Positions 1 to 64,000 of a stretch of DNA of 64,000 nucleotides are shown here, piece by piece (the first letter of the stretch is position 1; every line of letters starts with the position of its first letter). The position numbers and the translations under genes were made by a program. Under the pieces are notes generated by a model. It did not search any database, was not told the DNA's origin, and worked only from the letters and a program-made list of their open reading frames with translations. The DNA comes from Desulfuromonadaceae bacterium (GTDB lineage: Bacteria; Desulfobacterota; Desulfuromonadia; Geobacterales; Pseudopelobacteraceae), in assembly GCA_028688955.1 (NCBI GenBank), contig JAQTXD010000007.1, positions 1-64,000 on the forward strand, read 5' to 3'.

Positions 1-248
1 GTGCCGTATTTATTGCCATGTACTTCAGCCCACTCAGCAAACGCGTCTTCCGCCACCATGGCGTCAAATACCTCAGGAGTTACAAAATGGTACGCCTCAC
101 CCTCAATTTCACCCGGTCGTGATGCGCGGGTTGTATAACTGACAGACTCCTTCATATCAGGAAATGTCTTGAACAGTTCCCGGCAGAGAGACGTTTTTCC
201 GGCTCCGGAGGGGGCCGATAGAATCAGGATCAAACCTTCACGTTTCAT
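1..248 (-). CDS. gmk: guanylate kinase, N-terminal part (truncated by the left window edge)
   Basis: Minus-strand translation from ATG at 248: MKREGLILILSAPSGAGKTSLCRELFKTFPDMKESVSYTTRASRPGEIEGEAYHFVT; P-loop SGAGKTSL and TTRxxRPGE motif. Confidence 0.93.
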   Translation of the reverse strand, partial: MKREGLILILSAPSGAGKTSLCRELFKTFPDMKESVSYTTRASRPGEIEGEAYHFVTPEVFDAMVAEDAFAEWAEVHGNKYG

Positions 249-314
249 GGGACGAACCCCTTACAATAAAATATGGCGTAAAACAAATCAGGATTTTGTT
301 CAAACAGAAGCGGC

Positions 315-1193
315 TTACTCGACATTCTGTACCTGTTCCCGCATTTTCTCCATTTCAGCCTTAATCTGAATGACCAACGTCGTAATTCCGGCATCATTTG
401 ATTTTGAACCGATTGTGTTTACCTCTCGATTCATCTCCTGCATCAGAAAATCAAGCTTGCGACCGACCGGTTCAGAACTATTGAGAGCCTCGTCAAATTG
501 ATTAAAATGACTTGAAAGCCGGACCAGTTCCTCCGTAACATCGGATCGATCAGCCAAAAACGCAACTTCCTGTGCCAAGCGACCGGCATCAATATCAGCG
601 CCATCCAGAAGCTGTTCCAGGCGAATCTTTAATTTTTGCTGGTATTCAGTCACCACCAGAGGAGTCCGCTCACCTATCTGGGTTGACCAGTCGGCTATCT
701 GTCCTCTTCTGGCCTGAAGATCTCTGGCAAGAGCCTCACCTTCGACAGTCCGCATCTCATTCAGCGCATAGACAGCAGTTCGTACCGCCTCAAGAAGTTG
801 TGGCTGCAGTTCCGTTTCATCAACCGCCCCAGCAGCCTCTTTCATGACCCCTTTTTGTGTCATAATAAACGATGGTGCGGCATCCTGCGGGAGATTAAGT
901 TCTTTTGCCACGCGGGTATAGGCGTCAAAATATCCCCGGGCAACCGCCATGTCGAGTTGAGGAGCAAAAGAAGCGGCAGATGTTTCATCCCACTGTACGG
1001 AAATATCAATCTTTCCCCGCTTGAGGACGGCTGCAGCCTGCCGTTTGATCTCATTTTCAAACGCGTAAAACAGCCGCGGCAGACGCACTGATATTTCACC
1101 ATAGCGATGATTTACTGAGCGAATCTCCACCAGAAAGGTGCCATGTAATGTTGCTGCTTCACCTTTACCATACCCCGTCATACTTTTCAGCAT
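315..1193 (-). CDS. yicC: YicC/YloC-family endoribonuclease
   Basis: 292 aa, starts MLKSMTGYGKGEA; C-terminal KLDFLMQEMNREVNTIGSKSNDAGI typical of the family; adjacent to gmk as in many genomes. Confidence 0.93.
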   Translation of the reverse strand: MLKSMTGYGKGEAATLHGTFLVEIRSVNHRYGEISVRLPRLFYAFENEIKRQAAAVLKRGKIDISVQWDETSAASFAPQLDMAVARGYFDAYTRVAKELNLPQDAAPSFIMTQKGVMKEAAGAVDETELQPQLLEAVRTAVYALNEMRTVEGEALARDLQARRGQIADWSTQIGERTPLVVTEYQQKLKIRLEQLLDGADIDAGRLAQEVAFLADRSDVTEELVRLSSHFNQFDEALNSSEPVGRKLDFLMQEMNREVNTIGSKSNDAGITTLVIQIKAEMEKMREQVQNVE

Positions 1194-1218
1194 TGATACA
1201 ATCTCCTATAAACAAGAC

Positions 1219-1252
1219 ATAAGCCCCACGTACAGCGGCACGAGGGGCTTAT
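1219..1252 (-). terminator. hairpin downstream of the fumarase gene
   Basis: ATAAGCCCC...GGGGCTTAT 9-bp inverted repeat; no strong U-tract. Confidence 0.4.
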
Positions 1253-1273
1253 GAGCAGGACTATGTAGTTAAT

Positions 1274-2941
1274 TTATAAACCGAGTTGCTTGAAGAAATC
1301 GGTTCCCTTATCATCTACCAGAATGAACGCAGGGAAATTCTCCACTTCAATTTTCCAGACCGCTTCCATCCCCAGTTCGGGGAAGTCGATACATTCGACC
1401 TTCTTTATATTCTCTTCAGCCAGAACAGCGGCAGGGCCGCCAATTGATCCGAGATAGAACCCGCCATATTTTTTACAGGCGTCAGTCACCTGCTGACTCC
1501 GGTTCCCCTTGGCTATCATGATCAAAGAGCCACCTTTTGACTGGAGCTCATCAACGTATGAATCCATGCGCCCTGCGGTAGTGGGGCCAAACGAACCTGA
1601 TGGCTTGCCTGCCGGTGTTTTAGCAGGACCGGCATAGTAGATCGGATGATTGAGAAGATATTCGGGAAGCGCTTTACCACTGTCCATGATCTCTTTGAAT
1701 TTGGCATGGGCAATGTCACGTCCGACCACAATAGTACCGGAAAGCAGCAGTGGAGTAGATACCGGATGTTTGGACAGCTCCGCCAGAATTTCTTTCATCG
1801 GTTTATTCAGGTCAATTTTAACCCCGTGCTCATGTTTTCCGCGATACTGTTCAGGAATCAGACGCCCCGGGTTACGGTCCATCTCCTCCACAAACAGGCC
1901 GTCCCTGGTAATTTTTGCCTTGATATTACGGTCAGCAGAGCAGGAAACCGCCATGCCGACAGGGCAGGAAGCCCCATGACGTGGCAGACGGATTACCCGA
2001 ACGTCGTGAGCGAAATACTTACCGCCGAATTGGGCACCAATGCCTAGTTTCTGCGCAGCTTCCAGCAGTTTGTTCTCCAGATCAATATCCCGGAAAGCCT
2101 GACCATGCTCATTGCCCGCCGTCGGCAATCCGTCAAGTTCCTTGGCTGTCGCCAGCTTGACCGTTTTCATGCAGGCATCTGCGGATGTTCCGCCGATAAC
2201 AAAGGCGATGTGATAGGGAGGACATGCAGCTGTTCCGAGATATTTCATCTTTTCTACCAGAAACTTGAATAACTTGTCCGGCGTCAGAAGGGCTTTGGTT
2301 TCCTGATACAGCATGGTTTTGTTGGCAGAACCGCCCCCTTTTGCCATGAAAACAAATTTATAGTAATCGCCCTCAGTAGCCAGAATATCTATCTGGGCAG
2401 GCAGGTTGGTACCGGTATTTATCTCTTCGTACATGTCAAGCGCAACAGTCTGCGAATAGCGGAGATTTTCTTCCGTATAAGTTTTATAGATGCCCTTTGA
2501 GAGCCATTGCTCATCCTTGACACCGGTCCAGATCTGCTGTCCCTTCTTGGCTGCAACCGTGGCAGTACCGGTATCCTGACAGACCGGAAGGTCAAATCCG
2601 GCTGCTATTTCGGCATTGCGCAGGAATGCCAGGGCAACGCCCTTATCGTTCATGGAAGCTTCCGGGTCGCTCAATATTTTAGCTACCTGCTCATTGTGGG
2701 CAGGGCGAAGCAGGAAGGAAACATCACGCATTGCTTCATTGGCAAGGATTGAGAGGGCTTCCGGGCATACCCTCACGACATCGGTATCGGCAAACTTCTC
2801 AACCAGAATATATTTTTCTGAACCTTCTATTTTACGGTATTTCGTTTCATCTTTCGCAAGCGGGAACGGATCCTGATAAACAAACGGTTTGACAGACATC
2901 GGTACTCTCCTTTTTAGTAGGTTAGAAGTTATATTCTCCAT
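1274..2941 (-). CDS. class I (Fe-S) fumarate hydratase
   Basis: 555 aa; [22 protein letters not shown] and [13 protein letters not shown] motifs of FumA/B-type fumarases. Confidence 0.93.
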
Positions 2942-3032
2942 TTTTCTGAAAGAGAATAACTTTGGTAACGCACGTACCCTGTTTATCCTGACGAAGTGGT
3001 GGGTGGTCGATATATGGCACCGATCGCAATAG

Positions 3033-3040
3033 TGTATACA
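3033..3040. promoter_or_regulatory. TGTATACA palindrome upstream of the fumarase gene
   Basis: Perfect 8-bp palindrome, also present upstream of acnB (36914-36921) and satP (60125-60132). Confidence 0.4.
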
Positions 3041-3099
3041 GGTGCCGGAGATAGTTTAGTAATGCAATCAGCCGTATAAATCAAGGCAAAATTATTCTA

Positions 3100-3561
3100 T
3101 TAGAGACAGAAGCAGCGAAGTAGTTTGACCCCGTCTTTAAAGAGCACCTGCATCTTATTCGGAACGGTAACCGTTTTCACGACACCAATACCGAATGTCG
3201 GGTGGAGTATCAGACGTTTGGCAACGTATCGATTATTCATGTCATAGGGGAGTGCCTTGTCAGCATCAAACGTCGGGGCGAGTGACGCCCACTCTTCACG
3301 CTCGACTTCTGCCGGGTCTCTTTTCGATACGCGAGGGGTTGCGGATGTTGCTCGCGGCTTTGTTACCGCAGTTTTCTTGGGGGCTTTCGCCTCTTTAGCC
3401 GTTGGTGGCGCATGATAGTTATGCACGCCATTACAGGTGTTGCATTCAACACGGACGACCTTTCCCTCAACCATGGCAACTATTCTGTGGTTCAGGATTT
3501 CACGGCATTTTGTGCATCGTGCTTCAATAATATCGCCGGCGGATAGAACTCTTGTAGTCAT
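3100..3561 (-). CDS. small zinc-ribbon protein with basic linker and PcrA/UvrD-Tudor-like C-terminus
   Basis: CTKC...CNTC pairs; K/P/T-rich linker; C-terminal LILHPTFGIGVVKTVTVPNKMQVLFKDGVKLL resembles the HPxFGxGxV Tudor-like tail of UvrD/PcrA helicases. Confidence 0.6.
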   Translation of the reverse strand: MTTRVLSAGDIIEARCTKCREILNHRIVAMVEGKVVRVECNTCNGVHNYHAPPTAKEAKAPKKTAVTKPRATSATPRVSKRDPAEVEREEWASLAPTFDADKALPYDMNNRYVAKRLILHPTFGIGVVKTVTVPNKMQVLFKDGVKLLRCFCL

Positions 3562-3623
3562 CTGTTTCCTTTTTACTGCGCAGTTATTTCGTTACACTCA
3601 AACGATCAAAATTAAACATCCAG

Positions 3624-3665
3624 CAAAAAAGCCGCTTGTCAGCATCACTGCTGGTGAGCGGCTTT
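3624..3665 (-). terminator. intrinsic terminator downstream of paaK
   Basis: AAAGCCGCT...AGCGGCTTT stem with T-run on the minus strand. Confidence 0.6.
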
Positions 3666-3691
3666 ACATAAAAATTTAAAACTGTACGATA

Positions 3692-5017
3692 CTAGACCAC
3701 CCGTTTATCGATGACTCTCTCGGCTTTCCCCTCATGACGAGGAATGCTGTTCGGTTCTACGAGCTTCACTGTTACGCCAACACCAAGAACCGAGTCAATC
3801 TTTTTCCCGACCATATCAAGGAATGCCCGCTGTTTTTTCATCTCGTCGAAGAAAATATTCTCCCGCACCTCGATGCACACCTCGAGAACATCCAGAGCAC
3901 CTTTGCGGTCGACTACAAGCTGATAGTGTGGCTCACACCCTTCTATGGCAACCAGGACCTCTTCAATTTGAGACGGGAAAACGTTAACACCCTTGATAAT
4001 CAGCATATCATCAGAGCGCCCCATGGTTTTCTTCATCCTCGTCATAGTCCGGCCACAGAGGCACTCCGTACGGTCGAGGCTCGTAATATCACGCGTCCGA
4101 TAGCGAATCATCGGAAAGGCTTCCTTGCTGATTGTTGTCAGAACCAGTTCACCGACACTACCGGGTGGGAGCACCTGACAGGTTTCAGGATCGATTATTT
4201 CGGCTATAAAAGCATCCTCAGAGATATGCATGCCGGTCTTGTAGCGGCATTCACCCGCAACCCCCGGACCCATAATTTCGGAGAGACCATAATTGTCTGT
4301 CGCGCTGATCATAAGTCGTGATTCAATTTCGGCACGCAGCGCTTCCGACCAGGGTTCCCCACCAAAAAGGCCGACCTTGAGTGAAAGTGACTGCGGATCA
4401 ATGCCCTGCTTATCAAGCAGGTCCGCAAGAGTAATCGCATAACTTGGAGTGCAGACAAGAGCAGTTGTCTTGTAGTCCTGCATGATCATGATCTGCTTGT
4501 TACTGTTCCCGCCACTCATCGGAATGACGGCAGCTCCAATTGTCTCAGAGCCGTAATGCATACCAAACCCGCCTGTAAACATGCCATACCCGAATGCTAT
4601 CTGCACGACATCATCGTGAGTAACTCCGGCCGACGTCATAATACGTGCCACCAGATTCGACCACATTTTCAGATCATTTTTTGTGTACCCGACAACGGTC
4701 GGTTTTCCGGTCGTCCCGGACGAAGAATGGATACGGACTACTTCACGCAACGGAACGGCAAACATGCCGTAGGGATAATTAACACGGAGATCTTCCTTCG
4801 TCGTAAAAGGAAGCTTCGAAAGGTCCTCCAATGAAGTGACATCTTCGGGAACAATGCCGAGTTCATTGAATTTTGTGCGATAGCAGGGAACATTTTTATA
4901 CACACGATTCATCGTTGCCTGAAGTCGCTCCAACTGGAGCTGCTCAAGCTCTTCCCGAGGCATACATTCGTGCTGAGAGTCCCATATTTGGTTTGACTGC
5001 ATGGTAGAAATCCTCAC
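3692..5017 (-). CDS. paaK: phenylacetate-CoA ligase family protein
   Basis: 441 aa; [19 protein letters not shown]-binding motif, [35 protein letters not shown]. Confidence 0.9.
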
Positions 5018-5031
5018 GATTGCGTTGGAGG

Positions 5032-6771
5032 CTATGCTGCGCGGTCCAATGCTGCATCTATCAAATTTTTAACTGTTGCCGTCACTTCTTCCAGTGCGAG
5101 AGACAAGACTTCACCGGTCGAACGGATTTTCAGCTCAACCTTCCCCTCAGCCAGACCTTTACTGCCGACAACCACCCGGAGAGGAATACCGATCAGGTCA
5201 TTATCTTTAAATTTGACGCCGGGACGTTCATCACGGTCATCAAAGAGAACCTCGATACCGAGCTTTTCAAGGCAGAAGTAAATTTCCTCGGCAGCTGCCA
5301 TAACGCCGGTATCTTTGGTGTTTACCGCAACGACAGAACAATGAAAGGGGGCAATCGGCAGAGGAAATACTATGCCGTTTTCATCATGATTCTGTTCAAT
5401 AGCGGCAGCGACGGTCCGACCTATACCGATGCCGTAACACCCCATGAATATGATCTGCTCCCTGCCGTTGGCATCGAGATATGTCGCATTAAGGGCTTTC
5501 GAATACTTGGTTCCCAGCTTGAACACGTGTCCGACTTCTATCCCGCGCCACATTTCAAGCTTTCCGTCTGCGCAGCGTGGACAGGCATCACCGGCTGCAA
5601 CGGTACGGATGTCTACAAATTCGGTAACAGCAAAATCGCGGCCACAAGAGGCATTTACAAAATGCTGATCCTTCTCATTGGCGCCAACCACAACCGACGT
5701 CATGCCCAGGACCACCCTGTCAGCAACAACCGGAATATCCTTTTTAAGTCCTATCGGCCCAAGAAAACCGACTGGCGACCCGGTACAGGCAAAAATCTGC
5801 TCTTCGGTAGCCATTTGAATATCATCCCATCCAAGATGGTTCTTAAGTTTAAGCTCATTCAGGTCGTGGTCACCACGCAGAAGAGCCATCACCAGGTCTC
5901 CCGCATCGGATGCATACACAAGTGTTTTAACAGTTTTATCCGCTGCAATATTCAGAAAGGCGGCAACATCGGCTATGGTTTTCATTTCCGGTGTTAAAAC
6001 TTTTTGTAATGGTTCAACAGCTGCATCTGATTGTACTGTAAATAAAGGTGATTCTGCTTTTTCAACATTTGCCGCATATCGACATGCATCACAGGAGACG
6101 ATAGCGTCTTCTCCCGAATCGGCAAGAACCATGAACTCATGGGAAGATGAACCGCCAATGCTGCCGGTATCAGCTTCGACAGCGCGAAAATCAAGTCCAC
6201 ACCGTTCGAAAATACGCATATAGGCGTCATACATTTTACTGTAGGAGAGATCTGCAGCGTCACTGTCAACATCAAATGAGTAGGCATCCTTCATGATGAA
6301 CTCACGACCACGCATCAAGCCGAAACGGGGGCGAATTTCGTCACGGAACTTGGTTTGAACCTGATAAAAATTGATCGGCATCTGACGATAGCTTTTTATC
6401 TCACGCCGCACCATATCCGTAATGACCTCTTCGTGAGTCGGCCCCATACAAAACTCGGCATCCTTACGGTCCTTGAAGCGCAGCAGCTCCTTGCCGTAAA
6501 ATGCCCAGCGCCCCGACTCCTGCCACAACTCGGCAGGCTGAACGCTCGGCATCAGCATCTCGATCGCATCAGCCCTGTTCATCTCTTCGCGGACGATGTT
6601 CTCAAACTTGCGAATCGAGCGCAGTCCGAGGGGAAGATAATTATAGATACCAGAAGCAAGCTTGCGGATCATCCCGGCTCTCAACATCAGCTGGTGTGAG
6701 ATAACTTCGGCGTCGGAAGGTGTCTCCTTGATGGTAGGAATAAAATAGCGTGAATAGAGCATTGAGGTCAC
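5032..6771 (-). CDS. proS: prolyl-tRNA synthetase
   Basis: 579 aa; [46 protein letters not shown] and class II aaRS motifs with YbaK-like insertion. Confidence 0.97.
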
Positions 6772-6775
6772 TTTC

Positions 6776-7183
6776 CTATGGGTTCGTTAGCAGGTTGTAT
6801 TTTAGAAGCATGATTTTAAGTGTTTCGCGCTGAAACGGCTTGACAATATAGTCATCGCAGCCGTTGTCCAGAATGGCATGTGTGATATCACTGGTTGAGC
6901 CGCTTGCTGATATCATAAAAATTGTGGTGCGTATGCAACCGGCTATGGGAAGCGATTCCTCACGAGCACGAATGAGTCCAACCATCTCATGACCACTCAT
7001 TTCGGGCATTTCAACATCCGAACAGATGAGATCAAACGGATGCCCGTCAGCAATTGCCTTTTCAAAAAGTTCATATCCAGCCCGTCCGTTGTCTGCGGTG
7101 CTGCATACTGCAAACTCTGACATGAATTCTTCGAGAATTACACAGCTCAATTTATCGTCATCAACAATAAGAAACTTTTTCAC
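6776..7183 (-). CDS. stand-alone CheY-like receiver-domain protein
   Basis: GTG start at 7183 after GGAG; VKKFLIVDDDKLSC...ICSDVEMPEMSG...DDYIVKPF; the ORF track extends upstream into ispG, so the start was moved. Confidence 0.85.
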   Translation of the reverse strand: MKKFLIVDDDKLSCVILEEFMSEFAVCSTADNGRAGYELFEKAIADGHPFDLICSDVEMPEMSGHEMVGLIRAREESLPIAGCIRTTIFMISASGSTSDITHAILDNGCDDYIVKPFQRETLKIMLLKYNLLTNP

Positions 7184-7199
7184 GGAGAAGGCTCCTCGG

Positions 7200-8246
7200 C
7201 TACAGCTTACTGATTTCTTCCAAAAGTGCATCTGCAAGCATGTTTTCCGGAACTTTGCGAATAATTTCACCATGGCGGAAGACGAGGCCCTCTCCATTTC
7301 CACCGGCAATACCGACATCCGCTTCACGGGCCTCGCCTGGTCCATTAACGGCGCACCCCATAACCGCAACCGTAATTTCCTTGTCAACTCCCTGCAGTCG
7401 TCTCTCAACATCCTCCGCAACACGGATCAGGTCAATCTGACATCTCCCGCAGGTGGGACAGGAGACAAAGTTTACTCCTCGCTGGCGTAGACCAACCGCT
7501 TTAAGTATATCATACCCGACCCGGACCTCGTCTTTCGGCTCGCCGGTCAACGATACCCTCATTGTATCGCCTATACCGTCCGCAAGCAAAATACCGAGCC
7601 CGACTGATGACTTGATCGTCCCGGAAAAAAGTGTTCCCGCTTCAGTAATTCCAATATGCAGCGGGTAGTCCGAACGTTCCGAGAAAAGTCGATATGCGGC
7701 GACAGTCTTCATAACATCTGAAGCTTTAAGAGATATCTTGATCTCCTGATAATTCAGATCCTCAAGAATGCGAATATGTCCCATGGCTGATTCAACCATC
7801 GCCTCAGCAGACGGGTGTCCGTATTTGACAAGCAGTTCTTTTTCAAGTGAACCGGCATTGACACCGATCCTGATAGGAACTTTACGCTCGGCTGCGGATG
7901 CAACAATTTCAGAAACTTTCCATTTTTCGCCGATATTTCCCGGGTTAAGGCGTAGACCATCTATTCCACCTTCAAGAACCTGCAGCGCCAGTTTGTAGTC
8001 AAAATGAATGTCGGCAACTACCGGAATAGGACTCATCCTCTTTATCTGCGCCAACGCACGAGCAGCAGCCATATCGGGTACCGCGCATCGGACAATTTCA
8101 CACCCGACATCCGCAAGTTCATTGATCTGGGCACTGGTGGCAGATATATCCCGGGTATCTGTGCAGCACATGGATTGTACGGTACAGGGTGCAGTACCGC
8201 CGATAGCAATTCTGCCGATATGTATTTGCCTGGTTAATTTTTTCAT
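7200..8246 (-). CDS. ispG: 4-hydroxy-3-methylbut-2-enyl-diphosphate synthase
   Basis: MKKLTRQIHIGRIAIGGTAPCTVQSMCCTDTRD; C-terminal SCPTCGRCQID and AVMGCAVNGPGEA cluster motifs; MKK start at 8246 preferred over 8264. Confidence 0.96.
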   Translation of the reverse strand: MKKLTRQIHIGRIAIGGTAPCTVQSMCCTDTRDISATSAQINELADVGCEIVRCAVPDMAAARALAQIKRMSPIPVVADIHFDYKLALQVLEGGIDGLRLNPGNIGEKWKVSEIVASAAERKVPIRIGVNAGSLEKELLVKYGHPSAEAMVESAMGHIRILEDLNYQEIKISLKASDVMKTVAAYRLFSERSDYPLHIGITEAGTLFSGTIKSSVGLGILLADGIGDTMRVSLTGEPKDEVRVGYDILKAVGLRQRGVNFVSCPTCGRCQIDLIRVAEDVERRLQGVDKEITVAVMGCAVNGPGEAREADVGIAGGNGEGLVFRHGEIIRKVPENMLADALLEEISKL

Positions 8247-8449
8247 GGCCGGCCATACTGCCAAAGACCTACGGAAAAGTCAAGAACAGCACATAGTTGC
8301 TAACAAAAGAGACAGTTCTTCGAATGCCTGTCGTGTGTGACACATTCAGACTGGACTCACAGTCAGCAGGTATGATAGATTCACACGCAATACAATAAAT
8401 GCTGAATAAACAATAAAATATATCGCCATTCCCGGATAAGAACATACAC

Positions 8450-10291
8450 GTGCTGATCACTCTTGTTTCAATTCACCCGTATCCCTCCCCGCAATCAATT
8501 CCACTGGCAGCTGCGTTTCTTAAAGCGTATGCACGCACGAGTGATGTTCCGATCAACCTTGCTGATTTTTTTCTTGGAGACTCGCCAAGCGCATGCGCAT
8601 CGATTGTTGCAGCATCCGACCCGACAGCGGCCGGCTTTTCAATGTATGTATGGAATCGCGATCTCTGCTGCAAGGTTGCAGCCGAGATAAGGCGATGTAA
8701 CCCCTCCACTCTGCTTTTTTGCGGCGGACCGGAAGTCACTGCCGACCCAAAATCCATCATCGACTTGGGTGTCTTCGATTTTATTATCGTAGGCGAAGGT
8801 GAAATTCCGTTTTTATTCGTCTCTCAGGCCCTGTTGCGCGGAGATGATATTTCAGGAATCCCCGGCATCATGGTCCCCGGCTCACCGCTGATTCCGCCCC
8901 CCTCTCCTGTTTCAGATATGGACTCCATTCCTTCTCCCTATCTGACAGGAATAATCGATGTTCGCACCTATCCAGGGATTCTTTGGCAATTATCACGCGG
9001 ATGCAGCTTTACCTGTGATTTCTGTTTTGATTCGCGCGGCATACATGGCGTTCGTCATTTTTCACTCGAACGGGTGGAATCCGAACTGCGCCATTTTGCG
9101 GCGACCGGCATACAACAGATATTCGTCCTTGATTCAACCTTCAATGTCAACCCAGAACGTGCCAAAACCATTTTGCGCATGATACGGAAGATCGCGCCGG
9201 ACATTCACTTTCATTTTGAAGTCCGGAATGAATTCATTGATCGAGAAATGGCCCGCCTCTTTTCACAGATTGCCTGTTCATTACAAATTGGCCTCCAAAG
9301 CGCGGATAAGGGAGTTCTCAAAATGGTCGGCCGGTCTTTCAATATGGCTGATTTTACCACTAAGGTCGGTCTGTTGAACGAAAGCGGTGCGGTTTTTGGT
9401 TTTGATCTGATTTACGGATTGCCGGGAGATTCTCTCGACGTATTTTGCCGCTCATTGAACTACGCCCTGTCACTCTACCCGAACCATCTTGATATTTTTC
9501 CACTTGCTGTCTTGCCCGGCACAAAATTGGCTTTACAGGGCAAGCAACTCGGCTTGTGCTGGAATCCAAGCCCTCCCTACGTACTCACGTCAACCGCCAG
9601 TTTCAGCTGTGCTGATATGACAGCAGCCGGCGATCTTGCCGCAGCGTGTGACATTTTTTATACTCGCGGCAAAGCGGTAGCATGGTTTAACGCTGTGGCA
9701 GAGTCCCTTCGCATGAAACCGGCTGAGATACTTCAGACATTCAGCCTCTGGCTCAATAATGAATTCGGACGAAGGATAATTGAGTCTGACGTGACGGACG
9801 AAGAAATCGGTGCGATGCAGCAACGTTTTCTCAAACATCTGCTGCATGCAAAAAAAGCAAAAAAATATCTGCCTCTCATTCTTGATCTGCAAAACTATCA
9901 CTATCAGTATGCTGCAGTACTGCTTGCGCCCGGACCGGAAGCATCTGCACGTATCCGGACGCCGGCAAATCCGTGCGAATCTTCCTTCAGGCTCTCCCCA
10001 TCTGCGAGACTTGCGAGTTTCACCTATGAAATAGAGGAGCTCCTGGAATGTGGTGAACCGCGGATTGCCTGGATGTACGAACATTTGCAAAAATCAGGAT
10101 CCCAAGCGGTTTTATACAGCCATAAAGGTGTGGTTTGCACCGAATCGCTGGCGCCACCATATATGATCCTGCTGGGACAGATTCGCGACAGGGCAGATAG
10201 AATTAACGTGTCGGACTCGGGGCTTACACACTCTGAAGCTACTGAATTTCTGATTTTTGCACTTCAGGAGGGCATCATTGAGCCTGCCTGA
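8450..10291 (+). CDS. B12-binding-domain radical SAM protein with C-terminal extension (DUF4080-like)
   Basis: 613 aa; N-terminal cobalamin-binding-like fold ([13 protein letters not shown]), radical SAM CxxxCxxC in [15 protein letters not shown]. Confidence 0.85.
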
Positions 10292-10431
10292 CGCGTCACC
10301 CTCTCCACACTCCACTCAAGCGCACTCACATTCGAAAGTGGTTGCATTCCAGAATTTTCTTTAGTATAACTCTCATTTCTTTTGCACGTGTTTTCTACTT
10401 TGCCCCTGTTTTGAAAGGTTATTCGATCGCC

Positions 10432-11376
10432 ATGCATGATAAAATCAAGATTTTTTCCGGCAACTCAAATCCAGATCTGGCGCTGAAAATTTGTGAAAGC
10501 CTCGGTGTCCCGCTCGGTGCAGCACGGGTTCGGAGATTTTCCGATGGTGAAGTCCTGGTTGAAATCGGTGAGAATGTCCGCGGCAGGGATGTGTATGTTG
10601 TCCAGTCAACCTGCGCGCCTACCAATGACAACCTGATGGAACTACTGGTAATAACTGATGCGCTAAAGCGTGCATCGGCGGCCACGATAACCGCTGTCAT
10701 TCCCTACTACGGATACGCCCGTCAGGATCGCAAGGCGGCACCCCGTACTCCGATTACGGCAAAATTGGTTGCGGACCTTATTACTACAGCCGGTGTTGAC
10801 AGAGTGGTTACGATTGACCTGCATGCCGGTCAAATCCAGGGTTTTTTCAACATACCGGTTGACAATCTGTACGCAGCACCGGTAATCCTTAATTACCTTA
10901 AAGACCGTTTCAGTGGCGAACAGGTTGTCATGGTTTCGCCTGACGCTGGCGGAACCGAGAGAGCCCGCGCATTTGCCAAACGGCTTGAATATTCACTCGC
11001 CGTGATTGATAAACGCCGTACTGGGCCGAACGTGGCTGAAGTAATGCACCTCATTGGCGATGTCCGGGATAAAATTGCCATTATTCTTGATGACATGATT
11101 GATACGGCGGGCACACTGACTCAGGCAGCCAAAGCTCTCAAGGCGAATGGTGCCAAAGCAATTTATGCCTGTGCGACACATGGCGTCCTGTCGGGACCCG
11201 CAATTGAGCGCATTAATGCTTCTGAAATTGAAGAAGTCGTCTTGACAGACACAATACCTGGCGGTAATCGCGAGGATGTAACATCCAAGATACGGGTGCT
11301 TTCTGTGGCAGACCTGTTGGCAGAAGCAATCAGGCGTATCCATGAAGATGAATCGGTCAGTTCGTTATTTGTATAG
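10432..11376 (+). CDS. prs: ribose-phosphate pyrophosphokinase
   Basis: [62 protein letters not shown] motif [21 protein letters not shown]; start moved from 10342. Confidence 0.97.
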
Positions 11377-11436
11377 ATTCAAGATATTTCAATATGAATA
11401 GGGCGGGTTTACCCGTCACTACACGCGGAGGAACGT

Positions 11437-12021
11437 ATGCAACAGAAACAGATGAACATTGAACTACGCACCAAGACCGGTACCGGCGTAAGCAGAAGAC
11501 TTCGTGTTGCTGACATGGTGCCTGGTGTTGTTTACGGCAAGGGCCTCGATCCAATGCCGGTGAGCATCAAGTCTCGTGATCTTCAGGATGCAATTTCCGG
11601 CGCAGGCGGGATAAACAACCTGATCACCTTGATCGGCGGCGGAAGTCTTGACCAGAATATTGCAATCGTTGCGGATATTCAGCGCGACCCGATCAAACGT
11701 ACAATCAAACATGTTGATCTCCACCGTATTAATCCTAATGAAAAACTTCGTGTTACCGTTCCGGTTCTTATTACCGGGACTGCAATTGGTGTAAAAGAGG
11801 GTGGTCTGCTTGACCTGGCTCACCACGAATTACACATTGAGTGTCTGCCAGGAAATATTCCAGACAGTATTTCAATTGATGTATCAAATCTCAAGATTGC
11901 ACATTCGATCCATGTCAGCGAGATTCCGCTGCCTGAAGGAATCGTAATTCTTGATCAACCCAAAATTCCCGTTGTCAGCGTTCTTGGCAGAGCCAAGGAA
12001 GATGCTCCGGCAGCGGCATAA
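11437..12021 (+). CDS. rplY: 50S ribosomal protein L25/general stress protein Ctc
   Basis: 194 aa, L25 + CTC domain pattern ([23 protein letters not shown]); located between prs and pth. Confidence 0.94.
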
Positions 12022-12043
12022 TAATCATAGAAATACCTAAAGA

Positions 12044-12625
12044 ATGAGTACCTATATAGTTGCGGGGCTCGGTAATCCCGGCCCCACCTATCAATGGACC
12101 CGCCATAATGCGGGTTTTCTTTTTTTGGATCGTCTAGCCCATCTGGAAAGCATTTCTCTCTCGAAGAAATTATTTTCAGGATTGTGTGGAGAGTGGAGTT
12201 ATTCCGGACATCGCCTGATCCTGCTTGAACCACAGACATTCATGAATCTATCCGGCAAGGCTGTGATGCAGGCGCTCCAATTTCATAAACTGCCACTTTC
12301 GAACCTGATCGTAATCCATGACGAACTTGATCTGCAGTTTGGAGTTGTACGATTCAAGAATGGCGGAGGACATGGCGGTCATAATGGTTTACGTTCCATA
12401 ATGGAAACCGTTGGTAAGGGCGATTTTATACGATTACGGATAGGTATCGGAAAATCACCCTATGGGGATACAACAGGCCACGTCCTGGGAAAGTTTCCTC
12501 CCGAACAGATGGAAAATTTACCACGAGTTCTTGACTGTGGCAGAGATATGCTTGAAGTAATGCTTAAAGAAGGCCTACCTAAGTCAATGAGTCTCTTTAA
12601 TAATAAGAACTTCCTGGAAGGATAG
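12044..12625 (+). CDS. pth: peptidyl-tRNA hydrolase
   Basis: [25 protein letters not shown]...[10 protein letters not shown]...[12 protein letters not shown]. Confidence 0.97.
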
Positions 12626-12629
12626 ATTT

Positions 12630-13724
12630 ATGGGTTTCAACTGCGGAATCGTCGGGTTGCCAAATGTCGGTAAATCCACCATTTTTAATGCTCTCACCTC
12701 GGCAGGGGCCGAATCGGCAAACTACCCCTTCTGTACCATCGAACCGAATGTGGGTATCGTTCAGGTTCCTGACCCACGAATGGACCAATTAGCCGTAATC
12801 GTCAATCCGCAGAAAATGCAGCCGACAACAATCGAATTTGTCGACATAGCCGGCCTTGTAAAAGGTGCCAGCCAGGGTGAGGGGCTCGGCAACCAGTTCC
12901 TGGGTCACATACGCAGTGTTGATGCAATAGTTCATGTTGTTCGTTGCTTTGATGATGACAACGTTGTGCATGTGAATGGCAAGGTGTCACCTGCTGATGA
13001 TATTGAGGTTATTAATACTGAACTTGCCCTGGCAGATCTTGACACCATTGAAAAAAAACTGCAGCGTGCTGAAAAAATGTCCCGCAGCGGAGATAAAAAG
13101 GCAAAAGAGGAGGTTGATTTTTATCTTCGCGTCAGAGCACTTCTCGAACAGGTTAAAAAGCTGCAGGGGATTGCCCAGAATGAAGACGAAAAAATATGGA
13201 TGCGCGACCTGCATCTCCTGACCGATAAGCCGGTTCTGTATGTTGCAAACGTTGCTGAAGATGACCTTGAAGGAAAACATCCAAACGTTGCGACTGTTCG
13301 TGCAATTGCATCTGCTGAAGGGGCCTGCGTCGTGGTTATCTGCGGTCAACTGGAAGCAGAAATAGCTGAGCTTGACGGACCGGAGAAAAAAGCGTTTCTT
13401 GACGACATGGGATTAGAGGAGGCCGGACTCGACCGACTCATTCGTAACGGCTATGCCTTACTTGGCCTCATCACTTACTTCACTGCCGGAGTCAAAGAGG
13501 TGCGCGCCTGGACGATTGTCAATGGCACCAAGGCGCCACAGGCTGCAGGCGTGATACACACAGACTTTGAGAAAGGATTCATTCGTGCCGAGGTTATCGG
13601 CTTTAACGATTATATTGCCTGCGGTGGTGAATCCGGTGCGAAGGAAAAGGGATTAATGCGGCTGGAAGGAAAAGAGTATGTCGTTAAAGACGGCGACGTT
13701 ATGCATTTCCGATTCAACGTCTAG
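12630..13724 (+). CDS. ychF: redox-regulated ATPase YchF (OLA1 family)
   Basis: [46 protein letters not shown]-terminal TGS domain. Confidence 0.97.
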
Positions 13725-13750
13725 TTTCTCGGTACATTAAACGGTTGTAC

Positions 13751-13782
13751 AGAAAAGCCCCGGTCCTGGCCGGGGCTTTTCT
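13751..13782 (+). terminator. intrinsic terminator after ychF
   Basis: AGAAAAGCCCCGG-tcctgg-CCGGGGCTTTTCT. Confidence 0.85.
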
Positions 13783-13914
13783 GTGCCGCGCACCTGACAT
13801 GAACATAATTCAGCCGGTTTCATGCGCCCTTTTTTATTGAGCAGCATCATGACTTATGCTACTGTGCAACGTTATTTTTCAGATTATTCATTTAACCATC
13901 CGGAGTAAATTAAA

Positions 13915-16608
13915 ATGTTCAGTTCCATTATAAGAAAGTTTATCGGCAGCAAGAATGAGCGTGAAATTAAAAAAATGTGGCCTGTCGTTGAGAAGATAAA
14001 TTCTCTTGAGGCTTCCATTGCTCCTCTGTCGGATGAGCAGCTCGCCAACAAGACTGCCGAATTCAAGGCACGCTACGCAAAAGGTGAATCACTCGACTCA
14101 TTGCTTCCGGAAGCTTTTGCCGTCTGCCGTGAAGGCGGTAAACGAGTACTCGGCATGCGCCATTTTGATGTCCAGTTAATTGGCGGCATGGTTCTTCATT
14201 CCGGGAAAATAGCTGAAATGAAAACCGGTGAGGGAAAAACGCTTGTTGCAACCCTCCCCGCATACCTGAACGCAATTTCCGGAAAAGGTGTACATGTTGT
14301 TACCGTCAATGATTATCTGGCTAAACGAGACTCGGAATGGATGGGCCGTTTATACAACTTTCTTGGACTAACGGTAGGTATCATTGTTCATGGTATTGAG
14401 GATGATCAACGCCGAATCAACTATGCTGCTGACATTACCTACGGCACAAACAACGAGTTCGGCTTCGATTATTTGCGCGATAATATGAAATTTGATCTGG
14501 ATGATTACGTCCAGAGGGGCTTTAACCATGCAATCGTCGATGAGGTTGACTCCATTCTGATTGATGAGGCCCGGACTCCGCTCATTATTTCCGGTCCGAC
14601 GGAAGATTCAACTGACAAGTATTACATTATCAATGCCATCATTCCAAAACTGGAAAGAGGCGAAGTCATAGAGGTTGAGGCAAATACTCTTTCCGGTAAA
14701 CGCAAGCAGTATACGGGCGATTTCACTATCGATGAAAAAGCAAAAAGCGCCGCCCTGACAGAACAGGGTGTACTGAAAGTTGAAAAACTTCTCAGAATTG
14801 ACAACCTGTATGACCCGCGAAATATTGAAACTCTACATCATGTCAATCAGGCACTCCGTGCGCACGCCATGTATAAACTTGATGTAGATTATGTCGTTAA
14901 AGATGGAGAAGTACTGATAGTCGATGAATTTACCGGTCGGCTCATGCCCGGTCGTCGCTGGTCCGACGGCTTGCATCAGGCGATTGAGGCAAAAGAAGGG
15001 GTCAAAATAGAAAACGAGAACCAGACCCTGGCAACAATTACCTTTCAGAATTTTTTCCGCATGTACACGAAGCTATCCGGCATGACCGGTACCGCCGACA
15101 CTGAGGCGGAAGAATTTCATAAAATCTATAAACTTGAAGTATGCGTAATTCCGACAAACCGCCCGCTTGTACGCCCCGATTTTCCTGATGTCATTTACAA
15201 GACAGAAATGGAAAAATTCAAAGCGGTTATTGAAGATATTAAAGGACATTACGCAGCCGGACAGCCGTGCCTGGTGGGAACCATCTCCATTGAAAAGTCG
15301 GAAGTTTTGGCGGAACTGCTTAAACGTCAGGGTGTCCCGCATTGCGTGTTGAACGCCAAGCAGCACGAACGCGAAGCAGAGATTGTTTCCCAGGCAGGCC
15401 GCAAAGGCGCTATTACAATTGCAACCAATATGGCTGGCCGTGGAACCGATATTGTGTTGGGGGGCAACCCTGATGCCCTCGCCAAGCAGTGGCGTCGTGC
15501 AAATCCGGAGGCGACCGACGAACAATATGCAACAATCCTTGCAACCTACAAAGCCGAATGCGCCGCTGAGCATGAAGAGGTTATCAAACTGGGTGGACTT
15601 CATATCCTGGGTACAGAACGACATGAGTCTCGCCGCATTGATAACCAGTTGCGCGGGCGTTCCGGTCGTCAGGGAGATCCCGGTTCATCCAAGTTTTACC
15701 TGTCTCTGGAAGATGACCTGCTCCGCATTTTTGGTTCGGAGCGGGTCTCAAAAATCATGGATCTTCTGAAAATTGAGGAGGGTGAGGCCATTACTCACAG
15801 CATGATCTCCCGATCAATAGAGAATGCACAGAAAAAAGTGGAAGCGCATAACTTTGATATTCGTAAGCATCTTATTGAATATGACGATGTCATGAACAAA
15901 CAGCGTGAAGTAATTTATACCCAGCGGCGGGAAATTCTGGGCGGCCAGGACATTCGTGAAAGCTTCCTAGAAATGCTCGATGATACGGTTGAAGAAATTG
16001 CCGCGGCCTTTGCAATTGACAAAGTTTCACCACACGAATGGGATTGGCAGGGGATAAGCGATCATGTGTATAAATGTTTCAACCTTCAGTTAGACCTGCC
16101 ACGGGAAATGATCGGCCGCCTGACACCGGTCAATTTCCGCGACACACTGAAAGAGCAGGCTCACGCAATCTTTAACGGCCGGGTGCAGGAGATGGGTGAT
16201 GAACTCATCGATCACCTCATAAAGGTGATGATGCTGCAGGCCATTGATACACACTGGAAAGACCACCTCCTTAATATTGACCACCTCAAAGAAGGTATCG
16301 GTCTCCGTGGCTACGGGCAGAAAGACCCAAAACAGGAATACAAGAAAGAGGCATATAACCTGTTTATGGAATTGATGGTTCGTATTCGTGAAGAGGTTGT
16401 TGAACGCGTCTACTGGGTGCAGATCAATAACGACGGCGAAGAAATTGAGGCCATCGAGGAAGAGATGCAGAGCAAAAAGCTGATTTTCAATCTGGGAGGA
16501 AGTGCAGAGCATCCTCAAGAACCGGCAAAAAGTCAGAAGGTAGCGGGACGCAACGATGCCTGTCCATGCGGGAGCGGTAAAAAGTACAAAAAATGCTGCG
16601 GTAAATAG
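13915..16608 (+). CDS. secA: preprotein translocase subunit SecA
   Basis: 897 aa; [16 protein letters not shown], Walker B, and C-terminal [15 protein letters not shown] zinc motif. Confidence 0.98.
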
Positions 16609-16656
16609 CATACGTCACAACACGGATACGCCGCACCAGTTAAGAGGGAAATACAG

Positions 16657-17838
16657 ATGAAGGTACAAGGCTTTACCTTTTCAACCGTTGAAGCTGCAAT
16701 TAAAAAACCGGGGCGTAACGATTTTGCGCTTATTTTTTCGAATGTTCCTGCGGTCTCGGCAGCGGTTTTTACCACCAGTACCGTAAAGGCTGCCCCGGTT
16801 CTGGTGTCACAGGAGCACATTGCCAACGGACGTGCTCAGGCACTGATTGTTAACAGTGGCAATGCCAATGCCTGCACCGGCGAATCAGGTATGCAGGTAG
16901 CACGGGAAACAACCCGACTGGTTGCACACGAACTCGGCATTGATTCAACAGCAGTTCAGATCTGTTCCACCGGTGTTATTGGTGTGCAGATGCCGATGGA
17001 GCGTATCAGGACTGCCATTCCTGCATTGGTTACCGGTCTGGCATCAGGAACGCTTGAAGATGTAGCTCATGCAATAATGACGACCGACACCTTTCCGAAG
17101 ATGGTAACCCGCAGTGGATCTATTGACGGCATTCAATACACTATCGCGGGTGTCGCCAAGGGAGCGGGCATGATAATGCCCAACATGGCAACCATGCTTT
17201 CATTCATCATCACAGATGCCGCAGTTGAGCCGCTCTTTCTACAAGAAGCCTTCAAAAACGCCGTCGACCAATCATTTAATGTCATAACCGTAGACGGCGA
17301 CATGTCAACCAATGACACCTGTGTGATCATGGCAAACGGCATGGCGGAGAACCGGATTATTACAAAAGATACTCCAGCGGGATCCGCGTTTGAGTCATTA
17401 CTGAACGAGACCTTACTTTCATTGGCAAAGCAGATTGTAAAAGATGGCGAAGGTGCGACAAAGTTTGTTGAAATACGGGTGCGCGGTGCCAAAAACAGTG
17501 CCGATGCAAAGCGGACGGCGATGGCAATTGCAAATTCGAGTCTGGTAAAAACCGCTTTTTTTGGGCAGGATGCCAACTGGGGCAGGATATTTGCGGCAGT
17601 CGGCTATTCTGGTGCAGAAGTTGATCAGTCACGCTTATCGTTGAGTTTTGATGATGTGTGCATGGCCAAAAACGGCATTTTTGCCGGAGGTGATGCTGAA
17701 GTCCGGGGAACAGAAGTTCTGAAACAAAAAGAATTTACCGTATCCGTTGACCTTGGTCTGGGAAGCGGTACCGCCTCTGTGTACACGTCCGACCTTACGC
17801 ACGAATACATCAGCATTAACGCCGACTACCGTTCCTGA
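16657..17838 (+). CDS. argJ: bifunctional ornithine acetyltransferase/N-acetylglutamate synthase
   Basis: 393 aa; autocleavage region KGAGMIMPNMATMLSFI. Confidence 0.96.
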   Translation: MKVQGFTFSTVEAAIKKPGRNDFALIFSNVPAVSAAVFTTSTVKAAPVLVSQEHIANGRAQALIVNSGNANACTGESGMQVARETTRLVAHELGIDSTAVQICSTGVIGVQMPMERIRTAIPALVTGLASGTLEDVAHAIMTTDTFPKMVTRSGSIDGIQYTIAGVAKGAGMIMPNMATMLSFIITDAAVEPLFLQEAFKNAVDQSFNVITVDGDMSTNDTCVIMANGMAENRIITKDTPAGSAFESLLNETLLSLAKQIVKDGEGATKFVEIRVRGAKNSADAKRTAMAIANSSLVKTAFFGQDANWGRIFAAVGYSGAEVDQSRLSLSFDDVCMAKNGIFAGGDAEVRGTEVLKQKEFTVSVDLGLGSGTASVYTSDLTHEYISINADYRS

Positions 17839-17862
17839 TTACAATGTACGATTCATTTCATT

Positions 17863-17886
17863 AAGCCCCCTCATTCGGGGGCTTTT
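17863..17886 (+). terminator. intrinsic terminator after argJ
   Basis: AAGCCCCC-tcatt-CGGGGGCTTTT. Confidence 0.85.
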
Positions 17887-17914
17887 GGCGTTATACAGGT
17901 TATAGAGTGATCAT

Positions 17915-19111
17915 GTGAAAAAATTTCGAATTATTCTACCCGTTATTTGTATTATTTTTTTAGCAACCATAACCGCAGCACATGCCGCTGATTATCTGCT
18001 GGATATCGGTCGTGCCGCAACCATTGATGTCCTGCTTGAAAATGCCATCAGACGCGGCCTTATTTCCGGCGGAGTCGTGACGGTAGGTAACCACACAGGC
18101 CAACTGTACAGCACATCGCAGGGCAGGTTGTATCCTGTAACAGGCTCCCCCCCCCTTACTGATCGGACGATTTTCGATACTGCATCACTTACCAAGGTGC
18201 TTGCAACTGCCCCCGCAATTATGAAACTGCTCGAGCAGGGTAAGATCACCCTACTTGATCCGCTGACACGCTGGTTCCCTGAATTTGAAGGAAGCGGCCG
18301 AGAAGAAATCACCATTCTTAATCTGTTAACTCACACTTCCGGGCTGGATGATGTTGAAGTTGCGCAAAGCGATCCTTTGAAAAGCCTGATAGATAAGGCT
18401 ATCAGACAAAACAACGGCAGTCTGCCCGGAAACCGGTTTCGCTATGCCGACATCAACTTTATCCTTCTTGGTGAGCTTGTGACGCGTGTCACTAAAATTC
18501 CTCTAGACAGATTCTGTACCGAAAACATTTATGCACCGATCGGTATGGCTGAGACCGGATTTCTTCCCCAGACAGATTTTAACGTAATCGCACCGACGGC
18601 GGGACAGAACAGAACACTCACGGCAGGAGTTGTCCAGGACAGCAATGCCCGGCGGCTTGGCGGAGTAGCAGGACATGCCGGACTGTTCAGTAACGCGAGC
18701 GATCTTAACAGATTTGTAACCATGATTCTCAACCACGGAACCTATGCAGGAACGCGTCTCTTTACAGAGCGCGTCATCACCCAAATGACCGCCCCGTATT
18801 TCTACAGCAATGGCAAGATAATCAGGGGCCTCGGCTGGGATATCAATTCTCCGTTTTCCTCTCCACGAGGTAATTATTTTTCCGATATGTCATTCGGTCA
18901 TACCGGTTACAGCGGATCATCAATATGGATTGATCCTGAGCAGGATTTGTACGTAATTCTTTTGACCGTTCGACTCGATTACACGAACATTCGGCAGTTT
19001 AACCAATTGAGAAGGGATATATCAAGTCTGGCAGTCTCCATTTTCTCGACCCCGCGACTTGCGGCAGAACTTGGCAATGGTGCGAAAAGCCCTGAAACGC
19101 TAATACCTTGA
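17915..19111 (+). CDS. secreted serine hydrolase (class C beta-lactamase/DD-peptidase family)
   Basis: N-terminal signal peptide; SxxK in DTASLTKV; YxN in RYADIN; HTGYSG. Confidence 0.88.
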   Translation: MKKFRIILPVICIIFLATITAAHAADYLLDIGRAATIDVLLENAIRRGLISGGVVTVGNHTGQLYSTSQGRLYPVTGSPPLTDRTIFDTASLTKVLATAPAIMKLLEQGKITLLDPLTRWFPEFEGSGREEITILNLLTHTSGLDDVEVAQSDPLKSLIDKAIRQNNGSLPGNRFRYADINFILLGELVTRVTKIPLDRFCTENIYAPIGMAETGFLPQTDFNVIAPTAGQNRTLTAGVVQDSNARRLGGVAGHAGLFSNASDLNRFVTMILNHGTYAGTRLFTERVITQMTAPYFYSNGKIIRGLGWDINSPFSSPRGNYFSDMSFGHTGYSGSSIWIDPEQDLYVILLTVRLDYTNIRQFNQLRRDISSLAVSIFSTPRLAAELGNGAKSPETLIP

Positions 19112-19184
19112 CACGATATTGCTCCTGTGTTAGTTGTCAGCTGCATCATTATTTTGCGTACCCACTCAAACAAGGGAGGGATCG

Positions 19185-20255
19185 ATGAGCATTAAAGTAC
19201 TGGTCGCTGACGACAGTATCACCATCCAGAAAGTAATCGGTATAATATTCGGGGGTGATGAATACTCCCTGACAATTGTAGATAACGGAAAAGCTGCTGT
19301 CGATACGGCTCGTGAAATCAACCCGGATATTTTGTTGATTGACGCCTTGATGCCGGGCATGTCCGGGTACGAAGTTGCCGAAGCGGTGCGCTCGACACCG
19401 TCGCTTGCGGCCAAACCGATTCTGCTGCTGACCGGATCCTTTGAGCCGTTTGATGAAGATAAGGCAAAGAAATGCGGGGCTGACGATTTCATTGCAAAAC
19501 CATTTGAGTCTCAACAAATCATCAGTAAGGTTAAAGAACTTCTTGAAATTGGCCGGACCCGTGGACAAGCCCCACAAAGTTATACTTTTGAAGACGTTGT
19601 AGAAACACCCGCAGAAGCGGCAGTTCCGGAATCGGTACCTTCTGCCATTGGCAATATCTCTCAAAATATTGTTCCACCCGCTGATACTGTGCAGACAGCT
19701 GCTGCACCTGATATATGGGGAGCATTTACCCCGGAAGCTGAGCCATTTGCTCCACCAGTAAATGTCCCGGTTGCGGCTGATTCGTTTGCCGATTTGTCAG
19801 AACCTGATGTATTTGCAATAGTTACTGAGGAAAATGACGCACAACTTGTAGAGACTGACGTTCCTGCACCCCCATCGCCACAGCATACCGGTTCTCAGTG
19901 GGTTCCCGTTGAAGAAAATACGTTTGAGTTTGAAGATGAAACTGCCGAAGAACAACCACCAGCGTTTATTGAACAGGTGATTACCACCCAACTTTTCACA
20001 GATCCGGAACCGGATGCAGCAGTTATACCGGCCGCACCGTTTGTACCGCTTGCAGACCCGACCCCGGTCTTAGCACCCCCCCCCCTCCCCCCGGCTACTG
20101 CTGAAGTACCAATGACGCTGAATGAGGAACAGCTGAAGGCGGCTCTTGCCTCTGTGTCGAAGGAAGTCATCGAACGGATAGTTTGGGAGGTTGTGCCCGA
20201 TCTGGCAGAGGCCATGATTCGTGAAGCAATCAGGAAAATAAAAGAAGGGGTATAA
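19185..20255 (+). CDS. response regulator: receiver + acidic/Pro-rich linker + conserved helical C-terminus
   Basis: MSIKVLVADDSITIQKVIGIIF; LLIDALMPGMSG; C-terminal KEVIERIVWEVVPDLAEAMIREAIRKIKEGV; SD GGGAGGG upstream; start moved from 19134. Confidence 0.88.
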   Translation: MSIKVLVADDSITIQKVIGIIFGGDEYSLTIVDNGKAAVDTAREINPDILLIDALMPGMSGYEVAEAVRSTPSLAAKPILLLTGSFEPFDEDKAKKCGADDFIAKPFESQQIISKVKELLEIGRTRGQAPQSYTFEDVVETPAEAAVPESVPSAIGNISQNIVPPADTVQTAAAPDIWGAFTPEAEPFAPPVNVPVAADSFADLSEPDVFAIVTEENDAQLVETDVPAPPSPQHTGSQWVPVEENTFEFEDETAEEQPPAFIEQVITTQLFTDPEPDAAVIPAAPFVPLADPTPVLAPPPLPPATAEVPMTLNEEQLKAALASVSKEVIERIVWEVVPDLAEAMIREAIRKIKEGV

Positions 20256-20284
20256 GCCGGCGCATCTTGACATATGAACTGAGA

Positions 20285-20308
20285 GGGGATGGAAACATCC
20301 CCTTTTTT
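20285..20308 (+). terminator. intrinsic terminator between the response regulator and trpD
   Basis: GGGGATG-gaaa-CATCCCC-TTTTTT. Confidence 0.8.
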
Positions 20309-20325
20309 CGTAAGGGGGCACACAG

Positions 20326-21378
20326 ATGATTAAAAAAGCTATCGCAAAAATTGTTGAGCGTGAAGATCTGAGCGAAGGGGAAATGATTGAAGTCATGAAT
20401 CAGATCATGTCCGGTGAATGCACCCCGGCTCAGATTGGTGCCTTTATAACTGCTCTGCGTATGAAAGGTGAAACCGTAGAAGAAATTACCGGTGCCGCCC
20501 GCGTCATGCGTGAACGGGCCACACCGATCAGGGTTGGCAAAGGTGTACTCGGAATTGACCGGGATGACATTAATATCGACCGTGAGACAATTCTTGATGT
20601 TGTCGGTACCGGAGGCGATGGCACAAACACCTTCAACGTCTCCACTACTGTCTCCTTTGTTGTATCTGCCTGTGGAGTTAAAGTTGCGAAACATGGAAAC
20701 CGGTCGGTATCTTCAGCCTGCGGCAGCGCCGACGTTCTTGAAAAACTCGGCATAAACCTTGATGTAACCCCGGAAACAGTTGAAAACTGTATTGATAAAA
20801 TCGGTATCGGCTTCCTCTTTGCCCCTGCCCTCCACGGTGCCATGAAACATGCTATCGGGCCGCGCCGGGAGATCGGCATCCGCACGATTTTTAATATTCT
20901 GGGGCCTTTGACCAATCCCGCCGGGGCTGACTGCCAGGTAATGGGAGTATATCGTGCTGATCTTGTGGAGATACTTGCCGGGGTACTGCTTAAACTGGGA
21001 TGTCGTCACGGTTTTGTTGTTCACGGGACAGACGGTATGGACGAAATGACGCTTACCGGAGAAACCCTGGTGGCTGAAGTCACCCCCGCAGGAGTCATAC
21101 TCGGCAGCGTCACCCCTGAGCAGCACGGCTTGTCCCGCTGCACGATGGAAGACCTCAAAGGTGGCGACGCAGCAGTTAACGCAACAATTGTGACATCAAT
21201 TCTGGCCGGGGAGCGCGGAGCGCGGAGAGATATTGTCCTGCTGAATGCAGCCTACGCACTGGTCGCTGCCGGAAAGGCTGCGACTCCTGCAGAAGGGATG
21301 AAGATGGCAGCGGATGCCATTGATTCCGGTCGGGCACTTCAGCAGGTTGAAAAACTGGCTGCTTTGACAACTATGTAA
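20326..21378 (+). CDS. trpD: anthranilate phosphoribosyltransferase
   Basis: 350 aa; [35 protein letters not shown]. Confidence 0.97.
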
Positions 21379-21399
21379 AAGAGGGAGAATATTCTTACC

Positions 21400-22206
21400 A
21401 TGTCCACCGAGACACCCGATATTCTGAAAAAAATCGTAGCGCACAAGCAGGAAGAAGTTGCATCTGCCAGGGCGGCTACATCTATTAACGAACTAAAGGC
21501 ACGTATTGCCGATCTGGAAGACCTGCCGCGTGGCTTCGAACGGCATCTGCGCGAGGCTGCGGCCACGGACTGGACCGCCATTATCGCCGAAGTCAAGAAG
21601 GGATCCCCGAGTAAGGGGATCATTCGTGATGACTTTGACCCGCTGGAAATCGCCGATATTTACCAGACTAACGGCGCAACCTGCCTGTCAGTGTTGACTG
21701 ACGAGCATTTTTTTCTCGGACATTTGCGTTTTCTGGCCCAGATCAGAGAAACGGTGTCCCTGCCGCTGTTGCGCAAGGACTTTATCTGCGACCCGTACCA
21801 GATTTATGAGGCCCGTGCCGCCGGGGCAGACGCGATATTGCTGATTGCTTCCATGCTTAATCTGGATCAACTGAGAGAATTTCACACTGTTGCACGAGAA
21901 ATTCAACTGGATGTCCTGCTGGAGGTTCATGATGAGAAGGAAATGGAAACGGCCCTCATGACGGACTGCACCATGATCGGCGTAAACAACCGAAACCTGA
22001 GGACCTTTACAACTGATCTCGGCACGACTGCCCGACTGGCACGTATGACGCCATCAAATGTGCTGTTGGTGACTGAAAGCGGTATAAACAGCCGAGATGA
22101 TATCAACCGCCTTGCACGTGACGGTGCCCAGGCGTATCTGATTGGCGAGTCCATGATGCGGGAAGAGGATATCGGAAGGAAACTTCGTGAATTGCTAAAC
22201 AACTGA
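21400..22206 (+). CDS. trpC: indole-3-glycerol phosphate synthase
   Basis: 268 aa; IIAEVKKGSPSKGIIR, LLRKDFICDPYQIYEARAAGADAILLI. Confidence 0.97.
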   Translation: MSTETPDILKKIVAHKQEEVASARAATSINELKARIADLEDLPRGFERHLREAAATDWTAIIAEVKKGSPSKGIIRDDFDPLEIADIYQTNGATCLSVLTDEHFFLGHLRFLAQIRETVSLPLLRKDFICDPYQIYEARAAGADAILLIASMLNLDQLREFHTVAREIQLDVLLEVHDEKEMETALMTDCTMIGVNNRNLRTFTTDLGTTARLARMTPSNVLLVTESGINSRDDINRLARDGAQAYLIGESMMREEDIGRKLRELLNN

Positions 22207-22212
22207 TTGACA

Positions 22213-22242
22213 GGAAAGCGGGCCAGGCAACGCCCGCTTTCC
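22213..22242. terminator. bidirectional terminator between convergent trpC and ctpA
   Basis: GGAAAGCGGGC...GCCCGCTTTCC. Confidence 0.75.
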
Positions 22243-22255
22243 ATCTCTGTATTTT

Positions 22256-23602
22256 TTAAAACCCTTTTTCCTTCAAGACGCTGATGGACTGCAGCAACTC
22301 AACCGCCCTACGCAGCTGATAATCTTTTTGGAGATCCGAACTACTGTCCTTAGTAGCACCACCATGGGGTGATGCCTGTTTCTGCGGTTGCGGGAGCTCC
22401 TCTTTACCGTCTGACGCGAGACTTTTTTCCAGATCTTTTTCCTTAAGCTCCATCCCCTTAACTTTTACCGGAAGCGGTATAACATTCGGCACATCCACAT
22501 CAGGAACGATTCCTTTGGCCTGAATCGAACGCCCACTTGGGGTGTAGTAGCGCGCCGTAGTCAGCTTAAGTGCCGCGTTACCCTTCATTGGAAAAATTGA
22601 TTGGACCGATCCTTTGCCGAAACTCTGTGTCCCCATGATTATGGCACGCTTGTGATCCTGCAGGGCACCGGCGACAATTTCCGAAGCACTGGCACTGCCT
22701 CCGTTGATAAGAACGATGATAGGGTAACGTGGTTCTTTGCTTCCCAATGTCGCATTATAGACATGATTTGATTCGGGGGCTCGCCCCTTGATGCTGACTA
22801 TTGCAGTATTGCCGATGTCATCACCAATAAAGCAATTTACAACTTCTACGCATGAGTTTACCAGGCCACCCGGATTATAGCGCAAATCAAGAATCAGCCC
22901 CTTCATTACCCCACCTGATTTCTCATGCAGTTCTTTCAACGCCTCTTTAAACTCGCTCCCGGTACGTTCCTGGAATTGCGATATCCGAATAAGCCCATAC
23001 CCGGATTCAAGAAGTTTCGGCTTCAAACTTTTTATTTTTATGGTGTCACGTACAAGGTTAAATACAAGCGGCTTGGCATTTTCGGCACGCACAATCGTCA
23101 ACGTCACCGGCGTTCCCTTCTCTCCCCGCATCAACTTGACAGCCGCCGTAATATTCATGCCGTCAGTGGATCTACCGTCTATTTTCCAGATATGATCGTT
23201 TGCCTGAATTCCTGCACGTGATGCCGGCGTATCGTCTATAGGGGCAATTACCGTCAATCTTTTTTCTTTCATACCGAGCTCGATGCCGATACCTCCAAAA
23301 GCTCCCGACATCTGTATTTCCATCTCATGATACGGTTCAGGAGGGAGATAGGCGCTATGCGGATCAAGCGTTGCAAGCATGCCGTCAACCATTTTCAGCA
23401 CCAGTTTTTTTGAATCCGGCTTTTCGACATAATGCTCAAGAACTGCTGCATACGACTCTCGCAAAAGTTTAAGAGATTGTGCGTCAGAAGTTGACCGGCG
23501 AACAGATACGCGGTTGTTGAACAGAACCGCACTGCAGATAAATGCCAGAACAACAAAGAACAACACCACCTTTAACGTACGTTTCTTTTTTTCAGGCACC
23601 AT
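22256..23602 (-). CDS. ctpA: S41-family C-terminal processing peptidase
   Basis: 448 aa; signal anchor, PDZ (GGIGIELGMKEKRLTVIAPIDDTPASRAGI), NGGSASASEIVAGALQDHKRA and SFGKGSVQ. Confidence 0.95.
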   Translation of the reverse strand: MVPEKKKRTLKVVLFFVVLAFICSAVLFNNRVSVRRSTSDAQSLKLLRESYAAVLEHYVEKPDSKKLVLKMVDGMLATLDPHSAYLPPEPYHEMEIQMSGAFGGIGIELGMKEKRLTVIAPIDDTPASRAGIQANDHIWKIDGRSTDGMNITAAVKLMRGEKGTPVTLTIVRAENAKPLVFNLVRDTIKIKSLKPKLLESGYGLIRISQFQERTGSEFKEALKELHEKSGGVMKGLILDLRYNPGGLVNSCVEVVNCFIGDDIGNTAIVSIKGRAPESNHVYNATLGSKEPRYPIIVLINGGSASASEIVAGALQDHKRAIIMGTQSFGKGSVQSIFPMKGNAALKLTTARYYTPSGRSIQAKGIVPDVDVPNVIPLPVKVKGMELKEKDLEKSLASDGKEELPQPQKQASPHGGATKDSSSDLQKDYQLRRAVELLQSISVLKEKGF

Positions 23603-23607
23603 GCAGG

Positions 23608-24981
23608 TTATCTCCGGACATCAATTCCATAATTTTTTATTTTACGATGCAGGTTACTCCGCTCAAGTTCTATCAACTCAGCGGTTCGGGAAATATTCCA
23701 ATCATTTTCCTCAAGCTTTTGAATAATAAACTCCCGCTCGAAATCCTCCCTGGCATCGCGTAACGCCGAGCGGGAAAGCGCCCCCTCAAGATGGTCTGTA
23801 TGCACTAACGGGGATGACGTTTCACCAAAGAAGTCAGGCAGATCATCCGCGGTGATCACCCGTTCGGGTACCATGATCAGCATCCGCTCCACTATATTGC
23901 GTAGCTCGCGAAGATTGCCCGGCCACGAATAGTGTAGAAATTTACTGATGGCTTCCGGCTGAAACACTTTTGCCTCCCCCCCCTCCCTGCGGTAGAACAG
24001 CGAGACAAAATGCTGAACAAGTGATCCGATGTCCTCCAGTCGCTCGCGGAGAGCCGGGGCACGAAACGAAACCGTACTCAATAAATAAAACAGATCAGAA
24101 CTGAATCTTCCCGAGGCCATATCCTGTTCAAGGGATCTCGTAGTAGCAGCAATAATGCGAATATCAGACGACAGACGACGAATTCCCCCGACACGCTCAA
24201 AGCGTCCATCCTGTATATAGCGAAGGATCTTAACCTGCGTGCCGAGCGGCAGTTCACCAATTTCATCCAGAAACAGCGTACCGCCATCAGCCTGGTCAAA
24301 GCGTCCTTTCTTTTGAGACGTTGCGCCGGCAAAGGCACCTTTTTCATAACCGAAGAGTTCACTTTCGATTAACTCCTCCGGGATGGCAGAGCAGTTAACC
24401 GCAACAAATGGGTGCTCACGGCGTGGACTGTGACAGTGAAGAGAGCACGCTATCAGATTCTTCCCGGAGCCGTTCTCACCACTGATCAGTGCAGGCATCG
24501 AGGTAGCTGCAGCACGTTGAATCTGCTCCCGCACGGCACAGATCACAGCTGATTCACCGACAATTTCAGCTTCAGCAGATACAGAACGCTTTAGTTCTGC
24601 ATTCTGTGCCAGCAAATCCTGTAAAAGCAGCGCATTAGCAACACTCAGCAGCACTTTTTCGAGCGAAAGCGGCTTTTCAATAAAATCATATGCGCCAAGC
24701 TTCGTTGCACGAACCGCTGTCTCAATGGTTCCATGTCCCGAAATCATAATGACGGTAACCTGAGGAAACTGTAATTTGAGTCGTTCAAGAGTCTCCAGCC
24801 CATCCATACCCGGCATCCAGATATCAAGAAGAATCAGGTCAGGCAGTTCCTGACGGGCAGTTTCTATACCTTCAGCACCACTCTCTGCACTGAGTACCTG
24901 ATAGCCTTCATCCTCAAGAATACCGGTAAGCGAAATCCTGATATCCTTTTCATCATCTATGATCAAAATCGTGTGCTTCAT
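23608..24981 (-). CDS. sigma-54-dependent response regulator (NtrX-like)
   Basis: Receiver domain + AAA+ with GESGENGSGKN-type Walker A (SGENGSGKNLIA), GAFAGAT box + Fis-type HTH. Confidence 0.94.
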   Translation of the reverse strand: MKHTILIIDDEKDIRISLTGILEDEGYQVLSAESGAEGIETARQELPDLILLDIWMPGMDGLETLERLKLQFPQVTVIMISGHGTIETAVRATKLGAYDFIEKPLSLEKVLLSVANALLLQDLLAQNAELKRSVSAEAEIVGESAVICAVREQIQRAAATSMPALISGENGSGKNLIACSLHCHSPRREHPFVAVNCSAIPEELIESELFGYEKGAFAGATSQKKGRFDQADGGTLFLDEIGELPLGTQVKILRYIQDGRFERVGGIRRLSSDIRIIAATTRSLEQDMASGRFSSDLFYLLSTVSFRAPALRERLEDIGSLVQHFVSLFYRREGGEAKVFQPEAISKFLHYSWPGNLRELRNIVERMLIMVPERVITADDLPDFFGETSSPLVHTDHLEGALSRSALRDAREDFEREFIIQKLEENDWNISRTAELIELERSNLHRKIKNYGIDVRR

Positions 24982-25008
24982 ACAAACTCCTTACTGGAAT
25001 CCACTTAG

Positions 25009-27225
25009 TTATCCGGCAGGCAACTCGACCACAAAAACAGCTCCATGGGGAATGTTGTCGCGGATGCGCACAAACCCTCCATGATCCGTAACAATACTGC
25101 TTACTATGGCCAACCCGAGCCCCGTACCGTTCTTTTTAGTGGAGAAATATGGTTCAAACAGACGTGGCTTGTCAGCCGGCAAAATCCCGGGGCCATCATC
25201 TCCAATGCTGATGGTCGCCATTTTCAGCACATCATCAAAAAGAGTCGTCAGGGTAACGGTGCCATGTTCCGACATTGCAGCGACAGCATTTTCGAGAATA
25301 TTGATCAACACGCGTTTAATCTGATTGCGATCAATCATCAATACAGGCATCCGGGCATCCAAATTGACATTGAATTGCACCTTTCGGTGTGCTTCCTGAT
25401 ACAGGGTCAATGACTCACGAATCAATTCGTTCATATCATTTGGTTCAGGTTGAATGGCTGGCATCCGGGCAAAATTTGAAAATTCGTTAACCAGATTTTT
25501 CAGGTCATCAACGGATTTAATAATCATTTCAGTACATTCGTCAAAAACCTTCTCATCGTCACTAAAGCGTGAGAGATAGCGTTTTCTAAGACGTTGGGCA
25601 GAAAGCTGAATCGGAGTAAGCGGATTTTTTATCTCATGGGCAATCCTGCGCGCAACTTCACGCCAGGCCGCCATGCGTTGTGCCCGCATCATCTGCGTCA
25701 AATCATCAAGCACGGCAACCATACCCAATATTTCTCCATTTCCTGCATGCAGGAGCGTCAAATGGAGCTGCAGAGCGATACGTGACCCACGTAAATCGAG
25801 AAAGACCTGTTTACTGAGCGTTCCGTGTTTGGACTGCAACAGTTCCCGAATGGAGTCAGTGGCAATATCAAGGTGCTTATCGATGATTACGTCGCGATAA
25901 TTTTTCCCGATAACCTGAGAAGCGGACAAGCCAAGTAAACGCTCTGCAGAAGTGTTGATCGTCCGCAACATTCCCTCACTATCAATTGAGATTACTCCGG
26001 CAGCAATATTGCGCAGAACAATCTCCATATATTGCTGACGCCTCTCAATTTCCTGATTACTGCGAAGAAGTTCGAGATTTGAAATATTCAGCGCGTTCTG
26101 TTTGGTCCGTAAATCATCCGTCATTCGATTGAATGACTGGACCAGCATGCCGATCTCATCAACAGAGTAGGAATCAATCCGCACGTCCAGGTTGCCTCCT
26201 GCTACTGCACGCGTTGCGTCAACCAGTTCCTGAATGGGCTTGGTCATGCTGTTAGCCAGATATACTCCCATCCAATATGCAAAGAAAACTATTACCATGG
26301 CTATTAAAAACAGCGTAATGATATACCCGGTTCTGATCGGATTCTTGAGTATTTTAAGCTGACGAAATTCGTGGTACGACGAAGTAATTTCCTTCATTTT
26401 ATTTACCAGCGAATACGGCACATAATAATTGACAACAACAACTCCAACAACATCGGATTCATTCCAGGTAGACCGGATCGGTACGATGCCCCGAATCAGA
26501 TCCGCCTTTCCGGCCTGATTTACTCTGGTTAACTCCTCACCCGCAAGTCCTCGTTTGATGTCTTCCGAAGATGGGTCGGTAAACTCCCCTTTCGGCACCG
26601 CCGGATTTGAAGCTCGCACCAATTCTTCCCGCTGTGCAGAATACACCTCGACCACACCAAGATTATATTCACTCTGTTTCTGGTGAATAAGCTGCTTGAG
26701 AAGAGGGAGATTATCCTCGTTCAGCAGCTTTTGATCCCGTATGAAATGACTGATCTGTTTGCCGTAATACAGTGAGTTTGATGCAGAACTTTTGTAATAG
26801 GTCTGTGCTACTTCCAGCGATTCGCTCAACGATCGTTCAACCTGAGTGTTGAACCAGTTGTGCACGGTATTGTTGATAAAACCGGCTGCGGCAAAAAAGA
26901 GCAGAAGCGTCGGGACCAAAGAAAGGGCCACGAAAGAGAGGACCAATTTTGTGCGTAGTTTTTTAGCAAAGGGATTTGAACGGCTCTCGACAAGCAATTT
27001 TACAACGTTGCGACTTACCAGATACACCAGCAGAATGACAAGCAGGATGACAACATTGATGACGGCAAACACAGCAATGTTGCTTCCGAGTTTCGCTCCG
27101 ACGCTCAACTGGGTCAAACTTATTTCGGCTCTGGTCAGGATAACAATCGATATAATTGCTATGATGATAACGACCGCTTCTCGATATCTCTTTTTCCGTT
27201 CATCAGTCGAAACAGTGATATTCAT
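25009..27225 (-). CDS. NtrY-like sensor histidine kinase (TM, HAMP, PAS, HisKA, HATPase)
   Basis: 738 aa; ARRIAHEIKNPLTPIQLSAQRLRKRY; GTGLGLAIVSSIV. Confidence 0.94.
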   Translation of the reverse strand: MNITVSTDERKKRYREAVVIIIAIISIVILTRAEISLTQLSVGAKLGSNIAVFAVINVVILLVILLVYLVSRNVVKLLVESRSNPFAKKLRTKLVLSFVALSLVPTLLLFFAAAGFINNTVHNWFNTQVERSLSESLEVAQTYYKSSASNSLYYGKQISHFIRDQKLLNEDNLPLLKQLIHQKQSEYNLGVVEVYSAQREELVRASNPAVPKGEFTDPSSEDIKRGLAGEELTRVNQAGKADLIRGIVPIRSTWNESDVVGVVVVNYYVPYSLVNKMKEITSSYHEFRQLKILKNPIRTGYIITLFLIAMVIVFFAYWMGVYLANSMTKPIQELVDATRAVAGGNLDVRIDSYSVDEIGMLVQSFNRMTDDLRTKQNALNISNLELLRSNQEIERRQQYMEIVLRNIAAGVISIDSEGMLRTINTSAERLLGLSASQVIGKNYRDVIIDKHLDIATDSIRELLQSKHGTLSKQVFLDLRGSRIALQLHLTLLHAGNGEILGMVAVLDDLTQMMRAQRMAAWREVARRIAHEIKNPLTPIQLSAQRLRKRYLSRFSDDEKVFDECTEMIIKSVDDLKNLVNEFSNFARMPAIQPEPNDMNELIRESLTLYQEAHRKVQFNVNLDARMPVLMIDRNQIKRVLINILENAVAAMSEHGTVTLTTLFDDVLKMATISIGDDGPGILPADKPRLFEPYFSTKKNGTGLGLAIVSSIVTDHGGFVRIRDNIPHGAVFVVELPAG

Positions 27226-27375
27226 TCAATCGAAACCCTTTCCCTTAGTAAGGCGGCGATTTTAGCACAGATATAATTTACTTTAAAACGTATTGTTGCA
27301 ATTTTGCATCAATTGCTGATTGAAGATAAATATGATACTGTCCGCACCGGACTGGACTTCAACGGAGTTTTCACT

Positions 27376-27822
27376 ATGCGCATTCAGGACACATCTTCAC
27401 TGCGGGATCTCGATAAAAAAGCAAAAAGCTCATCTTCAATAAAAAAGGTAATGAATTCCTTCTTTGCTGATGAGTTAAATCACCGTGAGGAGACCGTTGC
27501 AACGTATCAAGATGATGTTGAGACACTCCGAGCTGAAATTGAAAAAGCAGGGACGTTGCTGACCACTGCGCCAACATTGACCAACTTCAAACAGTTTCGT
27601 AGTCTGCTCAGCACCCTCGCTAAAAAGGTAAATGCAGAAGCGTACCGTCTTGATAAGTTTGGTGGAACCCCGCAAAATCCGCGTTATTACGAAACGATAA
27701 CGATAATCGATCGCGAGGCCGATGCCCTCTACAACCTCATTGTCAAAGAGAACCGCGACAGCATGGCTATTACGGCAAAGGTTATCGGTATCAAGGGGTT
27801 AGTAGTAGACCTGGTAACGTGA
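27376..27822 (+). CDS. YaaR/DUF327-family protein
   Basis: MRIQDTSSLRDLDKKAKSSSSIKKVMNSFFADEL...GLVVDLVT; start moved from 27304. Confidence 0.75.
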   Translation: MRIQDTSSLRDLDKKAKSSSSIKKVMNSFFADELNHREETVATYQDDVETLRAEIEKAGTLLTTAPTLTNFKQFRSLLSTLAKKVNAEAYRLDKFGGTPQNPRYYETITIIDREADALYNLIVKENRDSMAITAKVIGIKGLVVDLVT

Positions 27823-27872
27823 GACGAGCAAACATGAACATACATCGCCTGTTAGAATACGAGGAGCCAATC

Positions 27873-28673
27873 ATGAGTAATGCAGAATTAGATGCCACGG
27901 TACAAAAAGGACTTGATCTTCTCGATCAGGGTGAAGTTACACAGGCAATAGCTGTATTTGAATCTTATTGCAATAGCAATAAGACGTTACCGGACAGCTG
28001 GTTTTATCTCGGCGATGCTCTTGCTGAAGACGGCCGTCTGGATGACGCTATCTCCCGCTATCGTGAAGGACTCAAGCTGGCTCCGGATGATGCTGATGCC
28101 CTGACAACGCTGGGAGACATGCTCCTTGAAGCTGGAAACCACAAGGAATCGCTTGTTTGCTATAAAAAAGTCCTCGCTATAGACCCAAAAGACGCTGATG
28201 CTCTCGTAAGCATCGGCCTGGTTTACAATAGCCAGGATCGCACGGATGAAGCTATCAGCGCATTTAACCAGGCACTCGAACTGGAACCTGATAACGTTTT
28301 CGCACTCAACGCCCTCGGAGATTCGCTGTATGGTCAGGGAGATGTTGATGGAGCTGTCGCCGCATTCACCAGAGGTGTAGAGATCGACCCGGCAGATCCG
28401 GCCGCCCACTTCAATCTGGGTGAGCTGTACTATGATCTGGACGAACTGGAAGAGGCTGAAGATGCCTGCCTTGAAGCAATCCGGTGTGATCCCTCCTACA
28501 GCATGGCGTATCTGACACTGGGCGGAATCTGTATGGACCAGGATCGTACTACCGATGCGATTGCCCATTTTGAAAAATATCTTGCATATGAAAAATCAAG
28601 TCAGGCAGCAGACATGATCGCCGAGGTAAAAGCGGTTATCGAAGGTCTCAAAGAAGAGGCAAAGGGGCAGTAA
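27873..28673 (+). CDS. tetratricopeptide-repeat protein
   Basis: Multiple TPRs (LPDSWFYLGDALAEDGRLDDAISRYREGLKLAPDDADAL...); GAGGAG SD before ATG 27873. Confidence 0.88.
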   Translation: MSNAELDATVQKGLDLLDQGEVTQAIAVFESYCNSNKTLPDSWFYLGDALAEDGRLDDAISRYREGLKLAPDDADALTTLGDMLLEAGNHKESLVCYKKVLAIDPKDADALVSIGLVYNSQDRTDEAISAFNQALELEPDNVFALNALGDSLYGQGDVDGAVAAFTRGVEIDPADPAAHFNLGELYYDLDELEEAEDACLEAIRCDPSYSMAYLTLGGICMDQDRTTDAIAHFEKYLAYEKSSQAADMIAEVKAVIEGLKEEAKGQ

Positions 28674-30058
28674 TGTCGCATCACAAACCTGTTCTGATCG
28701 ACTCCCACGCGCATATTTACTATCGGGATTTTGCCGCCGACTTTGACGACATGCTCTCACGTGCCGAGGATGCCGGAGTTTCCGCCATTGTAGTCGTTGG
28801 TACCGACCTCGAATCAAGTCGTGAATCAGTTGAACTCGCTGAAAAATATCCGCAATTGTACGCCGCCGTTGGAATTCACCCCCATGACGCCGGCCGGGTT
28901 ACCGAAGGGTGCTACGACATCATTCGTGATCTTGCGCTGTCAAGCAGCAAGGTTGTCGCCATCGGTGAAATAGGACTTGATTTCTACCGGGATAGATCCC
29001 CGCGTGATCTCCAGGAACTGGTTTTTCGTCGTCTCCTCCAGATTGCAGACACTTTGAGCAAACCGGTCATTATCCATGATCGTGATGCTCATGACCGTGT
29101 CATGAGCATTCTGCGGGAAGAAAATATACGCAGGGGAGTACTGCACTGTTTCTCCGGAGACGCAGCCATGGCTGCGGAGGCAGCCGCTCTCGGATTCTAT
29201 ATTTCTATACCGGGGACAATCACCTACCCTGGCAACCACAGCCTGCGGGAAGTTGTAAGATCTGTCAGTATCGATCGCATGCTCGTGGAAACTGACTGTC
29301 CCTACCTTCCCCCGGTACCCCATCGTGGCAAGCGAAATGAGCCGGCATATGTACGCATTGCGGCAGAAAAGCTTGCCGAAGTAAAAGGGCTGACACTTGA
29401 AGATGTTGCCCGCATCACCACAAAAAATGCCGGGGACCTGTTCGGCATTACGCTGTGGGATCAATCAGAAAAAATTGCCTATCGAATCCGCAATTCACTG
29501 TATTTGAACATCACCAATCGCTGCTCAAACCGCTGTACTTTTTGCCCGAAATTTGATGATTTCACCGTAAAGGGGCATAACCTGCTGCTGAACAGTGAAC
29601 CGACATTTGAAGAGGTAATGGCGGCCATCGGGCATCCTGAAGGCGTTGACGAAGTGGTATTCTGCGGCTTCGGTGAACCACTCATCCGTATTGATCTGGT
29701 AAAACGCGTAGCCGGAGAGCTTAAACGGCAGGGGTTCTACATCCGTATTAATACGGACGGCCAGGCAAACCGGGTACATAGTCGCAATATTCTGCCTGAA
29801 TTGGCCGGGGTGGTTGATTCAATTTCAGTCAGCCTGAACGCACCTGATGCCGAAACCTACAGCCGCCTCTGCAATACCCCTTTCGGGACAGATGGCTTTG
29901 ACAGTGTGTGTGATTTTTTACGGGCAGCATCTGCCTATATTCCGCAGGTAATAGCCAGCGCGGTTACCGTCCCGGGTGTAGATATTGACGCGTGCCGCAG
30001 GCTGGCAGCAACGCTCAATGCTGAATTTCGTGTACGGGAATATACTGAGGTCGGATAA
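28673..30058 (+). CDS. TatD-family hydrolase fused to a radical SAM domain
   Basis: N-terminal TatD (LIDSHAHIYYRDFAADFD, AIGEIGLDFYRDRSP, ETDCPYLPPVPHRGKRNEPAYV); C-terminal ITNRCSNRCTFCPKF CxxxCxxC radical SAM. Confidence 0.92.
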   Translation: MSHHKPVLIDSHAHIYYRDFAADFDDMLSRAEDAGVSAIVVVGTDLESSRESVELAEKYPQLYAAVGIHPHDAGRVTEGCYDIIRDLALSSSKVVAIGEIGLDFYRDRSPRDLQELVFRRLLQIADTLSKPVIIHDRDAHDRVMSILREENIRRGVLHCFSGDAAMAAEAAALGFYISIPGTITYPGNHSLREVVRSVSIDRMLVETDCPYLPPVPHRGKRNEPAYVRIAAEKLAEVKGLTLEDVARITTKNAGDLFGITLWDQSEKIAYRIRNSLYLNITNRCSNRCTFCPKFDDFTVKGHNLLLNSEPTFEEVMAAIGHPEGVDEVVFCGFGEPLIRIDLVKRVAGELKRQGFYIRINTDGQANRVHSRNILPELAGVVDSISVSLNAPDAETYSRLCNTPFGTDGFDSVCDFLRAASAYIPQVIASAVTVPGVDIDACRRLAATLNAEFRVREYTEVG

Positions 30059-30113
30059 ATTGAAAAAGTGTTGTCACGAAGTTCCTGAATTGCACTCCGA
30101 GAGGGTTAATCAC

Positions 30114-31031
30114 ATGTATTTTGACACGATACCACGATCATGGTCTTACCTGATTTTATTCATTCTGGTCGGGCAGTTTGGAATTTCCGTCGGCACGGCC
30201 TCAGCGACACCACCGGAGACAAGTATATCCGCATACGATATTCCAACCAGTGAGTTGAATAAGGTTAAGAAGAAAGTACCGGTAAAACGAACATCAAATG
30301 CATCAAAAAAGAAGAAAAAAAGTGAGAGTCCCGCTGCAAAATCATCAGACAGCGTCACGCCATCGGAGACATCTGGACAGGCACATACACCGTCCACCGT
30401 TTTGAACAGTGCCACCGTCACCGGGATATCTCCCGTTGCACCGGAACCGCTGTCGAAACCTGAAAACAACAGGATTGAGCAGACTCAACAAAGCAATGGT
30501 GCGGCTGCGAAACCAACTGACGCAGTCATGCCCCCTAAAACGACAGAACAGGCAACATCGTCCTCCGTTGGCGCAAACAGTGCCGCTGCTACCGTGGCAT
30601 CTCCCACGGCGTCGGAACCACCGTCAAAATCGGAAAACATCCTCATATACCATACACCGTACAGCTTTGTCGTGCCGGGCAAAGGAACCATCATTCATGC
30701 CGTCATCAGCAACAGGACTGACATTCAGCAAATTTACTGTCTGGTCCCCGCCACAGATGGCAAGACTCAAATCCAGGTTAAAATGGAAAAAGAGGCCGGT
30801 ACCCAGTTTACCTATTCAACCGTTATTCCCGGGTATTCGGCTGATAAATCACAACTTCGCTATACGATTGTTGTCGTGGACGTACTGGGCACGGTAACCC
30901 GCAGTCAGGAGTATGTAACACCCGTGACTGTCTCACCTGTTGTGCCAGGTTGGCAACTTGAAGGGTCAGGCAGAGCGACATTGATTACTGATCAGCAGGG
31001 CGACCAGAAAAATGGCCTGAAGAAGGAGTGA
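30114..31031 (+). CDS. exported protein with low-complexity S/T/P linker and C-terminal Ig-like domain (hypothetical)
   Basis: MYFDTIPRSWSYLILFILVGQFGISVGTASA signal; K-rich then S/T/P-rich linker; start moved from 29985. Confidence 0.55.
   Translation: MYFDTIPRSWSYLILFILVGQFGISVGTASATPPETSISAYDIPTSELNKVKKKVPVKRTSNASKKKKKSESPAAKSSDSVTPSETSGQAHTPSTVLNSATVTGISPVAPEPLSKPENNRIEQTQQSNGAAAKPTDAVMPPKTTEQATSSSVGANSAAATVASPTASEPPSKSENILIYHTPYSFVVPGKGTIIHAVISNRTDIQQIYCLVPATDGKTQIQVKMEKEAGTQFTYSTVIPGYSADKSQLRYTIVVVDVLGTVTRSQEYVTPVTVSPVVPGWQLEGSGRATLITDQQGDQKNGLKKE
30333..30674 (+). repeat. two diverged tandem copies of a ~57-codon linker segment
   Basis: AAKSSDSVTPSETSGQAHTPSTVLNSATVTGISPVAPEPLSKPEN vs AAKPTDAVMPPKTTEQATSSSVGANSAAATVASPTASEPPSKSEN, offset 171 bp, ungapped. 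Confidence 0.7.
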
Positions 31032-31036
31032 CACTG

Positions 31037-32380
31037 TCAGGATAAAATACGGTCAATTTCTTCTATCTCTTTTTTTTGTTTTTCAAAACATTCAGGGCAG
31101 ACACCATGGGTGAAGTCCGCGTCTGAATGATCACATATATACTGTTCCAACTGCTCCCAATACCCGCTATCGTTACGTATTTTTTTGCACCAGGCGCAAA
31201 TAGGTATAATTCCGGCGAGTACTTTTACCTTTTCCAGAGCATCTTTCAATTCAATAGTCTGGAGTTCTAAAATATCGCGCTGGCTGACGAGATCGTGTTC
31301 CTTGTCGGCCAGTTTTGTCAGGAGATCGTTGAAGGTAGTGGCCAACAAACCCACCTCGTCGGTTGACTGTACTGAAATCTTATTATTGTAAGAATCGGAA
31401 TGATTCTCCCTGATCATGGCGACCTGAGCTGTAAGGTTTTTGAGATTAAAAGTTATTCGAGTGGTAAGGACCCAGATAAGAACCATGGAGAGCAGCATTA
31501 TGAATGCCGATGCGCTCAGCAGGTAGGATCGAAGGCGGTAAATCGGCTCGTAGGCTTCGTCCAGGGGAAAAACGCACCCGAGTATCCAATCTACCGTTTT
31601 CAGACTTTTGAACGAGGCTAACTGTTTGACACCTCGTGAATTTATAGTCTCCCCGCTTCCCTCGAAGCCAAGCAGGGCAGCATCCAGCAGCCTGTTTTTA
31701 CCGAGAGGAATATCACGTTTCATAATCCGGTTTTTGTCCGGATGAAGAATCAGGGTACGATCTTTGCTGATCAAATAGAGATAACCCTTTTTACCTATTT
31801 TAAACCCCATAATCTCTTCAATGAAATAGTCACTGGTCAAATTAATGCTCCCGACCAGATACCCCAGAAGCACATCATTTTTGTCACTGACCGGTGCTGC
31901 CATTACAATAGAGGGGGCATTTGTTTGAGGATTCGGATAAGGATTCGAAATGTCCGGTAATCCGTTTTCTTCAATGCTTTTCAGAAACGCTTCCAGTTCT
32001 ACAGCCTTTTTACCACTTCGACCTTTTATGTATGGTGTTTCAGCAACTATTTCATATTTTGTATCCAACAGCATAATTCCACCAGAGAACATACTTCGTA
32101 AACCGTTTTTCTGATCAAGCAGAAGCTGCGCTTTCTCGCGATTATGAAAAACACCCTCAGGAACTGTATAGCCGCTGTCTGCCAATGCCACAAGCCAGGT
32201 ACCAAGTTTGTCATCAATACTGCGGGCAATAATTTTTGTCATTGCATATTGTTGTTTTTGAATATTGTCGCGGGTAAGCGCAGAAGTGTACGAATCAATC
32301 CCCCAACAGCTTAGCGAAAAGACTATCAGCAGAAAAACACATATACTAAGTGCATATTTTTTTTGAATTCCTGACTTCAT
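31037..32380 (-). CDS. membrane sensor: extracytoplasmic Cache-like domain, HAMP, coiled coil and C-terminal Cys-rich domain; no kinase domain
   Basis: Two TMs, HAMP-like segment, ICAWCKKIRNDSGYWEQLEQYICDHSDADFTHGVCPECFEK C-terminus. Confidence 0.8.
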   Translation of the reverse strand: MKSGIQKKYALSICVFLLIVFSLSCWGIDSYTSALTRDNIQKQQYAMTKIIARSIDDKLGTWLVALADSGYTVPEGVFHNREKAQLLLDQKNGLRSMFSGGIMLLDTKYEIVAETPYIKGRSGKKAVELEAFLKSIEENGLPDISNPYPNPQTNAPSIVMAAPVSDKNDVLLGYLVGSINLTSDYFIEEIMGFKIGKKGYLYLISKDRTLILHPDKNRIMKRDIPLGKNRLLDAALLGFEGSGETINSRGVKQLASFKSLKTVDWILGCVFPLDEAYEPIYRLRSYLLSASAFIMLLSMVLIWVLTTRITFNLKNLTAQVAMIRENHSDSYNNKISVQSTDEVGLLATTFNDLLTKLADKEHDLVSQRDILELQTIELKDALEKVKVLAGIIPICAWCKKIRNDSGYWEQLEQYICDHSDADFTHGVCPECFEKQKKEIEEIDRILS

Positions 32381-33136
32381 ACCGTCACCATAAACAGATA
32401 TCCCGACACTCTAACAGAGAACCGATGAAATGCAACATGGTGATGTGTTTTTCACCGGTGTACCTCTTACGAAACTCTCGGTATACAGCGATTGAATACA
32501 AGGGGCTTTTGATGTGAAAGCGTATTGATATCGGCAGGATTGGAGCAATCGGCATTAGAGACACCGTTCGCGCTGGCTGCACTTCAGCCAAAGGGAAAAG
32601 AACCGGGCGGCCAGATTGATTCCGGGGTGGTCTCACAAAAAACCAGTGACATGATTTTGGCTCATCCTGAGACCGCAAGCATAAGACCGTATGCGCCCGA
32701 GACAATAAAGAGAGGACCGTATCATTCCGCAAACAGCCAAGTATCCCTTTTACTTTTTCGCCACCAGTACCCCAGGCGACTATCTGGACCCTTGGCGGCG
32801 GGAAACATTGAAAACAGTGATCCAGTTAGCATTTCTCACCCTGTCAACACTCGTTGCACTGAAGATGACAATGATGCCATGCGTAACCATGGTGCCTGTC
32901 CGCAATGTTCAGAAGAGCATATAAAAATTTCTGACAGAGCAGGGTTCAAAATACGTCTGATACAGAGTACAAACTGACTGGGGGAAAGGTTGACATGTGT
33001 TGATAATCCGGTCAGGCACCGAACTATTTCCCAGCCTCTTTGAATATTCTTGGCAGCAACCAAAACTTCAGTACTGTGGTTCAGCCAGCACCGATATTTC
33101 ACGTCATGTAAGGACGAAACTAATCGATGTGCACTG

Positions 33137-33739
33137 CTACCGAACCGCTGCCGGTATAACAACGCCTCCAGAAACGACAAACTTTACCGCATCCTCAACC
33201 GTCATGCCACTTTCATACACATCGCTCTCATTGAACCAGAGTGCAAATCCTGACGTCGGATTTGGCATGGTTGGTATGTATACCACGACATAATGTTCAC
33301 CTTCCCGCTCCACTTCAGCAGTGACAAAACCCACGGCACGAACACCGGGACGAGGCCACTCAACGAACACCGCCCGCCGGTAGGATGAGCCTCCTTCACT
33401 AAATACCTTCGTCAGTTGCTTGCTGGATGTGTAGATTGACTTGACTAACGGTATGCGTGTCAGCAGGTCGTCACTAAACTTCAGAAGGCGTTTCCCGAGT
33501 ACGTTAGTAGCGACCAGACCGGTCAGGTACACCACCACGGCACCCGTTATCATTCCTATACCAGGGATATGCCCTTCACTTCGGCCGTAGAATGCCATCA
33601 CACTGTCAAGATGACTTCCGAGGATTCCATCAGCAAAATTAAAAAGAAACTTGAGAATGAATATTGTAATCCCAAACGGGATGACGATAAAAATCCCCGC
33701 AAAGAAGGTCCCTTTAAGGTGTTTTACAACTACTTTCAT
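33137..33739 (-). CDS. DUF502-family membrane protein
   Basis: 200 aa; LKGTFFAGIFIVIPFGITIFILKFLFNFADGILG...GIGMITGAVVVYLTGLVATNVLGKRLL...IPLVKSIYTSSKQL...VVVYIPTMPNPTSGF. Confidence 0.92.
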   Translation of the reverse strand: MKVVVKHLKGTFFAGIFIVIPFGITIFILKFLFNFADGILGSHLDSVMAFYGRSEGHIPGIGMITGAVVVYLTGLVATNVLGKRLLKFSDDLLTRIPLVKSIYTSSKQLTKVFSEGGSSYRRAVFVEWPRPGVRAVGFVTAEVEREGEHYVVVYIPTMPNPTSGFALWFNESDVYESGMTVEDAVKFVVSGGVVIPAAVR

Positions 33740-33751
33740 ATGTATATGTCC

Positions 33752-34114
33752 TTATCGAAGCTTCAGTGTATTCAATATTTTCCCGGTGACTCTATTCAGA
33801 ACATGAGTACGCGGCAAAGAAGAAAACGGAGGTGTACGGCGGTTACCGAGCAGCTTGAGTTCTCTCGAAATTCTGGAATCATTATGTATTTTAAGCCCTT
33901 TCAGAAAGATCTTGATTGCCTGATCCTTCTTGTTCGCAAGGAGATAGATGCGGCCCAGAAGTAAATAATGATCAGTATTAAGCGGATTCATAGAGATCGC
34001 CTTGATGCATAAATCAATGCCTTTTTTAATCTGTCCGGCTTCACTGGCAATACTGTACCCCATCAAGGAAAGCATTTCCGGTGAAGCTGACTGCTGATTG
34101 GTTTCAACTTTCAT
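33752..34114 (-). CDS. small TPR-like protein
   Basis: MLSLMGYSIASEAGQIKKGIDLCIKAISMNPLNTDHYLLLGRIYLLANKKDQAIKIFLKGLKI TPR pattern. Confidence 0.7.
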   Translation of the reverse strand: MKVETNQQSASPEMLSLMGYSIASEAGQIKKGIDLCIKAISMNPLNTDHYLLLGRIYLLANKKDQAIKIFLKGLKIHNDSRISRELKLLGNRRTPPFSSLPRTHVLNRVTGKILNTLKLR

Positions 34115-34215
34115 AACGGCTCCCCATTTCGACAACGAGAAAATAATTTTGTATGCTATTTTCTATCCAGCAAAACGCATCTGACTGAATATAATCAGTA
34201 CAGGTTATACACGAA

Positions 34216-34247
34216 AACGGCCCACCAGTACATACCGGTGAGCCGTT
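34216..34247. terminator. terminator hairpin downstream of acnB
   Basis: AACGGCCCACC...GGTGAGCCGTT with T-run on + and shorter T-run on -. Confidence 0.6.
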
Positions 34248-34296
34248 TTTTCTGATGCTTTCAGCATACGAGCTTCAAGCTATTGAACCCATAACT

Positions 34297-36837
34297 CTAC
34301 TTATATTCGGGCATTTCATCAAATTGAAGGTACTTGTAGATTTTGTCCTTGTTTGGTTCAATCTTCTCTTTGTATATCTTGAGGAACTCAGCCGGTTTCG
34401 GAAGTCTTCCCAGCAGAGCAGTGACGGCACCCAGCTCGGCAGAACCAAGATATACCTTAGCACCATTGCCGATACGGTCATCGAAGTTACGTGTCGAAGT
34501 GGAGAACATATTTACTCCGTCCGGTACGCGAGCCTGGTTACCCATGCAGAGCGAGCAGCCGGCAATCTCGATACGGGCACCAAAGGCACTGTAGACCGAG
34601 AAATACGCTTCATCTTTCAGCTGCTGCTGATCCATACGGGTCGGCGGGCAGATCCAGGTACGGACCGCAGGATTGAACGGCTGGCCGCGCCAGATTTCGG
34701 CTGCTGCACGGAAGTGACCGATATTGGTCATACAGGAACCGAGGAACACGTCCTGAATTTCAGTGCCGGCAACCTTGGAAAGCAGTTTAACGTCATCTGG
34801 ATCGTTTGGACAGGCCAGGATCGGCTCTTTGATATCAGCCAGATCGATTTCGATGACTGCTGCATACTCGGCAGCTTTGTCAGCCTTCAGCAGTGTTGGT
34901 TTTTTCAGCCATGCTTCAACCGCTTTGATGCGGTTCTTCAGTGTAACGGCATCAGAATAGCCATCAGCTATCATCTTTTTCATAAGGGCCACGTTAGACT
35001 TGAGATATGTGGCGACCGATGCTTCGGAAAGCTGGATACAACCGGCTGCAGCCGAACGCTCGGCAGCAGCATCAGTCAGCTCGAACGCCTGCTCGACTGT
35101 CAGATCCGGCAGACCTTCCATCTCAAGAATACGACCGTTAAAGATATTGACCTTATTCTTCTTCGGCACGGTCAAAAGACCCTGTTTGATAGCCCAGAAA
35201 GGAATGGCGTTAACAGCGTCACGCAGAGTGATGCCGGGGTTGAACTTGCCTTTGAAGCGAACGAGTACAGACTCAGGCATATCCAGCGGCATGAAGCCCA
35301 TGGCGCCGGCAAACGCAACCAGACCGGATCCGGCCGGGAAGGAAATGCCGATCGGGAAACGGGTATGGGAGTCGCCACCGGTACCAACCGTGTCCGGCAG
35401 CAGCAGGCGATTCAGCCAGGAGTGAATAACACCGTCGCCGGGACGAAGAGCAACGCCGCCGCGCTCGGCGGTGAAACCCGGCAGATTCTTGTGCATCTTG
35501 ACATCGGCAGGTTTCGGATAGGCAGCGGTGTGGCAGAATGACTGCATGTACATCGGGGCCTGGAACTTGAGGCATGCCAATTCTTTCAATTCGTCAGCGG
35601 TCATCGGACCGGTTGTATCCTGGGAACCAACCGTGGTCATCTTCGGCTCGCAGGCGGTACCCGGCATGATGCCGGCAACACCGCAGGCCTGACCAACCAT
35701 TTTCTGGGCCAGTGAGAATGCCTGTTTTGCTTTCGGTTTTGGATTATCCGGCAGGGTAAACACAGTCGTCGGTTTCAGACCAAGAACCTTGCGGGCCTTG
35801 TCGGTCACGGCGCGACCGATAATCAGGGGAATACGGCCGCCGGCACGGAACTCATCAGGTACGGTGTTGGGGGAGATTGTGAGTTTGGAAAGCTCTTTTT
35901 TCCCTTTCTCGTCGGTAATAACGCCGTTTTTTGTATCAATGATGATAACATCGCCGGTTTTCATACCGGTCACATCGGCTTTCAGCGGCAGGGCGCCGGA
36001 ATCCTGCGCCGTGTTGAAGAAGATCGGGGCGATAACGCCGCCGATGATTACGCCGGCGGTTTTCTTGTTAGGTACACACGGGATGTCTTCGCCGATCGCC
36101 CAGAGTACAGAATTGCACGCCGACTTGCGGGAAGAACCGGTACCGACAACGTCACCGACAAAAGCCACTTGAAAACCTTCCTTGCGGAACTTGGCGATTG
36201 TTGCCAGGCCGTCCTTGAAGCGGGTCTTACCCATTGCCAGTGAATGGAGTGGAATGTCCGGACGGCTCCAGGCGTCACCGGCAGGGGAAAAGTCGTCCGT
36301 ATTGATTTCGCCGTCAACCTTGTACACTTTCACTTTGATCGTCTCGGGAACACCTTTCCGATTTGTGAACCACTCGGCGTCAGCCCAGGATTGGAGCACC
36401 TTGGCTGCAGCTGTGTTTTTGCCGGTGGTGGCAAGCTTCGCGACTTCGTCAAAGGCATCGTACACCAGCACGATTCCGGACAGGGCGCAGGCAGCTTCAT
36501 CAGCCAGTTTCTTATCTTTCAGTGCGGCAACCAGCGGAGCAACGTTGTAACCGCCGATCATGGTGCCAAGCATACGGATTGCGTCAACCGGAGTAACCAG
36601 CGGTGATTTGATCGTACCGGAAACAACACCGGCAAGGAACTCGGCCTTTACTTTCGCAGAAGGATCAACTCCGGGGGAAACACGATCCTTGAGCAGGCCA
36701 AGCAGAAACGATTCTTTACCCTTTGGTGGTTTTACCAGCAATTTGCAAAGATCGGCAGTTTGTTCAGGAGTAAGTGGGAGTGCGGGAATACCTTGAGCCG
36801 CCCTCTCTTTTTCATGTGCAAGATACGCTTCAATCAT
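34297..36837 (-). CDS. acnB: bifunctional aconitate hydratase 2/2-methylisocitrate dehydratase
   Basis: 846 aa; MIEAYLAHEKERAAQGIPALPLTPEQTADL; GDSHTRFPIGISFPAGSGLVAF; CSLCMGNQARV. Confidence 0.97.
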   Translation of the reverse strand: MIEAYLAHEKERAAQGIPALPLTPEQTADLCKLLVKPPKGKESFLLGLLKDRVSPGVDPSAKVKAEFLAGVVSGTIKSPLVTPVDAIRMLGTMIGGYNVAPLVAALKDKKLADEAACALSGIVLVYDAFDEVAKLATTGKNTAAAKVLQSWADAEWFTNRKGVPETIKVKVYKVDGEINTDDFSPAGDAWSRPDIPLHSLAMGKTRFKDGLATIAKFRKEGFQVAFVGDVVGTGSSRKSACNSVLWAIGEDIPCVPNKKTAGVIIGGVIAPIFFNTAQDSGALPLKADVTGMKTGDVIIIDTKNGVITDEKGKKELSKLTISPNTVPDEFRAGGRIPLIIGRAVTDKARKVLGLKPTTVFTLPDNPKPKAKQAFSLAQKMVGQACGVAGIMPGTACEPKMTTVGSQDTTGPMTADELKELACLKFQAPMYMQSFCHTAAYPKPADVKMHKNLPGFTAERGGVALRPGDGVIHSWLNRLLLPDTVGTGGDSHTRFPIGISFPAGSGLVAFAGAMGFMPLDMPESVLVRFKGKFNPGITLRDAVNAIPFWAIKQGLLTVPKKNKVNIFNGRILEMEGLPDLTVEQAFELTDAAAERSAAAGCIQLSEASVATYLKSNVALMKKMIADGYSDAVTLKNRIKAVEAWLKKPTLLKADKAAEYAAVIEIDLADIKEPILACPNDPDDVKLLSKVAGTEIQDVFLGSCMTNIGHFRAAAEIWRGQPFNPAVRTWICPPTRMDQQQLKDEAYFSVYSAFGARIEIAGCSLCMGNQARVPDGVNMFSTSTRNFDDRIGNGAKVYLGSAELGAVTALLGRLPKPAEFLKIYKEKIEPNKDKIYKYLQFDEMPEYK

Positions 36838-36913
36838 CTACTGTTCCTCCTTCGTGGGATATATGCTGCCGGTGGATTATTTACCTAATAACATGCTACC
36901 GTAAATCGCATAC

Positions 36914-36921
36914 TGTATACA
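36914..36921. promoter_or_regulatory. TGTATACA palindrome overlapping a candidate acnB promoter
   Basis: Reverse strand TTGACA-N18-TATACA, with the palindrome covering the candidate -10. Confidence 0.45.
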
Positions 36922-36980
36922 CGCTTCAGAAATGGCTTGTCAAATGATAATTGAACGGAATCAGCCACTTCACAGATCGC

Positions 36981-37853
36981 CTAGTTCACTTTCACATGTT
37001 TGGCAAATCTGTCATGAACACGTGCCATGGATGAATAATCCGGATACTTCCGTAATTGATCCTTAAGACGGCTGATGCGATCTGCAAGCGGCGGATGTGT
37101 GGAGAACCACGACCCTTTCTTGTCAGTACTGGCGGCTTCAAGCTTCTGCAGTTTTTCCAGAACCCTGATCATCGCCGCCGGATCATATCCGGTGCGGTAC
37201 GCCGTCTCCATAGCCGCCTGATCCGCCTCAAATTCCATCTCCTTGTCAAGCCCTTTATCGAACAGAACAGCCTGCATGTCACCTATTGCAGAAGCGAATT
37301 TTTTCCCTTTATCCCCCTTCATGCTTGCTGCGGTGATCGTTCCGACACCCTCAAAAAACTGGGCGCGCTGCGTACTCTTCAATGCGTGTTTTGCAGAAAC
37401 ATGCCCTACTTCGTGTGCAAGCACCGCTGCAAGTTCAGACTCATCGTCCAATACTGAAAACAGAGCCCGACTGATAAAAATCACTCCGCCCGGAACGGCA
37501 AAGGCGTTCTGCACCGGGCTGTCCAAAACAGCAAACTGATACGGGATGGTCGCACGTTTACTGTTAACGGCAACCGCGTTTCCGACCAGATTGACATATT
37601 TCTGCAACGACTCGTTTTTGACCGGATTTCCGAATCGCTGCAGGCCTTCAAGTGCCAGACTTTCTCCAATTGTACGCTCGGTTTTATAATCAATGTCCTG
37701 TGAGCTCGACAGCACCTTGGTGGCCCCGGATAATATCCTCCCCTCTTTTGAGTCAGGGTTGGTAAATTTCTGAATCTGGTCAAAAAAACCGGCTGACGCG
37801 GACGAAGCGGTCACGATAAGAGCCGCACACACAACAAGTTGAGAGTATTTCAT
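36981..37853 (-). CDS. exported M48-family metallopeptidase
   Basis: Signal peptide MKYSQLVVCAALIVTASSASA; zinc motif LAHEVGHVSAKHAL; STHPPLADRI; ATGA overlap with the upstream gene. Confidence 0.92.
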   Translation of the reverse strand: MKYSQLVVCAALIVTASSASAGFFDQIQKFTNPDSKEGRILSGATKVLSSSQDIDYKTERTIGESLALEGLQRFGNPVKNESLQKYVNLVGNAVAVNSKRATIPYQFAVLDSPVQNAFAVPGGVIFISRALFSVLDDESELAAVLAHEVGHVSAKHALKSTQRAQFFEGVGTITAASMKGDKGKKFASAIGDMQAVLFDKGLDKEMEFEADQAAMETAYRTGYDPAAMIRVLEKLQKLEAASTDKKGSWFSTHPPLADRISRLKDQLRKYPDYSSMARVHDRFAKHVKVN

Positions 37854-38392
37854 TTTTTACCCCCCTGAACCTGGGCATACTCGCCTATTTTCCCCTCTTT
37901 CAAAAATGCTTTCAGTTCTTTGGCGCTGACTTTTCGTGCCAGTACGGCATCGAGGGACTTTTTGTAAACTTCCGGAGTGCCTTTATCTTTTGCATACTGC
38001 GCTGTTTCAGGCGAAAGGCCGCGAATGCTGCGGGCGCTGTCAGCCTTGGCAGTATTGATCTGGCTTTTTTGCATACTGCCGCCGAAAAGTCCACCGTCAC
38101 CACCGGTTACTTCACCAGCCGGAGGTGTGTCAGAAACACGCCCGGCATACACCCACCCCTCTTTTCCCGCCAATGTCCTGACCTTCAACCAACGGCCACC
38201 CGACTCGACAAGCGTAACTTCTGTACCGACCAGAACATCTGCAACATTTTCCGATGTGGCAGACGCTTCCGCTTTAAGGGTTGTTCCTTCACTGGATACC
38301 CAGCGTTTTTCTTCAGCCAGCGCCATTCCGGCAACCAGCAAAAGAGCACACACAGCAACGATACGTTGTGCAAATTTTCTTTTGATTGTCAT
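37850..38392 (-). CDS. exported SH3-domain protein
   Basis: MTIKRKFAQRIVAVCALLLVAGMALA signal; bacterial SH3 pattern (TLKAEASATSENVADVLVGTEVTLVESGGRWLKVRTLAGKEGWVYAGRVS); start moved from 38455. Confidence 0.85.
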   Translation of the reverse strand: MTIKRKFAQRIVAVCALLLVAGMALAEEKRWVSSEGTTLKAEASATSENVADVLVGTEVTLVESGGRWLKVRTLAGKEGWVYAGRVSDTPPAGEVTGGDGGLFGGSMQKSQINTAKADSARSIRGLSPETAQYAKDKGTPEVYKKSLDAVLARKVSAKELKAFLKEGKIGEYAQVQGGKK

Positions 38393-38418
38393 CGTACTCC
38401 CCTTTGAAATTGTATGTT

Positions 38419-41400
38419 TTACAAATAGTCCCCCGTCAGGACGAACGCCCCCCAATAGCCGGGGTGCGGATACCGGTTCTTGACATGCTGCATGGCGCGA
38501 GTCAGGCTTTCCGCCTTTCCATACGTCATATAATCCCGATAGAACTGTTTCATAAGAATGGCGGTTGAAACATCGCTGACCCGCCAGAGGCTCGACATGA
38601 GTGAATGAGTGCCGGCAAACACAAACGCTCGATTCATGCCGACAACATCATCACCGCTGCGAATGTCACCAAGTCCGGTCTGGCAGGCACTCAATACAAC
38701 AAGATCCGCCTTGATATCGAGTCCAAATATTTCCTCTGCCTGAAGTTTACCGTCCGCTTTGCTGTCCTTTGCCAAACGTATGGCTGAAAAAAGCGGGTTG
38801 ACCGGGTCAAACTCCCCATGCGAGGCAATATGTATAACACCAAATTCGCTGATATGCTCGCGAATCCAGCTTTCAGTAGCCCGCTCCCGCGTCAGAATCG
38901 TCACATCAGGATAATTCCAGCGTAAGGTACCGGCCTCCCGTTCGGCAAACGGGAGATCAAGGGATGAGTTGCCGAGATCCGGGTTTCCAATGGCGAGCAC
39001 ATGAAGCATTTTCCCGGCAGATCGTCGAGCCAGCGTGTATTTGAACACCGATGCCGCCGGAAGGTAGAACAGATTCTGCCGGTCAATCAGATAGTCTCGA
39101 CCGTCGTTAAGTGTGGCAAACGACAGGTAATGGAGGCTGCCGTGGGGTATAATACCGATTGAGCGGAGCGGTCCGCTCTCCGCAAGCGGCTGAGCGACCA
39201 GCAGATCATACAGTTCGCGCGACTGTTTTTCAAGCGGCTCCAGATTTTGCAGCATCCGACGATACGAAGATATTTTTGCGGACACGTCCTTCGCCGAAAT
39301 ATTCTGTACAATCAATGTTACCCGTTCGCGGTCAATCTTCCAGCAGAGCAAACGATCAGGAAGCTGATAATAGGAGAGAAGCACGACACCCGGCTCAAGG
39401 AGCTTTCTAACGTCATCAAGCGTGGTCGGACTCACTTTTACCAAAGAGAGCAGCTCAGGGCGCTTCCGCTCGATATCGATCAGCAGATCCTGATAATCGC
39501 CCCGCAGCTTTTCCAGCGCCTGGGAATAACGTGCCCTCTCTTGCGGGGTGGCCGCCTGAGCCGACAGGTTCTCCTGCTCGAGGAGCTGCTCTTTCAGGCG
39601 GTTCTGACGATCATACAGCTCCTGATCCGCTGAAGCGGAGAGAGACATCCGCTGGCGGCCAAGGATATCAATGAGGTTGCGGGAGCGGGAACGCTCTGCC
39701 ACCGCAAACGCCTCATCACCCCTGTGCAGATCAACCAGCAGCCCTACCAGCCCCGAATATACATCCATTTTATCGGCGAGGAAGCCGTCCTTCAGCTGGT
39801 CCAGCCTGATTTCGGCACGCAGCCCTTCAACCGTTTCCAACGCCTGCTGAAACGATATAACGGCTGCGGAAAGATCACCGGCATTTTTCTGCAGCCGGGC
39901 CAGACCGAAGAGTGCCCGCCAGCGGACTTCCCGCAACAGCAGTGCATCGGCAATTTCCAGTGCTTTCCGGTAACTTGCCTCGGCGGCAGCGGTCTGTTTT
40001 AATTCAGTTTCGGCGTCACCACGGGCAAGGTGAATCTTGGCACCGTTGACTTTGTCACCAATAGCGGCAGCCAGATCTGCTGCCTCTGTAAACTGCTGCA
40101 ATGCGGTTGTCGAATCACCCATTTTCAAACGGGTCTGACCGAGGTTACGCAGGTCGTAGGCCATTGCCCAGCGGGAACCGATCTTGCGATCGATGACGAG
40201 CGCCTTGCCGAGAGTTTCCAGTGCGTTGGCAAAGTCCCCAGACTCACGCTGGACAAGTCCGATGTTATTGAGGGTTGTCGCAACTTCATCACGTCGGACT
40301 GCCAGCTTTTCGGCACGATCCAACGCACCGCGCAGTTCAAGAAGTGCCCGATTGTTATCGCCGAGCGTCCACCAGATCAGACCGCCGGTATTTTTTGTCA
40401 TGACCTGCTCCAACGGCCACTTTTCTGCCACAGCACTTTTTTCCACCTGTTCACGCAGATCAAACGCTTCCTGATAGCGTCCCTGGAACCAGGCGTTGTT
40501 GGCCTGTTCCAGCACAATCCGCATTTTGGTGCGCAGGTCCGTGCCGCCGACTTTCGCCAGTGCGTTGGCATATAACGCATCGGCAGCCGGAAAGTTGCCC
40601 AGCAGACGTTGGCAGCGGCCCCGTTCAAGGAGTGTTTCAGCTTCCAGCGCACTGTTTCCTGCCGTGGCATAGAGTGCCCCTGCCAGAGCATACTGCTGTT
40701 CGGCAACGGCGTACTGATTAAGGCGCAGATCGTAAATTCGGCCAAGATTCCGGTATTGTTCCGCAAGAGAAACAGTATCCTTCAAAGTGCGTTGCAGGCC
40801 GGCTGACTCCTCAAAATATGTCCGGGCGGCACTGTAATTGACGGAGTTCTCCATGACAACACCGAAGTCCGCCAACGCCGCCGCCTGCTCTTTTACCATG
40901 CCAAGATCGGCAAAGATGCCAACCCCCTCTTTTAATGAATTTGCAGCTGCGGTAAATCGCTCGGCATTCCCCTGCAGCAGACCGAGACGCAGCAGGGCAT
41001 CGGCATGTTCGGCAGAATAAGGTTTTTCCCTGGCTAGACCGGCGACTAGAGCTTCGGCATGAAGTACTGCCCGATCGGTAAATCCGGCGGCAAAAGCACT
41101 CTCCCGGGCATAACGCTGGAGCTGTGTGCCATAGTGTGCCAAGGAGGAATTTTCGGCAACGATAGACAGGGCATTTTCAAAGAGGGAGAGCGCTTTCGGG
41201 TACAAACCGGCATTATGAGCCAACACGCCGGCCTTGCCATATTCCGCAAAACGTTTTCTGCCAAGCGTGGCAGCCCCGGCTGCATCCACCCCCCAGTCAC
41301 CGATGAGAAGCCAGCCGGAAGCCAGCTTTTTACGGGCATCACCAAGGGATTGCACCGCATATGCTTCTACAAACGCCGTTGAATCTCCCGGTCCTTTTCC

Positions 41401-44400
41401 AGCCGTTGCATCAGCCAGCAGCAGAGATGGAATCCCCTCTAGCGCGGCAAGATGCCCCAGACTGTACGCCTGGAGTACTCCCGCTCGTGGAGCGACCACA
41501 AGTGACAGTGAGTCTGCTGCTGCCAATTCCGACAGCGAATGCCGCAGCCCCGCAGTATCCTCCCACTCAGGCAGGAAGGAGACGCTCCCGCCGGCTCGTG
41601 ACGGTACTTCTGGCAATAACCCGGCACGGGAGGGAAGCACGAGTGTATGAGCATCGGATAACCGGTCTGTCAGCGGTGAAGATGGCAGCGGAGAGAACGA
41701 TGAGCTGTTCGCCCACCAGCCGGCAGGGTCAAGTATCTGGCGACGGAACGGTTTTCGCTGGGAAACAGACTGGACGAGATGACTGGCACTTAATCCCCAG
41801 CTGACAACCGGAGCGGTACTGAATCCGGCAGGCTCCTCGTAAGCAGCCAGCACCGGCGGCTCTGCTGCAAGCCTGGTATCGAGCACACCCCTGTCGACAA
41901 TTTCAGAGACGATTCCCGCCTTACCGCCGATCGTAAACAGCAGCCAGCGCTTGCTGTCGAGCGGCGTAAAACGGAGCAGGGTCCTGCCGGGGAGAGATTC
42001 CTGAACGTCGATCAGTTCAACAGGTTGCGGTAAAATCTGCCGACAGTACGGTCCGCCTTTTCCTGCGGCACATTCTTTACTGAATGATACCAGCATAGTG
42101 CTGAAGCGCTGTTGTGCTGCGGTAAAAGATTCCGGCTGAGGTTGTGAAGAATTTGCGGCAATTTTTGATAATCGACTCAGGTTTACCGATGCGGCAGCAA
42201 GTCGCAGCGCAGCATCACCGGCCTGTGCGTAAAACAAGGGAAGGCGCTCACGTTTTGATCCGAACAGGTCGTCAATGTTCGCCTGCTCCTGCTGCAGCCG
42301 CAGCTGCAGATACTCCTTATCTGTACTCCCGGTTCGGGAAAGCTCGCTTCGAAGCCGGTCCAGCTCCGCCAGATGCGGAGCTGCGGCCCGGAACTGTTCA
42401 ACCGTGGCAGGATCATCAAGCCCGAGAGCACCCCTCCCCAGCAGTTGAACCCGTTCCAGTTCACTCAACTTTTCCACCAGGGCAAAAGCCTGTTCAGGGT
42501 TCCTGACAGCTGTCGCCTCGAGGTGCGCTGCAAAACGTTCCACGAGTTCGCCCCGCTGCAGATCAAATTCTGTCAGTGGCAGATGCTCAAGCAGTGCAAG
42601 TGCAACGTCGAAACGTCCAAGTGCGGCAAGAGCCCGCCATTCCAGCGAATACGCCGCCCCGGAGTGTGCTTCGTCCAGAGCGGCACTCCGGGCTGCTTCA
42701 GCGCTTTCGCTCAACCCGAGCAGTGCAAGGACTTCACTGCGGTTAAGCTGGGCAGCCGCCCGCTGACGGCGCTGTTGATGCAGCACCTCAGGATCACGGC
42801 TGTCTGCCGGACTGAAAAGAACCCTGTCCCACCGTCCCAGCGCTTTATACCGTAACGCCTGACGGCTGACATCATCGGCATCGCTGGATGCCAGACCGGC
42901 AAGGAGTGCACCGGAGTCATTCAGATAACGCATCAGGACCTGCGGCGGCAGGACACTTCGGGAACCTTCTGCCAAACGGTACACACCTGCTTCGACATTC
43001 ATGAAGTCGTCACGCTCTGCGGATGTACCATGGCCGGCAATCAGGAGCTGTCCCCAGTTGACAACATTGAGCATGGCACTGATCGGATTTCCGGCCTGGA
43101 GCGAAAGAAGTGCCGAACGACGAAAACCGGCAGCAGAACCTGTCAGGTCACCAAGGGCGAAATCTATATGAGCAACACGGTGCACTAGGAGTGCAACGCC
43201 ATACATATCATGTACGGCAATTTTGCTGTTGTCCGACGGGTAGCGGCTCAGCTGATTTTTCAGAATCACCACTGCCGCCGCCGGGTTTCCCAGTTCCGAC
43301 TGGATACGCGCCAGATACACCTCGGCCAGGCGTTTTTCCTGCTCGGCAGAGAACCCGAAGGCCGCATCAGTGGAACCACCTTTGTCGAGTGCCACGTTGG
43401 CGGATATTTCCACCAGGCCGCCACTCCGTTTTGCCGGAGATTTCGATTTGGGCGGGTTTGTGGCAATCAGCGTCAGCAGCTGCGTAAAACCGTCACGACT
43501 CAGCCGCAACAACCGCTGCTTTTCTTCACCGGAGGCGGCATGCGCCTCCCTGTAGGCGGCAATACTGGCGGAACGGCGGTTAGATGCCAGGTTCCCGAGG
43601 TAACCAAGCCCCTGGTTCAGAGTAAAAGCGGCATCAAACTGCTCGCGGGCGGCGCTGAAGCGGTCCGCTTCCAGATACGCCAGGCCGAGTCGATCGTGAA
43701 TTTCCGCAGCCGTTTCCACCAGTCGCGGAACGGCATCCAGCTCTTTCACCACAGCGGCCAGCATACTGTTCAATTCGGCAGAACTTTTTGCCGCCCCTTC
43801 CCTGTTCCAGGAAGCGGCGGAGTTCAACAGCAGCCGTTGTCTCTCAACAAGGGAGCGCATCGCAGTATCAAAACGTGTCCAGCCAGCCGAGGGGGGAGCA
43901 TCGGGGGGTACCGTCCCCAAACGTTCGAGTTCGGCAGTGATCGATTGATGTTCACCCAGTGCCGCTTCCGCTGACGCGGTGCGACCGCTTCCGGAAAAGA
44001 GCCGCTCCGCCGTGCGCCGCGACAGACGACCAAACAGATCAAGGGGACGGGAGGGGACAAGTCGATTCTCCGCCAGCTTGAGCGCCCGGAGGTAGCCGGC
44101 GATTGGTGCTTCCTTTTCCCGCATCTGAAAGGCAACTGCTGCATACCGCTGTTGAAAAATCAGTTCGGTATCCGGGTTATCGAACGGAATATGTGATGCG
44201 AGCCTCTGGCTGTAGAATTTCCAGGCAGTCGCTTTGCTGCCGAGCAGGAAGGCAACATTACCTATATTCAAATCCAGATTGGCACGGTTTTCCGGATGTT
44301 CCTGCGGACGATTGAGCAGCCAGGCACGGCGGTAATGCGCCAGCGCCCGCTCCAGACCACCACGGTCGCCATACACCGTTTCGGCAATCTCAGCAAGGTA

Positions 44401-46731
44401 CCCCCTCGTCTGGGGAGGATACTCCGATGACGGCATCCGGTCTGCTGCCCGGGAAATCAGACTGTCCGCCTCGTCCAGATGTTCTTTGCCCGGCAGATAG
44501 GTAAGGGTCAGACCGGTTGCATACAACAGTACCGGATCGTCGGGGTAGGTCTGCACCATGGCACGATACAGATCGAGCAGTTCCGCAGCCTGGCCCATGG
44601 CAGCCACCGACTTGATATAGCCGCGATGCGCTTCCACACTCCGCCCGTCATAGCGTATAAGGTCGAGAAACAGTGAACGGGCAGAGGCGATTTCACCGAT
44701 ACGGTACAGGTTCTCTCCCGCCGCAACGGTTTTTCGGATATACGCTGCCCGGGCAAGCTGATAGAGCGGTGTATCCTCCGGCTGCTCACTCATTTCTGTC
44801 TCATAGAGCGCTTTTGCTTCTGCGTAACGCTCCTCACGATAAAGTACTTCAGCAAGGGCAAAACGTGCAGCTGCCGTCGGAGTTGCTATTACAGGGAATT
44901 TTTTCAGAACGGTCCGGTACGCATCTTTGGCTCTGGCCCATTCATCGGCCCGATACGCGACGTCACCCTGGCGGTTCCAGGCCCCCATAGCCAAACGGGG
45001 GAGAGATATCCGATACCGCTCTGCAAGAGCGGAAAGGGCGGCCTGATCTGAGTGATCACGGGGCGAGACCTGGTCAAGAATGGCGGTAATTGCCGCATCA
45101 GCCCACTCTTCCTGATCACCGTACGTGGTTGCCACGGTAACGAGGGCACGGAGCGCCCCCTCGCCTTTTTCCAGCTTCGACAGCAGCACGGCACGCCGCA
45201 GGGCGGCCTCCGCTTTCAGCTGCCGTCCGGCATCCTGCAGGGCGGCAGCCTGTTCGTTCAGAGCAACAGCCGCAAGCTGATCGTCCGCACCGCCACCAAA
45301 TTCGGCCCGCAGTCGTGCGCTGTCAATCAGGTAGCGGGCGGTGGCGTCGGCACCTTTGCCGAATGCGGCGCCCTTCATGGCCTGTCCGGCCTCGCTGATA
45401 ATTTCCTGCCGACGCTGCAGCACAACGATGTCGCGGCAGCGCTGCGATGCCTGAACCCGGATGCGGGCAATCTCCGCCAGCGCACTTTCCCGGGGAAAAC
45501 GGCTGTAGCGTCGAGCGATAGCTGCAAACGTATCTTCGGCCTGAGTACCTTCACCTGCCTGTTCCATCAGAGCGGCCAGCGCGAGACCTGCACGCGCACC
45601 TTCAAGAGTCGGTTCATCCTCCCGGGCCAGCACACGTGCGGCAGCAAGCCGGGCATGAGCCGGATCCGGCGGCTGCCGGTCCAGAACGATCCGCGCCAGC
45701 GCCCACTGTTCTGCGACTGTCGGTCGATCCGGAATTTCCCCGGCGGCGGGAAGAGACATCACCTGCCCCCCGCCGGCCAAACCGGCAACGAAGTAAAACC
45801 GGTCACCGGCAGGAAGCGGTGCAACGGCCATCAATGCCGACGAGGTCAGGGGAAACGCTGATGGGAAACCGTCTTCGCCAACCCGTTTCAGATGCAGACG
45901 GTAGATTTGACCGGTTTCCTGACCGGTGGCATCATTCGCGCCGACTGCTGACTGACGGGTGAAGAGCAGCGTATCTGCCGACTCCCACACCGGATACAGA
46001 TCGCGCTCAGTTCCACCGGTCACCTGCGCAAGCCCTCCGCTCCGTTCATTCCATACCCAGAGGTTGCCGTTCGGGCTGATGCTGCGCGAGACGAACACCC
46101 ATCTGTTGCCGTCCGTTGCGGGGGAGGCAAAAGCGGCATCAATGCCGATCGGCAATAGTTCACTCCGGTTATCCGCAAGATTGAGACGGACAAGTTCACG
46201 TACATCAGATCCGGGACGTTGACGATGATATACCACGGCCTTCCCGTCAGTCGTAAATACCGGCGCATCATCGGCTGATTCACGGTCGGTCAGCCGTCGT
46301 GGCAGAGAGTCTGATTTCAAAACATCAATCAGCCAGATATCGCCCTTTACGTCATCCTGTGCATCGACAAACGCAACAAGCGATCCGTCGCCGTTGAGGG
46401 ATGGTGCCGCCAGACGGACCGGGCTTGAGTGCAGCAGACGCGGCAGCTCCGGAACCGCGGCAAAAGAGTAAAGCCAGAGTTCATCACCTTTGTCACCCCG
46501 CTCTACAGTCACCATCCGCGTACCATCAGCTGCACGGGCAACGTAGAGCACCTGGCGTGAACTGAAGATGGCCGGCTGAGGAGCACGTTCCGGTCGTGAT
46601 CGCGGCGCCGAACGCGGTGCGGCCGGTGCCAGCAGCTCGTCTCCCAGCGGCAGTGCACTCGCCCACGGAGTACAACCGAATAGAATCATTACGATCAGAG
46701 CACATATTGACAGTCCCTGCCGCCGTTTCAT
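38419..46731 (-). CDS. giant exported TolB/PD40-like beta-propeller + TPR + CHAT-domain protein (~2,770 aa)
   Basis: N-terminal signal; propeller repeats (SLNGDGSLVAFVDAQDDVKGDIWLIDV, FTTDGKAVVYHRQRPGSDVRELV); many TPRs; C-terminal CHAT motifs VIHIASHGEFD and LVVLSACQTGLGD; ATGA overlap at 46728-46731 favours MKRRQGL start. Confidence 0.88.
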   Translation of the reverse strand: MKRRQGLSICALIVMILFGCTPWASALPLGDELLAPAAPRSAPRSRPERAPQPAIFSSRQVLYVARAADGTRMVTVERGDKGDELWLYSFAAVPELPRLLHSSPVRLAAPSLNGDGSLVAFVDAQDDVKGDIWLIDVLKSDSLPRRLTDRESADDAPVFTTDGKAVVYHRQRPGSDVRELVRLNLADNRSELLPIGIDAAFASPATDGNRWVFVSRSISPNGNLWVWNERSGGLAQVTGGTERDLYPVWESADTLLFTRQSAVGANDATGQETGQIYRLHLKRVGEDGFPSAFPLTSSALMAVAPLPAGDRFYFVAGLAGGGQVMSLPAAGEIPDRPTVAEQWALARIVLDRQPPDPAHARLAAARVLAREDEPTLEGARAGLALAALMEQAGEGTQAEDTFAAIARRYSRFPRESALAEIARIRVQASQRCRDIVVLQRRQEIISEAGQAMKGAAFGKGADATARYLIDSARLRAEFGGGADDQLAAVALNEQAAALQDAGRQLKAEAALRRAVLLSKLEKGEGALRALVTVATTYGDQEEWADAAITAILDQVSPRDHSDQAALSALAERYRISLPRLAMGAWNRQGDVAYRADEWARAKDAYRTVLKKFPVIATPTAAARFALAEVLYREERYAEAKALYETEMSEQPEDTPLYQLARAAYIRKTVAAGENLYRIGEIASARSLFLDLIRYDGRSVEAHRGYIKSVAAMGQAAELLDLYRAMVQTYPDDPVLLYATGLTLTYLPGKEHLDEADSLISRAADRMPSSEYPPQTRGYLAEIAETVYGDRGGLERALAHYRRAWLLNRPQEHPENRANLDLNIGNVAFLLGSKATAWKFYSQRLASHIPFDNPDTELIFQQRYAAVAFQMREKEAPIAGYLRALKLAENRLVPSRPLDLFGRLSRRTAERLFSGSGRTASAEAALGEHQSITAELERLGTVPPDAPPSAGWTRFDTAMRSLVERQRLLLNSAASWNREGAAKSSAELNSMLAAVVKELDAVPRLVETAAEIHDRLGLAYLEADRFSAAREQFDAAFTLNQGLGYLGNLASNRRSASIAAYREAHAASGEEKQRLLRLSRDGFTQLLTLIATNPPKSKSPAKRSGGLVEISANVALDKGGSTDAAFGFSAEQEKRLAEVYLARIQSELGNPAAAVVILKNQLSRYPSDNSKIAVHDMYGVALLVHRVAHIDFALGDLTGSAAGFRRSALLSLQAGNPISAMLNVVNWGQLLIAGHGTSAERDDFMNVEAGVYRLAEGSRSVLPPQVLMRYLNDSGALLAGLASSDADDVSRQALRYKALGRWDRVLFSPADSRDPEVLHQQRRQRAAAQLNRSEVLALLGLSESAEAARSAALDEAHSGAAYSLEWRALAALGRFDVALALLEHLPLTEFDLQRGELVERFAAHLEATAVRNPEQAFALVEKLSELERVQLLGRGALGLDDPATVEQFRAAAPHLAELDRLRSELSRTGSTDKEYLQLRLQQEQANIDDLFGSKRERLPLFYAQAGDAALRLAAASVNLSRLSKIAANSSQPQPESFTAAQQRFSTMLVSFSKECAAGKGGPYCRQILPQPVELIDVQESLPGRTLLRFTPLDSKRWLLFTIGGKAGIVSEIVDRGVLDTRLAAEPPVLAAYEEPAGFSTAPVVSWGLSASHLVQSVSQRKPFRRQILDPAGWWANSSSFSPLPSSPLTDRLSDAHTLVLPSRAGLLPEVPSRAGGSVSFLPEWEDTAGLRHSLSELAAADSLSLVVAPRAGVLQAYSLGHLAALEGIPSLLLADATAGKGPGDSTAFVEAYAVQSLGDARKKLASGWLLIGDWGVDAAGAATLGRKRFAEYGKAGVLAHNAGLYPKALSLFENALSIVAENSSLAHYGTQLQRYARESAFAAGFTDRAVLHAEALVAGLAREKPYSAEHADALLRLGLLQGNAERFTAAANSLKEGVGIFADLGMVKEQAAALADFGVVMENSVNYSAARTYFEESAGLQRTLKDTVSLAEQYRNLGRIYDLRLNQYAVAEQQYALAGALYATAGNSALEAETLLERGRCQRLLGNFPAADALYANALAKVGGTDLRTKMRIVLEQANNAWFQGRYQEAFDLREQVEKSAVAEKWPLEQVMTKNTGGLIWWTLGDNNRALLELRGALDRAEKLAVRRDEVATTLNNIGLVQRESGDFANALETLGKALVIDRKIGSRWAMAYDLRNLGQTRLKMGDSTTALQQFTEAADLAAAIGDKVNGAKIHLARGDAETELKQTAAAEASYRKALEIADALLLREVRWRALFGLARLQKNAGDLSAAVISFQQALETVEGLRAEIRLDQLKDGFLADKMDVYSGLVGLLVDLHRGDEAFAVAERSRSRNLIDILGRQRMSLSASADQELYDRQNRLKEQLLEQENLSAQAATPQERARYSQALEKLRGDYQDLLIDIERKRPELLSLVKVSPTTLDDVRKLLEPGVVLLSYYQLPDRLLCWKIDRERVTLIVQNISAKDVSAKISSYRRMLQNLEPLEKQSRELYDLLVAQPLAESGPLRSIGIIPHGSLHYLSFATLNDGRDYLIDRQNLFYLPAASVFKYTLARRSAGKMLHVLAIGNPDLGNSSLDLPFAEREAGTLRWNYPDVTILTRERATESWIREHISEFGVIHIASHGEFDPVNPLFSAIRLAKDSKADGKLQAEEIFGLDIKADLVVLSACQTGLGDIRSGDDVVGMNRAFVFAGTHSLMSSLWRVSDVSTAILMKQFYRDYMTYGKAESLTRAMQHVKNRYPHPGYWGAFVLTGDYL

Positions 46732-47366
46732 AGCGTCTGCCACCGACCGTCAGCTCCCTGCACTTTCGTGCCGGGCGCACTGTTCTGGCGGTTTATCCGG
46801 GCGAAGACCGTGCGGATTGCCGGCAGATCCTTGACTGTAAAGTTTTCATTGGTCTGTACCACGCGCATCATCAGGACGTCACGGGACTGATTGACCTCTT
46901 TCACCACCTGTTGAAATTCTGCTTCGCTGTAGTTGGCGGCAAAGGACTTCAGTTCCGCTGATGAAGCTTTTGGCGGTTCACGGGTAAACGGCGTCAGCAG
47001 CCCCTCAAGATTCTCGCCGACCCAGCCAAAACGCTTGAATGATTCTACATCGTCGGCATGAAAAGCGATTGTCTCCAAAGCCCTGGTGGCATCAGCCTGT
47101 TCCGGGGTATGGCGCGGCGGTGCTTCGATCGTTCCGGTCGGTGACACTCCCCGCACCGAGGCGACCAGCAGCATGTCTTCGCTCAGGCTGTTGTAGGTTC
47201 CCAGCACCTGGTTTTCCAGTGATGTCCGTTCACTGACAACATTAACGTCAACCTTGGCGAGTGTGCAGCCGGAACATAACAGTGCCAGTACGGCACATGA
47301 AAGAGAGAATCCGCGAGACAGGGAGGGATACCTGAAAATTTTTGCTTTTGTAGAACTATTGAGCAT
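46728..47366 (-). CDS. lipoprotein with N-terminal YnbE-like segment and C-terminal YdbL/DUF1318-like domain
   Basis: Lipobox LLCSGC; C-terminal WVGENLEGLL...VKEVNQSRDVLMMRVVQ...PGTKVQGADGRWQTL resembles E. coli YdbL (recalled: RVGETLSGYL...VADINRARKASYQQLARQN...PGEYVQGINGKW). Confidence 0.7.
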   Translation of the reverse strand: MLNSSTKAKIFRYPSLSRGFSLSCAVLALLCSGCTLAKVDVNVVSERTSLENQVLGTYNSLSEDMLLVASVRGVSPTGTIEAPPRHTPEQADATRALETIAFHADDVESFKRFGWVGENLEGLLTPFTREPPKASSAELKSFAANYSEAEFQQVVKEVNQSRDVLMMRVVQTNENFTVKDLPAIRTVFARINRQNSAPGTKVQGADGRWQTL

Positions 47367-50300
47367 AATTCCTCCGTTTCAATGTAAGTTCTCCTTTTGT
47401 ACCGATAACAAGGGTGTCAGCTCGCACCAGGTCAAGAATACCGCGTAACGCCATGATAGTCCCCCTGTTTTTGGCCACTACCTGCTGCAGCGGCAACTCG
47501 GAAATGCGCAGACGGTCAACTTTCGGCAACTCGACCGAAACCCCTTTAATCCGGGCCTCACCTTCCATACTGAAGGCGCCATCAACCGCAGTGGCCCGCA
47601 GCCCTTTAAGGCTCCCCATTTTCAACATTTTCCGCTGGGCGACAAGTTGCTCATTCCGTTCGTACGGATCAAGGCTGAAAAGCGCCCGTTCAATGGTATT
47701 GGCTCCGATTTTCCGGATATTCAGCGCACACCGCAGCTGCTCAAACAGCTCGCGCTGTTCAGCCGTCAACGGGGCAGATACGCTCAACTCGCCGGTTATC
47801 TCCGCATCCTCATTCACTCCCCGCGCTCGCGCATCTTTTGGCAGCAGGCGGGTCACATCAAGATTTGAAAACGAACTGGCGGCAACGATGCCCGGTATAT
47901 CCGGCTGAAGATCAAAAACCGCCCGCGCAAGAATTGTCCCGCCGAGCAGGTCAGCCTGAAAAAAGCTCACTCCGGTCTTTTCCTGCCCAAAAAGCAGATC
48001 ACCCTCAATGGCGCTTATCACGAGCGGTACTCCGGACGCTTGTGTTGTCAAGCGCCGAATCGAAAACGAGCGCGTTCCACGAACATCGCCGCGCAGATCA
48101 TCGTGAATCCGGCCGACGATTTCGGCCGCACCGGAATTGACATGGGTCACGGCAACCGGCCGGACAAGTGCCGCCGAAAGCGGCATCCACATTTCTCCCT
48201 GGGATGCGGTCAGCGCGTACGCACGCTGTATTGAAAAATCGGAGCGCAGCCCTTCAACCTTTGTCCCGTTTGCAACCTGGACGTCAAAACTCTTCGATTT
48301 CAACGCATAGCGGAGAGCAAGTTCACGACCGGCCGTGAGATCAACACGGGCACTGCTGCTCATATCCCCGGCAACGAAAAGGCCGGGTAAAAGCTGTTTT
48401 AATTCTCGCGGGAATGCGGCGTCAATTGTGGCAAACAGATTGGCATCCAGTCGTTTGAGCAGGGTCGCCGCACTGAATGGCTGCTTTTCCTCAAAGAGCG
48501 CATCAATGCGACTGACATTCAGTTCCGCTTCGTGGGAAAGGGCAAGGGGCTCAATCCGCACTTCTTCACCAAGATGGAGCTCCCGCCATCCGGAGAGTTC
48601 TCCGTTGAAGGAAAATGATCCATGCTGGGAAGGGAGCTTGCCTGCCGCACCCGGAAGACCGCTTATTTCCGAGATCACCGCCCCACCCTCAAGGCGGACT
48701 GACTCACCCCTTTTTGTAGTGACAATATGCAGATCCGGTTTGGTTCGCATACCGGTCACACGGATACCCCCTTTTGACGACGGTATGGCAACAGAAACAC
48801 CTTCGAGCTTCAGCCCGATCTCAAGTTTGTCGAGCTGAGATAACCTGGCTTTGGCGCTCCGTAGCGGATGCAGTTCCGCCGCAGGAGACTTTTCCGGCAG
48901 TGGAGCTGCCAGATCCCAAAAGGCACTGGCACTCCCGGAGGCCTTCATACCGGGAGGTACAAAAGGAGCGGCAAATGCAGCGGCCCGCTGCAGATCAAGC
49001 GTAACTCTGCCACTGCTGATGGCGCGCTGCGGGGATGAGCCAGACAGACTTGCTTGCGCGGCCAGCTGCAGGACATCGCCTGCCGAAACATGTGCCGCGG
49101 CATTGAGCAGCGTTGGTTTTACCGCTGTATCTGCCGGTATCCTCAGACCATCTGCTGTCAGAGTTACCGAGAGCGGCAGCGGTGCCAATTTTTTGCCCGC
49201 CTGCGTGGCCTGCAGGGAAGCAGCCTTCACCATAAATTCCGGAAGTGATGCTTCAATATCACCACGGTCATTCGCACGGGCGTGCAGGAGCAGCTGTTCA
49301 TGGGCATTTTCCATAACAAACCCGTTCTCTGTCGAGGCAAAACCAAGATCAATGGATTGCGTCAATTGAATGGAAGCGGCAACTTTGCGCGGCGATACGC
49401 TTTTCATGTTGAGATCGGTTACCGCGACTCCAAGCATGCCGCGCGCGTCACGAAGTAAAAACGGGTTAGTACCGGTGAGCAGAGCTCTCTTCACGCTCCA
49501 GAGCAGATCAGCTGACAACGAAACCGGTTGTTTTGCAGCCAGCGGACATTCGAGCTTTTCCAGAAGCAGTTGAACGTTCTCAGCAGAAAACTCACCTTTT
49601 TTCTGTGCCATGCGAAAGTGCGGCAGATTGACAGCAAATCCGGCAACGGCGGCGGTGCCGCTGTTTGCAGGGCCGACCAGTTTCAGGTGGAGTGAACGGA
49701 GACTCGCTTCACCGGTTAGATTCTTTACTGGAGTATCCGGCGGGAGAAACGGTGTGGCCAGCAACACTGTCCGTGCGAGATCAAGCCGTACAGGACCGAG
49801 CTGGAGTTCAAGAGTGCGATCGGACAGAGTGGGACGGTCGACGGCGGCATTCCAGGCCGCATCAATAAGGCCCGGCACCGCAAGAATACCGTTCGAAAAA
49901 TTAACTCGCTGACGTACGTGGTCAGTCGCAATATTCTGCTGAAGTTTGATGTCAAGCGGTCCGATCCGGCCTGTTTTCAGCGATCCGCCGCCTGCTGTCA
50001 ACCCTGCTCCGGTAACAGTTACTGTCGAATGCAGGTCACGATTCGTATCCGTTTTGGCCCGAAGCAGCAGTTCAACGGTGCCGCCGACCTTCGGTGTTGC
50101 GGAGGGTAACAGGGGATATGCAACCGCAGTTACTTCCGTCAGAGCAAGTTTCCAGCGTGCGGAGAACCCATCCGGTTGACTGAGTCCGCCACTGAGAGAC
50201 AGGCTCGTACCGGGCGCAGTCGCATCCACGGCAAAGTTGGCGGACGCAAGATGAATTCGCTGCGCCTTGGTCACAAGATCGCTCATCCGGGCCTGCAACC

Positions 50301-50961
50301 CTATCGTGCCCATTTCATGGCCATCCATCAGGACCCGTCCGCTCAATACAGCGGTAACCGGTTTTGAGGCAAGTGACGGCATTGAGACACGGATCGAGAA
50401 GTCCTGCAGCAGCAATGCCTTTCCCGGTGCCGGAGTGCGATAGGTAATCTGCAGTGGTGCCGCCTCAATCAGAACCCTGATATCAACCGGCAGAGGGAAA
50501 TCAAGCCCCTGAATACGCTGAATCGATTCTGCCAACATGGTTAACGGGTCTTTTGTCGGTGGAGGGGGAGATTTCTGCGGACCGGGGGCAAGCTCGGCGC
50601 GGGCGTTGTGAATCTTTATGATGAGATCCACACCAAAGCGTCCATCTGTTCCACGCCCGACTGATGGGGCAATGACGAGTGTATCAATGCCGGAGCTTAG
50701 AAGCGGTGCGGAGCCGACACCGAGTTTGAGATGTGAAATAGACAGTCCATCAGCCCAGGTCATGTTGAATGCCGACCAGGAAACGTGGCGTTTCATGGCA
50801 GCGGAGAGCGCCTTCCGGATCACTTCCTGGGAGAAAGAGCTATTAACAACGGCCGGGAGAAAGGCAAGTGATACCAGTAACAGCAGCAGCACACCACCGA
50901 GCGCCGCTGCAGTTATTTTGAGGATGGATTTCAATGGAATTGTGCGAAATGAACTGTTCAT
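47356..50961 (-). CDS. large AsmA/YdbH-like inner-membrane-anchored protein
   Basis: 1201 aa; single N-terminal TM (AAALGGVLLLLLVSLAFL) followed by long beta-rich region; C-terminal ITGELSVSAPLT...FSLDPYERNEQLVAQRKMLKMGSLKGL; gene order with the YdbL-like gene. Confidence 0.7.
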   Translation of the reverse strand: MNSSFRTIPLKSILKITAAALGGVLLLLLVSLAFLPAVVNSSFSQEVIRKALSAAMKRHVSWSAFNMTWADGLSISHLKLGVGSAPLLSSGIDTLVIAPSVGRGTDGRFGVDLIIKIHNARAELAPGPQKSPPPPTKDPLTMLAESIQRIQGLDFPLPVDIRVLIEAAPLQITYRTPAPGKALLLQDFSIRVSMPSLASKPVTAVLSGRVLMDGHEMGTIGLQARMSDLVTKAQRIHLASANFAVDATAPGTSLSLSGGLSQPDGFSARWKLALTEVTAVAYPLLPSATPKVGGTVELLLRAKTDTNRDLHSTVTVTGAGLTAGGGSLKTGRIGPLDIKLQQNIATDHVRQRVNFSNGILAVPGLIDAAWNAAVDRPTLSDRTLELQLGPVRLDLARTVLLATPFLPPDTPVKNLTGEASLRSLHLKLVGPANSGTAAVAGFAVNLPHFRMAQKKGEFSAENVQLLLEKLECPLAAKQPVSLSADLLWSVKRALLTGTNPFLLRDARGMLGVAVTDLNMKSVSPRKVAASIQLTQSIDLGFASTENGFVMENAHEQLLLHARANDRGDIEASLPEFMVKAASLQATQAGKKLAPLPLSVTLTADGLRIPADTAVKPTLLNAAAHVSAGDVLQLAAQASLSGSSPQRAISSGRVTLDLQRAAAFAAPFVPPGMKASGSASAFWDLAAPLPEKSPAAELHPLRSAKARLSQLDKLEIGLKLEGVSVAIPSSKGGIRVTGMRTKPDLHIVTTKRGESVRLEGGAVISEISGLPGAAGKLPSQHGSFSFNGELSGWRELHLGEEVRIEPLALSHEAELNVSRIDALFEEKQPFSAATLLKRLDANLFATIDAAFPRELKQLLPGLFVAGDMSSSARVDLTAGRELALRYALKSKSFDVQVANGTKVEGLRSDFSIQRAYALTASQGEMWMPLSAALVRPVAVTHVNSGAAEIVGRIHDDLRGDVRGTRSFSIRRLTTQASGVPLVISAIEGDLLFGQEKTGVSFFQADLLGGTILARAVFDLQPDIPGIVAASSFSNLDVTRLLPKDARARGVNEDAEITGELSVSAPLTAEQRELFEQLRCALNIRKIGANTIERALFSLDPYERNEQLVAQRKMLKMGSLKGLRATAVDGAFSMEGEARIKGVSVELPKVDRLRISELPLQQVVAKNRGTIMALRGILDLVRADTLVIGTKGELTLKRRNYAQ

Positions 50962-51037
50962 AGGCCGCTTTGTACAGATCTAATTCATGACCGTTTTTTC
51001 ATCCAAAACACCTCAGTACTACTTTATGGATGCAACG

Positions 51038-51178
51038 TCAATCATCATCAAGCATACGATGTTTGGGGCGTTCCACATCCTCGAACTCCCCTTTTTTGAC
51101 TGCCCAGATAAAAATCAGCCAGCATCCCGCACCAAGACAGAGCGAAAGAATAATCAGAAGTACCAGGCTTTCATCCAT
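51038..51178 (-). CDS. ccoS: cbb3-type cytochrome oxidase assembly protein CcoS (46 aa, absent from the ORF track)
   Basis: MDESLVLLIILSLCLGAGCWLIFIWAVKKGEFEDVERPKHRMLDDD; overlaps the ccoI 3' end by 8 bp. Confidence 0.9.
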   Translation of the reverse strand: MDESLVLLIILSLCLGAGCWLIFIWAVKKGEFEDVERPKHRMLDDD

Positions 51179-53597
51179 TGTGTGTGAACCTCATCAGTCG
51201 CAGCGAATTAAGCGAGACCAGCAATGAACTGGCGGTCATGGCAACGGCGGCATATACCGGCGTGAGCATACCGGTCATGGCCAGCGGGATTCCGATGATA
51301 TTATACACAAAAGCCCAGGCAAGGTTCTGTCTAATAATATTCATGGTCGCCTGACTGATGCGGTACGCCGTGGTAATCCGGGAGAGATCGCCACCGGTTA
51401 TAATCACATCGGCATTTTCGAGGGCGATATCACTTGATCCTGACAATGAACAGCTGACCGTAGCGGCAGCCAGAGCCGGAGCGTCATTGACGCCGTCACC
51501 AACCATCAACACCTGTCGTCCCTGCAGTTGCAGTTTCCTGACATGGTTCAGTTTCTCATCAGGAGTCATTGAACCATGGGCCGATGAAACGCCGATTTCC
51601 GCGGCAATGCGATCAACGGTGATCTGGTGGTCGCCGCTGACAAGAGCGACATCCATCCCTGCTGCGGCAAGACCGGAGATCACCTCGGCGGCTCCCTTTC
51701 TCAGCTGGTCAACGAGCAGGAATCGCCCGGCAAGCCGCCCGGAAATGGAGATCAGGACAGCACTGGCGACACTGTCATGCGGGTGATCAACAGACGAAGA
51801 GACTCCCTGCTCCTGAAGAAACTGCTCACTCCCGCACAGTACCTTGTCGCCGTGTGGGAGTTGCCCTGAAATGCCACGACCCGGCGTTGAGCGGAAATCA
51901 TGACATGGTTCCGGCTGATAGCCGCGTTCCGCGGCATAGTTGACAATGGCCCGGGCAATTGGATGTGAAGCCTGTTCCTCAAGTGTGGCTGCCGCCTGAA
52001 GAACAATGGACTCACTGTAACCGCTATAGGTGTTGAGCTGAATGACACCCGGCAGTCCGCAGGTTACCGTACCGGTTTTGTCGAACAGTGCACATCTCAC
52101 GGATGCAAGGCGTTCTATTACATCCCCCCCCCGCAGAATTATCCCGAGTGATGCCGAACGACTGCAGGCAGCGAGTACCGCAGCCGGGACCGCAAGTCCC
52201 ATGGCACACGGGCAGGCAATCAGGATAATTGACAGTGCTGACATGAGTGCAGCACCGACACTCTCCCCCAAATACAGTAACCGCCAGACACACACCACCA
52301 CTCCCAGCAGTATTACCGCCGGGACAAACCAGCCTGAAACCCGATCGGCCAATTGTTGCAGCTCTGGTTTCCCGGCCTGTGCCATCTGCACCAGCGCAGC
52401 GACCCGCATCAGATAGCTTTGGCCGGCCGGCCTGAGCGCCTGGACCGTCACGGGAGCCGCCACATTGACGCAACCGGAGCGGACCTCCGTACCGATACCC
52501 ATGAGCACCGGCCTGCTCTCGCCGGTAGCCAGGGACTGATCAACCTCCGTCTCTCCCTCAACGATCAGGCAGTCAACCGGAAAGCGCTCTCCCTGGCGGA
52601 CCAGCAGCAGATTGCCCGGTCGAACCGCTTCAACATCGACCGGGCAATGGCCGGAATCAGTTACCAGCGTTGCCCGTTGCGGCGCTGACGCGTACAGCGA
52701 GCTGATGCCGGACATGGCCCGGCGGCGCACGGAGAGTTCCAGCAGTCGGCCGACCAGGACGAAGGTAACAATCATGGCCGCACTCTCGTAGTAGGATTCC
52801 CGGCCGGTGACGGTTGCCCAGACGCTGTACCCCCAGGCAGAAAGCGCCCCCATGGCAATCAGCAGGTCCATTCCGGGAGCCGAAGTTTTCAGGGATCGCC
52901 ACGCACCGACAAAAAAAGGCCAGCCGGAATAAAAAACAACGGGAGTTGTCACCAGCAGCGACACGTACTGAAGAAAATGTTTCATGGCGCCACCTATCCC
53001 CTGAAAATATCCGGCATACAGGGCATAGGAATAGGCCATCAGCTGCATGGTCAGAAACAGTGCCGTCCCAAAACGGAGCAGCAGATCATCGCGCTCGCGC
53101 CGAGCCTCTTTTTCCGATTGGTCTGCCGAATACGGCCGCGGGGAATAGCCGAGATGGGAGATGACGTGAAAAAATTCCAGTGGTGCAACGAGGGCCGGAT
53201 CAAAACGGAGTGAGGCAATGCCGCCGCTGTAAGAGAGACTGACGTGCTCAACCCCCGGAACACGGGCGAGCATTCGCTCCAGCAGCCAGACGCAGGACGG
53301 GCACGTAATTCCGCTGACAAGGATATCTATCCGGCAGAAATCACCGTCAGAGACGATATGGTGTGACAGGTCAAGGTCCGTATATTCTGACGCTGCCGAT
53401 TCTGTCACCGTCGGAGTTTCGCGATCACTGCGCTGATAAAAAGTCCCCAATCCGGCATCACAAATCATCCGGTAAGCGCCCTGGCACCCCCGGCAGCAGA
53501 ATCGATGCTGGCCGCCGTCACCGTCGGCACTGCTGATCGCCTTCCAGCGGAAACTGATGCCGCAGTGACTGCAGGAATGCTCCGCAAGCATGCTCAC
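51171..53597 (-). CDS. ccoI: heavy-metal translocating P-type ATPase CcoI/FixI type
   Basis: 808 aa; N-terminal Cys-rich domain, HMA CPSC, ACPCAMGLAVP CPC motif, DKTGTVT, GDGVNDAPAL; operon with ccoG and ccoS. Confidence 0.93.
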   Translation of the reverse strand: MSMLAEHSCSHCGISFRWKAISSADGDGGQHRFCCRGCQGAYRMICDAGLGTFYQRSDRETPTVTESAASEYTDLDLSHHIVSDGDFCRIDILVSGITCPSCVWLLERMLARVPGVEHVSLSYSGGIASLRFDPALVAPLEFFHVISHLGYSPRPYSADQSEKEARRERDDLLLRFGTALFLTMQLMAYSYALYAGYFQGIGGAMKHFLQYVSLLVTTPVVFYSGWPFFVGAWRSLKTSAPGMDLLIAMGALSAWGYSVWATVTGRESYYESAAMIVTFVLVGRLLELSVRRRAMSGISSLYASAPQRATLVTDSGHCPVDVEAVRPGNLLLVRQGERFPVDCLIVEGETEVDQSLATGESRPVLMGIGTEVRSGCVNVAAPVTVQALRPAGQSYLMRVAALVQMAQAGKPELQQLADRVSGWFVPAVILLGVVVCVWRLLYLGESVGAALMSALSIILIACPCAMGLAVPAAVLAACSRSASLGIILRGGDVIERLASVRCALFDKTGTVTCGLPGVIQLNTYSGYSESIVLQAAATLEEQASHPIARAIVNYAAERGYQPEPCHDFRSTPGRGISGQLPHGDKVLCGSEQFLQEQGVSSSVDHPHDSVASAVLISISGRLAGRFLLVDQLRKGAAEVISGLAAAGMDVALVSGDHQITVDRIAAEIGVSSAHGSMTPDEKLNHVRKLQLQGRQVLMVGDGVNDAPALAAATVSCSLSGSSDIALENADVIITGGDLSRITTAYRISQATMNIIRQNLAWAFVYNIIGIPLAMTGMLTPVYAAVAMTASSLLVSLNSLRLMRFTHNG

Positions 53598-54796
53598 GGA
53601 GTAACCGCAACCGATGCTGCAACCCGGTCACCGGATACCAGCTGAAGGACGATTTTTCCCTGAGGAACAGAATTTTTGGCGCTGTGGATCATAAAGGTGA
53701 CATCCCGATGCTGATTTGGCGCAACAATAATATCCTGGACCTGACCGAGCAATTCAACGCCGCTCGATGCCTGACCTTCAATTCGCAGGGAGTAGGTCTG
53801 AGGTGACTCGGAACGGTTACCGATAATTGCACGCCACGGCTGCGCAACTGAACCGTCCGGCAGATGGCGCGTGTCGGCAGTTGCAACACGCTGCACGGCA
53901 AAGGCGTTCTGGGTTCTGCCCAGAACCGCCCAGACAAGCCCGGCGGTGAGCAGCAGCGTCACAAGCGTCAGGACAACCGTTATATTCCCGAACTTGAAGC
54001 GTGTCCCTTTCACGGTTCCGAATCGATAATCGATCAGTCCGGTTCCCTCCGGTTTCCGTTCCATGACACCGCGGCACGCGTCAATACAGCGTCCGCAGCC
54101 GATACATTCGATCTGGAAACCTTCACGGATATCAATTCCCATCGGGCAGGTTCGCACGCAGGCATTGCAGCGCAGGCAGCGGTCCCGCACCTCTTCCAGA
54201 AAGGACAGATTCAAGGTGCCGGCATCCATCAGCGCAGTCTGAAATCTGCCATAGGGGCAGTAACTGCGACAAAAGCTCCGTTTGACCAGAATCAGGTTGA
54301 GATACCCGAACAGCGTCAGCAGCACAAAGGTGACGACCATGGCCGGATGGGTGGTGACGGCACGGAGGTTCATGACAACCTGCCGCGGCGGAAGAAACCA
54401 GCAGAAAAGGTTGAATGCAATTGTACTGGCAATTACCAGCGCGACAGCATGTTCGATGAGACGTGCCGCCCCTGCAGAAGATTTTCCACGGAATCGTTTC
54501 ACCAGCAATTCCGCCACGTCGTTGAAGACCGTCTGGGGACAGAGCCAGCCGCACCAGACCCGCCCCAGGATTGCCGTAAGGAGCAGAAATGAAGCGACAC
54601 AGACCAGAATTACCAGCAACACGAGATAGAACTGGTCAATCCTCAATGGTATACCAGCCAGAAAGAGTGTCATCTTGGCGATGTCCATCCGCAGAAGCGG
54701 CTTGCCGGAAACCGATGCGAACGGAAGCAGCAGCGCTGCGGCAATTAACAGACCCTGGACAAACTGGCGTTTGCGGGTGATACGGGGAAGTGGCAT
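53594..54796 (-). CDS. ccoG: cytochrome c oxidase accessory protein CcoG
   Basis: 400 aa; RVWCGWLCPQTVFNDVAELLVKRFRG, CLRCNACVRTCPMGIDIREGFQIECIGCGRCIDAC. Confidence 0.94.
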   Translation of the reverse strand: MPLPRITRKRQFVQGLLIAAALLLPFASVSGKPLLRMDIAKMTLFLAGIPLRIDQFYLVLLVILVCVASFLLLTAILGRVWCGWLCPQTVFNDVAELLVKRFRGKSSAGAARLIEHAVALVIASTIAFNLFCWFLPPRQVVMNLRAVTTHPAMVVTFVLLTLFGYLNLILVKRSFCRSYCPYGRFQTALMDAGTLNLSFLEEVRDRCLRCNACVRTCPMGIDIREGFQIECIGCGRCIDACRGVMERKPEGTGLIDYRFGTVKGTRFKFGNITVVLTLVTLLLTAGLVWAVLGRTQNAFAVQRVATADTRHLPDGSVAQPWRAIIGNRSESPQTYSLRIEGQASSGVELLGQVQDIIVAPNQHRDVTFMIHSAKNSVPQGKIVLQLVSGDRVAASVAVTP

Positions 54797-55061
54797 GGGT
54801 ATAGCTCCATGGGTTGTAATGTACTGGTAAAACTATTCTTTTAAAAATTCTGTCAGGAATGAGCACAATAGCTGGTGCCCGATTCGGTAAATGAGATATA
54901 CTCTTTTTTGAATATATACCAGAAAAGTCGTCTGCATGGTTCAAAAAAGGCTTAAACTGTCTTTTTTGACAAAAAAAAGTGTTTACAGTCCGCCGAGATG
55001 AGGTAAGTTACACCATGAGCAGGCACACCTGCCGGCATCGACGACATCAGAGGAATTTCTC

Positions 55062-55994
55062 ATGAGCAGTTCCCGTATTGACTTACGTGGTACATATCTG
55101 GGCGAGGGCGCGGTCATTGAACGCCTGCGTCGCATGGCCGGCGTCTCTCTGGATGAACATGTGGTGAATTCTGCCCTTATCTACGATGAACATGGCCGGG
55201 ATGCACTGGCCACGATCTGTCGCCAGTATCTGGAGATCGGCCGCAGATACGACCTGCCGCTTCTGCTCTCCACTCCTACCTGGCGAGCCGGACGTGAGCG
55301 GATTGCCGCTGCCGGGCTTGCCGGTCGCGATCTGAACGGAGACAACTATCGCTTTCTGGATGCTCTGCGCCAGGAATATGGCAGTTACAGTCACAAAGTA
55401 GTGATCTGCGGCCTCATGAGTTGCCGTGAAGATGCCTACAAACCGGAAGAAGCGTTGAGCACCGCTGAAGCGGCTGCCTTTCATACGTGGCAGGCCGAGG
55501 CACTTGCCGCAGCGGGAGTCGAACTGCTCCTGGCAGCCACCCTGCCGGCACTGAGCGAGGCAACCGGACTGGCCATGGCGCTTGCCGCAACCGGACTCCC
55601 CTACCTGATCAGTTTTGTAGCCCGGGCGGAAGGAACATTGCTGGACGGCACTCCACTGGCATCGGCAATAGACTCCATTGATGGACTGCCGACTCCACCG
55701 TTGGCCTATCTGATTAACTGCACCCACGCGTCCGTCTTTCGCCGCGCGATCACCCACGAACGCAATTCGTCCGCTGACGTGAGGAAACGCGTAATCGGTC
55801 TGCTCGCCAACACCGCTGCGCTCAGTCCGGAAGAGCTGGATAACTGCACAGCTCTGGTGGAGGAGGCTCCGGACGTATTCGGTGCAGATGTTGCGGCACT
55901 GCAGCCGGAGCTCGGCATGCGCATACTGGGTGGCTGCTGCGGTACTGATGATCGTCATTTAGAATGCCTTGCGCGGCACCTCGCAGCAGCATAA
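55062..55994 (+). CDS. homocysteine S-methyltransferase-family protein
   Basis: 310 aa; LINCTHASVF...GMRILGGCCGTDDRHLE. Confidence 0.88.
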   Translation: MSSSRIDLRGTYLGEGAVIERLRRMAGVSLDEHVVNSALIYDEHGRDALATICRQYLEIGRRYDLPLLLSTPTWRAGRERIAAAGLAGRDLNGDNYRFLDALRQEYGSYSHKVVICGLMSCREDAYKPEEALSTAEAAAFHTWQAEALAAAGVELLLAATLPALSEATGLAMALAATGLPYLISFVARAEGTLLDGTPLASAIDSIDGLPTPPLAYLINCTHASVFRRAITHERNSSADVRKRVIGLLANTAALSPEELDNCTALVEEAPDVFGADVAALQPELGMRILGGCCGTDDRHLECLARHLAAA

Positions 55995-56036
55995 CGACAC
56001 AACCATACATCAAACGTTGTAAAAAGTGAGTAGTTC

Positions 56037-57425
56037 ATGACCCAATCCGCATTTTCGTCGCTTCATCTCAAAAGTTCCATGCTCAAGAATCTCGCGTCGC
56101 TCGGGTATGCCGGGATGACGCCGATCCAGTCCCATACACTGCCACTGATTCTTGCCGGCAAGGATGTCATCGCCAAGGCAAAAACCGGCAGCGGCAAAAC
56201 CGCAGCATTCGGCATCGGTCTGCTGACACACATGGAGGTATCATCTCTGCGCGTACAGGCGCTCATACTCTGCCCCACCCGTGAACTGGCCGACCAGGTA
56301 AGCAAAGAACTGCGGCGTCTGGCACGTTTTACCGATAACATCCGGATATTGACCCTCTGCGGCGGTGTCCCCTTCGGTCCCCAACGTGGTTCTCTGGAGC
56401 ATGGGGCCCATGTGGTGGTCGGCACCCCCGGCCGGCTCCTCGACCATCTGCGCCGGGGAAGTCTTGACCTCTCGTCTCTGCAGACACTGGTTCTTGATGA
56501 AGCTGACCGGATGCTCGACATGGGTTTTCAGGATGATATTACGACACTTATTGCCGCCACCCCGGTCAAAAAACAGACGCTGCTCTTCTCGGCCACCTAC
56601 CCTGCTGAAATTGCCACGCTCAGTGCCGCACTTCAGCATGACCCGATGGAAGTGAGCGTAGATGAGACCCATGATGAGGGAGCCATTGAGCAGATTTTAT
56701 TTGAAGTTGAGAGGGATGAACGGACGCCGGCGGTGGTAAAAATCCTCCGTCACTACCTCCCTGAATCGGCACTGGTCTTCTGTAATACCAAAGCCGAGTG
56801 TCAGGAAGTAGCCGCATCACTTGTCAGGAGCGGATTCAGTGCGCTGGCTATCCATGGCGACCTGGAGCAGCGCGAACGCGACCAGGTTCTGGTACTTTTT
56901 GCCAACAGATCTGTTTCGGTGCTGGTTGCTACGGATGTAGCCGCCCGCGGTCTTGACATCAAAGAGCTTGCCGCCGTCATCAATTATGAGCTGTCCCGTG
57001 ATCCGGAGATCCACACCCACCGCATCGGCCGGACCGGACGGGCCGGTGGACAGGGAGCGGCATTGAGCCTTATGACTGCACATGAAACCCGGCGCGTTCA
57101 GGCGATCGAAAACATCCTCGGCAGCAGCATCCCCCGGGGAGACCTGTCGTCACTAACGGCCGCTGCACATGGTTCCCCGCTTCCCCCCATGGTGACGCTC
57201 TGCATTGATGGCGGACGTAAAAACAAGCTGCGCCCCGGCGATATCCTTGGCGGACTGACCGGTGAGGGGGGCATCACCGGAAGCGAGGTCGGCAAGATTG
57301 ATGTGTTTGATACCCACGCCTATGTAGCAATCGTCAGGGCACAGGTTGATCAGGCGTTACGCTGCCTCGGCAGTAACAAGATCAAGGGAAGGTTCTACAA
57401 AGTAAGAAAAGTTGCTGTTGGTTAA
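56037..57425 (+). CDS. dbpA: ATP-dependent RNA helicase DbpA
   Basis: 462 aa; AKTGSGKTAAFGIGLL, DEAD motif VLDEADRMLDMGF, HRIGRTGRAG, C-terminal DbpA RNA-binding domain (TLCIDGGRKNKLRPGDILGGLTGEGGI). Confidence 0.94.
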   Translation: MTQSAFSSLHLKSSMLKNLASLGYAGMTPIQSHTLPLILAGKDVIAKAKTGSGKTAAFGIGLLTHMEVSSLRVQALILCPTRELADQVSKELRRLARFTDNIRILTLCGGVPFGPQRGSLEHGAHVVVGTPGRLLDHLRRGSLDLSSLQTLVLDEADRMLDMGFQDDITTLIAATPVKKQTLLFSATYPAEIATLSAALQHDPMEVSVDETHDEGAIEQILFEVERDERTPAVVKILRHYLPESALVFCNTKAECQEVAASLVRSGFSALAIHGDLEQRERDQVLVLFANRSVSVLVATDVAARGLDIKELAAVINYELSRDPEIHTHRIGRTGRAGGQGAALSLMTAHETRRVQAIENILGSSIPRGDLSSLTAAAHGSPLPPMVTLCIDGGRKNKLRPGDILGGLTGEGGITGSEVGKIDVFDTHAYVAIVRAQVDQALRCLGSNKIKGRFYKVRKVAVG

Positions 57426-57470
57426 AATCGGTCTACATGACGCATTCAAAAAATCAGGGGTACAGAGAGC

Positions 57471-58643
57471 ATGCACCGTCATCCGAAACTGAAAGTTGTC
57501 GTATATTTTATCTTGATTCTTGTTTCAACCATTGGACTGTCGTCAATAATGTCTCAAATCGTGGGAGGAAAAGCTGAGCAGCCTCAAAAACGAAAAGAGC
57601 TGAAACTGGACAAAGGAATGACTGTTGCCCAGTTTGGCCAGGCTAACGCATTATCTGCTTCATTCCTGAAGGAGTCCTTCAACCTTGCACAAGAATCTGA
57701 TTTTGCAAAAAAAGTGGATGAATTTGGTACATCAGAGCAGATAACCTCCCTGATTACCAAAAAGCTGGCACTTGCCGCAGAACACGCCAGCAAGAAGTGG
57801 ATCAAAATACTGATAAAATTCGGCCTCTGGTTCACCTTTTTATCAGCACTCTTTAAATTTTTCAAAACACGGGCAGTTTCATCCGGAGTCAGGAACTGTC
57901 TGCTTGTCATTGCAACCGTAACCTTTGGTGTCGTTTTGGGTTCAGATCCCGGTCCCATGGGAACAGTCAAGGATGCCATTTATCTCTACGGCACTGCACA
58001 TACAATTTTCCCTCCCCGCATGATTGCGTTGTCGGTATTTTTGCTGATCGTGCTGTTGGCCAATAAGTATATCTGTGCGTGGGGATGCCAGGCCGGCACT
58101 CTGCAGGAATTGATTTTCCGGATCAATCAGAATAGCGAACAGAAAGCCATTGTCGGCAGACGGATTAAACTCCCGTTTGCACTGACAAATACTATCCGCA
58201 TCCTGTTTCTTTGCATGTTTACCATTGCTGTCTTCGCGTGGGGCATCGATCTAATTGGCCCGATTGACCCTTTTAAAATCTATAACCCAACGCATCTGGG
58301 ACTTTTCGGGGGTGCTTTTATCGGTATACTCCTGTCAGCCAGCTTATTCATATATCGACCCTGGTGCCATCTTTTCTGCCCCTTCGGTTTACTGGGATGG
58401 CTTGTGGAAAAGGCCAGCATTAATAAAATAAGCGTCAATTATGAAACCTGTATCGCCTGCCAACAGTGCGCCACGGCCTGTCCTACAGCGGTGATGGGTG
58501 CAATTTTGAAGCGTGACAAAAAAACAATACCGGATTGTTTCGCCTGTTATACCTGCAGGGATGTATGCCCGACAGGTTCAATATGTTTTTCCACGCGGAA
58601 AAGAGCTGTTCCTCCTGCAGATCATTTTATCAAGAGAGGATAG
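57471..58643 (+). CDS. membrane-bound 4Fe-4S protein (NapH/NosR-like polyferredoxin)
   Basis: 390 aa; several TMs; YICAWGCQAGTLQE, RPWCHLFCPFGLLGWL, CIACQQCATACPTAV, CFACYTCRDVCPTGSI. Confidence 0.85.
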   Translation: MHRHPKLKVVVYFILILVSTIGLSSIMSQIVGGKAEQPQKRKELKLDKGMTVAQFGQANALSASFLKESFNLAQESDFAKKVDEFGTSEQITSLITKKLALAAEHASKKWIKILIKFGLWFTFLSALFKFFKTRAVSSGVRNCLLVIATVTFGVVLGSDPGPMGTVKDAIYLYGTAHTIFPPRMIALSVFLLIVLLANKYICAWGCQAGTLQELIFRINQNSEQKAIVGRRIKLPFALTNTIRILFLCMFTIAVFAWGIDLIGPIDPFKIYNPTHLGLFGGAFIGILLSASLFIYRPWCHLFCPFGLLGWLVEKASINKISVNYETCIACQQCATACPTAVMGAILKRDKKTIPDCFACYTCRDVCPTGSICFSTRKRAVPPADHFIKRG

Positions 58644-58785
58644 GAAGCGGCATACTTGAAGCGAGCATTTTGAAGAGGGGTAACGCATCAGGATTTAAAA
58701 GGAAGTGTCTCGATGTAAGGATATGAATGTTGATCTGGTATTTCGCAGGCTGCAGGTACAAAAACCATGAGGGCCCGCGCATTGA

Positions 58786-58832
58786 CAAGAAAAAGAGCCG
58801 GGCTGTTGTCGTCTTCAACAGATACCCGGCTC
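58786..58832 (-). terminator. intrinsic terminator after the Cache-domain gene
   Basis: Minus strand GAGCCGGG...CCCGGCTC-TTTTTCTT. Confidence 0.75.
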
Positions 58833-58857
58833 CTCGTTCAGCAGTTGATTGCCCCCG

Positions 58858-59337
58858 TCAGTACATCATACCGCCAACATAAATCCCGGCGGCCACGAAC
58901 AGATCCTTCCCCGGGACGCGGTAGACATAGGTAATCTTTTTGGAGGGTGATTTTTTCCCCGGTTTCGGCCACAGGTACTCCACCCACCCTTGACCTTCAT
59001 TCCTCGCGGTATTGACAAAACTGACAAAGATTGCCTTGTCGGTCGGGTCGGTTATCAGCAGGCAGTGGGCCAACTGGGTCAGTTCTGGCTGCATGGGATG
59101 GGCGAGCATCTTGCCATCCAGATTCATCAGAAATACATAGGTATCCTTCCAGACAAATGTCCCTTTCGGGTCGCCGATTTCCTTGATCGCAGCTGCCAGT
59201 CCTTTTGAGTTAATGAATGCGGCGGCTTCACGGCATTTAAGCACGCACTCATCCTTGGTTGCCGACTGAGAAGCCCAAACGTTCATTGAAAAGCAGAGAC
59301 TCACAAAGATGGCTACTACAGTACACAGTTTTTTCAT
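58858..59337 (-). CDS. exported single-Cache-domain protein
   Basis: Signal peptide MKKLCTVVAIFVSLCFSMNVWA; DTYVFLMNLDGKMLAHPMQPEL...YVYRVPGKDLFVAAGIY. Confidence 0.85.
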   Translation of the reverse strand: MKKLCTVVAIFVSLCFSMNVWASQSATKDECVLKCREAAAFINSKGLAAAIKEIGDPKGTFVWKDTYVFLMNLDGKMLAHPMQPELTQLAHCLLITDPTDKAIFVSFVNTARNEGQGWVEYLWPKPGKKSPSKKITYVYRVPGKDLFVAAGIYVGGMMY

Positions 59338-59401
59338 AGGATCTCCTCATTATTTTAGTTTTAGTGCCGTATCTATTCCTGCCATTGCGGCATTACTCGA
59401 T

Positions 59402-59971
59402 TTATTTGATCCATGCCTTACCAAGCGGCAGTACAGACCTGCCGAATACCTGTGCATAGATGGATGAGGCCATCATGTACCAGGCCGAGAGGGCGCACAG
59501 CATAAGCTCGTAACCCGCAACCGGTGTAAGGTCCGGATATCCGAAATGGGCCAGGTCCAGCAGTATGAAGCCAACCAGCAGCAGGGTAAAGGTTACTGCC
59601 ATCGCACCATGAATTTTCATGGCGGGGATCCACATGATGAAAGTGTAGAGAGTCCAGGCAACGAGAAACCAGCCGATATCCTTGCCATCGGCATGATAAA
59701 TATTGAAATTATTCAGGATAAATATAATTCCGAGGGCAATCCAGAATGCCCCGTAGGAGACGAAAGCGCTGTACCCAAAATTATTGCCGCACTTGAACTC
59801 CTGGAAACCGGCAGCCAACTGAGCAAAACCGCCGAAAATAAAGGCAAGAGCCACCATCGGCCCGACGCCGCACCAACCGACATTGTGAAACTGAAGAACC
59901 ATCGTTGTGAGACCGAAACCCGCCAAGCCGACGACTCCCGGGTTGCCTACCGCTACCTGACCATTTGACAT
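59402..59971 (-). CDS. satP: acetate uptake transporter (GPR1/FUN34/YaaH family)
   Basis: MSNGQVAVGNPGVVGLAGFGLTTMVLQFHNVG; six TM segments; start moved to ATG 59971. Confidence 0.92.
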   Translation of the reverse strand: MSNGQVAVGNPGVVGLAGFGLTTMVLQFHNVGWCGVGPMVALAFIFGGFAQLAAGFQEFKCGNNFGYSAFVSYGAFWIALGIIFILNNFNIYHADGKDIGWFLVAWTLYTFIMWIPAMKIHGAMAVTFTLLLVGFILLDLAHFGYPDLTPVAGYELMLCALSAWYMMASSIYAQVFGRSVLPLGKAWIK

Positions 59972-60124
59972 TAGTAAACTCCTTTTATTGAATTGCACGA
60001 CAGCACCGTATTCCTGCAATCCGTGGTAATTATGATAGCACTCAAGATACGGGGGCCCGACTTATCATGTCAACCGATGCACTGCAATTGCAGTTTTTGC
60101 CGGGTGGTGACCTTCAAAGTATCT

Positions 60125-60132
60125 TGTATACA
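60125..60132. promoter_or_regulatory. TGTATACA palindrome just downstream of the satP -10
   Basis: Same perfect 8-mer as upstream of fumarase and acnB. Confidence 0.4.
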
Positions 60133-60136
60133 CAAT

Positions 60137-60165
60137 TTAGTAATACGTACATGTCATAATGTCAA
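60137..60165 (-). promoter_or_regulatory. candidate sigma-70 promoter of satP
   Basis: Minus strand TTGACA-N17-TACTAA. Confidence 0.5.
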
Positions 60166-60447
60166 AGGTATTTTATCCTGACTGAAAAATCTGAAATCGA
60201 GAACAGTGTCTAATAACAGCTTACGGAGCGAAGGATTATGGTGTGACGAGCAGTGAAAACCATGGCGTACTGGGAGTCAGCCTGACTGCAAAGGCCGGTA
60301 ACCCGTGTTTCACTTTTTGGAGCGATGAGCGGTTCAACTGTTGAACTGCAGCCACGCGGCAGGTAACTTCGAGGGTGCCAATAGTGCGGTAATAACTTTC
60401 TGGATTGACGACAGACAAGAGGGGTCTGTCCAGCCTCCATCATGCTT

Positions 60448-61419
60448 TCACGGCCGGATATCAACGATTGTGCCAATTGGCACCAACCGGTCAATTTCCT
60501 CGATTTCTTCGTCTGTTACGGCAATACATCCCTTAGTCCAGTCCACCTCAGTGTGAAGATCACCTACCCAGGAGAAACCATTCTTAATGCCGTGGATCAT
60601 GATATCTCCACCCGGAGAAACTCCACGTTCTTTTGCTCGCTTTTTATCCCTCTCGTTTGGATATGAAATGTGGAGTGAGAGATGAAAGCGGCTGTTTTTG
60701 TTTTTTGAATCGATCCTGTAAGTCCCTTCCGGTGTCTTATTGTCACCCTGACGTTCTTTTGCCCCATCCGGGTTTCCACCCAGGGCTATCTGATAGGTTT
60801 TGAGCAGTTTTCCCTTTGTTAATAATGTCAGGCGCCGTTCTTTCTTTTCAATCAGAATCCGGTCTGCCGGTCCCTTCGGGATGACAGCAGCACTCTCCTT
60901 TTTGAGTGTTGCAATGTCGCTCTCTTTGCTCCTCACCTCTTGCTCGAGTGCCGCAATTCTTTTTTGCAGGGAAGCAATCTCATCCCCCCTGCTTTGAAGC
61001 TCGTGCCGAAGCGCCTCTGTCTGTAGCTGCTGCGCAGTAATCGTCGTATCTTTGGCAATGACATTATTGATATTAAATATCATCATTTCACTGTCCTTCC
61101 TGAATCCGCTCTCCGGAAAATCCTTTATGAGCTTTTGAAAGCACTCCAAAGATTTCTGATACTGTCTCTGTTCATTTCCGGGGTACGCATACAATATACC
61201 CATTTCAAAAAGTGCCCGGTCTCCCGCTGCGGGATACGTGTCAATGATCTGCTGATATTTGACCAGAGAGGACGTGTAGTCACCCTGGCTGAACAAACCG
61301 TTCGCTTCTGAAAACGTTTCCCTCACCCGGGAACCTTCATTGAAATGACCGCATCCGCAGAGATACAGCGGCGCAAGGATCAAGCAGGCAAAGAACAGGA
61401 TGTGATGTTTGCTCGTCAT
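60448..61419 (-). CDS. lipoprotein L,D-transpeptidase with TPR-like and coiled-coil N-terminus (YkuD family)
   Basis: Lipobox YLCGC; coiled coil; YkuD motifs DIMIHGIKNGFSWVGDLHTEVDWTKGCIAVTDEEIE. Confidence 0.92.
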   Translation of the reverse strand: MTSKHHILFFACLILAPLYLCGCGHFNEGSRVRETFSEANGLFSQGDYTSSLVKYQQIIDTYPAAGDRALFEMGILYAYPGNEQRQYQKSLECFQKLIKDFPESGFRKDSEMMIFNINNVIAKDTTITAQQLQTEALRHELQSRGDEIASLQKRIAALEQEVRSKESDIATLKKESAAVIPKGPADRILIEKKERRLTLLTKGKLLKTYQIALGGNPDGAKERQGDNKTPEGTYRIDSKNKNSRFHLSLHISYPNERDKKRAKERGVSPGGDIMIHGIKNGFSWVGDLHTEVDWTKGCIAVTDEEIEEIDRLVPIGTIVDIRP

Positions 61420-61507
61420 ACTTTCGTACCCGTTTTGGAATTTGTCTTCGTCAGTATACTACGGTCAATCGCAGGACCATCCCACTTCCAGTAATCAGAT
61501 GCATAAG

Positions 61508-61540
61508 GAAATGGCAGGGTATCACAACCCCTGCCATTTC
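61508..61540. terminator. hairpin between the Lpp-like gene and the downstream L,D-transpeptidase gene
   Basis: GAAATGGCAGGG...CCCTGCCATTTC; weak U-tract on the minus strand, possible attenuator. Confidence 0.55.
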
Positions 61541-61588
61541 TTTTCCGGCACACTCCCGGCAAAGTCAAGAACTTCTCGTAAAATCAGC

Positions 61589-61933
61589 TTACTTCTTCAT
61601 TGATTTACGGAAAATATCGTCAGCCTTCTTTGCCTTTTCATCTGCAATCTGCGATTTTTCATCAGCAATTTTTGCCTTCTCATCGGCAATTTTCGCCCGT
61701 TCCTCTGCCATCTTCAAAGCATTTTCTGCCCGGGCTGCGGCAGCTTCCGCCTTAACTGTGGCCGCATCAGCCGCCGCCTTGGCAGCCTGTGCATCCTGTG
61801 CCGCCTGGTCAGCTTTTGCACCAGTCATCATCTGCTGTGACTGAACTTTTTCAAGGTCGCCTGTTGTTGCACAACCACCCATAGCAGCAGCCAGAGCAAA
61901 TACCAGTGAGATTACAATAATATTATTCTTCAT
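61589..61933 (-). CDS. Lpp/alanine-zipper-like outer-membrane lipoprotein with C-terminal lysines
   Basis: Lipobox AMGGC; Ala-rich heptads; AKIADEKAKIADEKSQIADEKAKKADD; ends FRKSMKK. Confidence 0.82.
   Translation of the reverse strand: MKNNIIVISLVFALAAAMGGCATTGDLEKVQSQQMMTGAKADQAAQDAQAAKAAADAATVKAEAAAARAENALKMAEERAKIADEKAKIADEKSQIADEKAKKADDIFRKSMKK
61637..61699 (-). repeat. three 21-bp tandem repeats encoding seven-residue (K/Q)IADEK(A/S) heptads
   Basis: ttcatctgcaatctgcgattt / ttcatcagcaatttttgcctt / ctcatcggcaattttcgcccg. Confidence 0.75.
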
Positions 61934-63276
61934 CGTTTTTCACCTCCTTTCTCTTGATTGTCCTTCTTGATGGGTTCAATCAACGTACCATCAATCTCCA
62001 AATCGATTTTCAAGCGTTTGATTGCATCCGTAGCCTCTTTGATAGTATTGAAAGGGCCGGCAACAACACGGTGGCTAACCTCCTTTGTGACTACCCGTGC
62101 CGGAATTGGCGGGCCCTGGTGATTGATAATTGCGGCAAGCCTCACCGCATCATTTTTATCCTTCAGGTCAGCAGCCAGAACGGACCACGAGTTCGCTCTC
62201 AGTTCCGGTATTTTCGGCCTGCCCTGTAATTCGGCCGGGTGCCGGATTTCTACAGGGTCCGCACCCGTTTTTCCCGCTCCCTGCCGGATTTCAAATAGAG
62301 GGACAGGAATACCGCGTGCTTCAGCCAGGACTTTTTTGACTTTATTCCAGTCAAGCGGGCGCCCCGATTCCCTTTCAATCGTTTTCAGTTTTGCGTACAT
62401 CCTGTCCAGTTCAGCAATGTCCAGATCTTCTGTGGTGCCATGAACCTCCAGGTAGACAACACCATTGCTCCTGCCAATGAGATACGGCTGGTAGACAAAG
62501 TTTACCGGCGTTTTAACCGGGGTGCTCTCATAGAGTACTTTTATGCTTTCGGGATAGAGCCGAATACAGCCATTGGTTGCCCGCAGACCGATGCTGGCCG
62601 GTTTGTTCGTGCCATGGATCAAATAACTCGGCGCACTTAAGTAGAGCGCATATTCTCCCAGAGGATTTTCAGGCCCCGGCGGAACTGACGTGGGCAGCGG
62701 ATCGCCTTTTTTCAGATGATCCCTGGCGATTGAAGCCGGCACATGCCAGGTCGGCCGGCTTACCTTGCGTTCAATACGCATATTCCCCATGGGCGATGGT
62801 CGTTCTTCCGTACCGACGCCAGCCGGGAAGGTCAATATTTCGAGAGACGTACCTTTCTCTTTGAATTGAAATAGCCGCATCGCCGCCAGGTTAACGACGA
62901 TTCCTTTCCGGGGAGCATCCGGCAGAATATAGCTGAGAGGCAGCATGATTCGCTCTCCGGCCGTTGGTACCCATATATCTACTCCCGGATTCGCAGCACT
63001 GACACCATTGAGACCCAGGCTGAAGTGCCGGGCAATATCCGGCAGTGTATCCCCCTTTTCAAGACGGAGCAGCTTCAACCGGCCAATGACATCATCATTT
63101 TTTGCAACGGAAAACTCGTTTTTAACCACATATTCTTCCAACGGACGCTGAACGGGCGGGGGTTCCTCGTACGCCCTCTGCATGGTAACGCATCCGTTAA
63201 GTGCCAAGCTGACGATAAAGAAAGCCACAATGTGAAGCGATTTTGATACCGGTTTCAGCGTAAGGGTTTGACGCAT
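61930..63276 (-). CDS. L,D-transpeptidase with LysM-like N-terminus and SPOR-like C-terminus
   Basis: Lipobox ALNGC; LEKGDTLPDIARHFSLGLNGVSAANPGVD LysM; YLIHGTNKPASIGLRATNGCIRLYPESI catalytic motif; C-terminal SPOR-like SWSVLAADLKDKNDAVRLAAIIN...HRVVAGPFNTIKEATDAIKRLK. Confidence 0.92.
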   Translation of the reverse strand: MRQTLTLKPVSKSLHIVAFFIVSLALNGCVTMQRAYEEPPPVQRPLEEYVVKNEFSVAKNDDVIGRLKLLRLEKGDTLPDIARHFSLGLNGVSAANPGVDIWVPTAGERIMLPLSYILPDAPRKGIVVNLAAMRLFQFKEKGTSLEILTFPAGVGTEERPSPMGNMRIERKVSRPTWHVPASIARDHLKKGDPLPTSVPPGPENPLGEYALYLSAPSYLIHGTNKPASIGLRATNGCIRLYPESIKVLYESTPVKTPVNFVYQPYLIGRSNGVVYLEVHGTTEDLDIAELDRMYAKLKTIERESGRPLDWNKVKKVLAEARGIPVPLFEIRQGAGKTGADPVEIRHPAELQGRPKIPELRANSWSVLAADLKDKNDAVRLAAIINHQGPPIPARVVTKEVSHRVVAGPFNTIKEATDAIKRLKIDLEIDGTLIEPIKKDNQEKGGEKR

Positions 63277-63368
63277 GGATAAAGTGATGTCCTTTCAGTG
63301 TCTGCTTCCTGTTGAGCTTCGAATCCCGGCGCGAACACCTTCACCTGCCGGAGACGAAGAGATGGTAC

Positions 63369-63414
63369 AAAAAAAACCGGGGGCCGATATCTTCTGGATA
63401 TTTCGGCGACCCGG
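63369..63414 (-). terminator. intrinsic terminator of the promoter-distal riboswitch
   Basis: CCGGGTCGCCGAAATATCCAGAAGATATCGGCCCCCGG-T8, overlapping the aptamer 3' end. Confidence 0.8.
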
Positions 63415-63482
63415 CTGTCTTCTTGAGACCCTGTAGGCTTTCCGTCCCATTCTCGCGAATGGTTTAGTATTATCGTCTAACC
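63395..63482 (-). ncRNA. GEMM-I cyclic-dinucleotide riboswitch aptamer, copy 2 (promoter-distal)
   Basis: Minus strand ACGATAATACTAAACCATTCGCGAGAATGGGACGGAAAGCCTACAGGGTCTCAAGAAGACAGCCGGGTCGCCGAAATATCC matches the GEMM-I layout (AAACCAUUCGnnAGArUGGGACGnAAAGCC...). Confidence 0.9.
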
Positions 63483-63558
63483 ACGTCTGCGTTATCCCGC
63501 AGGAGGCTCCCCTGTTGAAGAGGGAATTGTCAGTGCCGCAAATCCCGAAAAACGGCAC

Positions 63559-63604
63559 AAAAAAAACCGGGCCCGAATATCATCTGGATATTTCGGCGAC
63601 CCGG
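63559..63604 (-). terminator. intrinsic terminator of the promoter-proximal riboswitch
   Basis: CCGGGTCGCCGAAATATCCAGATGATATTCGGGCCCGG-T8, overlapping the aptamer 3' end. Confidence 0.8.
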
Positions 63605-63672
63605 CTGTCTTCTTGAGACCCTGTAGGCTTTCCGTCCCATTCTCGCGAATGGTTTAGTATTATCGTGTAACC
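63585..63672 (-). ncRNA. GEMM-I cyclic-dinucleotide riboswitch aptamer, copy 1 (promoter-proximal)
   Basis: Nearly identical to copy 2; same GEMM-I core. Confidence 0.9.
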
Positions 63673-63701
63673 AACGCACCAACCAGTGCTTTGTGCGTGA
63701 G

Positions 63702-63731
63702 CATATATCCCTTTACGGGGAATATTGTCAA
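63702..63731 (-). promoter_or_regulatory. candidate sigma-70 promoter driving the tandem riboswitch leader
   Basis: Minus strand TTGACA-N18-TATATG, ~30 nt upstream of aptamer copy 1. Confidence 0.55.
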
Positions 63732-63827
63732 GATAAAATTAAAAAATCAGGGGAACACCCGTTCACACCACTCCATGGCAGCGACCGGTAACCTGTGCGT
63801 ATCTCAGAGTTTGCATCCGCTCTATGG

Positions 63828-64000
63828 TTACGGTGGGCACTGGGCACACATGGATTTAAAGAGGTTGGTGCTGAGATATCGATCGCCGCGGTCCGGAATA
63901 ATAACCACAATCAATCCCGACTCCAGCTCCCGCGCCAATCGAAGTGCCCCGGCAACGGCGGCCCCACCCGACATTCCACAGAAAATGCCCTGCCGGGAAG
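63828..64000 (-). CDS. cysteine synthase, C-terminal part (truncated by the right window edge)
   Basis: Minus-strand translation SRQGIFCGMSGGAAVAGALRLARELESGLIVVIIPDRGDRYLSTNLFKSMCAQCPP*, typical CysM/CysK C-terminus; stop at 63828-63830. Confidence 0.9.
   Translation of the reverse strand, partial: SRQGIFCGMSGGAAVAGALRLARELESGLIVVIIPDRGDRYLSTNLFKSMCAQCPP

Follow-up and report, generated by a model that had tools for sequence, protein, structure and literature searches.

Tandem GEMM-Ib riboswitches, each complete, in the leader of a probably cGAMP-activated envelope operon

The window, by which we mean the whole 64,000-nucleotide stretch of DNA that was analysed, very probably contains the leader of a cGAMP-activated envelope operon that carries two complete GEMM-Ib riboswitches in series. 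Two full aptamer-terminator units lie on the same strand, spaced 190 nt apart, ahead of a single operon (Table 1). The mechanism of such switches is already known, and the tandem layout on this operon has already been published or seen in Geobacter. The operon that the pair would control is the least explored part of the system.

Table 1. Coordinates of the riboswitch pair, the downstream operon and the candidate cGAMP synthase gene. Positions refer to the window except in the last row, where they refer to locus L074.
Feature	Position	Strand	Details
Candidate promoter	63702–63731	−	Found by eye; TTGACA at 63731–63726; weak −10, ATATAT after 17 nt or TATATG after 18 nt
Probable GEMM-Ib aptamer, copy 1 (upstream)	63592–63668	−	RF01051, 46.2 bits, E 7.4e-6
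Copy 1 key bases	63658; 63631; 63596	−	A equivalent to G20; A47 equivalent; C92/C75 equivalent
Intrinsic terminator 1	63559–63605	−	From fold, with shared 5′ arm 63605–63592; eight T at 63566–63559
Probable GEMM-Ib aptamer, copy 2 (downstream)	63402–63478	−	RF01051, 45.4 bits, E 1.1e-5
Copy 2 key bases	63468; 63441; 63406	−	A equivalent to G20; A47 equivalent; C92/C75 equivalent
Intrinsic terminator 2	63369–63415	−	From fold, with 5′ arm 63415–63402; eight T at 63376–63369; part also in terminator scan
Gene 1, lipoprotein L,D-transpeptidase, 448 aa	61930–63276	−	YkuD PF03734, 73.8 bits; SPOR PF05036, 36.5 bits
Gene 2, Lpp/OprI-type alanine-zipper lipoprotein, 114 aa	61589–61933	−	C-terminal Lys; PF11839 and NF040598 over cut-offs
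Gene 3, lipoprotein YkuD-domain protein, 323 aa	60448–61419	−	PF03734, 71.3 bits
Putative GacA orthologue (L074, contig C77 of the window's genome)	1474–2838	−	Receiver and GGDEF domain; GHMIGS; GGDEY instead of GGDEF

Searching the whole window with cmscan returned exactly two Rfam matches, both of them to RF01051, the model of the c-di-GMP-I (GEMM-I) riboswitch. Both are on the minus strand, both score above the model's gathering score of 35 bits, and both cover the full model (positions 1–87 of 87), including a GCCGAA 3′ end that aligns to it in each copy. This Infernal search was one of the checks proposed in a preliminary description of the sequence, which had placed two nearly identical minus-strand GEMM-I copies about 190 nt apart at 63369–63672. 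That span is correct, and an in-register comparison at the 190 nt offset found a single difference among the 77 aptamer bases. Identity between the copies extends past the aptamer through the 5′ arm of the terminator and is lost in the 3′ arm, where they diverge (GATATTCGGGCCCGG versus GATATCGGCCCCCGG). The positions of the ligand pocket were mapped from the Rfam alignment and the Geobacter numbering of PMC6274999. In the Rfam alignment both copies have an A at unpaired model position 11, where Vc2 has G20, and the next two bases, C and U, face G and G; the earlier claim of an A at the ligand-specifying base is thereby borne out in both copies.

Assignment of both copies to the GEMM-Ib class, which would make them probable sensors of 3′,3′-cGAMP, was also part of the preliminary description and is well supported. 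A20 is found in all 46 aptamers at orthologous loci (see below), G20-type copies and a Hypr GGDEF enzyme are both found in the same genome, and cGAMP control of the GSU0181-0183 operon has been published (PMC6456294). In the window's genome, 13 of the 15 GEMM-I copies have the ACU (A-type) form and two the GGC (G-type) form, so that it carries both GEMM-I classes. While RF01051 is itself the c-di-GMP-I model and the genome encodes many ordinary GGDEF enzymes, it is very unlikely that the two aptamers are promiscuous sensors that answer chiefly to c-di-GMP, or to both dinucleotides. The A at position 20 would lower c-di-GMP binding but need not abolish it. In a Desulfobacca acetoxidans A-variant, affinity for cGAMP was gained and affinity for c-di-GMP perhaps only slightly lost (PMC9481103). 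However, in tests of the Geobacter homologues Gs1761 and Gm0970 the preference for cGAMP was roughly 1200- and 1600-fold (PMC6456294, PMC8835794), and a separate G20 class is kept in the window's genome.

The only two G20-type (c-di-GMP-like) copies of this genome, at 2862–2936 of contig C189 (L001) and 7327–7400 of contig C141 (L002), have a different 3′ terminator layout. Three further A-type tandem pairs are present, on contigs C159 (11695/11895, L004/L005), C94 (42070/42213, L012/L008) and C180 (13856/14015, L014/L013), and two of these three precede genes for products with one CxxCH heme motif. G. sulfurreducens possesses 17 GEMM-I copies, several of them in tandem (PMC6456294); 13 of them have been classed as GEMM-Ib, and binding of cGAMP has been demonstrated for 12 (PMC8835794).

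A likely source of the ligand is encoded in the same genome. Of its 33 GGDEF matches, 30 were fetched and three left out, and the GHxxG motif was readable in 27 and unreadable in three. Exactly one of the 27 domains read has the Hypr serine (GHxxGS) in place of the usual aspartate. Another GGDEF domain, at L076 on contig C74, has asparagine (GHSAGN) at this position, which is neither aspartate nor serine. The Hypr protein is 454 residues long, combines a response-regulator receiver with the GGDEF domain, and has PDB entry 6d9m as its best match, at 203 bits versus 147 bits for PleD. This entry fits a Geobacter-type cGAMP synthase domain, its deposited name agreeing with the GmGacA T4-lysozyme fusion of PMC6456294. 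Given the Hypr motif and the 6d9m match, the organism likely has a cGAMP source in this putative GacA orthologue, whose gene adjoins one that resembles histidyl-tRNA synthetase.

In both units the 5′ arm of the terminator is the aptamer's own 3′ strand, including the ligand-pairing C, which is C75 in Geobacter numbering (PMC6274999). The terminator stem and the ligand-bound aptamer are therefore mutually exclusive by their shared strand. The 3′ arms of the two terminators differ (ATGATATTCGGGCCCGG versus AAGATATCGGCCCCCGG) but retain their pairing to an identical 5′ arm, giving stems of about −18 kcal/mol each with the T-run excluded. Each copy does have a terminator of its own, as first described, with distinct 3′ arms that both pair and that each end in eight T. 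The ligand-free minimum-energy fold holds the terminator, with the C75 equivalent paired inside it in both copies, at −34.5 and −34.6 kcal/mol versus −17.8 kcal/mol for the aptamer state, these being equilibrium values that are silent on timing. The idea that the copy 1 terminator is always the stronger of the two was rejected; this is true at several loci of the genus and not at others, and the two are equal in the window.

A close mechanistic parallel is the pilM riboswitch of G. metallireducens, an ON-switch in which aptamer and terminator are mutually exclusive (PMC9262584). As in the window pair, the terminator takes up C75, the base that pairs with the ligand; unlike the window pair, the pilM cGAMP riboswitch was studied singly and drives pilus genes (PMC9262584). 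Because the terminator captures the aptamer strand here and the pilM switch works likewise, the window pair should act as two ON-switches in series. This agrees with the ligand-ON reading that had been suggested by the overlap of the terminator 5′ arm with the 3′ side of the aptamer.

By analogy with published orthologues, which supply both the ligand and the ON direction, the pair would operate as follows. At low 3′,3′-cGAMP, the downstream 3′ arm would capture the aptamer 3′ strand with its ligand-pairing C and form an intrinsic terminator, whereas cGAMP bound via A20 would retain the 3′ strand in the aptamer and allow RNA polymerase to pass. With two such decision points to pass, expression would require both aptamers to be occupied, which would lower basal leak and steepen the response. 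The output would be two YkuD proteins, the first of them a lipoprotein L,D-transpeptidase, together with a Braun-like lipoprotein. A steeper response of the window pair would be expected from tandem-riboswitch theory and from one tested c-di-GMP triplet, that of Bacillus thuringiensis, both of which point to a more digital response (PMC9481103). The passages of that paper used here catalogue 347 doublets and 12 triplets of tandem c-di-GMP-I riboswitches, in which, as in the window, the units stand in series; there they are catalogued as c-di-GMP-I, and A20-type cGAMP sensors have no count of their own.

A candidate promoter upstream of copy 1, picked out by eye, weakly suggests that a single leader would contain both riboswitches. 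A consensus promoter scan found no minus-strand site upstream of copy 1, and transcription may start between copies 1 and 2.

With the first downstream protein as query, 60 genomes were searched for orthologues, one of them being the genome that contains the window. This gave 28 strong orthologous loci, namely the window and 27 others whose first protein is 60–74% identical. At least one RF01051 match lies just upstream at all 28 loci, for a total of 46 aptamers. Tandem pairs are found at 18 of the 28 loci, across three families, with a spacing of 129–220 nt. Nine loci with sufficient upstream sequence have a single copy, and one further locus is cut by a contig end. Since nine of the 28 loci are single-copy, two riboswitches in series are not essential everywhere. 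The pocket is invariant, with the A at position 20, the same CU/GG closing bases, and an A at the A47 equivalent, following the closing-pair GG, present in every one of the 46 copies. Higher Rfam scores at some loci prompted a search for mixed pairs of one c-di-GMP and one cGAMP aptamer among the orthologous loci; none was found, all 46 copies being A-type. Furthermore, a hairpin and T-run follow each of the 46 copies, the T-run being interrupted in one (L044 b), which is in line with the inference of the preliminary description that the hairpins are maintained independently.

These loci bear on how the second copy arose and whether it matters. The near-identity of the two aptamers and the existence of single-copy orthologous loci would both fit a second copy that arose neutrally by a recent tandem duplication and contributes no regulation. 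We consider this unlikely, as a copy without function should decay, whereas tandem pairs are present at 18 of 28 loci in three families with distinct 3′ arms that all still pair. The pairs are old, because they are present in three families. It is a serious, if tentative, possibility that their near-identity reflects repeated homogenisation of an old pair by gene conversion rather than recent duplication, an origin compatible with two working riboswitches in series. In the window's genus, copies within a locus differ by a mean of 3.3 bases, versus 5.8 among the copy 1 aptamers and 6.9 among the copy 2 aptamers of different loci, while the more divergent pairs of other families differ by 6.8 within a locus versus 3.4 for copy 2 between loci; these are base counts rather than a tree, and come from 77 nt of strongly constrained sequence. 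Independent re-duplication would produce the same pattern, and the comparison is thus only suggestive of homogenisation or repeated duplication in the window's genus.

One of the relatives provides an experimentally studied counterpart. A cytochrome of relative genome G033 matches structure 3ov0, which we take to come from G. sulfurreducens, with no mismatch over 302 residues, and this genome is almost certainly that of G. sulfurreducens. Its orthologous operon region, at 194.9–199.2 kb, has a pair of A-type GEMM-I copies with a spacing of 199 nt, and lipoprotein genes in the same order as in the window. From this position and gene content we infer that the region is GSU0181-0183, the transpeptidase operon of G. 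sulfurreducens that is controlled by cGAMP and is 16-fold lower in a gacA deletion (PMC6456294). The window operon resembles it as an envelope operon of lipoprotein transpeptidases under cGAMP control, which in the window is predicted. The species differ, the first proteins being 60% identical, and the window copies are more alike than the G033 pair, with one difference versus five.

Finally, we examined the proteins that the pair would control. Gene 1 has the lipobox ALNGC within an NGCIRL motif, and its best NCBIfam match is LdtE, below cut-off. Gene 3 is weakly LdtF/DpaA-like, with 45.6 bits to NF040599, far under the cut-off of 365. Because these matches fall below the cut-offs, the names LdtE and LdtF/DpaA are withheld. 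Lipobox-like signal sequences are present in all three operon proteins (60448–63276). The gene 2 protein ends in KSMKK, with the terminal lysine conserved; a C-terminal lysine is found in the alanine-rich lipoprotein of all 25 operons with a complete protein, the window included. In E. coli, attachment of Lpp goes through its C-terminal lysine. There, Lpp is attached to peptidoglycan by LdtA, LdtB and LdtC and detached by DpaA (PMC10653827).

From this operon content it is reasonable to hypothesise that cGAMP controls an anchor of the outer membrane. More speculatively, the strength with which metal-respiring bacteria fix their outer membrane to peptidoglycan might be set by cGAMP. The double riboswitch would then act almost as an all-or-none switch for a Braun-like lipoprotein, its attaching transpeptidase and perhaps an enzyme, similar to DpaA, that detaches the lipoprotein again; we hold this fuller scenario to be possible but doubtful. 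Through the window pair, the cGAMP regulon would come to include a further lineage of the same order, and conservation of double riboswitches ahead of this envelope operon is wide. What the second riboswitch contributes could be measured on orthologues that naturally have one copy or two, and the operon itself points to a testable role for cGAMP in outer-membrane anchoring.
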